Positions 1-64,000 of a DNA stretch of 64,000 nucleotides are shown one piece after another (the first letter of the stretch is position 1; the number at the start of each line of letters is the position of its first letter). The DNA is from Anadara kagoshimensis. Its lineage: Eukaryota; Mollusca; Bivalvia; Arcoida; Arcidae. Under the pieces are notes generated by a model. It worked only from the letters and a program-made list of their open reading frames with translations. It made no database searches and was not told where the DNA came from. The translations under genes were made by a program, and so were the position numbers. Location: assembly GCA_021292105.1 (NCBI GenBank), contig CM037869.1:35591835-35655834 (forward strand), given 5' to 3'.

Positions 1-614
1 TGTGAACACTAATCATGGAAACGTGTATATGTACTAACTGCGAATCCTAACTCTACCTATATATTGTATGGACCCGCCTATATGAATATTTCTAATGAAA
101 GGTCAAACGGACAGGTCAATGTTGTTTGCCTATATATGGATGAAGAGGGTGTGGTTGTGTGTTGTATTGTCAGGATCTGTGAGTATTTATATTTATATAT
201 TTGTACTTTAATGTATATTAATTATGATTTGTTCTATTTAATATATAACATTACTGTTACATTGTATTTCGGGAAATTTGATAGTATTAGGTGTGACATC
301 ATGTAATTCAGTTATTTGCACTTGGAATAAGCCACAAACAGATGAGGTCAATTAAATTGGTAGATTTCGACATCCAGAAATCAAGACAAGGCAAATCAGG
401 TACATATCCCAGATGGTAATGAAACATAAGTTAATGCTGTTATTTAGCAAACATCTAAACCCAGATTCACTGTCATTCTTTAACAAAGATTTTCCTTTTC
501 TTTGAAATTTTAAGGCTTCAATATATCCTGTGATTTTAGGTTTTTTGAAGATCACTTACGTATGGCATTTGTATTCTAAGTCTGTTAAACATTTGAATAC
601 TAGTACATATATAT
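1..614. other. Unassigned AT-rich sequence
   Basis: I see no coding pattern, structural RNA or recognisable repeat here. Short open frames exist on both strands but have no protein-like composition or splice context. Confidence 0.4.
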
Positions 615-792
615 AGTCAATCTTGTCTAAAAAGGCTGCCAAGAGAACCGGTAAAAGTGGCCTGTGTGGACAGGTGACCCTTATATACAGGTTTAATTAG
701 CATGAATAAAAAGCAATTTGGATAAAATTTTACTGGCCTTTTATAAGCAAGTTGCCTTTATATAGAGGTGGTCTTTAAGGCAGGTTGGATTG
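615..792. mobile_element. MITE, family with CAGTC(A/C)AACCTG ends (diverged copy)
   Basis: The ends are inverted repeats related to CAGTCAAACCTG, followed inside by the characteristic GGCCACCT and AAAGGCC blocks. Three better copies lie at 28,646-28,822, 58,218-58,396 and 61,996-62,174. The element is about 178 bp, carries no ORF and sits next to TA dinucleotides, which fits a non-autonomous Tc1/mariner/pogo-type element. The superfamily is inferred from the TA target and the end sequence. Confidence 0.65.
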
Positions 793-1030
793 TATAGCAA
801 TGTCATTTCTTTATTTTAGCAAAATCGAGACCAGCAGCAAAGAAAAAAAATTACACTTCACTGTCAGATTACCATCAAGTGAGGAGGTATTTAATAAATT
901 TGCTACAGAATTAAGAGATGTCTTGCCAAATGCGTGTTTTTTAAATAAAAATATCGGCGTTGGCTATCTAAATAATTATATGGAAAGATATGAACTGATA
1001 TCAACAGTTAATTTTGTCTTTTTATAAATA
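793..1030 (+). other. Possible orphan exon, unrecognised
   Basis: A pyrimidine-rich stretch ending in TTTTAG at about 828 precedes an open frame that reads lysine-rich, then a sensible hydrophilic/hydrophobic pattern (HFTVRLPSSEEVFNKF near its start), and stops at 1025-1027. I do not recognise the protein, no adjoining exon could be found and no clear donor is present. It could equally be chance in an AT-rich background. Confidence 0.2.
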
Positions 1031-1708
1031 TTGAGATTTCTGGTTGATATTGAAAATGAATTTGATGCAAGATGCCATCATCACGTGCTAGAACACGAAT
1101 CTCAGAAATGCACATTCACACATTGTTGCCTGTAGGGCATCTGGGAGGGAATAGGTCCTAAGTATCCACAGGCTTGTCATAAAAGGCGACTGAATGATGT
1201 ACTTTGGATGAAGCCGTAAACAAATGCCCTATGTGACAACATAGGTGTGGCATATAAAAATACTCGCTGCATATTGGCCTTATAAATAGTTCACTGTAAA
1301 GGTATAAATTTCTGCCACTTCACATACCAAAGATGATGTCTCGATATAAGTTAAATAATCTTGACTGGGACATAAGACTCCAGTTAATCAATTGATCACT
1401 GAAACCTTGTTGACAATGTAATGCAAAGAGAGAGACTTTGTTAAATAAGACTTTGTTTCAATTTAAGTGCATGACTTTGTTTCATATTTAGTGCTTAATG
1501 AAAAACTATTCATATAGTTAAATTATGCATATGTATACCAAAAAATCATAAAAAACTACATGGATTTTATTATTGATATGTTGTTTTTTCTATGTTTGTA
1601 AGGATTACTTTTAGTTATCTCCCTTCACAAACCACAGAGTAATGTTTGGAATGTTAATCTTTGCAGGATTAAAACAATTGATAAACAAGATAAAGCTCAA
1701 ACTCATAA
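1031..1708. other. Unassigned sequence
   Basis: No gene, RNA or repeat recognised between the possible exon and the first SINE. Confidence 0.4.
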
Positions 1709-1719
1709 ATCTTTGGAGT

Positions 1720-2050
1720 GAGTGAGTTGTGGTGTTAAACGTCCCAGTCAAAAATATTTCACTTATATCGAGACGTCGCCAGCTATAAGCAAAAGTGCAG
1801 AAATTTTCCTATGCGTTGCGCTTATGGCATTATAAAGCAGGGTTTTTTAGCGTGTCAAGCCTACCATGACACGGGTCCTCGTTTATTTTAAGTTCCCATC
1901 CGAAAGAACCTTTATTTCGTAATGCCGAGTACTTGGCGAAAGAACAGTCACTACCCACTTTTTGGGTCAGACCCGGCCGGGGTTCGAACCCACGATCTCC
2001 CACTTACGGAGCGAGCACTCTACCAACTGAGCTACCGCAGTAGTTTATAG
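1720..2050 (-). mobile_element. tRNA-derived SINE, V-domain type
   Basis: On the minus strand the element begins with a tRNA-like head: A box GTAGCTCAGTTGGTAGAG and B box GGTTCGAACCC. It continues into a body with TTCTTTCGGATGGGAACTT and AAACGAGG..CCGTGT, which resembles the V-domain of V-SINEs, and ends near GGGACGTT plus a short ACTC-rich tail. It is flanked by an 11-bp target-site duplication, ATCTTTGGAGT, at 1709-1719 and 2051-2061. At about 330 bp it is a full-length copy. Confidence 0.9.
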
Positions 2051-2339
2051 ATCTTTGGAGTCGGATGCAAATAAAAATTGGATGAAATTAAAACATGGTA
2101 AAAAACATCAGAATTATCTGGATCTTCTTATCCAAACACTATCATGGAACATTTGCCAAAACTGACATTATACAATTATTGACTTGGTAAATATTATGTT
2201 TTTGAGGTTGATAAATCCTTATGTCTACCGAACCAAAAGTCAATAACTGTTTTATTATAGGACCAATGATTTTAATCACCATATTATTATTATGTTTTTA
2301 GTACAAAACGTAAAAATGTCCTTTTCTTTTTTCATTGTT

Positions 2340-2635
2340 GCATCATATAACGTCACGTGCGTTTTTGTGCGGTGAACATTGCCTATTGTCACGTCATAAA
2401 AACGTCGTGTGATTTATTGCGCGGTGAATATAACGATTTATCAGGCTCGCCAAACGCCCTCTCAACCAATCAGAAAGGGCAAAATCATTGGTCATTTAAA
2501 ATACATGATATTGTAGATATTAACATGGTGACCACTGAACGAAATGATAAACAAGCTTGGCACAAGAAGATGGAAGGCCGTATCACATCATCAAATTTCT
2601 ATCAAATAACACCAAAGTTTCAAGTTCTTTAATGA
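2340..2635 (+). other. Open frame with weak YqaJ-like similarity
   Basis: The end of an open frame (2357-2632) reads KQAWHKKMEGRITSSNF, reminiscent of the entry motif of YqaJ-type nucleases found in animal transposons (W..R...RITAS.F). No catalytic D/E-x-K motif follows, so this is at best a fragment. The preceding sequence holds a cluster of CACGTCA-like motifs. The similarity rests on one short motif. Confidence 0.2.
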
Positions 2636-2711
2636 ATCCAGATTGTGACATTAACACTTCACTCTCTTACATAATGAGATATAAACACTATAATCATAAC
2701 ATAAAGACTAT

Positions 2712-3085
2712 ACCGTTGAGTTGAGTAATCGTGTTAACGTCCCAGTCAAGAATATTTCACTTATATCGAGACGTCGCCAGCTATTGTGCTCGCTCCGAAA
2801 ATGGGAGGTTGTGGGTTCGAACCCAAGCCGTGTCCGATCCAAGACTTTAAAGTGGGTAATGATTATTCTTTCGCCAAGCACTCATCATTACGAAATAAAA
2901 GTCACTGTTCTTTCGGATGGCTACTCAAAATAAACGAGGATCACGTGTCATTGTAGGGTTGGCACGATAAAGTACCCTGCTGTATAATGCCATCAGCGCA
3001 ACGCAGAGGAAAATTGTTTGCACCTTTGTCTATAGCTAGGGACGTCTCCATAAGAGTGAAATATTTTTGACTGGGACGTTAAAAT
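2712..3085 (+). mobile_element. V-SINE in fold-back arrangement
   Basis: 2712-2785 is the SINE 3' tail read on the minus strand. It abuts, at 2786, a plus-strand SINE that has lost the first part of its tRNA head but keeps the B box GGTTCGAACCC and the full body and tail to about 3085. The two tail copies form inverted repeats of about 65 bp around the truncated element. Either one SINE landed in another or the 5' end was inverted during insertion. Confidence 0.75.
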
Positions 3086-3541
3086 TATTACGTTAAATTG
3101 GAAATACATTTTAACCACTAGTTGACTGAGCCATGCAACATGCTGCGGATAAAAGGAGATAAACACATGACATAATGTTGTTATCATTTTTCAAATACAA
3201 AGAAAATGATTTCAATTTGTAAAACGCACTCTGGAGAAAACACTGGGATCCATGTCTCTTTCTCCTGACTTACACATCACTACCCTCCCCCTACCAATTT
3301 TTCGCACCTCTTAACACTTTCGTTCGTTAACATTTCCATTGGGGTGCCTGTTGTTTTCTAGGTTAGAATTTCACTTGGCATTGTCATAGTATGAACATTT
3401 TTACTTTCTGTTGCTGAAGGCTGGTGGTTTTCTTCATTATTCATAAATTTCTTTTATGAGTAAACATCTTGACTGAGGTGTTGAACATGTACGCTGACAA
3501 TATACACATGTAGTAGTCTAGATGTCGATCATATAGAAAAG
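3086..3541. other. Unassigned sequence
   Basis: No gene or repeat recognised between two SINEs. Confidence 0.35.
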
Positions 3542-3879
3542 AGAGTAATGGTGTTTAACGTCCCTGTCAAGAATATTTAACTTATATTGAGACGTCGCCA
3601 GCTATAGGCGAAGGTGCAGAAATTTTGCCTGTGCGTTGCGCTGGTGGCATTATACAGCAGGGTTCTTCAGCGTGACAAGCCCACCGTGACACGGGACCTC
3701 GTTTATTTTAAGTTCCCATCCGAAAGAACCGTGCCTTTCATTTCGTAATGCCAAGTGCTTGGCGAAAGAATAGTCACTACCCACGTTCAAGTCTTGGGTC
3801 AGACCCGGCCGAGGATCGAACCCACGACCTTCCACTTACGGAGCGAGCACTCTACCAACTGAGCTACCGCAGTGCAACT
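3542..3879 (-). mobile_element. tRNA-derived SINE, V-domain type
   Basis: Full-length minus-strand copy with A box, B box (GGATCGAACCC on the plus strand), V-like body and GGGACGTT tail. The flanks ATCATATAGAAAAG (from 3528) and ATCATATACAAAGG (from 3880) look like an imperfect target-site duplication. Confidence 0.88.
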
Positions 3880-4109
3880 ATCATATACAAAGGTATAGAT
3901 TTTTAGCATTCCAATCATAAAAAATTGCAAATGTACAGAACCAAGCTGCGAAGTATTGTTCCTGTTAAACAAGAAATATTTCGTACTTTTTAAACTTATA
4001 TTTATACATGCGTTTGTAACATTGAGATATGCGATCCGTTGTTTCAAATGAGTGCCGTTATTGCGCATTCAACATGACGACTCGCGTAAAAGTAGACAGT
4101 TGAATGTTA

Positions 4110-4520
4110 TTTAGCAGCCAGATTGATAGATTTATCGCATGCAAAATCGGTCAAATTGGGTCAAAGTTTAATCATTTTAAATCAAATACAACAAAGTGTG
4201 TCATTATTTTATGACATAAAACCAATTTATTGTATTTAATATATATGTACTTAGTTAAGCTAGGTATGACAATATGGCTGCCAAATCAAAGATGGCCACC
4301 AAAAAAGATAATTTTAAAATTGAAATTCAATAACAAATCAACTGCTTAAACTTTTGAGTTAAAATATGGTATTTGATCAATTTATTATTTATACTAATTT
4401 TTCATAAACAAACTGTAAAATTTAATATGACCGCCATTTCTTAAGATGGTCGACTTATAATCATCGCACTGCATTTTAAATCAAATACAACAAAGGATGT
4501 CATTATTAAACGTATTTTAT
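4110..4520 (-). repeat. Interspersed repeat rich in AAGATGGC motifs (inverted copy)
   Basis: This segment is the inverse of units found at 7,700-8,335: the same order of ATATGGCTGCC, AAGATGGCCACC, a TTTGAGTTAAAATATGG block, GACCGCCATTTCTTAAGATGG and a CAAATACAACAAAG block. AAGATGGC matches the YY1 consensus core. No ORF. Its nature is unknown. Confidence 0.6.
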
Positions 4521-4570
4521 GTATTTTATACAACGGTGCCGAAACAGTTTTCAAGTTTTCAATAAATATA

Positions 4571-5481
4571 CAGTAAAACTCTCTAAACCGGACAAGCTCC
4601 GGGCCATACATTTTGTCCGGTTTAGGGAGGTGTCCGGTTTAAGGTGGTTTTGACATTTTAACCTAGCTTATCTCCCCTTAACTAAATGTGATAAATGTCG
4701 GAGAAGCCACAATCAAGAACACTGTACATGTTAATGTATTATATAATATGCTATATGTAAAAGCTCTGTTTGAATTGGTTTTAAATCACCTTTAATTCAC
4801 TTTCTTAAAAGGATTCTATTTAGGGCACTAAATACAAACAACACTACCTTTATTAATCCCTGACAGGACAACAATATTGTGACACCTTCCAGTCTCCTTG
4901 ATCCATAAGGTGTTACTGGATAATAATTAACAAAACAACTGTAGCAATTATAGATAATAAGATAAGATTATATAGAAGTGCTTATCTTAAGTTATTGTGT
5001 CAATTAATAAGTAAATTAATGACAAATTTAGATTAGAAAGAAAAATCACAAAAAGAAATAGAAAAAATATACAGATGAAAAATATTTAAAATATGAATTA
5101 ATGAGTAATTAAATTAAATACTAAATATTTTAAATAAGAATAAAAAATAATAAAAAAAACTTATGATTTTTAAGTGTCCATAATTGAATATTATTATAAA
5201 TCTGTTTAAAACTAATATATTAAAAAAAAAAAAAGAAAAAGAAAAAAAAAAAACCAAGTAATTAAAAAAATCCAAAATGTTGTCCGGTTTAGAGAGGTTC
5301 AATTTTAAGGATATAAGAAACTTGGGACTAAAAAGTTTGTCCGGTGTCCGGAATAGAAAGTGTCCGGTTTAGAGAGGTTCTTGTTAGTTGAAATAAAGAA
5401 GGATAAATTCGGGACCAAATATTTTGTCCGGAATAGAGAGTTGTCCGGTTTAGAGAGTGTCCGGTTAGGGAGGTTTCACTG
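4571..5481. mobile_element. Non-autonomous TIR transposon, CCGGACA family
   Basis: Inverted ends CAGT(A/G)AAAC(T/C)(T/C)(T/C)CTAAACCGGACA lie at 4571 and 5481 with TA at 4569-4570 and 5482-5483. Several internal CCGGTTTAGAGAGG copies extend the right end into a longer subterminal array. The interior is AT-rich and low-complexity with no transposase ORF. TA targets and CAGT ends fit a Tc1/mariner/pogo derivative of 911 bp. Confidence 0.8.
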
Positions 5482-5483
5482 TA

Positions 5484-7699
5484 ATTTCATTTAATTTAAT
5501 AGCTATGACTTTTGACGCCTGCAATGGAAATAGTCCTCTCGCTCATTCAAACATTCAAAGAGGTCCAACAGCAACATGATTAACACCCAAAAGCACCTTG
5601 CAGCAATATATTCTATAAACGTACATCTCTTACATTTATTATATAAGTATGATCATAATATAACATATTTCCCCGGTTCAACAATTTAACAGCTATATAT
5701 AAAGGATTAAATAACAATCTTTTATTTTCAAAAATAAGCTGTAAAACAAAAACCAAGACCATAACAAAAACATCTGCAATTCTACAGAGGATAAGCGTCT
5801 GACCATTATCTGTTCCTTTGGCTTCTTTGGCACAATTCTTATGTCTGCCCCTTTATGATTCGCTCAAAGACCTGATTTACCACGCCCTGTACTCGAGACT
5901 GTAGTATTCGCATCCAAAAAACCCTAACCTAACCATCAACTGCTTGTTATGTACCCTTTTTGTTTATCTCATTTGATATAAAACTAAAAAAATCAGATTC
6001 ATTCTTTATTCTCGTCCATATGTATATTGAATTATTCCAATTTTCAACTTTCCATCTCTATTCTGCAGTATATGTATTATTCTTTAAATCGAATTATTCT
6101 TACTAGTTCTTACTCGTTTTAATGCTCTATGATTGTGATTTGTGGATGGATTGTTGTGTTTTTGGTTTTTTTTTTGTCAGACTTTATCGAATGCTCAAAA
6201 TATCAATCGAACAAAACATCACAAAACATCTACTCTATCACTTTTCCTGAAATGGCATTTTGTGCTATCTGCAAATCTACAAAGTTGTCAAAGGTTTGTG
6301 CATTGATGTTTTCCGAATGTTGTTAACCAATGTTATACTCTCTATTATGGTACAAATCATGATACCTTTTTCTGAACATTTCTGGATCACATCATCAACC
6401 TGTGGCTACATCAGATGATTGGTCGTAAACTACCTGATGATGGTACTTAGACTACAGATACTTCTTTTTGTCCAGTATATCACTAGCACCGATACCTCTT
6501 CCTACTTTCTTTGGGACAATGATATGATTTAGCTATTATAATTGTTTTGATTTTTGAAACCCCATAATGCTATCGAAAAATATAAAGACCTGTACGATAA
6601 TATATGGTACGGCATTAATTAACAGCATTGGAAAACCACAATATGCACTTTGAAGATTGTCTCAAAGCAAACTCAAAGTATCGTTTTAGAAAATAGTGTT
6701 AGAGTTGATTGTTTGCTTTTATAAAGGCTTGAACCAAACAAAAAGAATAAATTCAAAACAAACATATTTATCTAAGCAGAGTAAAAATCTTGAAACTTTC
6801 AAATGAAGTTTAACACAGGAACATCCACCAGGTAAGTGAGAATAAGTGACCTGGAGGATCCTACACTTTTTAGAATAAAAGGAACATGGAACTTTGGGAC
6901 ACCACATATCTATGATATTTTCGGAAACATAGTCACCATAGTTTATTGTGATAACAGCCATAAAACTTTATGGGTGCCTTAATAAGCCAAGGCTTGCACT
7001 ATCACTGCATCAACAATTCATTTGTTAGCAGTATGTACCGTTGTATAAACATATTGAAAGAATGCAGAAGGGAGATGGAATTCCATGTTGCCTGAGAATT
7101 TTAACAATTTTAAAAAATATGTGATAGAATAAGGCTTAACTGACTAGATTTATATCAAATGAGTTGAGCAAGGATGTACCAGGCAAGGAGTTAGTGATTA
7201 GTGAGGGTTGCGGATCCAAATACATTATTCTCGAGTACAGGGCAAGATACACCAGGTCTTTGTGCAAACCATAAACCGACAGACTTAAAACTTGTTCCTT
7301 ATGCCGAGTGAGATGGATAGAATAACGAATAATGATCAGATGTTTGTATTCTCTTGGTTTTGTTTCACAACTAAACAGTAAGGTTTAAGTGAGTACTAGA
7401 GCAAATGAGAAACCAGGAGTCAATAAGAAATATCAGATGAATTTTTATAGATCTGTTGGTATTTGATCAACAGACAGCGATTGGGCTTCCAGCATGGGAA
7501 GTGTTCAAACAAATTACAGAGCTTGAAAACTCTGAACTGAAAGTCGGTATTGCTGTTATCAATTGTAGATTCCTTTTGTTTATTTCTATTTCAAACTACC
7601 AACCCTCAACAAAAACCTTCATGAACTTCACTGTCATATGTTCCGCCATTGCCACGTTACAAGATACGTTAACCAATTATCAGGAAATGGTTTGGAATC
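5484..7699. other. Unassigned intergenic sequence
   Basis: I see no coding exon, RNA or repeat family. Short open frames at 6129-6326 and 6719-6961 have low-complexity composition and no splice context. Confidence 0.4.
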
Positions 7700-8335
7700 T
7701 GTGTTTATTTCGGTGATTATTAGTCGGCCATCTTAAGAAATGGCGGCCATGTTGAATTTTACAACCACATTTTGTTCATGAAAAATTAGTATAAATATTT
7801 AATTGATAAAATATCAAAGGGCTAAATTCGTTTGCGCCTATATCAGCCTAAATTTTGAAAAGTTTGAGCGGTCGATTAGTTATCAAATTTTAATCTTAAA
7901 ATTATCTTTTTTGGTGGCCATCTTGGATTTGGCAGCCATATTTTCATTTTACGGGAAAAGTCAAAATGGAAACATATTTAGCATAACTAAGTACATATAT
8001 ATTGAATACATTGGTTTTATTTCATAAAATAATGACATCCTTTGCTGTATTTGATTTAAAATGCAGCACAATGATTATACGTCGACCATCTTAAAAATGG
8101 CCGCTATATTGAATTTTACAACCAATAATTATTCACAGAAATCAGTATAAATATTTAATTGATAAAATACCAAATTTTAACTTAAATGGTTGAGTGGTTG
8201 ATTTGATATTGGACTTTTCTACTTAAATTATCTTTTTTGGCGGCCATCTTGGATTGGCAGCCATATTTTGATTAAACGGAAAAAGTCAAGGTGGAAACAT
8301 ACCTAGCCTAACTAAGTACATATAGGTCAATAAGA
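7700..8335 (+). repeat. Tandem pair of AAGATGGC-motif repeat units
   Basis: Two direct units (about 7,720-8,060 and 8,070-8,335) each contain CCATCTTAA(A/G)AA(A)TGGC(G/C)GC, a TAATTGATAAAATA block, and CCATCTTGGATT(T)GGCAGCCATATTTT. The inverse copy lies at 4,110-4,520. No coding potential. Confidence 0.65.
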
Positions 8336-8339
8336 TCCA

Positions 8340-9341
8340 CCATGTTTTCTGCTTTTAACAAAAAAGTTTAGGTGGTCAAAATAAGGCTATTTTTTGAGAT
8401 CTTCCCCCTGACTAATTATCACTAATTTCAACTAACATGGTCCATTATCAAGAGTCTGGTGTCATTTAATGCAGATAACGAAAAAATATGGAACTATAGA
8501 CAATATTCTCCATAGTGGTTATGTGAATATGACAAATGATTTAACTTTGTGTGACATTTGGACAGAGGTCCTACAACCAAGATGCATGACAAGTTTGCAC
8601 ATGTCATGCAAGACATAAAACTATTAAACTCCTTTTTTCATTTCTGGTATATTTCTTTGTTCCTGATTGATTTTGCTTTAGTTCATGGGTTTTAGCATTT
8701 TTTCACTGAAAACTCATGACTTGTTACTTGTACTACATTATTTTATTTTTCATTTCTTAAATGAGAATAATTTATTGAAGAATGATAAAATTAGTATCAA
8801 AATTAATTTTTTTTAGAAAACAAACTCATTTGGTGTGGAGTTATCATACATTTTTTATTAAAATAATATTTTAACTTTCACTTGTATTCAGCCATAAATT
8901 AATCCTCCAAAATTAAAGATTAACAGAAAAGGGTAATATTTATTATTGAACACTGAAATTACAAACTTAACAACTGAAACACATGATTGTATAACTGTAT
9001 ATTTCAATTCAAATTTGTATACCAATTAAAATAAATTTGATGAACAAATTTATTTGATATGAATATTAAAGCAATGTTTTGAAGATGTTTATTCACATCT
9101 AAGTAAACAAATAAGTAAATGAATATTTTTCACAAGCACTGCTTCAATTGAATCTAGTTTATGTTTTTCCTCATATAAATGTCAAATCAATGACTACACA
9201 ATTCTTACCTAACTTTTTTTTTGCTTCTGAATTGTGATTCGGAAATGGACTAGTATGTTTATTTTTGATCAAGTGCTTTTGTTTTAATTAAAATACAATT
9301 TTGTGATTTATGTTGAGTCTGTTTTAATGCTGTATTGTAAT
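8340..9341. other. Unassigned AT-rich sequence
   Basis: Nothing recognisable on either strand. Confidence 0.4.
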
Positions 9342-9565
9342 TACTGTAGAACACTTTTATTTTGCGAGAGATTTATTTTCGCGTAAATTCGCGACTCATC
9401 CCGTTCGCTAATTCAAATATCATTCGAATATTTCCATCACACAGATATTTCTGTGTTGACACATATGTGTTGTATTCAATAAGATTCCAAACGCAAATTC
9501 AAATATTCGCGAATAAGGCCAAGATGGTCTTGACGCAAAATTTTCTACTCGCGAAAAATACTTGA
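9342..9565. repeat. MITE-like segment with TTCGCG/CGCGAA motifs
   Basis: Begins TACTGTAGAACA and contains repeated TTCGCG and CGCGAA blocks at both sides, like the better-defined TACTGTAAAGGGA element at 53,402-53,606. The right end is not clear, so this is probably a diverged or incomplete relative. Confidence 0.4.
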
Positions 9566-9775
9566 TCAACTGAATGCAATAATGTATGTATGTCATGTGC
9601 TAAATTTGATTTTTGTAAATACTTAATTACACCTGTATCAAACTGTGTTGGTTTGATACAAGACAAATATTAATTAGTATATGCTTTGTAATTGGTAACC
9701 CTGTCGCATTTATAAATCTGTCAAAAATAATTATGCAGTTTTAAAATTCCCCAAATCCTAATCTCGAGCTCCCCA

Positions 9776-9780
<5 letters not shown>

Positions 9781-9872
<92 letters not shown>

Positions 9873-9908
9873 GGCATTAGCAACTATTTATTTATTTATT
9901 TATTTATT
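9781..9908. repeat. Compound microsatellite (TC)n(AC)n and (TTTA)n
   Basis: 9782-9834 is an almost pure TC tract and 9835-9868 an AC tract; after a 20-bp gap a TTTA tract follows to 9908. It is expected to be length-polymorphic. Confidence 0.95.
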
Positions 9909-10484
9909 TGACCATTCAGGCATATTGCTTTGAGTCAACATGCATAGTGCGTCAAGTTTGCCCTGGCCGTTTGACATGTACTTTGAATATTAAAACAGAC
10001 ATATCAATTGTGCGATTAAGAGGATATATTAAGTTGATATTTAACCATTGAACTGTCTTGAAATGGCGTTTATAGTGCTATAACTTCCATTGCCGTGCAA
10101 AGCAAACCGAATAACTCGCGCTAGTTATATTTACATTTCGCATTTTTTGAAAAACTTATTTTTGTTTTTGAATCCTGAAATATATTTAAAACACTGTCGT
10201 GTACGACATGCAATTTCAATTCCTGGAACAGCGTTTCAATGACGTCACGGGCATAGGTGTCAGCAAGAAATGAGTGACGTCACATTAACAAATGTAATTA
10301 TAGTCCTATAACTTCATTTCGTCTTAAACAGAGTTTATTACAATCAAACACCATAATTGTAGATATATAAGGATAGATGATAGATGTACTAGGTTCCGGG
10401 TGTTTATGATAATAAAATATGCTGTCTAACCAAAATAACACAAACTTGTATTCAAATTAAACGCCAAATGACCAGGTCAGATTG
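9909..10484. other. Unassigned; two CRE-like palindromes
   Basis: No gene seen. Two TGACGTCA sites (near 10,239 and 10,275) about 35 bp apart match the CRE/ATF consensus. Without a promoter or exon next to them their use is unknown. Confidence 0.35.
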
Positions 10485-11705
10485 ACAGTCGTCAAATATT
10501 GTCTTCAGTCTTATTCAGAAAAAGTATATTCTACATCTGGAATCAACCAAATGTGGATTCTAAAAAATTCTAAAGAATTACTTGAACATCTTGCTTCTAA
10601 TACTTTTCTCATGTAAAAAGTATAAAAACATTTGATTTTCCTACACTATACACCACTATCCCTCATTCTAAATTGAAAGAACGTCTAAAAGAAATTATAC
10701 ACTTGTCATTCTTTTACAAAAACGGTAAGCCAAGATACAAATATCTGGTGCTAAAAAGGGATTCTGACTATTTTGTCAAGCATCATACGGATTCCAAACA
10801 AAAAATACTGAAGATACCATCAACAAAATGTTGGAGATTTTGATAGATAACATATTTGTTGTGTTCGGTAATATAGTTTGTCAACAAACAATCGGTATAC
10901 CAATGGGTACAAACTGTGCATCATTGCTTGCTGATTTGTTTCTTTATTCATATGAAGCAGAATTTATGCACAACCTTGTTAAATCTGGAGAGAAGATTGT
11001 CGCCAAATCATTCAACTCAGCATACAGACATATAGATGACGTCCTGTCACTTAACAATCGAAAATTTGGAGACTATGTGAATGTCATCTATCATAGTGAG
11101 TTTGAAATAAAAGACACGACTAATTCCTCAAGTTCTGCTTCATATTTAGACTTATACCTGAATTATGACGCACACAAAAGGCTACATTTGAAACTTTATG
11201 AGTCATCACGAATTTAATTTTACTATTGTCAACTTTCCTTTTCTATGCAGCAATATACCTACTGCTCCTGCTTATGGTGTATTTGTTTCCCAATTAATAC
11301 GCTATGGAAGAGCATGTTTCCACTACAGGGACTTTGTACAACAAAGTAGTCTGCTTGCAAAAGAATCGTCGACTCAGAGATTTTGCGAGCCTAGGCTTAT
11401 CAAGGCCCTCAAAAAGTTTTATGGCCATCATCACAGTATTGTTGATAAGTTTGACGTCACTGTGTCCAGGATTGCCCTGGATATATTTGACGTCCCATAG
11501 TTCCATGTTCCTTTTACACAATTTTGATTACACACATGGCGTGTGTAGCTAGCTAAACAGGAAGTACTTACCCTTCCGGAACACCTGGCCTCACGTCCCT
11601 GTTGGAAGTTCATGTTTCTAACCTAACACGTCAGTTCCAAAGTGTTTACTTTGCTTCTGGATTGTAATTCCGACATGGATTAGTATGTCTTTGATTATAT
11701 ACTTC
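10485..11705 (+). mobile_element. Penelope-like element, reverse-transcriptase fragment and 3' tail
   Basis: Protein homology starts at the SYSEKVYSTSGINQMW-like stretch (about 10,500), runs through FDF.TLYT, KPRYKYLVLK, IGIPMGTNC (near 10,891) and a degenerate YRHIDD (the Y of the YxDD box is H), and ends at LDIFDVP before a stop at 11,498-11,500. Several frameshifts break the frame (before 10,828 and at about 11,200). A non-coding 3' tail of about 200 bp follows, with TAGCTAGCTAAACAGGA and CCGGAACACC; the same tail recurs many times in the window. The copy is dead. PLE assignment rests on the RT motif series; no GIY-YIG endonuclease is present. Confidence 0.85.
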
Positions 11706-11782
11706 TCGACCTTTGGATATACTAATTCCACAAAAGTTTTAAAAATTTAAAAATTAAAGACAGATTTAAATCTATAAAAAAA

Positions 11783-12115
11783 TTGTCGACTCAGGGGTTT
11801 TGCGAGCCTAGGCTTATCAAGGCCCTCAAAAAGTTCTATGGCCATCATCACAGTATTGTTGATAAGTTTGACGTCTCTGTGTCCAGGATTGCCCTGGAAA
11901 TATTTGACGTCTTATAGTTCCATGTTCTTTTCACACAATTTTGATTACACACGTGGTGGGTTTAGCTAGCTGAACAGGAGGTGCTTACCCTTCCGGAGCA
12001 CCCGGCTTCACTTCCCTGGTAGAAGTTCTCGTGTCTAACCTACCTTGTCAGTTCCAAAGTGTTTACTTTGCTTCTGGATTGTGATTCGGATATAGATAAG
12101 TATGTTTGTTTTTTT
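11783..12115 (+). mobile_element. Penelope-like element, second 5'-truncated copy
   Basis: Starts inside the C-terminal coding part (equivalent of RLIKALKKFYG) and runs through the same 3' tail to about 12,115, in the same orientation and only about 80 bp after the previous copy. A head-to-tail arrangement of 5'-truncated copies is typical of PLEs. Confidence 0.85.
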
Positions 12116-12424
12116 ATTATACACACAAACATTTTTTTTTTGCAAATTGGACGTTAAGTTATTTTGACTACAGGTGATAAAGTTCTACAAATAAACAGGA
12201 TGTTTATCGATTATCTTTTAATTACTGGTCATGTCAGGTTGTCAGTTAGCCGGTGGTAAGTTATCAATAGCTCTTGGTAACGAGGTTTTTGAAATTTACC
12301 TGTAAGAGTTATTTCTTCTTATTATTACAAAATATAGCTGAAGTCGAAAAAAGTAATAATTGGAATTTATTATTATGCTCCTATAAGCCCTTCGGCTTGT
12401 TGTTTTAAGTTTTAGAAATTAAAA

Positions 12425-12815
12425 TTTATTTTAATTTCAACTTTCCTTTACTATGTAGCAATATACCTGCTTCTCCTGTTTATGGTGTATTTATTTCCCA
12501 ATTATTACGCTAAAGTAGAGTGTGATTTCACTACCGGGACTTTGTTCACCGAAGGAGACTGCTTGCAAATAAATTGTTGACCCATGGCCATGGATATTGC
12601 ACGCCTTGGCTATCAAAACCCTCAAAAAGTTTTATGGCCGTCATCACAGTTATTATTGATAAGTTTGATGTATTAGTGTCCAGGATTGTCTTGAGACTAT
12701 TTGACGTCCCATAGTTCCATTTTCCTTTTACAAAGTTATTTACCCTAACATTAGTTCCGAAGGTTTTTACTTTACTTCTGGATTGTGATCCGGACATTGA
12801 TTAGTATGTTTGGTT
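12425..12815 (+). mobile_element. Penelope-like element, third truncated copy
   Basis: Same orientation. It starts at the NFPFLC region, continues through KKFYG.HHS and ends in a shortened tail lacking the TAGCTAGC block. Frameshifts and stops are present. Confidence 0.8.
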
Positions 12816-13525
12816 TTTTTTATTTCTTTTATTGTTTTCATTTCCATTCTTTGATTAAATAGTCATGGATTATTTTTGAGAGTACTGGTTTAATAATGTT
12901 CCGATAACATTATGTAGATTTGATTCAACAGCACCCGTTCAAGTAATGTTGAGTCAAGGTCAACGCAATAGATTAGTTGATGCCATTTATGTCTTTTTTT
13001 CTTATTTTAAAAGATGTGGCCACATAATTACCAATGTATGATAAATGGTATGTCAGTGGCCGGGTCACTGCATCAGAGCCACTGTTGTGTGACTACGATG
13101 GTAAAAATGTCCATTAAGTGAGACATCTAAAAGTTGGTCAACAAACAAATACTGAATACACGCATTTGTAAGTAGAAATCATTGTCTGAAAATGGTCTCA
13201 GGATGTTCCATTTTCAGGTAATTGTTGTTAATTATCAGAGAGCAAGCTCTTTGCCCCCTAGCAGGCGAAGTGGTTTTGGTCTGATCCGTATGGCTTTAAA
13301 GATATAGCTACGGTAATGCTCGTATGGACCTATGATGAGATCTGAAACAAGAGGCCTTATGGGCCTTATAACCGGGATAACTTTTGGATGAGCGGCCCAA
13401 CGGAGACATTAGGATCCTGTTAAACAGAGAGGTCCCAAAAAACACAGGAGTAAACTATATAAGTTTCACGTATCATTTTTTCAGACGGCACAGAAATAAT
13501 GGCAATAATTACATAGTATACCAGG
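12816..13525. other. Unassigned sequence
   Basis: No gene or known repeat recognised, apart from the start of the retrozyme flank at about 13,510. Confidence 0.35.
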
Positions 13526-13774
13526 TACCAGTTTCACAATCATTCCTTAGCTAAGATTTTCCTTAACTTAAATTTAGCAAATTTTGGTTATCTATTTTTG
13601 GAAATGCTGATTTTTTCAAAACTAAATGAAAGTGTTTTTAATCTAGAAGTGATCTTAAAAATGACATCTTAAATTCCTCAATATCTTGAAAATTAACAAA
13701 ACTATAAAGATTTAAAATTTTACCAGATTTAAGTTAAGGAAAATCTTAGCTAAGGAATGATTGTGAAACCGGGG
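13526..13774. mobile_element. Palindromic MITE (CC(A/G)GTTTCAC ends)
   Basis: The left end and the inverse of the right end agree over roughly 45 bp: GTTTCACAATCATTCCTTAG followed by CTAAGATTTTCCTTAACTTAAAT. The whole is about 248 bp and inserted between ATACCAGGT and TTTAATTTTACAG of a ribozyme repeat; the uninterrupted junction is seen at 14,940. Related pieces are at 14,400-14,600 and 49,815-49,975. Confidence 0.75.
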
Positions 13775-13791
13775 AAAGTTTTAATTTTACA

Positions 13792-13836
13792 GCACTAGAC
13801 GGCCGTTTCGGAACACAATTCCTCATCAGTAGTGTC
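13792..13836 (-). ncRNA. Type I hammerhead ribozyme, intact core
   Basis: Read on the minus strand: stem I 5' side CACTA, core CTGATGA, stem II GGAAT-TGT-GTTCC (five pairs with one G-U, three-nt loop), core GAAAC, a minimal stem III (AC/GT around a GGCC loop), cleavage triplet GTC, then stem I 3' side TAGTG. All conserved hammerhead nucleotides are present, and both ends lie in stem I, so the type is I. Very short stem III is known for animal and PLE-linked hammerheads. Predicted cleavage is after the C complementary to 13,798. Activity is inferred, not shown. Confidence 0.85.
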
Positions 13837-14958
13837 TGAACCAAAACTATGAAATGAAAATTGTTCTAAAGATGTTGAAGAGACTTCCAAAGGGCCTAAA
13901 AATATTTACCAAATTTATCTAAGGAATACACCTTAGTTGTTGAGGAATTTCACATTTTACCTTGCAGCAAATTTAGACAATAGTATATTTCTGACAATAC
14001 TACACAATAATTGTCTAATTAATTATAAAATCAAAAGCAAATACATCATCAATAATTACAATTCAAATTTAAATATAAATATCTATCGATTGGTTTCAAT
14101 AAATAAAAATTATTTACCCAAAAATATCCGTATTTTATCTTATGTTTAGACAACTAACAGTAAAAAAGTAGCTACACGGGATATACATGACATGTTCTTC
14201 TTTTATAAGAGGGATTCACAACAACAGTCTGATAACGGTCCAACATTTGGTATTTTGATATGGTGAAAGATATATGTAATGTTGGAAATATGACATCAAA
14301 AAAAAAAAATGGAAACAATGGGCTTCGGTACTGAGAACATTGAAGATCATACCTTAACCTTTTTAAGGTTTAATAAACCTGACTCCAGGTTAACAATACA
14401 TGTAATTTTTTAACTAAGATGTTCCTTAACTAAAATCTGGAAAATTTGATACGTTAATTGTTTCATATCCTGAAAATCAATGTCTTATTTTGAAGATTAT
14501 ATTAAACGTTTTGTCAAAAATGCTTATTCTAAGTTCCAAAGATTACAAAAATTCGCTAAATTAAGGAAAATCTACAGGGGCGTGGTAAACTGAAAACTGA
14601 AGCTTTATTTCAATTCTCAAATGTTTTTGTTTTTGTTTTTTTTTTTAATTTTGAAATTCCGATAAGATTTTTAAAAAAATCGAACATGCTTATTGTTGGA
14701 ATAATAATAATAATAAATTATAAAGGGATAAAATCAAAAATAATTTTAATTTAGCATAAAAATCCAAAATATACCCCATTTCAAAACAAAAAAGTTCCAA
14801 TCGGAAAAATATGCGAAGCATAACAAATAGAAAAAGAGGATTTTCACTAACTAGATAAAATTGCATGAAGTTATATACAAATGTAAGTCACATTATTTTC
14901 AGGAAAATCATAAACTAGATTTCTACTAGTTACATATTATACCAGGTTTAATTTTACA

Positions 14959-15003
14959 GCACTAGACGGCCGTTTCGAAATGCAATTCCTAATCAAGAGT
15001 GCT
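14959..15003 (-). ncRNA. Hammerhead ribozyme relic (core mutated)
   Basis: Same layout as the 13.8-kb copy: GAAAC, GGCC loop, GTC and TAGTGC stem are intact, but the CTGATGA box reads TTGATTA, which changes C3 and the catalytic G8. Predicted inactive. Confidence 0.7.
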
Positions 15004-15789
15004 TGGGCTAAAATATAAAACCAAAACTTTTTTCTAAGATGCTGAAAAGAAACGCAAAAGGACAAAAATCACCTAAGGAAATACTTTACATGAGGGAATT
15101 TACCTTATATTTTAGGAATTTCAAATTTTAACTAACAGCAAATTTATACAATAGTATATTTCTGACAATAAAACACATTTATTACCTAAAAAATTTCAAA
15201 CTTTACTAACTGATCATATGACATTATTGGCCTTTTTACTGACATTTTTAAAAATCTCAAATTTTTATAACATTTTTTTAAATAATTGTATTGCTATATG
15301 TATCAAATTCAAGTAAACTTATCTCAATGTTTTAAGTAATAATCTTTTATTAGCTACTCAAATAATACAGCCCCAATAATCAGTTATGTGCTTTTCTAAA
15401 ATATCTAGATTAATCCTTAGAATGTAGATTAAATATTTAACAATGGTATATATATATATATATATATTGCACTTTTGTTACCCGGCAAGTGATCCCAGTG
15501 GTCCCAACAACGACACCTGACCATCCTCTTTTTAGAGCCTGGGCCAATAAAAACACAAATTACAAAACAATTCTAAACTTCAAGTTTGTTTTACAAAAAT
15601 AAAAAAAAGAATTAACAGACTCACATAATAATAAGATTTAAAAAAAAGTTAACAGACTTGCAAAATGCAAACTTAAAATTTCTTTACAAGATTTTTAAAA
15701 AAGTTAACAGACTTGTTAAATCCAAACTTCAAATTTCTTTACAAAATTAAAAAATAATCAACAGACATAAGATACCTTAATAATTGTCT

Positions 15790-15826
15790 TACCTGAAATA
15801 CAATTCTTCATCAATAGCGTTTGGAA
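15790..15826 (-). ncRNA. Partial hammerhead relic
   Basis: Keeps a (C)TATTGATGA-like box and stem II (AGAAT/ATTTC) but is cut off before the GAAAC, stem III and cleavage triplet. Confidence 0.45.
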
Positions 15827-15840
15827 TAAAATTATGAAAC

Positions 15841-16345
15841 CAAAACGTTTTACCCTAGATGTTATAGAGGGTTCGAAGGCCTATAAAATTCTTTTATACA
15901 CCTTGTCAGCTAGAGCCTCTTCTAAGGTTAGTAAAATACTTGGAATTGAAGTTGTCTCAATCCTTATTACCTTAGGGTAGTAATAAAAGAATCCTCGTAT
16001 GCTTGAGGCTAACCATTTGCTTAGAAATCTTTATAAATTATTCAACTTTACTGTACTAAACGTGACGTCCACTCCTTGACACAAAATTAATAAGGTAAAA
16101 CAAGACTTAGGGGTAAAAAAAATCTATTTTTGGATAAATATGTAATTTTAATTTCCGTTAATTATAGTTTCCAATATACTCACTTTTTGGAAATATTTCA
16201 CTTACAAATTACTTTTTAATTTAAATTTCCGCGCTAAGTACAGCAAATAATAAACGACGCACGCATAATTTTATATCTGTTAACGGCACTATAATTATAG
16301 GAAAATAACATTGACCTATCTGCTTAACCTTTAATTAGGAATATC
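15841..16345. other. Unassigned sequence
   Basis: AT-rich; no gene or repeat recognised before the SINE. Confidence 0.35.
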
Positions 16346-16362
16346 CATATGGTGTGGGAGGA

Positions 16363-16708
16363 GTTGAGTTGAGTAACGGTGATAAACGTCCCAATCAAGA
16401 TTATTTTACTTATATCGAGACGTCGTCCGCCAGCTATAGGTGAAGGTGCAGAAATTTTGCCTGTGCGTTGCGCTGATGGCATTATACAGCAGGGTTTTTT
16501 ATTGTGCCAAACCCACCGTGACACGGGACCTCGTTTATTTTAAGTTCCCATCCGAAAGAACCGTGGTTTTCATTTCGTAATACTGAGTGCTTTGCGAAAG
16601 AACAGTCACTACCCACTGTCAAGTCTTGGGTCAGACCCGGTTGGGGATCGAACCCACGGCCTCCCACTTACGGAGCGAGTACTCTGCCAAATGAGCTACC
16701 GTGGTGGA
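16363..16708 (-). mobile_element. tRNA-derived SINE, V-domain type, 17-bp TSD
   Basis: Full-length minus-strand copy. Flanks CATATGGTGTGGGAGGA (16,346-16,362) and CATATGGTATGGGAGGA (16,709-16,725) are a 17-bp target-site duplication with one mismatch. The tail is made of GAGTT repeats on the plus strand. Confidence 0.93.
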
Positions 16709-16749
16709 CATATGGTATGGGAGGACTCATTCTATACTGTATAGTTGCT

Positions 16750-16825
16750 TTTATTCACTGGGGATTTAATTTCGCTATATTAGCGATGTGACTTGATAGC
16801 GCTAAATTGAATACCAAGTGAATAT
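16750..16825. repeat. Short imperfect palindrome
   Basis: ATTCACTGGGGATTTAATTT at the left pairs with AAATTGAATACCAAGTGAAT at the right around AGCGAT/ATAGCGCT motifs. It may be a small MITE remnant. Confidence 0.4.
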
Positions 16826-16829
16826 TTTC

Positions 16830-17619
16830 ATATAGCACTTAATACACTTTTACTTACAGTATTTCTCCGTATATTCGTATCCATTATTGTGTTGTTGATT
16901 TTAATAAATTTTATTGTAGCGATTGTCCAATCCTGTCACTTTTGTATTAAGCGATATGAAGGTGCCGTTTCCTGGTATGCCCTCTGGCATAGGAATATGT
17001 TATGACGGTTCTTCCTTGTTTACCATGTCAAGGTACCGGTAAACATGGACGATTGGACGATTATATTAATAAATAAAGAAATTGAAATGGCTTTAGTCAT
17101 TAAAAAAAATAAGACACCCGCGAGCTGTTACCGGGAAGATTTAATTAAAGTTTCTTACAGGTGAGCTCGTATTTACTTCTTTACCGACGGCTATTCTATT
17201 ACACGTGACAACTTGAGTATGTAGAGAAAAACTCATACTTACCTTCATCAATTATTTATTTAATTTCAAAGACTTCATTGCTCAACTTTTATAAAACAAT
17301 GTCAAAAATAAGAACAAAAATACAAAAGACTTGAAAATTACCGTAACTTCCGGTTTGGTTGAGTTGCTTTTTTCTAAAATGCCTCGAAAATTTGAGTCAG
17401 ATTATCAAAATATTTTAATGTCAACTAGTTAAGTCGCACTGCATTTCGAAATGTTAAAAAAATGTCAAAAATTAGAAGAAAAGTTCCGACGTATCTATGG
17501 AAATATACGGTAGATAATTTGTACATGAAATTGTTAAGACTGACCACTGTACCGCGAAATTTGAAAACCGCGAATAAATTGCAGTGTCCAGACTGCGAAA
17601 TTTTATCCCCGCAGAATGT
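16830..17619. other. Unassigned; CGCGAA-rich patch near 17.55 kb
   Basis: Mostly featureless. The part at 17,490-17,620 has repeated CGCGAA(A/T) and TGCGAAATTTTATC motifs like the TACTGTAAA-type MITE but no clear ends. Confidence 0.35.
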
Positions 17620-17631
17620 AACAAGTATACA

Positions 17632-17928
17632 GTTAAAGTTAAAGTCTGTCCCGAGCCATTAGGCCCATCAGGCCGGAGCTTATCCCGGTTTCGGTGGCGT
17701 TAAGCGACTGAGAGTACAAGACTCTCCCCTGAATGGGACGCCGGTCCATCGCAGGGTTAACCCCAGCATTTTTGCTGGTACGCATTTATTTTTCAGCTGA
17801 GTGAACTGAAACAACGTGAAATTAAGTGTCTTGCTCAAGGACACAACACATCGCCCCGTCCAGGGATCGAACCCACGACCTTCGAATCATGAGTCCAACG
17901 CCTTAACCACTAGGCCACGCGCTTCCAC
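17632..17928 (-). mobile_element. tRNA-derived SINE, second type
   Basis: The minus-strand head is GTGGCCTAGTGGTTAAGGCG (A-box side) with B box GGTTCGATCCC, followed by a different body: AAGACACTTAATTTCACG, a TTTCAGCTGAAAAA-like hairpin, CGATGGACCGGCGTCCCATT, then CCGGGATAAG..CCGGCCTGATGGG and a TTAACT-rich tail. It is flanked by a perfect 12-bp duplication AACAAGTATACA (17,620-17,631; 17,929-17,940). A second copy is at 63,659-63,953. Confidence 0.92.
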
Positions 17929-17940
17929 AACAAGTATACA

Positions 17941-19215
17941 TAAGTAGAATGTTGATGAATACACAATATTTGTAAAATAATTACAGTGTTTGCCATTATG
18001 TAAGTGTGATCCCTATACCGCAATGTGCTCGTCAGCAGATTGAAAGACAATGAAATAACTTCATAAATTGTTTTATTCAAATTATGCCACAATTAGGAGG
18101 TTCTGTTGCATTTAATATAAATATTATGCAAAGTTTGACTTTAATATTGCACAACACATATGGGGAAATGAACAGTAATGATCTCATTTGCACATCCGCC
18201 ATTACAGTCCGCCATGAACGGTGTCTTACATGAAGGACAATAAAAGCGAAAGAATACAAAGATTTTTTTTTTAATAGTCAAAAACTCGAAACAAATTTGC
18301 TGAGGGTATTACTTTTAGTACACACAGGGTACCCGTAGTGTTTAAATTTGTTAGTTTTATAATCAAATACAGGTTCCTCGGCGTGTTTAGATTACGAAGC
18401 GTAAAGTATGTTTGCTCTGTATATTTTCTTTTACTAAGCCGAAAAGTTCATAAGTTTTAATCTCGCCATTCTAAAAATACAAGCGGAAAACACAAAAAGT
18501 GCCGCAGGTGCGTTCGATTCACTGATACACAACCGTTCAAGATATGCGGTTTTGTTAACGTACTAGTAACATTTATGTACTTTGTTCCCAGATAATTTAT
18601 AAATCTCGTATTTTGAGTAATTCATTTATATTGAGCGAGGTCCACAAAGGAGGCTTGAACATATTTTAAAAATTTTAATAATAAAAAAATGTCCTCCCCA
18701 AAAGTTTATGTTGTTTTCTTAGTTTAAATAACATTTTCTTGTTACACCGTGATTAAAAAAGGAGTAAATTAGGGATAATTTTTAATACAGATAATCGGGG
18801 CCTTAGGGGGTAAGAACTTCTGCTTCGTAACAAAATATATGTCACGTGACTGTGGTTAATGAATATTTATGAGGAATTCCGCCGTCATTTTCCCAGATGA
18901 TGTTTAAACCCCCTTTTTATCTAGCATATATTGCTAAAAATTTGCTAAGTCCCAGCATGTCAAAATGTATGGAAAAATATCAAAAATTACAGGAACTTAT
19001 ATATAGACAAACTATGAACAATTTGAAAGCAATGATATAATACGGAAGGACATATATGTACCAATAGCTATAACGAAGATACGAATGGACGAATGGAGTC
19101 TGGTTGTTACTTTACCTGCTTTTACGGTCCGGTGCGCTTGAAAATAGGAAAGTCATTGATATGGTAAACTATTTATAAATGAATTAAAATGTTTACAGAG
19201 ATAATTGTTATTTTA
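17941..19215. other. Unassigned intergenic sequence
   Basis: No exon, RNA or repeat recognised. A CACGTG site occurs near 18,844. Confidence 0.35.
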
Positions 19216-19217
19216 CT

Positions 19218-19705
19218 TAATATTTACATAACCAAATAAACATACTAATCCATGTCCATATTATAATCGGAATCCCAAAGTAGAGTCAAAACTTTTTAAC
19301 CGACAAATTAGATAAACTTAGCATGTGCACTTTCACAAGGTAAGTGAGGCCGGGTGTAATTTATATAACATGAACAATACAGCGGTTATGCTGAAATCGT
19401 CCCCATATTAGCTGTATGCTCTACCGAATGTAATCAAAAACAAACACTAATCCATGTCCGACTCACAATCCAGAAGTAAAGTAAAAACTTTTGAACCGAC
19501 AAGTTAGGCCAGACACGTGAACTTTCACCAGGGAAGTGAGACCGGGTGCTCCGAAAGGGTAAGCACCTCCTGTTTAGCTAGCTACACCCGCCACGTGTGT
19601 AATCAAAATTGTGTGAAAGTAACATTGAACTATGAGATGTCAAATATACGCAAGGCAATCATGGACACAGATACATCAAACTTATCAAAAATACTGTGAT
19701 GACGG
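19218..19705 (-). mobile_element. Two Penelope-like 3' tails in tandem, minus strand
   Basis: 19,218-19,360 is a short tail fragment (AAACATACTAATCCATGTCC on the plus strand, then GTGAGGCCGGGTG). 19,432-19,705 is a longer copy with the whole tail, including CACCTCCTGTTTAGCTAGCT, and the last codons of the ORF. Only the 3' ends survive. Confidence 0.8.
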
Positions 19706-19879
19706 ATTCGATGTGACAAATTCCAATAACTGATGGCCTTGTTTATCATAATACAAGCAAAATTTATTTATTTATTCATTTATGTATTTATCGATCATAA
19801 TGATGACAATCTGTTGAGTAGAACTTCCTGCTAGTAAAAGAAAAACAAGAATTGATTGGTTGATACGGGTTCACCTACC

Positions 19880-20135
19880 TTTCAAGAATATTTGATTTAT
19901 AAAAACGTCTCCAGCCTTAGACGACGTTGCAAAAGTAAAAAAAATCAATGTGCAGGGATGGTTCTTTAACATCCCCCTGTCATGGCACGGGACTTCCATT
20001 TTGAAGGTGTCTTATCCGTTCTAACATTTGGTAATGCCGAGTGCTTGAAGAAAGAACAGTTACATGTATTTTAACTTTTTTAAAATCTTATTCAGAGCTG
20101 GTTGGGGTTTCCAATCTACCAGCTGAGTTACCTCA
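19880..20135 (-). mobile_element. Degenerate V-type SINE
   Basis: Recognisable by the CATGGCACGGGAC, TAATGCCGAGTGCTTG and CTACCAGCTGAGTTACC segments in the usual order; heavily mutated. Confidence 0.65.
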
Positions 20136-20356
20136 GGGAGGCACAGGTTCAAATTCCCCGTACTAGCGTACACTTAGTACTTGATATCAGACAGATCATA
20201 ATCACGCGACAAAACTTTAGGGTTCAGAAAAAATGTTGATACCAACAAATCAACTATATTTGTATTGTTTAAAGACAGTGTTTAAAAGTTAATAACAATC
20301 CATCGCTTATATATCAACATCTTGATAACGATTTTGGTTTTATAATTTTGATTCAA

Positions 20357-20403
20357 GCAGTACTGATAAGGAATTATATTTCGAAACGACTGTCTAGTGT
20401 TGT
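20357..20403 (+). ncRNA. Hammerhead ribozyme, left copy, G8 mutated
   Basis: AGTA stem, core CTGATAA (the catalytic G8 is A), stem II GGAAT/ATTTC, GAAAC, GTC, TAGTG. All other core positions are kept. Predicted inactive. Confidence 0.7.
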
Positions 20404-20691
20404 TAAATTAAAACTTATATAATATTTTATTTAAACCCCTGAGCTGGTATCACTGCTAGTGGCTGGTGCCCCGAGGATATCACAAAACTCAGTAGAAAAT
20501 AATTGTATATGATTGTCAGAAATATGCTATTGTCTAATTTTGCTGCTAGTTAAAATTTGAAATTGCTCAAAAACTAAGGTATACTCTCCTCATGCAAAGT
20601 ATTTCCTTGGCTAAATTTGGAAATATGTATTTTGGTCCTGTAGGTATATTTTCAACAATTCATAACAATTTTTATTTTATATTTTTGGTCC

Positions 20692-20736
20692 AAGCACTAC
20701 TGATACGAATTGTATTCCGAAACGGCCGTCTAGTAT
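20692..20736 (+). ncRNA. Hammerhead ribozyme, right copy, damaged core
   Basis: AGCACTA stem I, CTGATAC in place of CTGATGA with one base lost, stem II GAAT-TGT-ATTC, GAAAC, GGCC loop, GTC, TAGT. Recognisable but predicted inactive. Confidence 0.7.
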
Positions 20737-20775
20737 TGTTAAATTAAAGCTGGTATAATATGTAATTATATCGAT

Positions 20776-21436
20776 ATATCACTGTATATGTGTAACTTGA
20801 CAGAAATGTGTTTATTAAAGTTCGTTAGTTTGTGTTCTGCTTTACGTTTTGTGGGTTTTATTTGTAAGCACACGAAATTGAAGACGAGTAGCTACCGGCT
20901 ATTTGTCTTCGGCGTCCGGACAATGTTCTGTTTATCTAGAAGTAACGGAATGTAATACAGGACCACTAGATGACTTGGATACGACAGACTTGGATACTTT
21001 TGAGTTTGTAATTTTTATATTTATTAAGGATTATGAAACCGATGTAACCTTTCTTAAGAGGCTTCTCCTTTAAAAGAGATAAGGGAGATGGAAAGAGCTT
21101 TAAGACAGAATCAAGTTTTCCTTGCCACAGATGTAAATATAGGCAAAAAAAGATTAAAAAGTCGGTGAGGCTGAGCTAAAATCCTAAGTCACTAATCCAT
21201 GTTAACTAAAACACAAAATAGCGACTACACATTTTAAAGCAAAGTGAGCACAGCTGCCAACATCTTGACTTCCTCATAACCATGATGCGAACCAGAATCT
21301 TGTCAAATGAATGAGCTTCATTAAGCTACTGAACTTAATTAAGCCATAACTCCTCACTTTATATGCCTATGTATAAAATAAATAAATAAATAAATAAATA
21401 AAACATCATCGACGTTTTATAATGATCTGAAAACTA
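20776..21436. other. Unassigned; short (AAAT)n near 21,380
   Basis: No gene seen. An AAAT microsatellite of about six units precedes the PLE fragment. Confidence 0.35.
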
Positions 21437-21730
21437 TGACAAAACGAAAGGCTACATTTTAAACTTTATGACAAACGTGATGACTTTAATATTCCTTTTC
21501 TATGCAGCAATAAACCTGCTTCTCCTGTTTATGATGTATTTTTTCCTAATTAATACGTTTTGGTAGAGCGTGTTTCCACTACCGGGACTTTGCACACCGA
21601 AGCAGGCTGCCTGCAAACACATTGTTGACTCAGGGATATTGCAAACTTAGACTTATCCTGGTCCTCAAAAGGCTTTATGGCCGTCATCACAGTATTGTTG
21701 ATAAGTTTGATGTCTCTGTGTCAAGGATTT
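21437..21730 (+). mobile_element. Penelope-like ORF fragment
   Basis: Degenerate copy of the C-terminal PLE coding region (LYDKRDDFN through KKFYG.HHSIVDKFDVSVS) with frameshifts; no tail follows. Confidence 0.75.
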
Positions 21731-22149
21731 TAAGATGTTGAAATGAGAAAAATGGTGTGACTAAAATTTATTTTACTAATTGCCTTTATTTTACACATTT
21801 TATTTATTTTTAAGACGTTAAAATGATGTGACCAAATTCATTCTACTAAATCCACCAAAGCCAATACTTTGAACCATTAAGTGTAGCTTAATTTTTTAGG
21901 AATTATAAATTTAAGTAGAAAAAAACATGCTTACTGATATCACTGTTTCCAAAACTTAATAAAGCTACTAAAGTTTTTTGGTCATTTTATTTTAATTGAA
22001 TCCATAAAATACTTAACTCTATGTATTTCTACTTAAATGCTTATTTAAAACAAATTTCAAAATTACTTAAAATTAGAGTTCACCTTTTTCTGTGCAACCA
22101 GAGTGTAAAATACGTTTTTACTACAAACTATGGTTACAAATAAATTTTT

Positions 22150-22405
22150 GAACCAAAGACATTGCAAACCTAGGCATATCAGGGCCCTGAAAAAGTGTTA
22201 TGGCCGTTACCACCTAATTGTTCATGAGTTTAATGCCTCTCTGTCTGTGTAGAGGATTGCCCTGATATATTTGACTTCCCATTGTACCATGTTCTTTACA
22301 CATAATTTTGATTGCATACGAGGCGGATGTAGCTAGCTAAACAGGAGATGCTTACCCTTCAGGAGCAGCAGGCCTCACTGGTGGAAGTCCACGTATTTAA
22401 AAAAT
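22150..22405 (+). mobile_element. Penelope-like 3' fragment with tail
   Basis: Covers the last codons (LIKALKK-like) and a tail including TAGCTAGCTAAACAGGAG, then breaks off at about 22,400. Confidence 0.75.
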
Positions 22406-23289
22406 TTGTTTGTACTCAATTAACTTTTTGTAAGGTAAGAAGAAACGTTCTAATTAACTGATGATGAACACAAAACATCCCCTAGAAAGGTTGCTTGGCA
22501 TCCTTCAAGGCAGAAATCTATTGATAGCATGGTCATGATGGCGGCTAACGTAACACGTCCGTTAAGCTACTAACGATGACAGTGTAATAATGTTTTAGCA
22601 GTATTCTGGCTTCTATTACAACTTTTATGTAGCAACTAAATAGCTTAAACTTTCAAATTTAACTAACTTAATATAAGGGGTCTTAACAGCTTTTAATAAA
22701 AGAACTGTTCGCTATCTTTGATTTACCCTTTCTACCAGAAACTTAGTTTTTAACATCAAGAGAATGTATATATTTTCCAATGAAATGGAAAATACTGTTC
22801 TTTTCAGATTCAGTACGTAGCAGAGGCTTATCAATTTTAAGGATCATGAAGTTACTTTTTTTTTGGTATTTATAAAAGACAATATAATTTTAAACAAGTG
22901 AAAGTGTGACATGCAATAAAACGGCAAATCTTAACACATCTGTGGTCCATATTAGAATTAGAATGAACAGAAAAAAATATGTCATATCCTAATGTATATT
23001 GGTTTTGAATCGAATCTACTTCTGTAAGATAAAGTAACATGCAAAAAAAAATAACTCCTCATTTCAACATCTTTTTCAATATTTTATTTCCAGTTTATCC
23101 CAAAATTTTATCCAAAAGTTAAAGAGAAAATTATATAAAATATGATAACATCTTTGTCATATCCTAATATAAATTTAGATACTTAGTTTTGAATCGAATT
23201 TACTTACGTAAAATGCAAAAATAACATAAAAATTATGATAAAATAAATTCATAATTTAGTCTTCTTCAAAATATTTAGGTTTCTTATTT
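22406..23289. repeat. Unassigned, with direct repeats of a CATATCCTAATGTAAAT block
   Basis: A block CATATCCTAATGTA..., TTTTGAATCGAATCTACTT, CGTAAAAT, ACATGCAAAA occurs at about 22,980, 23,155, 23,790 and 27,668. It behaves as an internal part of the retrozyme-like repeats. Confidence 0.4.
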
Positions 23290-24009
23290 TTTCCTAGGAC
23301 TTCTAATGATTTTATTTCAAAAGGTCGTCTAGTGCTGCAAAATTAAAACAGAATTAGTGATAGTTAGCTCAGAATATTTGTATTATTACATGCATATATG
23401 AGTTAGATTTGCGTGTTTTATAAATACTCTCAGTTTGCCGTCAGACAATCACATTTTACTTTGCAAATACAACTACAATGCAGACGTTTCATGTCCAATT
23501 TGACAATCAACATTTTGGAATTCAATATTATTCATTTTATTTATTATTTATCACAGTGAAGATGTCTAGTAAATCATCATTTTATCTGACCTTATTAACA
23601 GACGGGTTAAAAATCAACTCTTACCTATATATGTGAAGGAGGTCATTTATATTTTCGGTATTTATAAAAGACAACATAATTTGAAAGCAAGTGAAAGTGC
23701 GACATAAAATAAAACATCAAATCTTAACACATCCGTGGTCCATAATAACATAAAGTAAAACAGAAACTCGTCTAAAATATAATTTTTTGTCGTATCCTAA
23801 TGTAAATTAGTTTTGAATCGAATCTACTTTCGTAAAATTAATTGACATGCAAAAAAATTAAATTTCTCATTTCGACATCATAATAATATTTATATTTCCG
23901 TTTTTGTTTCGAGGACTATTGATGAGGAATTTAATTCCGAGGTTAAAAAGAAAACTATCTAAAATTTTATAATTTAATTTAAATACTATCCAGTGTTGTA
24001 AATTTTTTA
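23290..24009 (+). mobile_element. Retrozyme-like relic with two degenerate hammerheads
   Basis: The left motif at 23,297-23,338 keeps only GTC-TAGTGCTG and traces of the core. The right motif from 23,919 keeps TTGATGAGGAATTTAATTCC but its GAAAC-to-GTC part is interrupted by about 45 bp before CCAGTGTTGTAAA. The spacing is about 660 nt. It ends directly at the palindromic site at 24,010. Confidence 0.5.
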
Positions 24010-24029
24010 TATCTATGATCCCATAGACA
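24010..24029. repeat. 20-bp palindromic site, left of the recombinase relic
   Basis: TATCTATG, a 4-base spacer ATCC, then CATAGACA. The arms pair at 7 of 8 positions. The inverse matches the site at 27,580-27,599 in 18 of 20 positions, including three of four spacer bases. Confidence 0.7.
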
Positions 24030-24633
24030 GTTTTTTAAGCATTCTGGAACTCCTTTTTTATTTCTCCGATGACGTCTTGTGTATATGAAGATCATGGGAA
24101 ATTCATTATATTTACGACAAATAAAATAATTCAGTGAATTTCATGTACCTTTCAAAAATATTTGTCTTGAATTTAGATTAATTTATAGAAAAACGAAATA
24201 TGATAAAAAATTGATAAAACATTTATTTTAAAAACATAGTTATTATCGTTATCATTATTTTAATATTTTTTTTTTTTTGTAATTTACCCGGTCATTTGTT
24301 TACCAAGTCGTCTGCTTTAACTAATCATCCAAGATGGACACTGGAAATATTAATGTTGGTCATGTTGACCAAATTTTTAATTTGGACATGTTAGAACATT
24401 TAGATTTTCTGGGAAATACGACTGGGGGGTTTAGGAACCATCTGCACAGGATCGGGGATTGGAGAAGCCAAAAAAAAGATGGCAGCTGCATTGAATGATT
24501 CTCTTAGCATACAATATGCAAATCGACTACCAGTCAGACAAAAAGGTTTAAAAAGATATCTGAAGATGCCATGAAAAAATGATGATAGTCGACAATCAAC
24601 TGCAACAAAAAGAAACACAAAATGGGGTCTTAA

Positions 24634-25944
24634 GTCCAAGTGGTACAAATGGATGCTGGCGTTACGCACGGCATGTACAAATCTATGCACTTTGGTGGCA
24701 TTATTCTAAGTCCTAACTAAATGAGACTGTGATAATTTTGATAAATAACTTACAGGGAATATAATACATAATATCTATTATAAAAAGTATTAATGAAAAT
24801 ATACAAGAAAAGTATCATAAATACGATACACGGATAAATTCAACAAATCTAGATACTGGTGATGCACTGTATTCGAAGATTTGCCTTTTTATACCTTCAA
24901 TATTATAAACGTTTTTTCACAAAATTTAATTGATGATATCTTTTTTAATATTGTTTCGATTTTCGAAATTCTTTCAAATTTTACAACTTAAGATTTTCAT
25001 ATTTTTCATACACTATGACTTTAAAATGTATTTGCAATGACGTCATAAAAATTATACCGAAATACGGGGTGTATCTGCAGAATTGCGCACGGAATTTCTG
25101 AGTGACGTATTTTCGAGCTCGGTGGTTTTTAAACAGTAACTCACTTTGGACAAGTAAAATGATTTAAATTATATGATTTCTTCACTGTAGTCAAGATTTT
25201 GTCTCAATAATTCAATATCTTTTTCATGTTTCAAATGTAGCCATTGATAATATTTCCTTGACTCTGAATGGCCCTTGTTCTTGCATTTTCGAAGTATCAT
25301 CATTGACTCTTAGGCCTTTTTCTTCTGCTATTCGAAGTAATAATGTTTCTGATTATTATTATTTCTATTATAATTATTATTCCATAGTGACTGGGAATAT
25401 AAAATAATATAATTGATGAAGTAATTTGTATACAAATAATAAAATTAATATATTTACTATAACAGCGAGAAGCACAAACACAACACTCCTAGTTTACGAC
25501 ACGATAACGTTAAATTTCGCAAGTTTGCCGATCCACTAGCAATATCGTCAAAATCATGACGTTATTGTTAATTTTGGTCATATTTTCGCATCAAATTTCA
25601 TCTTTAAGGTTTTATACCGAAAAATCAAGCAAGGTGACATATGTATTTCTTTATATTTTCAGAAAATTTAAATTCAGAACTACATGTTAGTTTTTCAAAA
25701 ACTTGTAGGACAATCTGTTATTTTTCTACACTTTTCTCAATTTTTCAGAGCCTGAAAAAATGCACTTTCCCATTAATCCTATGTTAAACTCCCGACATTT
25801 TTGACATTTTTGACGCTTTATAGCTAAAAAAGTAAAAAGGTGACCCCTATATTTTTTTACATTTTCAAATGCGCGTCAGAAAGTTTTACAGATATGGAAA
25901 AAATCAGAAACTTGTAGGATAGTGCCCATTTGTACCACTTGGCC
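24634..25944. mobile_element. TTAA-target non-autonomous transposon inside the recombinase exon
   Basis: Ends are G(T/G)CCAAGTGGTACAAATGG inverted repeats, flanked on both sides by TTAA (24,630-24,633 and 25,945-25,948). Size 1,311 bp, no transposase ORF. TTAA duplication is typical of piggyBac and Kolobok-type elements; the family is not resolved. Removing it with one TTAA joins the recombinase reading frame exactly (GL before, NVSQ after). Confidence 0.85.
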
Positions 25945-26031
25945 TTAATGTTTCTCAAGGTAAGAAAATCAAAACATATTATCATGAATTTACAAAGTTG
26001 TTAAAGTAAATAACATTTTAACACCTGCTTT

Positions 26032-26096
26032 CCAGATCAGGAATCGAACCCGAATCTCTCATTGCTGGGCGCTCTACATTAAGCTACCTGGAAATG
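26032..26096 (-). repeat. tRNA-like SINE-head relic
   Basis: On the minus strand TCCAGGT and ATCTGGA can form a 7-bp acceptor stem, and the B box GGTTCGATTCC sits in a good T arm, but the anticodon arm does not pair. It lies in the intron of the recombinase relic. A functional tRNA is unlikely. Confidence 0.5.
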
Positions 26097-27579
26097 CAAC
26101 AGCTGTCCAGATGAGTGTACTACAAAAAGTTTTCAAAATCCTTTTTAAAAATAAAGTATGTTTACTGTTTACATGTTTAAGAAATATTCATCTTAAAGAT
26201 CAACTGCATTTTTACAATTTCCGATTTTCATTAATTGCAGAATGGAGTCGGGAGGTAAATGGCACGGAAATGGATTTTGGCAATATCAACACAGAAGAAC
26301 TGAATGAATTGCTTAATACCTTATATGTGGAAGCAAGTCCAAGGCAAAATGAGAAGCGACGGGAAAACCTACCCGAAAATATGGTGTCTGAATACCATGA
26401 ATAATCTTTAAAATCAATACGTTCCTCTCTTAACAGACATTTAAAGGACATTGGGCGAGATATCGATATTGTCTGTGACAATGAATTTCGAAAATCAAAT
26501 GACAGACTTAAGGGAAAATTTAAATATAATCTAAAGCATGGACTTCAACGTCCTACCAAACACAAGGCCATTATCCCTCCAGATGACTTAAAAATATATC
26601 CTCTTACCTTTGGTAAGATAATAATCCAATAGTCCTACGTTTTCGAGTTTGGTACATCTTAAGCATCCAATTTATATCTCGAGGTCTGGAGTTCCACCAA
26701 CAACTTACTCCAAATTCTTTCGTTTTTGCACATGATGAAAACAACATGTTACTCTACGTCATGAAACTAAACAAAAAAATTTCCAAGGCGGTGTCCAAAA
26801 TCATGAAAGTGCATCAGACAAGCGCACGCATTAGCACGGGGTGTCCGAAATGTCCCCTGTTGCATCTCTCAAACTATTTTTCGCAAAAACTGAACCATCA
26901 GCCACAAGTTTATTGAACCACTGTAATAAAAATGCACTTTCTAACCATAAGCAAGAAGCAATATGGTTCTCAAATAACCCGTCAAACAATATCAATTTTC
27001 ACGCTTAATGGGCGACATTTCTAAACAGTCAGGCACCAGCGAAATTTACACATCACACTGTCTTAGAGCGACATCCATCCAAAATATGAACAATGCTGGA
27101 TTTGAAGCTAGGCACTTCATGTTCATGTCTGGTCATCGAAACGAACCCTCCAGCTACAATCGCGAATGTTCATCACAGCAAAAACAACAACTCAGCCATG
27201 CATTATCAACTGTAGTAAATCCAGATGTGACCTCATCAGCTATTACAACCGTATCTAACCGCCTTTCTTTGCCTTCTACTATCAGTATTGAAAGTGGCTC
27301 AATTGCCGTATCAGCTCCTATTTCAGAAAATTCAACACAGAATTCCATATCAACAGCAAGAAATTACACTTTTTCATCCAGTAAATTTATGTCGCCTGGT
27401 TTGATTCAACAATTGCACAATAAATGCAGCTTTTAGATTATTGAGCCATTTTTGTTTTAATGTGCTGGTTTTTTTTTTTTTTGTTTCATGTGTATAATTT
27501 AATAAAAGATTACATGAATGTTATGAATATTGAACTTATTTTTTAATTTAATCATAAGGAATGATTGTGGTTTTTTTTC

Positions 27580-27599
27580 TATCTATGGGGTCATAGATA
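27580..27599. repeat. 20-bp palindromic site, right of the recombinase relic
   Basis: TATCTATG, spacer GGGT, CATAGATA. The arms are perfectly complementary (8 of 8). It is the inverse partner of the site at 24,010-24,029. Confidence 0.75.
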
Positions 27600-27603
27600 A
27601 AAT

Positions 27604-28645
27604 TATGTGGTGCACGTGTATGCATAAACTGCTTCGCGGTAGAAAAAATATTACAATTATTCCTTAAATAACATTTTCGTCATATCCTAATGTAAATTCA
27701 GTTATTAAGTTTTGAATCGAATTTAATTCCGTAAAATGAAATGACATGCAAAAATAACTTATGATTAAATTAATTTTTTACTGGTTCACCAGTTGTCTGT
27801 ATAATGTGACTGGGGGAGTGGTAAGCTTGTCAGCGATGTATTGACTTGGTGAGCACACTAGGTGAACGCTGGTACAAGGGAGACCATTAAACACACTCGT
27901 ATTTCACATGAATACATGAACTTGTTCATAGATTAATCTATAGAAATTAAAAAAGTAGTTCTAGTTGCGAATAGCTGAAAAATTGCTGATCTGACGTTGT
28001 GCAACATTCAACAACAACAACGATGGGCAATATGACAATGTTGAGTTTTTAATGTGATTGCAACGTCGCAATGGGTAAGTTGATGACCTTAACTGCAGAC
28101 CATCAGGATGGCGATAGTAGATTTAGGTCATTACTACTTTAATTTAATTCTCTTAGTTTGAATGCTGCACACTCAATTGAAAACATTGATTGCCTGATAA
28201 TCATATAAACATGTTTTTTGAAGGGAACAGGTTTCACAAAATCCACTCTGTTTAGAGTACAAGGAGTTTGAAATTTTCGCAGATACCGTTAACTAATCAC
28301 AATGATGCCCGTAAGATCAGTATTACCATGTTCGTAACTTTTAAGAGTTGTGTTTTTATAATACTGAATGGTTATACAGTTTCACCAACCCGGAAATGTA
28401 CATGTGCTGTGATAAGAACGAGATGCTCGCGGCATAATGCGCCTGCTTTAGTACTTTTTGACAATACATTTTTGACAAATTCTTAAATATGAAAATAAAT
28501 AAAATTTAAACTCAATGATATATGAACTAATAGAATCCTATCATAGGACTCAAAATTGTAATGCCTGTCATCAGGATATTGTTAATAAGTGTGGTTCTTT
28601 TCTCTGTATTCAAAATCGTCCTAGATTGATGTAACGCTCCACGTA
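27604..28645. other. Unassigned sequence
   Basis: Apart from a copy of the CATATCCTAATGTAAAT block at 27,668-27,770, I see no gene or repeat. Confidence 0.35.
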
Positions 28646-28822
28646 TAGTCCAATCTGCCTTAAAGGCCACATTTATATAAAGACCACCTGCTTATAAAGG
28701 TCAGTAGAATTGTATCCATTGGTTCTTTATTCGTATAATTTGAACCTGTTAACAAAGGCCACCTGCCCATAAAGGCTATTTTTCCGGTTCTCTTGGGTGG
28801 CCTTTATAGACATGTTTGACTG
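28646..28822. mobile_element. MITE, CAGTC(A/C)AACCTG family
   Basis: Inverted ends (T)AGTCCAATCTGCC and rc(CATGTTTGACTG) with internal AAAGGCCACC and GGTGGCCTTTATA blocks; about 177 bp, next to TA. Confidence 0.8.
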
Positions 28823-28839
28823 TACCTTGTTTGTATCTA

Positions 28840-29440
28840 GCTACACAGGAGGAGCTTACTATTCCTGAGCCCCCGGCTTCAATTCTCTTGTGAAAATTCA
28901 TGTGTTGAACTTATCATGACAGCTTTCAAAGTTTTTAATTTGAACATGGTCCGGTGAGTTTGTGGATGATTTATTATACCTAATCTAAGCTACTATTATA
29001 CAAAAAGGAATAATTCCCATGGGAGTATGACATGTTTAAATGTAATTTCAAGAGACAGAATGTACAAAACACATCTATCAAAAACAAACATAGTAATCCA
29101 TGTCCTAATGAAAATCCCAAGCAAAGTGAAATTTTAAAACTGAAAAATTTAGTTAAACACGCGAAGTTCCACCAGGGAAGTGAGGCTGTTTGCTCTAGAT
29201 AATCAGACTTATAATTGTTTGAATCAAAAACAAATATATAAATCCATTTCCGAATCACAATCCAGAAGCAAAGTAAAAACTGTGGAACTGACAAGTTAGG
29301 TTAGACAAGTGAACTTCAACCAGGGAAGTGGGGCCGGGTGCTCCGGATAGGTAAGCACCTCCTGTTTAGCTAGCTACAGCCGGCACATGTGTAATCAAAA
29401 TTGTGTGAAAGGAACACGGAATTATTGGACGTCAAATATA
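28840..29440. mobile_element. Penelope-like 3' tails, one plus and two minus
   Basis: 28,840-28,955 is a plus-strand tail fragment. 29,080-29,200 and 29,222-29,440 are minus-strand tails in tandem; the second retains CACCTCCTGTTTAGCTAGCT. No RT coding sequence is attached. Confidence 0.75.
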
Positions 29441-29654
29441 CGCTTTGTCTTCTTGGTTGTGTTATATATGTGATAAATGTTACTTTTTAATTCTTTTCTG
29501 CATTTTTCAACAATTAACTTCGATTCATGATACATTATATTATACTTTATGATATTTGTTTCAAAGTGCTTTTTTTATTTTGAATTATCACTGCTGTAAA
29601 ATTTGGTCAAATGTTTTGATAAAGTTGCCATGATACAAGCTACTGTTTTGTGAT

Positions 29655-30470
29655 CGAACACACGCCCATACTTTAATTAATCAAGTCGAAGTGTTTGGAC
29701 CAAAATTATGAATCAAAAATTGTTTTCAAGATGTTGAAAATATACCTAAAGGACGAAAATATATGTTAACAAGTTTAGCTATGGAAATACCTTTGTATTC
29801 ATTAATTTTATTTTTTATCAAAGACGGGTTATTAGAATCATATCTTAACATATATTTTATCGGCTATATATAAATATTATTTTTTCATGTTCTTTTAAAT
29901 ACAATCTTGTTTTAAACTAGGGTAATAGTTCTTTTCAGATTGACGTTTCTGTTTTAATCGATTATCAATGTATGAATTATCAAAGACGGCTTATTAGAAG
30001 CATGTAAATTATTTTATCGGCTATTTGTTAAGATTTGTTTTGCCTTTTTTTAAATACAACATTGTTTAAGCTAAGATAACGTTTTTTAGTATTGACGTTT
30101 CTGTTTTAATCGATCATCAATTTATGAACTGTTAAAGCAGGCTCGGAGAAATTTTAAAAATAGCAAAGCGGTTAATGGTGAATTTGCACCAGAATGTTAG
30201 AAAAAGCAGTTATATTTTTCTTCTCAGTATTTTATATAATATTCTGTTCGGTTGTATTCCGTGTATATAGCGCACAATTGTTAACTTCAACCTCCGTAAC
30301 GCTTAACTTCAGTAAAATGGGTCAAGTTCCACAATTTGAGACTGTTATAACATTTTCCCCGATACGTAATCACTCGATTCGAAAAGTTCTATAGAAATGA
30401 ATATAATTCAATTTATATTTAAATTAAAAAAAAAAACAGCAAATAAGTGTATGTGATACTTTAACAACTT
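29655..30470. repeat. Retrozyme-related segment, empty-site paralogue of the LINE locus
   Basis: Holds a degraded ribozyme end (about 29,670-29,700, minus strand) and the ATGTTGAAAATATACC block. Two direct units of about 162 bp start with ATCAAAGACGG (29,818 and 29,980). Then comes a unique-looking part from 30,128 that is repeated at 32,750-32,840 plus 35,071-35,450, where it is split by the LINE. Confidence 0.6.
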
Positions 30471-30527
30471 CATTTGGGTTTCTTTTCAACATCTTCGTAA
30501 AACTTTGGGTTTCATAATTTAAGTCTA

Positions 30528-30573
30528 AGCACTACTAACGAGGGGTTGTATTCCGACACAAGTGTCTAGCGTT
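30528..30573 (+). ncRNA. Hammerhead relic (left)
   Basis: AGCACTA stem I, CTAACGA for CTGATGA, GACAC for GAAAC, GTC and TAGCG. Several core bases are changed; predicted inactive. Confidence 0.55.
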
Positions 30574-31035
30574 TTAAAATTAAAACTGGTATAATCAGTT
30601 ATGTCTCCAAAAACATTATGTGGATGAAATTATGAACTTTATATCTAATCTCGAAACATGTCCGATACCAAATACAGTGACATAACTGATAGGTAGATGC
30701 ACTGTAAATCTGGAAATCAATTTTAAAAGAATTTAAGTTAAACATACAACACTGACAAATCTGCTATATTTTTACGTTGACATACCTGATATCGGCCATC
30801 AAAAAACCACCTTAAAATCTAAACTAGCAGACTTTATATAGTGACAATACCGCTACTCCAGGAAGCAATACATAGTTGTTAGATAAACATTTATAAATCA
30901 TTTTAAATTCTTCAAAAAGACTAAGATATGCTTTATCGTTTAAAGTTTTGCCTCGGGTGGATTTGGTAAAATATTTTCTTTATTTGTTTTTCTCATTTCT
31001 ACATCTTAAGATATTTAGATTTCCAATATTTTTAT

Positions 31036-31083
31036 CCGAGTGTTAATGATGAAGAATCTTATTCCGAAAAGGCAGTCTAGTGC
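31036..31083 (+). ncRNA. Hammerhead relic (right)
   Basis: Core ATGATGA (C3 changed to A), stem II AGAAT-CTT-ATTCC, GAAAA, GTC, TAGTGC. Close to intact but C3 is lost. Confidence 0.6.
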
Positions 31084-31110
31084 GGCAACAGTAACGATTT
31101 AGTTTGTCTT

Positions 31111-32019
31111 ACAAATGGTATATAACTTCAAAGTGCTTGCTTATCATGTCGAGCTCGCTTAATAATCTTGTTATCTTTTTTAGTTTCGGTTATTATTCAT
31201 TGCTCATATGTCTAAACTACATGATTTTCGCACAGTTATGCTTTCTATAAATCACATTTAACTCGAAACAAATTGAAAATGCCACTGATTATAACACTCA
31301 GTTTGTTGCGTAATTATAAATCATTTTTTTACAAATATCAAAGTTGTAAAAGAAAGTACAGTTAAATTTCTTTCAAGTGTTTAAGGTTATTTCAATTTCT
31401 AATGATTTTAACACTACACGTCGATCTTGGAAATTCCCCTATTATAAATCTTACTGGTGACTTCCTGGTGTGTGCGCAATCAAAAGTGACAGGCATTTTA
31501 ACTTAACCTAGTAACAAGTAAAACAGATAATGTCTATAAGACTTTTCTGGAGAAAGAGAAGAGAAGACAGTTATTAAGGTAATTAGGATCAGTTATTTTT
31601 TTACATTTTAAAAAACTACATTCTGCCTTAAAAATTTGAAAAATTAAATTTCCGAGATCTAAGGAACAGCGTTATGATATGCTAGCAATAGTTATTATTT
31701 TTATTGCAAAGACACAATATTGAAGTATTATCAGATATTTTGTAGGTAAGGACAACTGAATTCAATTTTTCCTTGGATCACTGTTGTTTTTGGGATTCTT
31801 GTAAATTTGTAAATTTTAGTAATTTTTCCCAAGGGGAAACTATCTTTACTCGGTAGTAATTTTAAGCAAACATAATCACTGAGGATATCCACAATACCCA
31901 TCTAAATTTATCTCTTATAATAACAAAGTATAAATCAGTTTGTATTTGATCATTATGTACTGTTAAAGAGACTTTGTTTTGATATATTCGACGTTCATTA
32001 AGTCTTTGCTGCTTTCAAA
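31111..32019. other. Unassigned; contains a repeat shared with 59.2 and 62.9 kb
   Basis: No gene seen. About 31,780-31,890 (GGGAAACTA, CTTTACTCGGTAGTAATTTT) is also present at 59,160-59,280 and 62,870-62,970, so it is a dispersed repeat of unknown class. Confidence 0.4.
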
Positions 32020-32165
32020 CAATTTTGATTACACATGTTGCGGGTGCAGCTAGCTCAACATGACGTGCTAACCCTTTTGTAGTTTCACGTGTCTAACCTA
32101 ACTTGTCAGTTCCAAAGTTTTCACTTAACTTCAGGATTTGATTTGAACGGCTAGTATGTTTGTAT
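32020..32165 (+). mobile_element. Penelope-like solo 3' tail
   Basis: Degenerate tail from CAATTTTGATTACACATG through AGCTAGCT to the CTAGTATGTTTG end; no coding part. Confidence 0.65.
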
Positions 32166-32419
32166 TTTCTTTACCTATAATCTCTTTGTGTCGTTTTATG
32201 TTGCAGATGTTTATATCTTACTAAATATCAACATATATCGTTTACATAAACATCATCTACCAATTATTTCCTAATTAAGAGTTCCTAACTATGCATTATG
32301 CCTTTTCACAATGTAAGTAATCTAATGTGTTGAGATTTTTCAATCCTGAAACTCTTCTGTTTTGATGAAACATTACATTGTTTAGTCTATCATTTCTTAA
32401 ATTGTATGCGGCACATTGT

Positions 32420-32840
32420 ATTACATATTATACAAGGTTTAATTTTCCGCACTTGACAATTCTTTATTAGTAGTGTTTGGACCTAAATTATGAAAGCAAA
32501 ATTCTTTTCAAGATCTTGAAAATATACTTAAAGGACGAAAATATATGTTAACAAATTTAGCTAAGGAAATACCTTTTTATTCATTTATGTTTTTTTTTAT
32601 TATCAAAGGCGGCTTATTACAAGCATGTAAATTATCATATATTTTATCGGCCATATGTCAATATTTGTTTTGCCTTTTTTAAATACAACATTGTTTAAAC
32701 TAAGGTAATGTTTTTTTGGATTGTCATTTCTGTTTTATCAATGTATGAGCTGTTAAAGCAGACTTGGATAAATTACAAAACTAGCGAAGCGGTTTATAAT
32801 GAACTTGCCCCAGAATGTTAGAAAAGCAGTAATATATTAA
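32420..32840 (-). repeat. Retrozyme relic, left half of the LINE target locus
   Basis: The ribozyme (about 32,451-32,482, minus strand) has lost GAAAC and stem III by an internal deletion. The rest parallels 29,690-30,210 but has one, not two, of the 162-bp units. It is interrupted by the LINE at about 32,841. Confidence 0.55.
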
Positions 32841-35070
32841 AGTCTGTCTCAGGTGGCCAGGTTGCGCGAACAAACCCAATTGATATAAATGATTGGGTTT
32901 CTTATTTTAGTGACGTCTTAAATAGACCGACTACCGATGCTACTTCTCAGTGTCCTAGTGACACTTGTAACGATATACCATCAGAGCCTCTATCAGATGT
33001 AGAAGCAGGTATTTTTAATAGTGAAATAACAGCACAGGAAGTGATAGAGGTCGTAAATACTCTCAAACGTGGTAAATCGGCAGGTCCAGATAAAATTATT
33101 CCCGAATTGTTCATATACGGTTTAGATTCGTTTTTAAGTATTATGGTCAAATTGTTTAATAATATTTTTAGCAGTGGCATGTTTCCAGATTGCTGGACTA
33201 AAGCAATAATTATACCTTTACACAAAAAAGGATCCCTGTCTGACCCTCAAAATTATAGAGGGATATCCCTAAATAATATTTTTTGTAAAATTTTTACAAC
33301 AATTGTACATAGAAGATGAGTTTTTGGGTTGACATTTACAATAAAATAACTGAAAGCCAAGCTGGTTTTAGGCATGGTTATTCTACCCTAGATAACATTT
33401 TTATTTTACAAGCTGTTACACAAAAATATTTATGTAAGAAAAAGGGTAAATTATATGCTGTTTTTGTAGACTTTAAGCGGGCGTTTGATACTGTTGATAG
33501 GAACAATATGTTTCAAGTATTAAGGCATAGAGGTGTAGGGGGTAACCTATACAGGGTAATTCAAAATATGTATAAAAATGTTAGTTGTTGTATTAGAAGC
33601 GGGTCTTTGTATTCAGAATATTTCAATGTATCTCTAGGTTTGAAACAAGGTTGTGTTTTAAGTCCAATTTTATTTTCGATGTATATAAATGAGTTATATG
33701 AAATGATGGCAAAAGATGGAAATAGGGGTATACAGATGATTCCTGATTTAACAGAAATATTTATGTTGCTGTTTGCAGATGATATCGTAATGTTTTCAGA
33801 AACTGTTAGTGGTTTACAGAATCAATTAGATACTCTTAAAATTTATTGTAATGAGTATAAGTTAGATGTTAATCTCCAGAAAACGAAAATTGTTGTTTTT
33901 AAAAAGGGTGGAAAATTGTCTAAACATGAGAACTGGTATTATAATGGAATGATGTTAAACAGAGTGAATTGTTACACTTATTTGGGTATAAATTTTTCAA
34001 GGCAGTTATCATCATATGAAATGGTTGCACCATTAGCTAAAAAGGGTAAAAAAGCTGTATCTATTTTATTAAGGTCACTATATAAATTAGGGAATCTGCC
34101 TTCAAATGTATTTTTTAGAATTTTTGACACAAAGATATATCCAATATTAATGTATGGGTCAGAGATATGGGGTTTTCAAAAATAAGATGTGCTAGAACAT
34201 ATACAGTATTATACATGTAAACGGTTTTTAACAGTTAATTTAAATGTTAGTAGTATTGCTGTTCTCTCTGAATGTGGGAGATTACCTTTATATATATTTA
34301 CTGCCAAACGTGTACTTACTTTTTGGTTTAAAATTTTAAGTTTAAGTAATGAGAGGTATGTTAAGAAAGCTTATAACATGTTATACTTTTTAGATAGTAA
34401 TGGAAGAGAAAATTGGGTTACAAAAATTAGAATTTTGTTGTGTACCACTGGTTTTGGGGAGGTTTGGATGTATCAGGGGGTTAATAACATAAATTTATTT
34501 TTAACAGTATTTGTGGAAAGAATGAAAGATATATATCTACAACAATGGTACAGCGATATAAGTAGTAAACCAAAGTTAAGAACATACAAGGATTTTAAAA
34601 CTATTTTAGAACTAGAAGTTTATGTTGATGCAATTCAAATAAGTAAATTTAGACACGCACTAGCACTTTTTAGGGTAGGTTCTTCTAATTTGGCAATTGA
34701 AAAGGGTAGGCATATGGGTATAAAAAGGGAGGATAGATTATGCAGATTTTGTAATTTAAAATGTATAGAAGACGAGTACCATTTTGTACTTATTTGCAAT
34801 GCCTACAATAATATACGACATAAATACATTTCTTTAAAATATTTTAAAAACCCTACATATCAAAAATTTATTATTCTTATGTTACTGTTGTAAGAAATTT
34901 AACTATGTATAATATTATGCATTAAGAAAAAAGTCTATGTAAAATATATTTAGTTAGTTTGAAATTATTACGTATTATTCACATTTTGTCATTTATATAC
35001 CGCCATTGATTGTAACTTATTGTGATATGGGCCTGAGGCCTTTAGTCAATAAACATATATATATATATAT
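32841..35070 (+). mobile_element. 5'-truncated non-LTR retrotransposon (LINE)
   Basis: Boundaries come from comparison with the empty paralogous site at 30,210-30,220: the left flank ends at AAAAGCAGTAATATATTA, the element starts around AAGTCTGTCTCAGG and ends with AATAAA (35,048-35,053) and an (AT)n tail before TCTTCTCAGTATTTTATG. About 2.2 kb, lacking the endonuclease and most N-terminal coding sequence. The AT-rich junctions hide the exact target duplication. Confidence 0.85.
32850..34893 (+). pseudogene. LINE reverse transcriptase with C-terminal Cys/His motif
   Basis: The frame is open from the truncation point (VARTNPIDINDWVSYFSDV) into the RT: KRGKSAGPDKI near 33,071, PLHKKG.SDPQNYRGISL, AGFR.GYST, VFVDFKRAFDTVDR, LKQGCVLSPILFSMYIN and the catalytic LLFADDIV near 33,770. 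After the thumb comes a C-terminal region with C-x2-C...H-x4-C (CRFCNLKC..EYHFVLIC near 34,742). Only two lesions are seen: a one-base loss near 33,316 that shifts the frame after TIVHRR, and an in-frame TAA at 34,183-34,185. The clade is not resolved (RT only). The few lesions suggest a fairly recent insertion. Confidence 0.88.
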
Positions 35071-35450
35071 TCTTCTCAGTATTTTATGTAAAATTCTGTT
35101 CGGATTTATTCCGTGTATTTAGCGCACAATTGTTAATTTTTAACCTCTGTAACGCTTAACTTCAGTAAAATGGGTCAAGTTCCATAATTTCAGATTGTTA
35201 TAAACATTTTCCCCGATATGTAATCACTCGATTCGAAAAGTTCTATAGAAATGAAGTTAAATTTTCTTTTTGTTATGAAAGTATGAAAGAATTGGACATT
35301 TTGCACACTGAATAATTCGCGTCACGAATTATGTTACGTGTGCAATGTCCAATTCTTTCACTTTCATAACAAAAAGAAAATTTAACCCCATTTCTTATAA
35401 TTCAATTCATTATTTAAAAAAAAAACAGCAAATAAGTGTATGTGATACTT
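35071..35450 (+). repeat. Right half of the LINE target locus
   Basis: Matches 30,215-30,470 (TCTTCTCAGTATTTTAT through AACAGCAAATAAGTGTATG) with a fold-back insertion of about 140 bp in the middle. Confidence 0.7.
35243..35398. repeat. Long fold-back, arms over 50 bp
   Basis: TTAAATTTTCTTTTTGTTAT..GAAAGAATTGGACATT on the left is repeated inverted on the right, with a short loop around 35,310-35,330. The paralogous empty site (30,390-30,402) shows 140 bp were gained at 35,256-35,395. The inverted arm extends into the left flank (AGAAATG/CATTTCT), which a simple insertion would not do. Confidence 0.8.
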
Positions 35451-36070
35451 TTATAACTTATGTGTAATGTGTCAACAATGTAAACAATTGGATGTAGGTC
35501 AGAAAAGTAGTTTCGGCAATGAAAGTTGGAGAGGAGCCAATTCTGTCATGGAAAAATAACACAAAAGATCTGACCAATCAAAATGCTTGAAACAAATTGA
35601 ATTATTAACAAACAACATTTGGACCTTTTTCGTCAAATAATGCTAACACCAGAAAAATTATGACATATGACATAATTTTGACTATATAAAACAGTTTAAT
35701 ACTCAATTAATGTAACTACGAAATTATCATAATTTGTTATTTCGAATTTGGTGTGTAATAAATCATATTTGGCTTCTATGTTGTTAGATGCATAAGACGT
35801 CTGATTTCAAAATTTCGTTTTTGACCCTTTAGCGTAAAATAAGTGTTACGTCATGATTTACAGATTGACTCGTGAGTGATTTCTTATTTTTTGGAAACGT
35901 TTTAATGTAAGTTTTTTCATGTTATGCATTAAATGTTTCTAAAATATGGTGTTTTCATGATTTAATCGGGTAAGCGAATTAGGTCCATTTTGACGTCTTG
36001 CTTTACATGTTTAATTCCATTTAATAGTATTTTAGTGATTAAAAAAGAGTAATTCGAGAAGCGTTCAAAA
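35451..36070. other. Unassigned; possible 5' region of the membrane-protein ORF
   Basis: No repeat recognised. The last 200 bp lie upstream of the ORF at 36,079 but show no clear TATA box. Confidence 0.3.
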
Positions 36071-36078
36071 TAAGATCT

Positions 36079-36336
36079 ATGGATGAATTGAGCATTGAAA
36101 ACATTAATGATGTTGATAGATATGAATGGTACAGATATCGACAACAACAAATGACATTGTACAGACAGCAAAGAAATCCCATTGTCGTTATACAGGTAGA
36201 TCCATGGATGGAACGGGAGAGAAATAGTCGGTGTAAAATAATCGCCGTTATAGTAACAATATTGGTCATGACTGTAATTGCTCTGATTATTGGATTAGTT
36301 ATTCCACAGACGAACAACACTCATGTTTCTAAGTAA
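36079..36336 (+). CDS. Small type II membrane-protein ORF or first exon
   Basis: 85-residue frame starting MDELSIENINDVDRY. Residues 1-52 are polar and Gln/Arg-rich with no signal peptide. About residues 54-76 (IIAVIVTILVMTVIALIIG) form one transmembrane helix preceded by basic residues (RERNSRCK), which predicts an N-in, C-out protein. The outside part is only PQTNNTHVSK before TAA, with one NNT glycosylation sequon. A good donor (AA|GTAAAG) lies at 36,332/36,333, just before the stop, so this may be a first coding exon whose extracellular part is encoded downstream; the sushi exons from 38,528 are candidates but the phase does not match directly. I do not recognise the family. Confidence 0.4.
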   Translation: MDELSIENINDVDRYEWYRYRQQQMTLYRQQRNPIVVIQVDPWMERERNSRCKIIAVIVTILVMTVIALIIGLVIPQTNNTHVSK

Positions 36337-36384
36337 AGTCTTTGAAGTAAATATCACACAAAGAATTGTACACAACACAATGTT

Positions 36385-36480
36385 ATAAAAAAAACATACC
36401 AATCCATATCGAAAAGTTTAAAATTGTCAAATTAAGTTAAACACATAAACTTCCACTAGGGAAGTCATATTTTGTCAACA
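36385..36480 (-). mobile_element. Penelope-like solo tail fragment
   Basis: AAACATACCAATCCATATC, then ACATAAACTTCCACTAGGGA: the inverse of the tail consensus, strongly diverged. Confidence 0.55.
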
Positions 36481-37857
36481 ATTTAAATTTTTTCTAAACA
36501 AAATATTTTTTCAATTATTAAAAAGAAATCTTTTCTGACTATAATTGTTATTGGAAAACATCTTTAATTACCAACTTATGTCAATAATTAAAGAATTAAA
36601 GAACATTTTTAAAATGTGAATGCAGAGAACTGAAGGATAGTATTTACTAGGTGACATTGACAATTGTAGATCATTTCAACCTCGCAAAAGCTAATAATTG
36701 GGACATTATTTACTTCGAAATGCCAAAAATATAGGATATCATTTACTTGACAATACCGATATCTGAGGGACATTTTTATTAAGTAATGCCGATAAATGAT
36801 GATATTGGGTTACCTGGTAATGCCTCAAATCAATATCTTTTAATCTTAAAATGTTGATAACTAAAGTCTGTTCACAACCAATTAGTCTCTCAGCTTTGTC
36901 GCTTTTTATGAGGTTAGCGTGTAGAAAAACATCATAGGTTTTTGTATCGTGATAAAAAGCTCATGTCGTAATATAGCCTGTTGTAACGGGCGTCTAATCT
37001 ACTCTCTTGGTTTAATATAAACTTTTTTTATGACCTTCGATATCGCTATGTAAATTATTTTAGCGCCATTTTTCTAACCTTTGTGGCTATACCAAAAACA
37101 GGAGTGAAAGGGTTTTTCATATGCTAATCAGTTTTTGTTACGGACCATTAAACAATCTTCTTCGACTCTACGAAGATAGTCACTCCTAACCACGTGTAAC
37201 CACGTGTATATTAATATCACCATCCTGAACCGTTTTTAAAGTGAATGTCTCTGACGTACATGACATACTCGTACGTGCAGCATTATAACATCATAATATG
37301 TATATTCATAACTATTATTGAAAAAAAATTATGGACTTCTTCGGGTAAATTAATAGTTTAAACAATTTTGAGTAATTTTATAAACAATTTATGAAAACAA
37401 TATCCGTCCTTGTCAATCGTATCAACATAAGTATTTCTTATGCAAATTAACTCAGTATTTCCATGTCCAAAATGGTTTCGACCGAAATGTATGACTTGGA
37501 CAAAATAGTTGTTGATCAAATTTGACCTAAATTTACGGCGTATTGGGCAAAACTGAAAAACGTTTAAGAATAGAAATTTAAAAATCAATTTCGGCATGAA
37601 CTGCATATTAAATGTACGATTTTACTTTTACAATAAAAAGTTTCGTTTCAGAGAAATCAACGAAAAATTAAGAGTTTAAAGGATTGTAAATGGACTTTAA
37701 GGTATATTATATAACTGGTAATATTGATAATGGACATTTGTACTAGATTATGTCGTTTATTAAAAATATCGCCATTTGTCTAAAAATATTGCCTACCGTG
37801 GGACAAGTATTTGCGAGGTTAATTCCATTATTGATCAACACTTTTAATAGCTAAGTA
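36481..37857. other. Unassigned sequence
   Basis: No exon or repeat recognised. CACGTGTA occurs twice close together near 37,191-37,206. Confidence 0.35.
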
Positions 37858-38080
37858 ATCAAAAACAATCATGTCTAAATTACAACTCAGAGGTAAAGTA
37901 AAAACTTTTAAACTGACAAATTCCATTAGGAAGTGAGGAACGGTATGCACCTTCAGTTTCGCATTCTACACCCGTCACGTACATGTATGTAGTCAAAATA
38001 AGTGAAAGGACGTCAAATAAATCCAGGATATTCCTTGGCACAGAGACATGTATAGTTATTAACAATACTATGATGTTGAC
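37858..38080 (-). mobile_element. Penelope-like solo tail, diverged
   Basis: Tail order AAACAATCATGTC, GTAAAGTAAAAACTTTT, GGAAGTGAGG, CACCTTCAG, CACCCGTCACG; no RT. Confidence 0.55.
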
Positions 38081-38423
38081 CATAAAACTTCAACAATTTT
38101 ATTGTAGGCAACTCGCTTTGTTGTATAAAGACCCTAAGTTCTTCGACAGCGTATTAATTGCGAAACAAATAACCCATTTGCTGCATGTAAAAGAAATGTT
38201 GATGTCATCACGTTTGTCATACAGGTTTCTCTCTCAGTTTTGCATTCAGATTCATAGATTAAATTACGCTTAACTTAGCTATTAGTTAGGATTGAATTTA
38301 ACATGTATGATTTCTAGAAATCTTTATCTATTTAAAATCTAGATATTTTCGGGATCAGCGTACGCATTCCAAAAGAATTCTTATATTAAATATGCATTCT
38401 GTTTTGCCACTTCAAAGTGCAAC

Positions 38424-38424
<1 letters not shown>

Positions 38425-38466
<42 letters not shown>
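38425..38466. repeat. (CT)n microsatellite upstream of the sushi exon
   Basis: Pure CT tract of about 36-40 bp, about 60 bp before the splice acceptor at 38,527. A similar tract precedes the third sushi fragment directly, so these tracts belong to the duplicated exon unit. Confidence 0.9.
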
Positions 38467-38468
<2 letters not shown>

Positions 38469-38527
38469 GTTTTAGTTCCGATTTACTATCGGATGTAATA
38501 ACACCAATAACAGATTTTTGTTTTTAG

Positions 38528-38698
38528 ACTGTGGATCACACCCCAAATATACCTTATAGTACACACCAAACAAGTGGTAACATGCCTGGTGCAGAATCGT
38601 CTTATTATTGTCTAGGAGGGTACATCCTGTCGGAGAAACAAAAAATGTTTGTAATACCAATGGTAAATGGTCATCCGGCAATTTGTCATGTTTTAGAG
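38528..38698 (+). pseudogene. Sushi/CCP exon with two compensating frameshifts
   Basis: Bordered by GTTTTTAG and G|GTAATA, 171 nt long and phase 1 at both ends, as usual for sushi exons. It starts (D)CGS and ends CNTNGKWSSGNLSCF in one frame. The middle (PNIPYSTHQTSGNMPG, SSYYCLGGY) is readable only in the next frame, and the original frame has a TAG there. One inserted base near 38,538 and one lost near 38,648 would explain this. Sushi domains are extracellular, four-cysteine modules; all four cysteines are visible. Either the exon is dead or two indels are assembly errors. Confidence 0.6.
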
Positions 38699-38769
38699 GT
38701 AATATCTATTTTGTTCAATTTTCTCATATCTTTATATATAACGACTTGCCCAAATGATTACTGTTTTCT

Positions 38770-38950
38770 TAATCAAAAACAAAAACATACGAATCCATGT
38801 ATAAATATTTATCCCACAAAGTAAATCGTTTGAAGATGACAAATTATGTGAAGCACGTGAACTTTCAGCACAAATTTGAGGCCGGTTGCTACGAAGAAGT
38901 AAGCACCACTGTTAAGGTAGCAACATTCGCCACGTGTGAAATAACTGAAA
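38770..38950 (-). mobile_element. Penelope-like solo tail, diverged
   Basis: AAACATACGAATCCATGT, GCACGTGAACTTTCAGCAC, GAGGCCGGTTGCTAC, GTAAGCACC, CGCCACGTGTG: complete tail order without RT. Confidence 0.65.
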
Positions 38951-39540
38951 ATAATTTTAACTGCAAGCGATAGATTTAATTGCATCTATGGAACAATTTG
39001 AAAGTTTTAGTTTCAGTTTCAAAATGTTACCAATAATGTCACGCCATATCTGTCTTTTTGACAAGATCGGCAAATCAAAAACATTCTTACCAATAGCAGA
39101 ATGCATTTGTAATGTACTGAAACAGACATAATTTGGCAGATATTAAAGGTTTTATTTTTCGTTTGAACTGTGTTTTGACATGTATATTTATATTTGTATA
39201 TTTATCCTAAAAATATCATCAAAGCTTTCAGTTTGCCTTGAGAGAACATTATCTGGAAAATGATATATGGTAATGATTTCGATGAATCGGCTTTTATTTA
39301 AAGATGAGGTACATATATGTATACCCATTGTACCTGTGGCCTCGTCACACTCTATACGTACCTACACACAAACCTTGTCAAACGGATATTCGTAAACCAT
39401 TCCCATAACGGAATTGAATAATAATACAATCTATTTTCAAACCACAAGTCAAAAGTCATAGCAAAAAAAAATAGCAAAAAAACAATATCTTTTTTAATCT
39501 ACAAACATATTCACATTATCTTAAATACAATTTCTGATAT
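38951..39540. other. Intervening sequence between sushi exons
   Basis: No repeat recognised; probably intron of the former sushi gene. Confidence 0.35.
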
Positions 39541-39545
39541 TTTAG

Positions 39546-39660
39546 ATTGCTCTAAACCTCCGGTTGTATCAGACAGCACAGTAAGCAGGTCGGGTATATA
39601 CAGTTTCTACAAGTGTCATTGGGGATTCTATCATACTCACATTTTGTATTCTGATCATAA
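39546..39660 (+). pseudogene. Sushi/CCP exon, first half
   Basis: After TTTTAG (39,541-39,545) the frame reads (D)CSKPPVVSDSTVS, YSFYKCHWGF, which fits the first two cysteines of a sushi domain. The second half (C...G.W...C) does not follow and no good donor is seen, so the exon is truncated or broken. Confidence 0.55.
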
Positions 39661-39930
39661 TATTACATCATATTATGAAGTTTCAATGAGGCAGTTCATA
39701 ATCTCTCTCTCTCTCTCTCCATTCGAAGTTAAGCCAATCTATGCTTAACTCAGTTTTTAGTCAGGATTGAATGAAATCTTCATATATTTCAAATTTTGGA
39801 ATTTAAGGGATCAACGTACATATTCCATAAGAATATTTATATCTGATTTATTTATTTGAAGAAATAGGATATACAATCCTTTTTTGACACTTCAAGGGTT
39901 AAGCCCCCTCTCTCTCTCTCTCTCTCTCAG

Positions 39931-40015
39931 AGTGGATACGTCCCTGTTGGAGAATCCAAAATAGTTTGTAGTGCCAAAGGTCAATGGTCATCCAGCAATT
40001 TTTCATGCTTGAAAG
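39931..40015 (+). pseudogene. Sushi/CCP exon, second half behind a CT tract
   Basis: A (CT)n tract ending in CAG runs directly into SGYVPVGESKIVCSAKGQWS, then SCLKG and a donor G|GTAAAA. This is the second half of a sushi domain, closely similar to the end of the exon at 38,528. Upstream sequence (39,700-39,910) also parallels 38,240-38,460, so it is a tandem duplicate that lost its first half. Confidence 0.6.
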
Positions 40016-40079
40016 GTAAAAACAATACCTATCTTTCAGTTCATGAACCGACTTGTCAAATAATTACTATTTTATAATG

Positions 40080-40390
40080 AAAAACAAACATACGAATATA
40101 TAAGCAAACCATAATCCAAAAGCAAAGTAAAATCTTTGAAGCTGGCAAGATAGTTAAAACATAATAACTTCTACAAGGAAAATGATACATGGTGCTCCGG
40201 AAGGTTAAGCAACTCCAGTTGATCTAGCTACAACCACCATTTACGTAATAAATAATAGAATTAAAAAACATACTAATCCATTTCCGTATCACAATCAAGA
40301 AGCAAAGTAACAAATATGAAACTGACAAGTCATGTTAGACATGTGAACTTCCACCAGGGAAGTGAGGCCGGGTAATCTGGAAGGGTATGA
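40080..40390 (-). mobile_element. Two Penelope-like tails, minus strand
   Basis: 40,080-40,240 and 40,258-40,390 are consecutive diverged tails; the second keeps GTGAACTTCCACCAGGGAAG and GAGGCCGGGT. Confidence 0.7.
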
Positions 40391-40619
40391 TTTTAACTGA
40401 AGGCGTTAGATTTTATCTATGAAGTAATTTGGCAGCATAAGTTTCAGTTTGAAAATGTTACCCCATGTCACGCCATATTAGCCTCCTCCAGATTTAACAA
40501 GGTAATACATAAATTCTTCTTTATAAAAATAAAGATACAAATCAAGAAGCAGAAGTGCACAGTATGTACCGATTGTTTGCTGGAAAAGTGTAATACCAAA
40601 CACAACCGATACGTGTCTA

Positions 40620-41056
40620 TCACAAAATCCAACATTTTTTTGATTTGATAGTATTTTCAGTATATTTCTGTTTGTATCCTGTATGATGCTTTACAAAATA
40701 ACCAGATTCCTTGTGAAGCTCTAGATATTTATATCTTGGCTTACCGCTTTTGTAAAAGGATAACAAGTGAATGAATTGTTTAAGACGTTCTGGATATTTT
40801 GTCAAGCATCATACGGATTTCAAACAAATATATACTGAAGATACAATCAATAAAACGCTGGCGTTTTTGATAGATAACATATTTGTTGTGTTTGATAAAT
40901 AATTTACCAGCAAACAATCGGTATATCAATGTGTACAAACTGTGCACCATTGCTTGCCGATTTTTGTTTTTATTCTTATACAGAACCTTGTTAAATCTGG
41001 AGAGAAGACTGTCACCAAATCATTCAACTCCACATAGAGATATATAGATGAAGTTC
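40620..41056. mobile_element. Penelope-like RT fragments in inverted arrangement
   Basis: 40,620-40,790 read on the minus strand gives KSGKPRYKYLELHKESGYF and VKHH; 40,795-41,056 read on the plus strand gives the overlapping segment (YFVKHHTDFKQIYTED) and continues through a damaged IPMG box to a mutated RYIDE. The two meet near 40,790 head to head. Confidence 0.75.
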
Positions 41057-41563
41057 TGTCGCTTAACATACATAACAGACATACACAACAAATATGTTGT
41101 TGTCCCAGCTGATAAGGCTTCCAACAACATTATTCTCGTTTGTAAGAGATTCTACCTTGAATGTCTTATTAAGGAGCTCGGTTTAGATAGTATATCAAAT
41201 AACCCTGCATATACTAGAACTAATTTTACCAAAGATGAAGTTCTTTCCAACCATAGGGGAGTTCTCGAATCTTTTCGGTGTCAAACTTAAAGAGGAAGAT
41301 CTTGATCTTCCTTACTTGTATTGGATTCCTAAACTCCATAAAAATCCATACAAGGAAAGATATATAGCAGGCTCATCTAAATGTACTACTAAATCATTAT
41401 CGGTAACTCTAACACAAATTTTCACAATCGTCAAAGATGGTCTTCAGTCTTATTCAGAAAAAGTATATTCTACATCTGGAATCAACTAAATGTGGATTCT
41501 CAAAAATACTGAAGAATTACTTGGACATCTTGCTTCTAATACCATCCACATGCAAAAAGGGCC
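41057..41563 (+). mobile_element. Penelope-like RT, N-terminal part
   Basis: Encodes NKYVVVPADKASNNIILVCK, then after a one-base shift near 41,250 LDLPYLYWIPKLHKNPY, SSKCTTKSLSVTLTQIF and YSTSGIN, followed by a stop. This is the only place with the region upstream of the other fragments. It directly follows the C-terminal half of another fragment, so order is permuted as in a tandem junction. Confidence 0.8.
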
Positions 41564-42567
41564 TTTAGGTAAAAAATTTGAGAATTTCACTTTTTGTTAT
41601 ATTTTTGAAGCACCAATATTGGGTTTTACAAAAATCATAATAGAAGTGAAATAACCCCAGTAGTTGTGGAGAAATTGTATAAAACACAAAGGCATGTTTT
41701 CATAACTGATTATATTTATTTCATTCAAAATGTTTATTTTTAAATGATTTTAACAATTTTTTTATTATTTCATTATTACATAATTATGTAGAAACATGGT
41801 ATATCCAAGCCAGTTTAAACCAAATATATCTTAAATTATGTAATTAGATCTTTTTGAGGTAAAATTACATTATATGATATTTGGTTGCTATGGTAACCAA
41901 TAGGAGTTCTCAAATACAAAGGAAGCGGAAAAAGCATGATATGCCTGTAAGTACTAAGTAAAAGTTTGTTTGGCATATCAATTTGAAAAAAAGTATAACA
42001 CTTTCATTAACTATGAAAAATATGAAATGAAGTTTACCACTACAACCTTAGCTCATCAAAATATACATTTATCTAATCAAAATACAAGTTTTTATAAACA
42101 AAGTTGTCAGACATTGTAACTTAACATATACAAGTAAAATGTAGATTGTAAAACATTCAACATTCACATTTTACTAATTGTGGATTATAATAAAAAGATG
42201 TTTTGAAAACAGTTTCTGTAATAGGTATGAAATTTACAAGATACCTGTCTGGAACTACCATGGATACTTATGGTTTCCATGACAACCAGAATCAAAACCA
42301 CAGAATTCTAGCAAAAAGGTATTCCATATTTTCATCACAAGTCCTATTCCACTGTAAAATTACAATTAAAAAAGCTTAAAAGTTGTTTTTAATTTCAGCA
42401 CATTTGGAATTTCATGTTACATTTTTACCTTTGTATACATGTCCATGATTACATTACATCTCTAGTTAAAATAATGTACAAGTATGACCAGTCTTAAATA
42501 AAATGTGCCTTAGTATCTAGTAAGGAAGGAAAAAACTTTCACAAAACAAATATCAAAACTTGTTAAT
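41564..42567. other. 3' flank of the DUF7869 gene
   Basis: No coding sequence recognised. On the minus strand this is downstream of the stop at 42,568; an AATAAA lies only at about 41,710, so the 3' UTR may be long or use another signal. Confidence 0.35.
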
Positions 42568-45500
42568 TCATTCCTCAACTAATACACTCGTTTCTGGTAC
42601 AGATGGCAAAGGAGCAGTGATATCCTGCAAGCTAGGGGGTATAAACTTTCTAACATTACGATACAAGTACCACTGTCTAGTGGCTGACAGACCAGCAGAC
42701 TCAACTCTACTAGGAACATCTCTGGTAACTGACTTCCCATGCTTAAGTATACAAATTCGTTTTTCTTGGGAATCTACAGACTCTTTTACAACAACATACC
42801 CAGGATCCGAGGCTAAAAATTTAAAATGAAAATACTTTCTTACATTAGGAATGGGCTTGAAATAAGACCCAAGAAAGTGTTTCCAATCTCTCCAAACCCA
42901 ACTATTGCCAGACTCTGTGTATACCTTAGTACTGCAGTATTTGCAAGACCTTAAAATAACATCTGCTACCTGCATTACAGAATCAACATCATTTTTCCTA
43001 AGTTTCTGGCGACCAATTCCAAACATTCCATCTATCTGGCACCTAGCATGATAAGGCTGTAAAAAATGCAAATTTATTTCTTTATGATAGCCAAGAATTG
43101 TTCTCCAAGAAAAGTAACCAATTACAGTCTGATTTTTATTCTGACCACCACAATTGTCACAATTTATGAAACATTTCTGTTCACCTTCACTATGATGTAA
43201 AAAAAAGTCATCAATCATAGACACGACTGCACTTGATGAATGGCTGTTAGCATTGTCCAAGCCCATTGAGTCACCTTCTGAGAATATATAGTTATACATA
43301 TGTGGCTTCCCATCATTTAAGATACCAAACCAATTCACTTTTAAAGGTGTCTTGTAATACAGTGCCCCCTCCTGTCTGACATGTCCTGGAACAAGTACAG
43401 GCTGAGCAAAGTCAAATGTGTAGTGTATGCACTTCATATCTTCTCTATTAATACCACTTTTGTATTCAGCTTCCGCATCTTTGCATCTGAAAAAGAATTG
43501 CAATTTTTCATTTCACTTATTATTTTGAAATCTGGACAATGTTTACAAAATTTCATTACAAAAATAAAATAACATGTATTTTTAACTCAATTTTAATGAA
43601 TATCGGTTGTCATTAACTGTCCATAAAAGTTTAATTTGAAAATGAAGTACCATAATCATAGTGTAGTCATATATATTGCTATAACTACATAATTTCCACT
43701 CTAATCTGTTAAAATGCCTTATTAATTCAGAATTGAATCACTACCAAGAGGAATACAAGTCAACTCGTCCCAATTTCAACTTGTCCCAACTCATTTTACC
43801 AACTCGTCCCAGAATTCGTTACCAACTCGTCCCACATTTTATACCAACTAGTCCTAATTTTTTGAACATGTTATTGTTTATATTAAATCAACTCAAACAA
43901 GCAGTCGTAATAAAAGATGTTTGGATATTCATAATACAACTGTTTGAATAGTGATTTCAAACGGCAACGGACGCAAGCAGTCGGCAAAGTCATCTTGCAT
44001 GTTTATATTCATAACACGGTTAAAAAAAATGGTTTCTTTTTAAAAACATTTAGGCCATATAGTTATAAGTAATTATTATTTAAATATATTGTCACTTAAA
44101 CGAAAATTGACACAAGCCGACGGTACGTATAGTCAGATTAATCGGGAAATTCCTCCAAGAAGGTGTTTATTAAATCAACACAATGTTATGTTTAAAGATG
44201 GTCCAAAAAGAACATCAAACTTAAAACTATAAAGTGGGACGAGTTGGTTTTTTATGTGGGACGAGTTGGTAGTCAAAATCTAGGTAAATAAAATACGGCC
44301 AAAAAATGTGGGACGAGTTGGTAAAAAATGTGGGACGAGTTGGTGAAAATAAGTTGGGACGAGTTGGAATTGGGATGAGTTGACTATACACCACCAAGAG
44401 ATTTCACTTGTACATTTTTACCTGTAATCTTATGTCTGTTTTGTTTGTCATTACCTCCCCCCTTAATGCCACACATTATGACATATCATAAATCCATGAA
44501 GATGACAAAAGCAAGTAGTAAACAAAATTTAGCACGTAAAACAAAAATCTTGTTTATCACCTCTGTGACAACAATATACTACTGGTATATAGCTTACCTT
44601 TGCTTATAGTAATCTCTTTCTGTCTGAGCTCTCTGTATATGTTCTGCAAAACTTTGAGCTAGACTCAACTTTTCATCTTCTGTATTAGCCTTCAAATATA
44701 AAAATAATTGTTTTGTAAATTCTTATCTAATAATAACATGCTGTATGGAACAACTATTATGTGTATATAATGTTTTTATAGTGGATGTTACACAAATGTG
44801 TGGAGCCCTCAGTGGTCAAGTGAACCAAAGCATTTGTTTATGATCATAGACCCTCTCACTGCCTAAGTTAAAACCCCATTTAAGACAGGTCCTTGGGCTA
44901 GTGTGAGAATGTTTGTTGGTTTGTTTGCCAAAGGTAAGTAGTTTTCTCTGGGCACTCAGGTTTCCTACACCATTCCCCAACCTGACCGCCTCATTGCAAA
45001 TGAGACTTTTTGACTGGGGCTTAAAACACCATTTCTAAAAAAAAGATGCATATACTATAAGTTCAAGAGAACTTCAAATATACAGCATATGTTATATTTA
45101 TCTGGTATTTATATATATCAAGAAATGTTATATACAAAAAAAATGTTTTAACAAAAGATATTTAGTAAATTTAAATTCACCTCCAGTAACTCCTTCCTGT
45201 ACTTTTCACATATGTGGCATACATCAGATCTTGTCCTCATAAACTGAATGTGGGGCACACACTGCTTCCATAAGCTGCGAAAGGTGGTCTCGCCTACACT
45301 TCGAAAATCCATTTCCTCTGCTATATTCAAATATTTCTTATGTACCGAGTCATATGTTTCCTGTGCGGGCAGGTAAATTGGAGGGATAATGTCAGTGACT
45401 CCTCTAGAATATGGTTGGGGCATCCCATATCTGTCTGCATATCTATAAATACAGAATAAAAACATTTTTATTTCAGCTTTACAGTATGCAAATTGGTAAC

Positions 45501-46642
45501 CAATAATTTTTTTCACTTATAGAGTTAAATTCTGGCAATATCATTTATGATGTCATTAGTACTATTAACTATTATATGTTCTTGGGAACAGGTAGAAACA
45601 TTTTATTAAATCCATGTGGACTCCACACACAGTGTGAATTTTACATTCTAGATAGCTGTTTGAAAATACTTTGAAGTGAAATGCATCCAGAACCTGGAAA
45701 GTATTTTCAAGACAAAACTTTTTCACAATTTTTTTTCAGAATTTAAATTCTGAATATCATGGGAACCATTTTTATAATAAGAGGTCTCATGATTTATTTG
45801 TCTGGGGTTTCATTTTACAGAAGATTGAGAATTCTAGGCAACATAGGAAATTAACAATAAAATAAATTAAAGTATCAAGATTTTATAATAACATTATTTT
45901 AAAATGTTATTTTGTTTTAAAATTATTTAGAATTGTTTTAAAAAAAACCCAGTAAAATTTGGCAAAAAAAATATAAAAATAAATAAAAATAAAATTGTGA
46001 ATGACAAGATATAATTCTTAATAGTAAGGTGTATGGTCTTGGAGAGCTGCAACTTGTATTTATTTTATAATTTAAATTTAAAGTAGAAAAATCATACCCA
46101 ATTAAAAACTGCACAATGTTCTGGACATCTTCATACTTAAGGGCATTATGCGGCATCTTCCCCTTGTTACCATGTCTCCTTGGCACCACTCCATGTGTAT
46201 AAAAATGTTTTCTGATGTTCTTCAAATATTTACTAGTAATATTATTTATGTACATAAAACACTCTGCACACACAGTCTCATTATCAAACTGGTAACTAAA
46301 CCGGTGTCGTTTTCTATCTCCCTTACTCGTGGTATCACCCTTGCTAAGTCCACAGGCCTGCAACTGTCCTAATATTATTAAATCTCTTTCCCCCTTTTCA
46401 AGTTCTTGCATGTTCAATCTGTTTTCCAGTACCCTGTCAGCATTAAGTTTCTGTAAGCACCCCGTTTTGCATGCATTGGATTGGGCACTTTCTGGGTCGG
46501 ACAAATTTACAGACTCCGGGTTCGATACAGAACCTTCCACGATATCGGATCCACTAGACAAAAAAGCTCTGATCCTTGACTGAACAATGGGACTATGAAT
46601 GTTACTTGCCGCTGCATATTGATACTCATCCTGGTTTTTCAT
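42568..46642 (-). CDS. DUF7869-type protein, four-exon gene (about 605 aa)
   Basis: Exons on the minus strand: 46,642-46,098, 45,442-45,181, 44,689-44,598 and 43,486-42,568. All three introns have GT-AG ends (GTATGA, GTGAAT, GTAAGC donors) in phases 2, 0 and 2, and the joined frame is open for 606 codons. Order: acidic N-terminus; a Cys/His region (VCAECF, KHFYTHG, KMPHNAL); FLIGYADRYGMPQPYSRG across the first splice; CHICEKYR; a coiled stretch over exon 3; then the conserved core with HYTFDFAQP, CDNCGGQNKNQ, HARCQIDGMFG and WRDW..F, ending AGLSATRQWYLY. These are hallmarks of DUF7869 proteins, numerous in cnidarians, molluscs and fish. The D-rich boxes look like an RNase H-fold/DDE transposase core (inference). 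Function unknown. The start is uncertain: the first ATG in this frame is at 46,642, but another ATG at 46,796 opens a different frame. Confidence 0.8.
43751..44392. mobile_element. Non-autonomous TIR element with ACCAACTCGTCCCA arrays
   Basis: Lies in intron 3 of the DUF7869 gene. Both ends carry GTCAACTC(G/A)TCCCAATT and then several ACCAACTCGTCCCA units in inverse orientation to each other, giving inverted repeats over 100 bp. Flanked by ACCAAGAG at 43,743-43,750 and 44,393-44,400, an 8-bp target duplication as made by hAT-type elements. No transposase ORF in 642 bp. Confidence 0.8.
44795..45045 (+). mobile_element. tRNA-derived SINE, third type, in intron 2
   Basis: Starts GGAGCCCTCAGTGGTCAAG (A-box-like), has a decayed B box near AAAACCCC, then a body with TTTTCTCTGGGCACTCAGG, TTTCCTACACC and a GACTGGGGCTTAAAACACC end. 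The CTCxGGTTTCCT body is common in bivalve SINEs. Degenerate. Confidence 0.6.
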
Positions 46643-46948
46643 CGTCACTGCAGCTGTCACTTTCAGTTTGACCAGAACGGAGAAGGCTTCGCGATTTCAC
46701 ATAAGATTGTTCAATATATTCACTTACAACATGAGAAATGTCACTTTCAATGCCAGGATGTGTAAATGAAACACTAATATCTGGAGGTATATCCATTGCT
46801 ACTTCATTTCATCCGTGAACAGATCCAATAACTCCAGAATCAAAACATAAACACATCTCATTGTTTTGAAAACTACGGGTCAATTTTGAGGTCACTTATT
46901 ACCGCCCTTTTATTTTTAAAAATAACCCCCGAATACGTCACATGTCTA

Positions 46949-46956
46949 TTTATAAA
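46949..46956 (-). promoter_or_regulatory. Candidate TATA box of the DUF7869 gene
   Basis: TATAAATA on the minus strand, about 155 bp upstream of the ATG at 46,796 and 307 bp upstream of the ATG at 46,642. The position is plausible if the leader is 120 nt or more. Sequence match only. Confidence 0.3.
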
Positions 46957-47030
46957 CATAAACAGAAAGTCAAGAAACCAGAGTGGGCATATTTGTCAGA
47001 AATCGTTAGTTTTCTGCTGTTTAATAGAGC

Positions 47031-48122
47031 TTGAAACTTTTGAGGCGTAGAAAACCGGAACATAAAATTTGGCGCACTTTTGTAGTGCAAATTGTAATGC
47101 TGTTTTCTGCATTTCAATTGGATTTCTCTAAGGGCCCTTTTCGCTTGCGGAACGTCGTATATTCTACACCTGGAATCAACCAAATGTGGGTTCTCAAAAA
47201 TTCTAAAGAATTACTTGGACATCTTGCTTCTAATAATTTATCTCATGTAAAAAGTATAAAAACATTTGATTTTTCTACACTATACACCACAAGCCCTCAT
47301 TCTAAATTGAAAGAAGGTTTTAAAGAAATTATTCATTTGTCTTTCTTCTACAAAAACGGTAAGCCAAGATACAAATATCTGGTGCTGAACAGGGATTCTG
47401 GTTATTTTGTCAAGCACCATACGGATTCCAAACAAAAATATACTGAAGATACCATCAACAAAATGTTGGAGTTTTTGATAGATAACATATTTATAGTTTT
47501 TCAGCAAACAATCGGTATACCAATGGGTACAAACTGTGCACCATTGCTTGCTGATTTTTTTCGTTATTCTTACGCAGCAGAATTTATGCAGAACCTTGTT
47601 AAATCTGGAGAGAAAACTGTCGCCAAATCATTCAACTCAACATACAGATATATAGATGACGTTCTGTCTCTTAACAATCCTAAATTTGGAGACTATGTAA
47701 ATGTTATCTATCCTAGTGAGCTTGAAATAAAAGACACGACTGATTCCTCAAGTTCTGCTTCATATTTAGACTTATACCTGAATCATGACGCACAGGAATG
47801 GCTACATTTGAAACTTTATGACAAACGTGATGACTTCAATTTTTCTATTGTCAACTTTCCTTTTTTATGCTGCAATATACCTGCTTCTCCTGCTTATGGT
47901 GTATTTGTTTCTCAATTAACACGCTATGGTAGAGCTTGTTCCCACTACGGGGACTTTGTACAACGAAGTAGGCTGCTTGCAAATAAACTGTTGACTCAGG
48001 GATATTGCAAGCCTAGGCTTATCAAGGCCCTCAAAAAGTTTTATAGCCGTCATCACAGTATTGTTGATAAGTTTGATGTCTCTGTGTCCAGGATTGCCTT
48101 GGATATATTTGACGTCTCATAG
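47031..48122 (+). CDS. Penelope-like reverse transcriptase, longest ORF in the window
   Basis: Uninterrupted frame of 363 aa. Residues 1-42 are unrelated flanking sequence; homology begins at YSTPGINQMW (about residue 44). Visible RT motifs: FDFSTLYT at about 79-86, KPRYKYLVLNRDSGYF, IGIPMGTNCAP at 161-171, and the catalytic YIDD at 207-210; then SYLDLYL, KRDDFNFSIVNFPF and the C-terminal KKFYSRHHSIVDKFDVSVS, ending LDIFDVS. Compared with the copy at 10.8 kb, five codons before QQTIGIP are missing. The N-terminal part of the RT and any GIY-YIG endonuclease are absent, so the copy is 5'-truncated and not autonomous, although its catalytic box is intact. Confidence 0.8.
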   Translation: MKLLRRRKPEHKIWRTFVVQIVMLFSAFQLDFSKGPFRLRNVVYSTPGINQMWVLKNSKELLGHLASNNLSHVKSIKTFDFSTLYTTSPHSKLKEGFKEIIHLSFFYKNGKPRYKYLVLNRDSGYFVKHHTDSKQKYTEDTINKMLEFLIDNIFIVFQQTIGIPMGTNCAPLLADFFRYSYAAEFMQNLVKSGEKTVAKSFNSTYRYIDDVLSLNNPKFGDYVNVIYPSELEIKDTTDSSSSASYLDLYLNHDAQEWLHLKLYDKRDDFNFSIVNFPFLCCNIPASPAYGVFVSQLTRYGRACSHYGDFVQRSRLLANKLLTQGYCKPRLIKALKKFYSRHHSIVDKFDVSVSRIALDIFDVS

Positions 48123-48325
48123 TTCCATGTTCCTTTCACACAATTTTGATTACACTAGCTAGCTAGCTAAACAGGAGGTGCTTACCCTTCCGGAGCACCC
48201 GGCCTCACTTCCCTGGTGGAAGTTCACGTGTCTAACCTAACTTGTCAGTTCCAAAGTTTTTACTTTGCTTCTGCATTGTGATTCGGAAATGGATTAGTAT
48301 GTTTGTTTTTGATTAACAATGCTAA
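47145..48325 (+). mobile_element. Penelope-like element, 5'-truncated but with intact RT core
   Basis: Includes the ORF above and a 200-bp tail (CTAGCTAGCTAAACAGGAGG, CGGAGCACCCGGCCTCAC, then TTAGTATGTTTGTTTTTGAT). The tail agrees closely with the consensus of the other copies, so this is one of the younger fragments. Confidence 0.88.
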
Positions 48326-48905
48326 ATTTGGAAATAAAAGATACGACTGATTCCTCCATTTCTGCTACATATTAATACTTATACCTCAATTATCCCGCCC
48401 ACAAAAGGCTGCATTTAAAACTTAATGATAAACGTGATGACTTTAATTCTATGCAGCAATATACCTGCTTCTCCTGCTTAAAGTATATTTGTTTTCAAAA
48501 TTAATACGATATGGTAGAGCTTGTTCCTATAACGGAGATTTTGTTCAACGAAGCAGGCTGCTTGCAAATAAATTGTTGACCCAGAGATACTGCAAGCCTA
48601 GGCTTATCAAGGTTTTATGGCCGTCATCACAGTATTGTTGATAAGTTTGATGTCTCTGGGTACAGGATTGCCCTTGATATATTCGACTTCCCTTAGTTCC
48701 ATGTTCCTTTCACACAATTTTCATTACACACGTGACGGAGGTTGTAGCTAGCTCAACAGGAGGTGCTTACCCTCCAGGAGCACCCGGCTTCACTTCCTTG
48801 GTGGAAGTTTACGTGTCTAACCTAACTTGTCTGTTCAAAAGTTTTTTCTTTGCTTCTAGATTGTGGTTCGGACATGGATTAGTACATGTATGTTTGCTTT
48901 TGGTT
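48326..48905 (+). mobile_element. Penelope-like element, tandem second copy
   Basis: Starts at the LEIKDTT codons immediately after the tail of the previous copy and runs through a complete tail to TTAGTACATGTATGTTTGC. The frame is broken by frameshifts and small deletions. Same orientation: head to tail. Confidence 0.85.
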
Positions 48906-48964
48906 TTATTTAGAATGAAGGAAAGTAGTGTTAATTGTAGAAAAATCAATGCTTTTATACTTTT

Positions 48965-49150
48965 TATACCAGATAAAGTTTTAGGTACAAGATCTGCATA
49001 AGACTGAAGACAACCTTTCACGACTGTCAAATTTTGTGTTCGAATTACTGATAAGGATTTTGTAGTTCATTTTAATGAACCTGCTTGTGTGGTTTTTATG
49101 GAGCTTAGAAATTAAATACAAGTAAGGGAGGTAAAGTTCTGCCTCTTTAA
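48965..49150 (-). mobile_element. Penelope-like RT fragment, inverted
   Basis: On the minus strand LYLPYLYLISKLHKN is recognisable (equivalent to LDLPYLYWIPKLHKN at 41.3 kb), with frameshifts around it. Confidence 0.6.
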
Positions 49151-49814
49151 GATTAATACTGAATACTCGTCTATGACATAAAAACATACTTATTGCCTGG
49201 AGACCTGAGTAAATGTAATGATGTTTTGCAATGATGACTCCCATTTTTGCCAAGTAATGTAAATTATTAAAATACATTTTTACTCATATTACAATGTTTT
49301 TTTATATTTTTATTATTTGTAATGACACATAACATGCTATACAACAAAAAGAGCATAGTACACAAATATTAACAGAAAGACAAATAAAGACATTTCTTTA
49401 CACAGTTACATGTTTTATATATAAAGGGGAATAATTCACATATTTTGGGTGTTTATCAGGTTATATTAATTAATTCCACATATGTATATGGTAGAAATAA
49501 TGCCTTCAACATTTCTAATGGTAGTCTGAAATATTTATTATGTAAAAATTAAAATTGGATACACAAATGGTTAATTGCTTATTTCCTTTTAAGGAAATCC
49601 TAAAGAATTTTAAAGGTCATTTGGGGAGGGAGGAGAACAGTTACATCTTAAAACAAATTCATCCAGTGCTTCTAATATTTTTCGTATTCTTGCCATTTAC
49701 AGTTCTTAAACATAATATATTTTTCAATGAAAAAATATTCTTGCAGGTAGTTTTGTAAACTAAGTATGTGAACCCCTGATTTTTTCAATTTCATTTTAAA
49801 AATATATAATATTT
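49151..49814. other. Unassigned sequence
   Basis: No gene or repeat recognised. Confidence 0.35.
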
Positions 49815-49975
49815 TTGTCAAAACTAAATGCAAATGTTTTAACTTAGAAGTGATCTTAAGAATTACGCCTAAAATTTCTGAATATGTTGAAAATTAACAA
49901 AATTATAAAGATTTTAAATTTTGCCAGATTTAAGTTAAGGAAAATCTTAGCTAAGGAATGATTGTGAAACCGGGC
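49815..49975. mobile_element. Half copy of the palindromic MITE
   Basis: Matches the right two-thirds of 13,526-13,774, ending TTAGCTAAGGAATGATTGTG and AAACCGGG. The left inverted end is missing. A further TGAGGATTGATTGTGAAAAT fragment follows near 50,060. Confidence 0.65.
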
Positions 49976-50339
49976 CTGTATTTTGTTTCGTAAAACATAT
50001 GCATTCCTTGTTCAAAAAGAGAATGTCAAAATTTACTTTTAAGTCAGGAAAAATCTTAGTTGAGGATTGATTGTGAAAATAGTGTCTTGTCCTGATGCAT
50101 TTGTGTTATATTTATGTATTGGATGTTAAGCAACATACAATCCAATCTAAGTTTATCATTGAAAAAAGGGTAATGAACTACATGTTTTACTTTTATTTAT
50201 TTTTCATATCGTTTTTGCTTTGATTGTATTGGAATTAAATAGCGTAATAAAACCGTTTTAAAAACTGAATTTAGAATTATATTTTCATACTAAAGGTAAG
50301 GTAATGATGGTTTACTTCGTTATCAAGATTTTTCACTTT

Positions 50340-50600
50340 TTCTGACCCAAAACTTGAAAGTGGGTAGTGACTGTTCTTTTTCCAAGCAATCGGCATTACG
50401 AAATGAAAGTCAGGGTTCTTTCGGATTGGAATTTAAAATAAACGAGGTCCTGTGTCATTGTGGGTTTGGCACGCTAAAGTACCTTGCTGTATAATGCCAT
50501 TAACGCACAGGCAAAATTTCTGCACTTTCGCCTGCAGCTGGCGACTTCTCTACATAGGTGAAATATTGGGACGTTAAACACCATTGCTCAACTTAACTCT
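50340..50600 (+). mobile_element. V-type SINE lacking its tRNA head
   Basis: Body and tail from GACCCAAAACTTGAAAGTGG through TTCTTTCGGATTGG and AAACGAGG to GGGACGTTAAACACCATTG. The first about 80 bp with A and B boxes are missing. Confidence 0.8.
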
Positions 50601-50831
50601 TTCCATACATAGCAGTAATATTAATATTACGTTCATCGATTAAAAGTTTTGATACGTGTCTGAGATACTTGTCTATTATGTTGCAAGTGTAAAACTTTGC
50701 TATAGAATGCATATAGGTACGTTAAAGACGTAATAATATTGGTTAGATAAACCGGAGATTACAACCTGTTTATTTCACACACTTTTTAAAACTTTCTTCA
50801 GCTAGTTTTTTATAGTACGTAAGTTTGATCT

Positions 50832-51132
50832 GGGACATTTCACTTATATTGAGACGTCGCCAGCTATAGGCGAAAGTGCAGAAATTTTGCCTGTGCGTTG
50901 CGCTGATGGCATTATACAGCAGTGTTCTTTAGCATGCCAAGTCCACCGTGACACGGGACCTCGTTTAATTTAAGTTCCCATCTGAAAGAACCGTGACTTT
51001 CATTTCGTAATGCCTAGTGCTTAATGAAAGAACAGTCACTACCCAATTTCAAGTCTTATGTCAGACCCGGACAGGGATCGAATCATGACCTCCCACTTAC
51101 GGAGCGAGCACCAACTAAGCTACCGCAGTGGT
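50832..51132 (-). mobile_element. tRNA-derived SINE, V-domain type
   Basis: Minus-strand copy with V-like body and head. The A-box region has a short deletion (GAGCGAGCACCAACTAAGC on the plus strand) and the B box is damaged. Confidence 0.85.
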
Positions 51133-51384
51133 TCAAGATATTTGAAATGATATATACCTGTGGTCACAGCCACAGTGTCACATTGAGCAAAGGGAAATAA
51201 ATCTATCTATTTATTTAAATGTTCAGAGTATAAAATGTAATAATGTAATAAAACATTATTATGTTGGTATATTTTATATAACAGTTTTAAGAAGAAACAA
51301 ATACAGGTTCTGACAAAAACTTAACTAGGCACTATAAATTCCTTTCAAATTGAGCATGAAGCGTTGTTCAATTTAAAAAGCAAT

Positions 51385-51505
51385 AACACCCGGCCTCACT
51401 TCCCTGGTGGCAGTTCACGTGTCTAACCTAACTTGTCATTTCCAAAGTTTTTATTTTGCTTCTGGATTGAGATTCGGAGATGGATTAGTATGTTTGTTTT
51501 TTATT
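51385..51505 (+). mobile_element. Penelope-like solo tail fragment
   Basis: Covers CACCCGGCCTCACTTCCCTG through GTCTAACCTAACTTGTC to TTAGTATGTTTGTTTTT, close to consensus. Confidence 0.75.
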
Positions 51506-51555
51506 AAATAGACTTGAAGGTTAAAAATATATAATCTTTTTCTCTTTTCTCTGTT

Positions 51556-51897
51556 ACCACTGTGGTAGCTCAGTTGGTAGAGTGTTCACTCCGTAAGTGG
51601 GAGATAGTTGGTTCGATCCCCGGCCGGATTTGACCCAAGACTTGAAAGTGGGTAGTGACTGTTCTTTCGCTAAGCACTTGGTATTACAAAATGAAAGTCA
51701 CGGTTCTTTCGGGTGAGAACCTAAATAAACGAGGTCACGTATGGGTTTGGCGCGATAAAGAACCCTGCTGTATGATGCCAACAGTGCAACGCACAGGCAA
51801 AATTTCCGCACCTTCGCCTATACCTTGCGATGTCTTGATAGAAGTGCAATACTTTCTTGACTGGGACGTTAAACATCATTACTCAACTTAACTCATG
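51556..51897 (+). mobile_element. tRNA-derived SINE, V-domain type, complete head
   Basis: Plus-strand copy starting CTGTGGTAGCTCAGTTGG (A box), B box GGTTCGATCCC, V-like body, and a tail GGGACGTTAAACATCATTAC followed by CAACTTAACTCA. No clear target duplication. Confidence 0.9.
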
Positions 51898-52189
51898 ATC
51901 AACTCAATGCTTACTCATAAGTGAGTTTACGTTTCTAGTTTCCAAAAAGAGTGGAATATTTGCTGTGGTGATACCAAATAAGTATATTCGCCCTTGTTAG
52001 GACTAGTCTAAACTTCTAACGATTTATCACGTCATCATTATTTCTACTTTTACATTTTTGACATTTTTTCGTACAGGTTTGCTTCAACTCTTGTTTATTC
52101 GTTTCTGTCATTGAATTCTGTGTTGTTTTGAAGATAGTAATGTTGGCTTTTGTGCGGTTCGCGCTTTTCAGTTAAAAATTCTTCTTTTT
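51898..52189. other. Unassigned sequence
   Basis: Nothing recognised. Confidence 0.3.
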
Positions 52190-52350
52190 TAACTTAAACA
52201 CAAACATACCGATGTATGTTTAAATCTTAATCATCTCAGAGGAAAAATAAAAACTTTGAAAACTGTCAAATTCAGTTAAACAATTTCCACCAAAAATGTG
52301 ACGCCGGTTTCTCCGTAAGCGTTCAGGTTAAACACCTCCTGTCCAGCTAG
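52190..52350 (-). mobile_element. Penelope-like solo tail, diverged
   Basis: ACACAAACATACCGATGTATG, AATTTCCACCAAAAATGTGA, CACCTCCTGTCCAGCTAGC in tail order. Confidence 0.65.
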
Positions 52351-52494
52351 CCACGTGTAATTCTAATTCCATTTTATATTGTTTTTTTTTTTAAATTTCT
52401 TTCATTATTCGTTCAACGGTGTTTGTGGGGGTTTTTTATAGGTCCCAAACACTATTGGTTTTAGTGGTTTTCCTTTTTTCCTTTTTTAATGCAC

Positions 52495-53110
52495 TTATTG
52501 ATAAACTATTTTAAAATGGTATGTGACATAGACTTAGTAAAGTACACCTATCAAAAACAAACATACCAATCCATGTTCAAACTACTATACCAAAGCAAGG
52601 TAAAAAATTCTAACTTGATGATTAACTATTTAAATGGTATATATGTCAAAGGGTTACGGTAAGTAAAGAATGCGTATAAAAAACAAACATACCAATTCAC
52701 GTTCAAGTCACTATACCAAAGCAAGGTAAAAAAATTAAACTTGATGATTAAATATTTTAAATAGTATATATGTCAAAGGGTTACGGTAAGTAAAAACCGC
52801 GTATAAAAACAAACATACCAATTCACAATCAAACCACTAAACCAAAGCAAGGTAAAATTTTTGAAACTTAATGATAAACCATTCTAAATGGTATGAGACA
52901 AAGGCTTAAGTAAAGAACACGTATAAAAACAAACATACAAATTCATGCCCAAACCACCATACCAAAGCAAAGTAAAAAAAAACTTGAAACTGGCATTTTA
53001 GGTGAAACACGTGAACTTCCACCAGGGAAGTGAGGTCAGTTGCTCTGGGAGGGTGAGCCCCTCCTGTTTAGCTAGTTACAACCACCACATGTGTAATCTA
53101 ATTTTAGACA
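52495..53110 (-). repeat. Penelope tail expanded into a 126-bp minisatellite
   Basis: Four direct units begin at AAACATACCA near 52,559, 52,685, 52,811 and 52,931 (spacing 126, 126, 120). Each contains CCAAAGCAAGGTAAAA and (except the last) a TTGATGATTAA...GTAAGTAAA segment. The last unit runs on into a normal PLE tail (GTGAACTTCCACCAGGGAAG, CCTCCTGTTTAGCTAG). Confidence 0.85.
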
Positions 53111-53401
53111 CTTTAACCTCCGTTAGTGAGACGAGACCGTGGACATGTTTTTCAATAGCATATGAATATAATTCATTTGGAAGGATATTTTAAATATTTC
53201 CAGTATTGATGAATTTTACAAATTCTTAGATACTAGTAATATAGACAGAAGGTTCAAGAAAATGGTTGATGAATAAAAGCCGTTGCTTATGATCTAAATC
53301 AAACAGTTTTTAGGTTTTTAATTGTTCTCTAACTGCACAATAATTACACTGATGGACGATTACCCAAAGTCTGGGATTTAATCATCAGTTGTACCAATAT
53401 G
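53111..53401. other. Unassigned sequence
   Basis: Nothing recognised. Confidence 0.3.
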
Positions 53402-53606
53402 TACTGTAAAGGGAGAATTTTTTTAGTTGAAATAACCGCAAATTTTTTTCCCACGCTAAAATGCCTAAAAACAGATAAATGAATATATCATAATATACAG
53501 AATATTTACCCACTATATTGATTACGCGAAAATTACAACCACGCGAAATGTCAGATTTCAGAAATCGCGAAATTTTCACCCAGCAAAATTGATTCCCTTT
53601 ACAGTA
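53402..53606. mobile_element. MITE with TACTGTAAAGGGA ends
   Basis: 13-bp inverted ends TACTGTAAAGGGA / TCCCTTTACAGTA; the interior has ACGCGAAA, CGCGAAATG and CGCGAAATTTTC. About 205 bp, no ORF. The outermost TA may be the target duplication. Confidence 0.75.
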
Positions 53607-53936
53607 TTTGTCCATTCTAATGTTGATATTGTTTTTGTTGTGTCATGTTCTTGGCTGTAGTGGTTGTTGTCAAGTTAAGTACATGCTTCCCAGTTGTTCT
53701 TTCTCACTTCTAATTTAGAATGCAAAAGGTTAATCATATGAGAGCAAACATTTTGTTTTAGAAAGTCGGCTTTGTTTTTTTATTAGTTAAACAAAGATTT
53801 TACTCAATATGTGCATTCAAGACAACACAAATCCGACTTCATCCATGAACCTTTAACCGCGGTGCTGCAAAGGAAAGCTTTAGTTGCCTAAAATTAGGCA
53901 CAAATAATACGAAAACCTATTTCTTGCAAAATTACA
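53607..53936. other. 3' flank of the C1q gene
   Basis: No gene or repeat recognised. Confidence 0.35.
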
Positions 53937-53942
53937 TTTATT
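53937..53942 (-). terminator. Polyadenylation signal of the C1q gene
   Basis: AATAAA on the minus strand, 23 nt after the TAA stop codon at 53,967-53,965; a canonical signal with an unusually short 3' UTR. Confidence 0.6.
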
Positions 53943-53964
53943 TCATTGCAATTTTACAGAACAA

Positions 53965-55063
53965 TTACAAGGTTATCAGACTTCCACTGAAATAACTGTA
54001 GTTATAATATTTATAATGACCAGCTCCTTTCACCCAGATCTTGTCACCAAACTTCAGAGGTATCGCCACTGTTAATGACACTGTCGGGTACGAATTACCC
54101 GGTATGTTGTCGTAAAGGAATGCCAGTTGTGCGCCATTTTTCATAAGATGTCCCTGTACATAAGAATATGAATAAGCCTGTAAAGTTACGCTGAACATAT
54201 ATATGCCATCATTTGGACAGTAAAAAATCCCATCGTTGCTGTGGTAACCACCGCCAATGTTGGATATAACCTTCTTGAACACCAAGGTCGCAGACGTTGT
54301 AACCTGTTGGTTTAACATTACAGTAAAAGCTACCTTTTTTATTCGAGTGTGATTGGCTGAAACATAAAGCACGTAAACAATAAAAACTTAGCTCAAATAC
54401 AATGAAAAAATATCAGGATCACATGATTGTTTTACTGGAAATAATGATGTCGCTGAATGTGTACTGCATACTATAAAATAAAAAAAAATAGTAATTAAAA
54501 CTGGCGTTAAGATAAAATAGCATTGTCATCCATATTTATTCATATGTAGTTATAAAATTTTGCATAAATCCGCGATTTTTTTCATTAGAGTTATGTTTTA
54601 CGCTCCAGTCAAAATGCAAGACGGTGAGCTATGAAATTGCAGAGAAAGCGTATTAATCGGAGAAATCCTTCGACAAGCGAACTACCGAACTTTTTCACTT
54701 TACGATCTTTCGGAGCGCGATTCGAATCTAGGCGGTTAGTTGAATCACCATATCCGTTTGGCCGTCCATCTTAATATCGTGTCGGCTCCATATATCCCCC
54801 ATGGCTATGGATGGTTTTTTTTGTCAAACTTGGCACACATGTTAACCATCAAAAATGAGACTTTGTCTGCACATTTACGCGCATAAGTCAAGGTTCAAGT
54901 TTAAGTCTTAGAAACAACAAATCGGCATTGTCGGGGCAGGAATATACATTGTATGTACATGTAGCTTAAAAGACGGTTTGTTAAATGTAGGAATTATCAT
55001 TGTTAGTCAACAACTGTCTCATCTTTGATTGAACTACCTGATATACAAAGATACATGAATGAA

Positions 55064-55094
<31 letters not shown>

Positions 55095-55831
55095 ATATAA
55101 AAATAAATAATACATACATGTATATAAATAAATAAATAATAATAAAAATAAATAATAAAACTTTAAAGAAGTTGAAAATAAATAAATAAATAAATAATCT
55201 AAACTTTAAAATTACAAATTTACTAAATCGATACATTTTGATACTACTTACCGACATGAGTTTGAAGTTTAGTTAATTCCTGGCTCAGTAGTTCCATTCT
55301 TTTAAAGCCTGCCTTTTTCAGTCCGGATATCCTTTCGTTTGTTCGGGCAACCTTTAGTTCAATGTTCTTTTCATATAGGTTAACATAGTGCTGGATCTTG
55401 TGTTTGGTAGACGACAATTCCTTTTTATTGGACGTCTGTAACATTTTCATATCTTTCCGCAAGTTTTTAGATAAAGAAGAAAATGTATCGCTAAAATTAT
55501 CTAGCGATTTCTTTACGTCAGCTTTGGATGCGTCTCGGATCTCTTGTTTAAAATCTTTGACAAGCTCTTCCAATTTTTTCTGTAAAAATTTCGTATCGTG
55601 TAGAAGTGTATTTCTTTCCTTCAGCTCCCTTTTGACGTCATCAAGTTGATTTTCCATTTTTCGGAATTTCGACAAAAGTGTTTTCCTCTCTAATTGTTCG
55701 GCAACCATTTGGTGGACTACATCACGTATCAGACCATCGGAGCGTTTAACTCTTGTTTCTTTAGTAAAGGCACCAACATTAACGCTAAGTAACACGGCTG
55801 TTAACAATGCGCTCAAAATTACACGTTGCAT
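53965..55831 (-). CDS. Secreted coiled-coil C1q-domain protein, two exons (323 aa)
   Basis: Exon 1 is 55,831-55,252 and exon 2 is 54,356-53,965, joined in phase 1 (donor G|GTAAGT, acceptor TTTCAG|CC). Residues 1-21 (MQRVILSALLTAVLLSVNVG) form a signal peptide, followed by a KR-S dibasic site at 29-31. Residues about 35-190 are charged heptad-like sequence (KLEELVKDFKQEI, MENQLDDVKREL), a long coiled coil for trimerisation, with no collagen Gly-X-Y. From about 200 comes the C1q head: VAFTVMLN, PNDGIYMFSVTLQAY, GDKIWVKGAGHY, ending FSGSLITL. This is a bivalve-type lectin-like C1q protein, presumably binding microbial or self ligands outside the cell. The intron (895 bp) holds AAAT microsatellites. 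No promoter element stands out upstream. Confidence 0.92.
55045..55200. repeat. (AAAT)n-rich microsatellite in the C1q intron
   Basis: Several AAAT/AAAAT tracts; the counterpart in copy B is at 59,745-59,900. Confidence 0.9.
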
Positions 55832-55839
55832 TTTTTGGT

Positions 55840-56229
55840 TGAAATATATTTAAACAGAAAAGTAATACAAACAATTATGTAAGTGGAGTTGTATCATTGA
55901 AGCCAGTTATTTATATGATTTAAAGGTTTGTTAAGTAATATGAGCAGTAATATAATAGGAACTATAGTGTATTTGTAAAGCACTGATAGTTTGCTTCAGC
56001 TGGTATAGCCAACATATATTTTTTTTAGTTTTTAGGATTATCTGTATAATGTCAACATTTGCCTACTTAAAGTTTCGATTTTTTTTTCTATCTTATTTAT
56101 TTAATTTTTTATTTTTTTTTTTTTGAAAAATATGTTTCATAAAATTAAATATTGATACATATAGGTTTACACTTTACAGGAATAATAACAACAAATGTGA
56201 CAATTACGGATATACAGTATACAGTAAAG
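55840..56229. other. Upstream region of the C1q gene
   Basis: AT-rich, T-tracts near 56,080-56,125; no motif stands out. Copy B lacks this stretch. Confidence 0.4.
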
Positions 56230-56477
56230 TCCTGCCGAAAGTTTAACTCTAAGCTAACGAACAGGAGACGAAGCTCGGATGTTGAATTCCGGAGATATTG
56301 ATTGCAAGTAGCCGAAGAACTGCCAGAAGATCAGCTGCCGAGATAAAAGAACTGAAAGCCGAGATGAGCTGTCAACGCGAAACCAAGTCTTTAGGTCAAT
56401 GTTAAACTTTCAATAGTTTAACACTGACCTAACGAAAATTAAACGAAGCTCGGTTGTCGAGTGTCTGAGATCAATAG

Positions 56478-56637
56478 AATCTGTCACCTGTTTGTGACCG
56501 CTACCGTATGATCTCAATCGAGGGTGATGTGATGTAACATATATCCCAATCGAGGCTGTGCCGAGATTTGGATATGTTACATCACATCACCCGAGACTGA
56601 GATCAACCCGTATCGGTCTCAAACAGGTGGCTGATTC
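56478..56637. repeat. Imperfect hairpin, arms about 75 bp
   Basis: Left arm contains CACCTGTTTG, GATCTCAATC and GGGTGATGTGATGTAACATA; the right arm is its inverse. It begins a segment of about 560 bp (56,483-57,045) present in copy A and missing from copy B at 60,713, so it is an insertion or a deletion after the duplication. Confidence 0.8.
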
Positions 56638-57289
56638 TTTTTCTCGTACCATTAAAGTGTTTATAACTGTGTACGTCCAAAACAAAACACGTACTCTCAT
56701 GGGCCCCCTTGCATTCCTTTTGGGCGCCTAATGCATTGTACAAATCCACCCTTTGAAAATAATCCCTTCGAAAACTCTTCAAAATTTTGAAATATCAACG
56801 ATTTGTATTGAATGTAAATATATAACAACTCTGACAATGAAATATTTTGAATAAAAAGTAAAATAAAACACATATATGAAAGATAAATAAAAAACGCTTT
56901 GTTTTAATGACGTCACACACAATGATAGGATACGTCATTCTGATTGTTCAATTGTCGCGTGAGGCAGTTCCAGACAAACTGCACAACACAGAAAAATCTA
57001 GCACTGGTGTTCGCGTAAGATTTTTCTGTCCGAGGTACGAGAAATGGAAAGCTAGCTAGTGAAATGCTTCCGAATGATATATAGATACCTAATGTCTACA
57101 TATAGCTAACTTAGGGTCGGTCGAGATGAGCTGTCAACGCGACACCAAGACGTTAGCTAAGTGTTTCGACAGGTCTGTACTGTACATGTACATGCTTTGC
57201 GTACTAGTGTGTATTTAATATCAAAATCGTTATTTAAAGAGAGAAAAAGAATGGAGAAAAGTGAAGCAATGGAGTTTAAGGCCCAAGTC

Positions 57290-57602
57290 AAGATTCTTTA
57301 ACTAACAACAAGACATCCAGTTTTGAATAAACCAGGCGAAGGTACGGAAATTTTGCATGGGCGTTACGCTGATGGCATTATACAGCAGTGTTTTTTATTG
57401 TGACACGCCTACCGTGACACGGGACATCGTTTATGTTAAGTTCCTATCCGAAAGAACCGTGACTTTCATTTTATAATGCCATGTGCTTGGCGAAAGAACA
57501 GTCACTACCCACTTTCAAGTCTTGGGTAATACCCGGCCGGTTATCGAACCCACGACCTCCCACTTACGGAGCAAGCACACTACCAACTAGACTACCGCAG
57601 TA
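57290..57602 (-). mobile_element. V-type SINE, duplicated (copy A)
   Basis: Minus-strand SINE with GGTTATCGAACCC-type B box on the plus strand and a shortened tail (no GACGTCGCCAGC block). Its counterpart is at 60,950-61,262. Confidence 0.85.
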
Positions 57603-57660
57603 GTCAATAGCTAGTAGAAGAAATACTAGTCGATAATAGCTGCCGAGATATTAGGTAACG

Positions 57661-57674
57661 GGGGGGGGGGGGGG
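57661..57674. repeat. Poly-G run
   Basis: 14 consecutive G; the copy B counterpart (61,324-61,332) has nine. G-quadruplex-prone and length-variable. Confidence 0.9.
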
Positions 57675-58217
57675 CTGAGGCTATGTTCGGAAATCTGCCA
57701 GGGTACATGAACGCACGCGATGTTTAGCGGTAACAGGGAAGTAACTCGTACATCGCTGACGTCTAGTTACAGTAAAAAAAACATGGCGACAACGTACGCA
57801 AGTCACATAAAATACGCTTAGGGTACATAAATCTTTGACGGGGTACATGGGGCCGTGTAACCTGCCAAAGCCCTGTATAACTTATAATGTACCCGGGCAG
57901 GTTAACCAATCGCTATGCGAGAGATTTCTTTGAGGACTGGGAACACTATATATAAACACCGTTTCTAGACAGTTCAATGATTAAATAATAGAAGCCCACA
58001 TGTTTCTGACATACTCTCTACAAATATGTCACCGTTATAGTGACAGTTATATCGCAGATGAACATGACAGACTTGCACCGAGCCAGCCACTGGTGAACCA
58101 TAAGAAAATCACAAATGTTAAGAGACCCCTGGGGGTTTGAAGGCTCTCGAATTTACCACTTGACCACAATAATCCCTTGTTTTTAAAAAGGGCCACGAGA
58201 CGATTTTCATTCATACA

Positions 58218-58454
58218 CAGTCCAACCTGCCCTAAAGACCATCTCTATATAAGGGTCGCCTGCTTAAAAAAGCCAGTAGAATTGTATACTAATTGTTCTT
58301 TAATCATATTAATTGAGCCTGTATATAAAGGCCACCTGCCTATAACGGCCACTTTTACTGGTTCCATTGGGTGGTCTTTATAGACAGGTTTGACTGTATA
58401 AGGATCCACTTTTACCGGATCCCTTGGGTGGCCTTTATAGACAGTTTTGACTGA
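58218..58454. mobile_element. MITE, CAGTC(A/C)AACCTG family, plus partial repeat
   Basis: Complete copy at 58,218-58,396; 58,399-58,454 repeats the right end (TTGGGTGGCCTTTATAGACA), so copy A has one and a quarter units. The copy B counterpart is single. Confidence 0.85.
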
Positions 58455-58612
58455 ACTGTGATATCATTTTCATTTTTCTGAAGATACTTTTTTTGAAGTG
58501 GTAAATTCGTTGTTTGTAGATATCATTTAGGAGAAGTTTGTAATATACTCCTTTGTGGAAGTTAACGTATTAAACCTAGTTTGCCAGCTTCAAAGATTTT
58601 ACGTTGCTTTAG

Positions 58613-58951
58613 AGTTGAGTTGAGTAATAGTGTTAAACGTCCCAGTCAAGAATATTTCACTTATATCGAGACGTCGCCAGCTATATGTGAAGGTGAAGAA
58701 ATTTTGCCTGTGCGTTGCGTTGATGGCATTATACAGCAGGGTTCTTTAGCGTGCCAAGCCTACCGTGACAAGGGGCCTCGTTTATTTTAAGTTCCCATCC
58801 GAAAGAACCGTGACTTTCATTTCGTAATGCCGAGTGCTTGGCGAAAGAACAATCACTACCCACTTTCATGTCTTGGGGTCAGACCCGGTAGTGGTTCGAA
58901 CCCACGGCCTACCACTCACGGAGCAAGCACTCTACTAACTGAGCTACCGCA
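58613..58951 (-). mobile_element. V-type SINE inserted in a Penelope tail
   Basis: Flanked by TTGCTTTAG (58,604-58,612) and TTGCTTTGG (58,952-58,960), a 9-bp duplication with one change. The outer sequences (CCTAGTTTGCCAGCTTCAAA and GGGATTGTGGTTTGTACATG) are a PLE tail. The counterpart is at 62,231-62,557. Confidence 0.9.
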
Positions 58952-59754
58952 TTGCTTTGGGATTGTGGTTTGTACATGGATTGTCACGTTTGTTTTGGAC
59001 ATGCATTTCTTTTAAATTGGAAAAAATTGAAATTTTAAAATATAGCCAAACTGAATAATGACATGCTTGCAATAGCTTAGGGTCCTCAATGCAAAGATGT
59101 ATCTTGACAAAATCTCACATTTTTTACGGAAGGACCTTACAACTTAATTTAATTTCACAGTATATCACTGTTGTTTGGGAATTTTAGTGGTCAAATTGGA
59201 AAATTTTAGACATTTTTCTCCAGGGAAACTACCTTTAGTCGGTAGTAATTTTAGGCAAACAAAATCACCGACAATTCATTTTCCTTACCTCTGTTTTGTG
59301 GAAGTAAGCTTGCTTAACTCAGTGTTCTATTTTTAAAGATTTTATAACGTAATAATCGGAGAAATCCTTCGACAAGCGAACTACCGAACTTTTTCACTTT
59401 AGGATCTTTCGGAGCGCGATTCGAATCTAGGCGGTTAGTTGAATCACCATATCCGTTTGGCCGTCCATCCTAATATCGTGTCAGCTCCATATATCCCCCA
59501 TGGCTATGGATAGGTTTTGGTCAAACTTGCCACACATGTTAACCATCAAAATGAGACTTTGTCTGCACATTTACGTGCATAAGTCAAGGTTCAAGTTTTA
59601 GTCTTAGAAATAACAAATCGGCATTGTTGGGGCAGGAATATACATGTATGTACATGTAGCTTAAAAGACGAGTTATTTAACGTATCATTATCAGTCAACA
59701 CTTGCCTCATCTTTGATTGAACTACCTGATATACAACGATACATGAATAAATAA

Positions 59755-59802
<48 letters not shown>

Positions 59803-59951
59803 ACATGTATAATTAAATAAATAAATAAACATTTAAAGAAGATAAAAATAAATAAATAAAAATTTAAAGTTAAAAATAGATAAATAAATAAATAATCTAA
59901 ACTTTAAAATTACAAATTTACTAAATCGATACATTTTGATACTACTTACCG

Positions 59952-60478
59952 ACATGAGTTTGGAGTTTAGTTAATTCCTGGCTCAGTAGTTCCATTCATT
60001 TAAAACCTGCCTTTTTCAGTCCAGATATCCTTTCGTTTGTTCGGGCAACCTTTAGTTCAGTGTTCTTTTCATATAGGTTAACATAGTTCTGGATCTTGTG
60101 TTTGGTAAACGACAATTCCTTTTTATTGGAATTCTGTAACATTTTCATATCTTTCCGCAAGTTTTTAGATAAAGAAGAAAATGTATCGCTAAAATTATCT
60201 AGCGATTTCTTTACGTCAGCTTTGGATGCGTCTCGGATCTCTTGTTTAAAATCTTTGACAAGCTCTTCCAATTTCTTCTGTAAATATTTCGTATCGTGTA
60301 GAATTGTATTTCTTTCTTTCAGTTCCCTCTTGACGTCATCAAGTAGATTTTCCGATTTTCGGAATTTCGACGAAAGTGTTTTCCTTTCCAATTGTTCGGC
60401 AACCATTTGGTGGATTACATCACGTATCAGACCATCAGAGCGTTTGACTCTTGTTTCTTCAGTAAAGGCACTAACATT
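59952..60478 (-). pseudogene. Duplicated C1q exon 1, broken
   Basis: Homologous to exon 1 of the C1q gene from residue 18 on (NVSAFTEETRVKRSDG). The initiator ATG and signal peptide are gone: the match ends at 60,478. Near the 3' end an AGA codon has become TGA (59,996-59,998) after LKKAGFK. The donor G|GTAAGT is kept, but no C1q exon was duplicated with it. The coiled-coil part is otherwise about intact, so decay is recent. Confidence 0.88.
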
Positions 60479-60949
60479 GCGGTTTAGAAGCTCGGATGTT
60501 GATAGCTAGTAGAAGAAAAAACTGCCAAGAGATACTTGTAGATACCAGCTAATGACATATAGGGGCCGAGGTGAGCTGCCAACACGACACCAAGTTGTTA
60601 TCTAAGTGTTAAACTTTCGTAAGGTCGGTACTCTAAAGAACAGACCTGTCGAAAGTTTAACACTGAACTAAAGAAAATTAAACGAAGCTCGGCTGTCGAG
60701 TGTCTGAGATATGGTAAGCAAGTGAATGAAATGCTTCCGAATGATATATAGATAGCTACTGTCTAGATATAGCTAACTTAGGGTCGGTCGAGATGAGCCG
60801 TTAGCCGTTAGTCATTAGCTAAGTGTTAAACTTTTGACAGGTCTGTACTGTACATGTGCATTTACATGCTTTGAGTAGTACATGTGTTTAATATCAAAAT
60901 CGTAATATGACGAGTGGAAGAGAATGGAGAAAAGTGAAGTAATGAAGTT

Positions 60950-61262
60950 TTACGACCCAGTCAAGATTTTATTTCACTAATAACGAGACAGTCAGTTCTG
61001 GATGAACCAGGCGAAGGTACGGAAATTTTGCCTGAGCGTTATGCTGATGGCATTATCCAGCAGTGTTTTTAATCGTGACACGCCTACCGTGACACGGGAC
61101 ATCGTTTATGTTAAGTTCCTATCCGAAAGAACCGTGACTTTCATTTTATAATGCCGAGTGCTTGGCGAAAAAAACAGTCACTACCCACTTTCAAGTCTTG
61201 GGAAATACCCGGCCGGTTATCGAACCCACGACCTCCCACTTACGGAGCAAGCTACCCCAGTA
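60950..61262 (-). mobile_element. V-type SINE, duplicated (copy B)
   Basis: Counterpart of 57,290-57,602; the head end is shortened (GGAGCAAGCTACCCCAG on the plus strand). Confidence 0.85.
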
Positions 61263-61524
61263 GTCAATAGCTAGTAGAAGAAGAAATACTAGTCGATAAT
61301 AGCTGCCGTGATATAAGGTAACGGGGGGGGGGCTGAGGCTTTGTTCGGAAATCTGCCAGGGTACATGAATGCACGCGATGTTTAGCGGTAAAAGGGAAGT
61401 AACTCGTACATCGCTGACGTCTAGTTACAGTAAAAAAAATGGCGACTACGTACGCAAGTCACACAAAATACGAAATAGAAGTTAAAGAGATCCAACTGGT
61501 TTCGCTTTGAAGGGTGACAACAAC

Positions 61525-61664
61525 GTTATACAGGGCTTTGGCAGGTTACACGGCCCCATGTACATCGTCAAAGATTCATGTACCCTGAGCCGCACATGAA
61601 TACAGGTACATGAATCTTTGACGGGGTATATGGGGCCGTGTAACCTGCCAAAGCCCTGTATAAC
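61525..61664. repeat. Long hairpin present only in copy B
   Basis: Left arm 61,525-61,584 and right arm 61,605-61,664 are 60 nt each, pairing at 57 positions, with a 20-nt loop. Copy A (57,822-57,881) has only the right arm. Confidence 0.9.
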
Positions 61665-61995
61665 TTACAATGTACCCGGGCAAGTTAACTAATCGCTATG
61701 CGAGAAATTTCTTTGAAGACTGTTTCTAGAAAGTTAAATGGTTAAATAATAGAAGCCCACATGTTTCTGACATACTCTCTACAAATGTGCAAATATGTCA
61801 CCGTTATAGTACCAGTTATATCGCAGATGAACATGGCAAACTCAATTAAACTTGCACCGAGCCAGCCACTGGTGAACTATAAGGAAATCACAAATGTTGA
61901 AAGACGCCTTGGGTTTTAGGGCTCTCGAATTGACCGCTTGACCACAATGATCCCTTCTTTTTAAAGAGATCCACGAGATGATTTTAATTCATACA

Positions 61996-62174
61996 CAGTC
62001 CAACTTGCCCTAAAGGCCACCTCTCTATATGGGTCACCTGCTTATAAAGGCCAGTAGAATTGTATCCTAATTGTTCTTTATTCATAATAATTGAACCTAT
62101 ATGTAAAGGCCACCTGCCTATAACGGCCACTTTTACTGGTTCCCTTGAATGGCTTTTATAGACAGGTTTGACTG
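61996..62174. mobile_element. MITE, CAGTC(A/C)AACCTG family (copy B)
   Basis: CAGTCCAACTTGCCC at the left, CAGGTTTGACTG at the right, internal AAAGGCCACC; counterpart of 58,218-58,396. Confidence 0.85.
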
Positions 62175-62230
62175 TTCTGTGAAATCACTGATACATTTTT
62201 GGAGTTTGTAGAAGTTTGTAATATACTTCC

Positions 62231-62557
62231 TTGGTTAAACGTCCCGGTCAAGAATATATCACTTATATCGAGAACGTCGCAAGCTATAGGCGAAGGTGCA
62301 GAAATTTTGTCTGTGCGTTCCGCCAATGGCATTACACAGCATGGTTCTTTAACGTACCAAGCCTACTGTGACATGGGACCTCGTTTATTTTAAGTTCCTA
62401 TCCGAAAGAACCGTGACTTTCACATCGTAATGTCGAGTGCTTGGCGACAGAACAGTCACTACGCACTTTCAAGTCTTTGGTCAGATCCGGTGGGGGTTCA
62501 AACGGACGACCTACTACTTACGGAGCGAGCACTCTACCAACTGAGCTACCGTAGTTT
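62231..62557 (-). mobile_element. V-type SINE, duplicated (copy B)
   Basis: Same insertion point in the PLE tail as 58,613-58,951, so it predates the duplication. The left flank is partly lost. Confidence 0.88.
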
Positions 62558-63039
62558 TTTGGTATTGTGCTTTGAACATGGATTGCCATGTTTGTTTTGG
62601 ACATATATTCTTGTCGTTGATGTGTAAATTCGTTGGTCGAGATAGCAAGGAACGCATAGAAAATGTGGTAACCATGATAATTATCAGGGATTTTGTTACA
62701 CATATTAAAAACTACCTTCTGTTTTTTAAATTGGGAAAATTTGAAATTTTAAAATATAGCCAAACTGCATTATGACATACTTGCAATAGCTTAGGGTCCT
62801 CAATGCAAAGATGTTGTATCGTGACAAAATCTCACATTTTTTAGGTAAGGACCTTACAACTAAAGTTAATTGGCCAGTATATGGGAATTTTAGTGGTCAA
62901 ATTGAGAAATTTTAGTCATTTTTCCCCAGGGGAACTACCTTTAGTCGGTAGTAATTTTATGCAAACAAAATCACCTACAGTTTATTATTTTTCTTTCCCC
63001 TGTTTTCTGAAAATAAGCTTGCTTAACTCAATTTTCTAT

Positions 63040-63560
63040 TTTCAAAGTTTTTATTAACTTTACTTTGTGATTGTGATTGGTAAAGAATTGACGTGATTGT
63101 TTTTGATTCACAGTACATATTCAAAACAGAATTATTTCCCTTTCCTATCCGGAGCACCCTGTGTCATTTATTTTGAGGAAGTAAGCGTGCTTAACCCAAT
63201 TTTCAAAGTTGATTTTAAACTTTGCTTCGTGATTGTGATTGGTAAAGAATTTACGTGTATGTTTTTGATTCACAGTACATGTACAAAACAGAATCATTTC
63301 CCTTTCTTTTCCGGAGCACCGGTGTCATTTATTTTGTGGTAGTAAGCGTAAGTTTTTATAAACTTTGCTTTGGGATTAATAGGTTAATTGGTTGACGTGA
63401 TTGTTTATTGATTCACAGTACATATACAAAACAGAATTATTTCCCTTTCCTATCCGGAGCACCCGGTGTCATTTTTTTGTGGGAGTAAGCTTGCTTAACC
63501 CAATTTTCAATTTTTAAAGTTTTTACATTGCTTTGCGATTGTTTGAGGTGTTTGTTTTTT
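63040..63560 (+). repeat. Penelope-tail-derived minisatellite, 142-163-bp units
   Basis: TGATTCACAGTACAT recurs at about 63,105, 63,268 and 63,410, with a variant near 63,558. Each unit also carries CCTTTCCTATCCGGAGCACC and GTAAGC(G/T)TGCTTAACCCAA, matching the PLE tail order (CCGGAGCACCCGG, GGAAGT, AAAGTTTTTACTTTGCTT). Confidence 0.75.
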
Positions 63561-63658
63561 ATTCACAGTACTGTCATGTGCACACATGACAATTAATTGT
63601 CATGAGCTACTTTTGAATTATATTATTTCAAAAAAATTCAAAAGTACCACATGGCAGT

Positions 63659-63953
63659 TAAAAGTTAAAAGTCCCGAGCCATTAGGCCCATCAGGCCGGA
63701 ACTTATCCCGGTTTCGGTGGCGTTAAGCGACTGAGAGTACAAGACTCTCCCCCGAATGGGACGCCGGTCCATCGAAGGGTTAACCCCCAGCATTTTGCTG
63801 CTACTCATTTATTTTTCAGCTGAGTAAACTGAAACAACGTGAAATTAAGTGTCTTGCTCAAGGACACAACACATCGCCCGGTCCAAGGATCGATCCCACA
63901 ACCTTCGAATCATGAGTCCAACGCCTTAACCACTAGGCCACTCGCTTCCACAC
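63659..63953 (-). mobile_element. tRNA-derived SINE, second type
   Basis: Near-identical to 17,632-17,928. Flanked by a perfect 13-bp duplication ACCACATGGCAGT (63,646-63,658; 63,954-63,966). The tail is AACTTTTAACTTTTAACT on the minus strand. Confidence 0.93.
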
Positions 63954-64000
63954 ACCACATGGCAGTACATATAGAAAACAGAACATTTCATTATGAACAT

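Follow-up and report, generated by a model that had tools for sequence, protein, structure and literature searches.

Does the short stretch of the minus strand at 13790-13838 encode a self-cleaving RNA and, if so, what kind of element carries it and how has that element spread? The window is the whole stretch of DNA that was analysed, 64 kb in length. A first-pass annotation had claimed for it a complete type I hammerhead ribozyme with all elements in order on the minus strand, and the sequence bears this out. Read from 13838 downwards, the motif runs CAG-A-CACTA (stem I), CTGATGA, stem II, GAA, stem III, C17 and TAGTG-CTG (stem I). Its parts are as follows.

13790..13838, minus strand: predicted type I hammerhead ribozyme with complete core (sequence; RF00163 at 22.9 bits; strict pattern)
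Inside 13790..13838, minus strand: predicted cut after the complement of 13798 (C17) (sequence)
13823..13829, minus strand: core CTGATGA (C3 to A9) (sequence)
13810..13822, minus strand: stem II, GGAAT-TGT-GTTCC (sequence and thermodynamic fold)
13799..13806, minus strand: stem III, AC-GGCC-GT, a palindrome of 8 nt with the potential to join two ribozymes by pairing (sequence and energies)

The hammerhead motif

Stem I consists of 5 bp followed by a bulged A and three further pairs, and stem II has a U-G closing pair. By the hammerhead core numbering and requirements that we take to apply, the core is intact. The conserved core in its order, stems I to III and an open stem I, by which a type I hammerhead is recognised, are all found at 13790-13838. 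The topology and the short stem III that had been proposed are thus supported, AC-GGCC-GT being read directly. The strict core pattern CTGATGAN{3,25}GAAACN{2,12}GTC matches once in the 64-kb window against 0.01 matches expected, and 1 of 100 shuffled sequences matched. Judged by its sequence the motif is a genuine type I hammerhead, with cleavage predicted.

A covariance model had been suggested as the check on this claim, with the lack of a significant score as its refutation, and here the outcome depends on the threshold. When a 221-base stretch was scanned with all 4,227 Rfam families, RF00163 (Hammerhead_1) gave 22.9 bits with an E-value of 0.0017, which speaks for the motif; it fails at the curated gathering score of 34, and for this reason a scan of the window at the gathering score reports no hammerhead. 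A hammerhead is likewise absent from the list obtained for the 64 kb at E<=10. The plain thermodynamic fold of the motif contains stems I and II and lacks stem III, and it is not better than the folds of shuffled sequences (z -0.61; 47 of 200 equally good).

A dispersed retrozyme family

The genome (G000; 1.115 Gb in 36 contigs, the window included) was searched with the core pattern CTGATGAN{9,14}CGAAACN{3,5}GTCTAGTG. It was found to contain 2,979 + 2,951 = 5,930 intact cores, against 0 + 0 for the reversed pattern used as control, and 341 + 243 = 584 tandem pairs of cores about 339 bp apart, where the control gave 0. Core matches can arise by chance: when relatives were sought with the core pattern, 2.9 million viral contigs yielded three matches, all GC-rich and without hammerhead stems by eye, and prokaryote contigs yielded 0. 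A chance resemblance at the present locus has nevertheless a vanishingly small probability, as the low expectation for the window already suggests, and the genome count against the reversed pattern rules it out.

The repeated unit, read from two loci (L027 and L012), is 339 bp long and non-coding with a GC content of 0.342, and its copies are dispersed over many contigs. Metazoan non-LTR retrozymes are characterised by a non-coding unit of 150-450 bp with a type I hammerhead, tandem arrangement, high copy number, dispersal, lack of LTRs and a GC content below 50%. Each of these was found here, the copies having one fixed tail and one scattered end. Animal non-LTR retrozymes have already been described (PMC7229834; PMC7761336). 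The window feature represents such an element in decayed form, and the family is a further member of the kind already known from mussels (PMC7229834). The annotation had spoken of an expanding and decaying family, and the 5,930 cores and 584 tandem pairs agree with a dispersed family that expanded and then decayed. It had also linked the motif to retrozymes and to Penelope elements; the tie to animal retrozymes stands, but the unit, a non-coding tandem repeat, is not itself a Penelope-like element, as 339 nt are too short for a reverse transcriptase (RT) and a GIY-YIG domain.

The retrozyme of Mytilus galloprovincialis also has a type I hammerhead, about 5,000 copies (the present genome has 5,930 intact cores), repeats measuring 350-390 bp (339 bp in the present family) and a low GC content (0.34 here), and its genome likewise holds Penelope-like elements (PMC7229834). 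The mussel ribozyme is described as being without most of the classical loop contacts, and the ribozyme here has a loop II of only 3 nt. Circles and cutting have been shown in the mussel, whereas the present family is known from DNA and is likened to it by its features. The retrozymes of newt and axolotl share a short stem III, a palindromic tetraloop (Amex1) and units of 330-350 bp; stem III of Amex1 has one pair and that of the present ribozyme has two. Plant LTR retrozymes are also non-autonomous and contain a hammerhead, and their circular RNA is known where ours is predicted, but they differ in having a type III ribozyme, LTRs and a length of 600-800 nt (PMC7229834).

With the flanks fixed and the core 7-mer left open, the pattern matched 5,325 places. 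CTGATGA stood in 78 of the 100 listed, a proportion that by itself is no test of selection. Among 82 motifs in the fetched retrozyme loci the commonest stem II was present in 60, and the stem variants look like decay. It should be noted here that an Rfam scan of seven retrozyme loci gave a sole match among those listed at E<=0.1, with 28.1 bits. The window and the seven loci all lie below the score of 34, so that the Rfam cut-off can conceal a family of this type.

Copies in the window

The unit is numbered from the first base past the ribozyme cut (position 1). With a young genomic unit as query 11 pieces were detected in the window, the focal copy and ten others.

13777..14017, minus strand: focal copy carrying the ribozyme, unit 98 to 339 and then 1 to 21, 79.5% identity to the young unit
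13528..13772, no strand assigned: MITE-like element with 58-bp inverted repeats, within the retrozyme tail (coordinates are the outer arm ends)
13506..13526, minus strand: remainder of the focal 3' tail (ACCTGGTATACTATGTAATTA) beyond the MITE, 90% identity to 14927-14947 over 21 nt
14930..15188, minus strand: second copy, unit 98 to 35, core mutated (TTGATTA)
15797..15845, minus strand: fragment, unit 277-325, partial ribozyme
20314..20767, plus strand: truncated tandem, unit 259 via one full turn to 37, two ribozymes with mutated cores
21830..21912, minus strand: fragment, unit 161-244, body only
23263..23349, plus strand: fragment, unit 265 to 20, ribozyme mutated
23870..23940, plus strand: fragment, unit 257-329, partial ribozyme
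29690..29798, minus strand: fragment, unit 199-306, ending inside stem I and adjoining a 152-bp tandem repeat
30470..30595, plus strand: fragment, unit 243 to 29, core mutated (CTAACGA)
30900..31094, plus strand: old copy, unit 163 to 17, 71% identity, core mutated (ATGATGA, GAAAA)
32420..32575, minus strand: fragment, unit 203 to 36, ribozyme with internal deletion

Eight of the ten other pieces bear all or part of the motif, the piece at 20314-20767 bearing two. None of the ten matches the strict core pattern, their cores being altered or lost. The earlier count of at least eight further copies with core mutations therefore holds, though some of the eight are fragments. The arms of the MITE-like element (13528-13585 and 13715-13772) are 58 nt long and 91% complementary, and further matches to it occur in the window at 49813-49974 and 49916-49973. 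The focal copy is an old, degraded relic interrupted by this element and is not a candidate for an active one; its ribozyme is a prediction from sequence.

The focal locus recurs on contig C13 between 34.7 and 36.0 Mb, where 8 of the 40 scored matches lie, itself included. The eight cover the whole query at 86-100% identity, and three of them (itself included) are identical. This stretch (L004-L011) seems to hold local duplications.

Two other assignments were tried and given up. A piece at 42811-42946 recruited by a profile lies inside a DUF7869 coding frame and has no match to the unit. A reading of the copies as MITE-like with weak terminal inverted repeats, based by eye on three copies in the window, fell because the 5' ends are scattered.

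The insertion footprint

A blastn search of loci L004-L081 gave 114 pieces, of which 85 distinct copies were left after removal of 9 cut by a locus edge and of those sharing a 25-nt 3' flank with another. The sample is non-random, since L004-L031 were chosen by similarity to the focal stretch; L032-L081, the source of 34 of the 54 copies with 88% identity or more, come from the first 6 Mb of contig C1 and were chosen only for an intact core there. The 3' ends fall at unit 34-42 downstream of the cut in 65 of all 85 copies, and in 50 of the 54 that reach 88% identity (from 47 loci). The modal 3' end is unit 37 (...CTGGTATAATATGTAATT) with 19 of the 54 copies, and the remaining four stop at 17, 19, 220 and 325. 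The 5' starts of the same 54 copies range from 28 to 329 with no favoured position; copies below about 55 nt go undetected, so that for single copies starts near the cut are invisible. More than one unit is covered by 16 of the 54 copies; 15 of these have their 3' end at 35-41 and one has it at 325, and no start among them lies close to position 1.

A copy with one end fixed and the other random is what characterises target-primed reverse transcription. The copies read back across the cut, which excludes a unit cut open by its ribozyme as the template, because from position 37 only 37 nt would be available. The template must therefore have been re-closed or never cut. The footprint agrees with reverse transcription that begins at one set place inside a closed circle or an uncut multimer, in the manner of Penelope-like enzymes. 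The literature searched, mainly the main texts of open-access papers, gives no fixed internal 3' end for retrozyme insertions, and the main text of PMC7229834 makes no mention of truncation or junction.

Target duplications, which in metazoan non-LTR retrozymes are longer than 4 bp when present, are rare. A single perfect case of 32 bp (L045) was seen in 70 copies, and 3 of the 70 score at least 8, the level reached by 1.0% of mismatched pairs. Sharing of at least 10 nt between the two flanks occurs in 6 of 46 copies against 1.2 expected, with both junctions involved in L045 only. Apart from this locus, target duplications are close to the mismatched-pair level. The insertion flanks of 47 copies are barely AT-richer than their surroundings (0.73-0.74 as compared to 0.68) and contain no clear site motif. 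Just past the 3' end neither an A-run nor a microsatellite is present in 53 of the 54 copies, the exception being the minus-strand copy of L021 (TA repeat). Two inverted pairs with both tails pointing outward were found, in L026 and L046.

Clonal arrays

Units belonging to one array are nearly identical. The divergence within arrays is 0.43% on average and at most 1.5% (28 pairs of complete units), as against a mean of 4.45% between arrays (323 pairs), and the nearest neighbour of a unit sits in its own array for 15 of 18 units; loci overlapping others were left out of this comparison. L015 and L016, which lie 7 kb apart, carry identical units, and with this pair removed the smallest difference between units from separate arrays is 2.1% (305 pairs). 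The clonal arrays agree with repeated turns round one circle; the uncut transcript of a clonal array would also account for them.

Penelope-like elements in the same genome

A search of the genome for the GIY-YIG domain (PF01541) listed 50 matches. Eight of the 11 fetched loci (L082-L092) show a hammerhead-like CTGANGA...GAAA motif by pattern and eye, and several of these motifs have a palindromic stem III (AGCGCT, AGTACT, ACATGT). The loci appear to be of two kinds with different minimal hammerhead-like motifs, L085, L086 and L092 on the one hand and L082, L083, L087, L089 and L090 on the other. L082 is a canonical Penelope-like element, with an open frame of 762 aa that has an RT and a C-terminal GIY-YIG domain, and forms an inverted pair with outward tails; it is the one of the 11 loci in which the RT was checked and confirmed. 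In L084 and L089 retrozyme copies lie downstream of GIY-YIG elements. Apart from the retrozymes lying in two of the loci, the retrozyme tail is not common to any of the 11.

RT fragments in the window on the plus strand (10768-11217, about 40800-41560 and 47028-48122) belong to another, very abundant family with 70,325 first-look candidates in the genome. Pfam reports no RT in the window piece of this family. A better copy (L093) has GIY-YIG at residues 119-208 (22.5 bits, cut-off 22.6) followed by RT at residues 730-833 (23.1 bits, cut-off 29.6). We take this order, with GIY-YIG N-terminal and RT C-terminal, to be that of the permuted Penelope-like elements called Naiad/Chlamys.

How the family may have spread

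We consider it probable that the family spreads as a retrozyme, in which a hammerhead unit forms a circle that is copied by a retroelement enzyme from about 37 nt past the cut. From the observed motif, unit, copy numbers, fixed 3' ends, scattered 5' ends and clonal arrays we infer the following cycle. The arrays would be transcribed, and each transcript would be divided into units by its adjacent hammerheads, which may act in pairs as double hammerheads given the palindromic stem III. Circularisation of the units could then fall to an RNA ligase of the host. Genomic DNA would be opened by the enzyme of a retroelement, with a Penelope-like one as the likeliest candidate, and reverse transcription would begin about 37 nt downstream of the sealed cut and run back through it. 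A halt at a random point would leave a truncated copy, and a halt after several turns a clonal array.

The choice of enzyme draws on the Penelope-like element PAc of Anolis, whose enzyme starts reverse transcription inside its RNA; this internal start explains the 30-40 bp tail of Penelope copies (PMC11167929). The enzyme prefers AT-rich DNA, and both strands are cut and extended. PAc is thus like the present family in its tail of tens of nucleotides left by an internal start, its tandem copies, its use of both DNA strands and a hammerhead near the tail; the difference is that Penelope-like elements encode RT and GIY-YIG and the unit here encodes nothing (PMC11167929). The outward inverted pairs of L026 and L046, the same layout in the Penelope-like L082 and the one perfect 32-bp target duplication of L045 count in favour of such a route. 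Against it count the mostly missing target duplications, the flanks that are only slightly AT-richer and show no clear motif, and the comparison of the unit with the 11 GIY-YIG loci, which gave no sequence similarity besides the two retrozymes within them. PMC7229834 leaves the mobilising enzyme open with Penelope-like elements as a strong candidate, and the start at +37 makes this directly testable.

A LINE-type enzyme could be mobilising the retrozyme in place of a Penelope-like one, since a fixed 3' end with random 5' truncation is a general mark of target-primed reverse transcription, and the window itself contains an RT frame read as LINE-like (33313-34185, RVT_1 4.9e-32). We regard this as improbable: past the retrozyme tail (GGTATAATATGTAATT) 53 of the 54 copies lack the A-run or microsatellite, target duplications are few and the inverted pairs point outward. 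It is also conceivable, though unlikely, that the template of the same retrozyme is an uncut linear multimeric transcript and that the ribozyme is not needed for insertion. Such a transcript likewise runs across the cut site and includes the +37 start, and the Anolis Penelope protein in vitro also inserts RNA with dead ribozymes (PMC11167929); on the other side, clonal arrays arise most simply from one circle copied repeatedly, with the reservation that a clonal source array would serve too. Amplification at the DNA level, as a satellite growing by unequal crossing-over or as a MITE or Helitron in which a hammerhead lies by accident, is disfavoured and very improbable. The tandem arrays and the C13 recurrences (8 of 40 scored matches, itself included, with 86-100% identity over the whole query) would suit it. 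However, the copies are dispersed over many contigs with one end fixed and the other random, and the arrays end where single copies do, 15 of the 16 longer-than-unit copies at 35-41.

Stem III and the state of the proposed circle

Two pairs close the GGCC loop of stem III, and ACGGCCGU is self-complementary. Its predicted energy is +2.4 kcal/mol as a hairpin and -14.1 kcal/mol as an intermolecular 8-bp duplex, and two ribozymes cofold as a double hammerhead at -36.7 kcal/mol as compared to -13.4 for one alone. In silico, therefore, the palindromic stem III favours a double hammerhead. The GGCC loop is present in 62 and the palindrome in 63 of the 82 motifs in fetched retrozyme loci, many of which were picked for intact cores. 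Axolotl and newt repeats are known to act as dimers, and to cut better as such, where the dimer form here is predicted (PMC7229834).

A point against the dimer idea is that a mussel repeat, when cloned, showed in vitro cleavage at a rate of about 0.1 per min (PMC7229834). In their Discussion the authors of that paper state that most metazoan circles, though not some of those from mussel, leave the ribozyme able to fold, and that something other than self-pairing must block it there. We propose that a ribozyme working only as a dimer would supply such a block. The reading in full is that in metazoan retrozymes Penelope-type target-primed reverse transcription rolls round the circle from about 37 nt past the ligated junction, and that the ribozyme is also a switch: on in multimers, where the palindrome joins two motifs into a double hammerhead, and off when single in a closed circle. 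This is put forward tentatively and falls somewhat short of an even chance. A switch of this kind would explain why the circles remain closed, and through the palindromic stem III the cause of the ribozyme's block in circles becomes open to experiment. In circular folds of seven units the ribozyme pairs elsewhere in four (L012, L014, L015 and L023), so that self-pairing could silence it and the dimer idea would not be needed. The predicted circle of one unit is not more stable than shuffled sequences (z -1.1; 15 of 100 as low).

Other features of the window

At 29690-30218 and 32456-32838 the 152-bp tandem repeat lies next to truncated retrozyme ends, and the two places are alike over several hundred bases; a composite repeat or a nested insertion is possible. 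tRNA-like sequences were seen at 1974-2037, 16634-16705 (minus strand) and 26029-26093 (minus strand); the two at 1974-2037 and 16634-16705 look alike and may be the heads of tRNA-derived SINEs. A frame with a C1q domain, which together with the retroelements suggests a bivalve mollusc, is located at 53965-54387 on the minus strand (E 2.1e-20).
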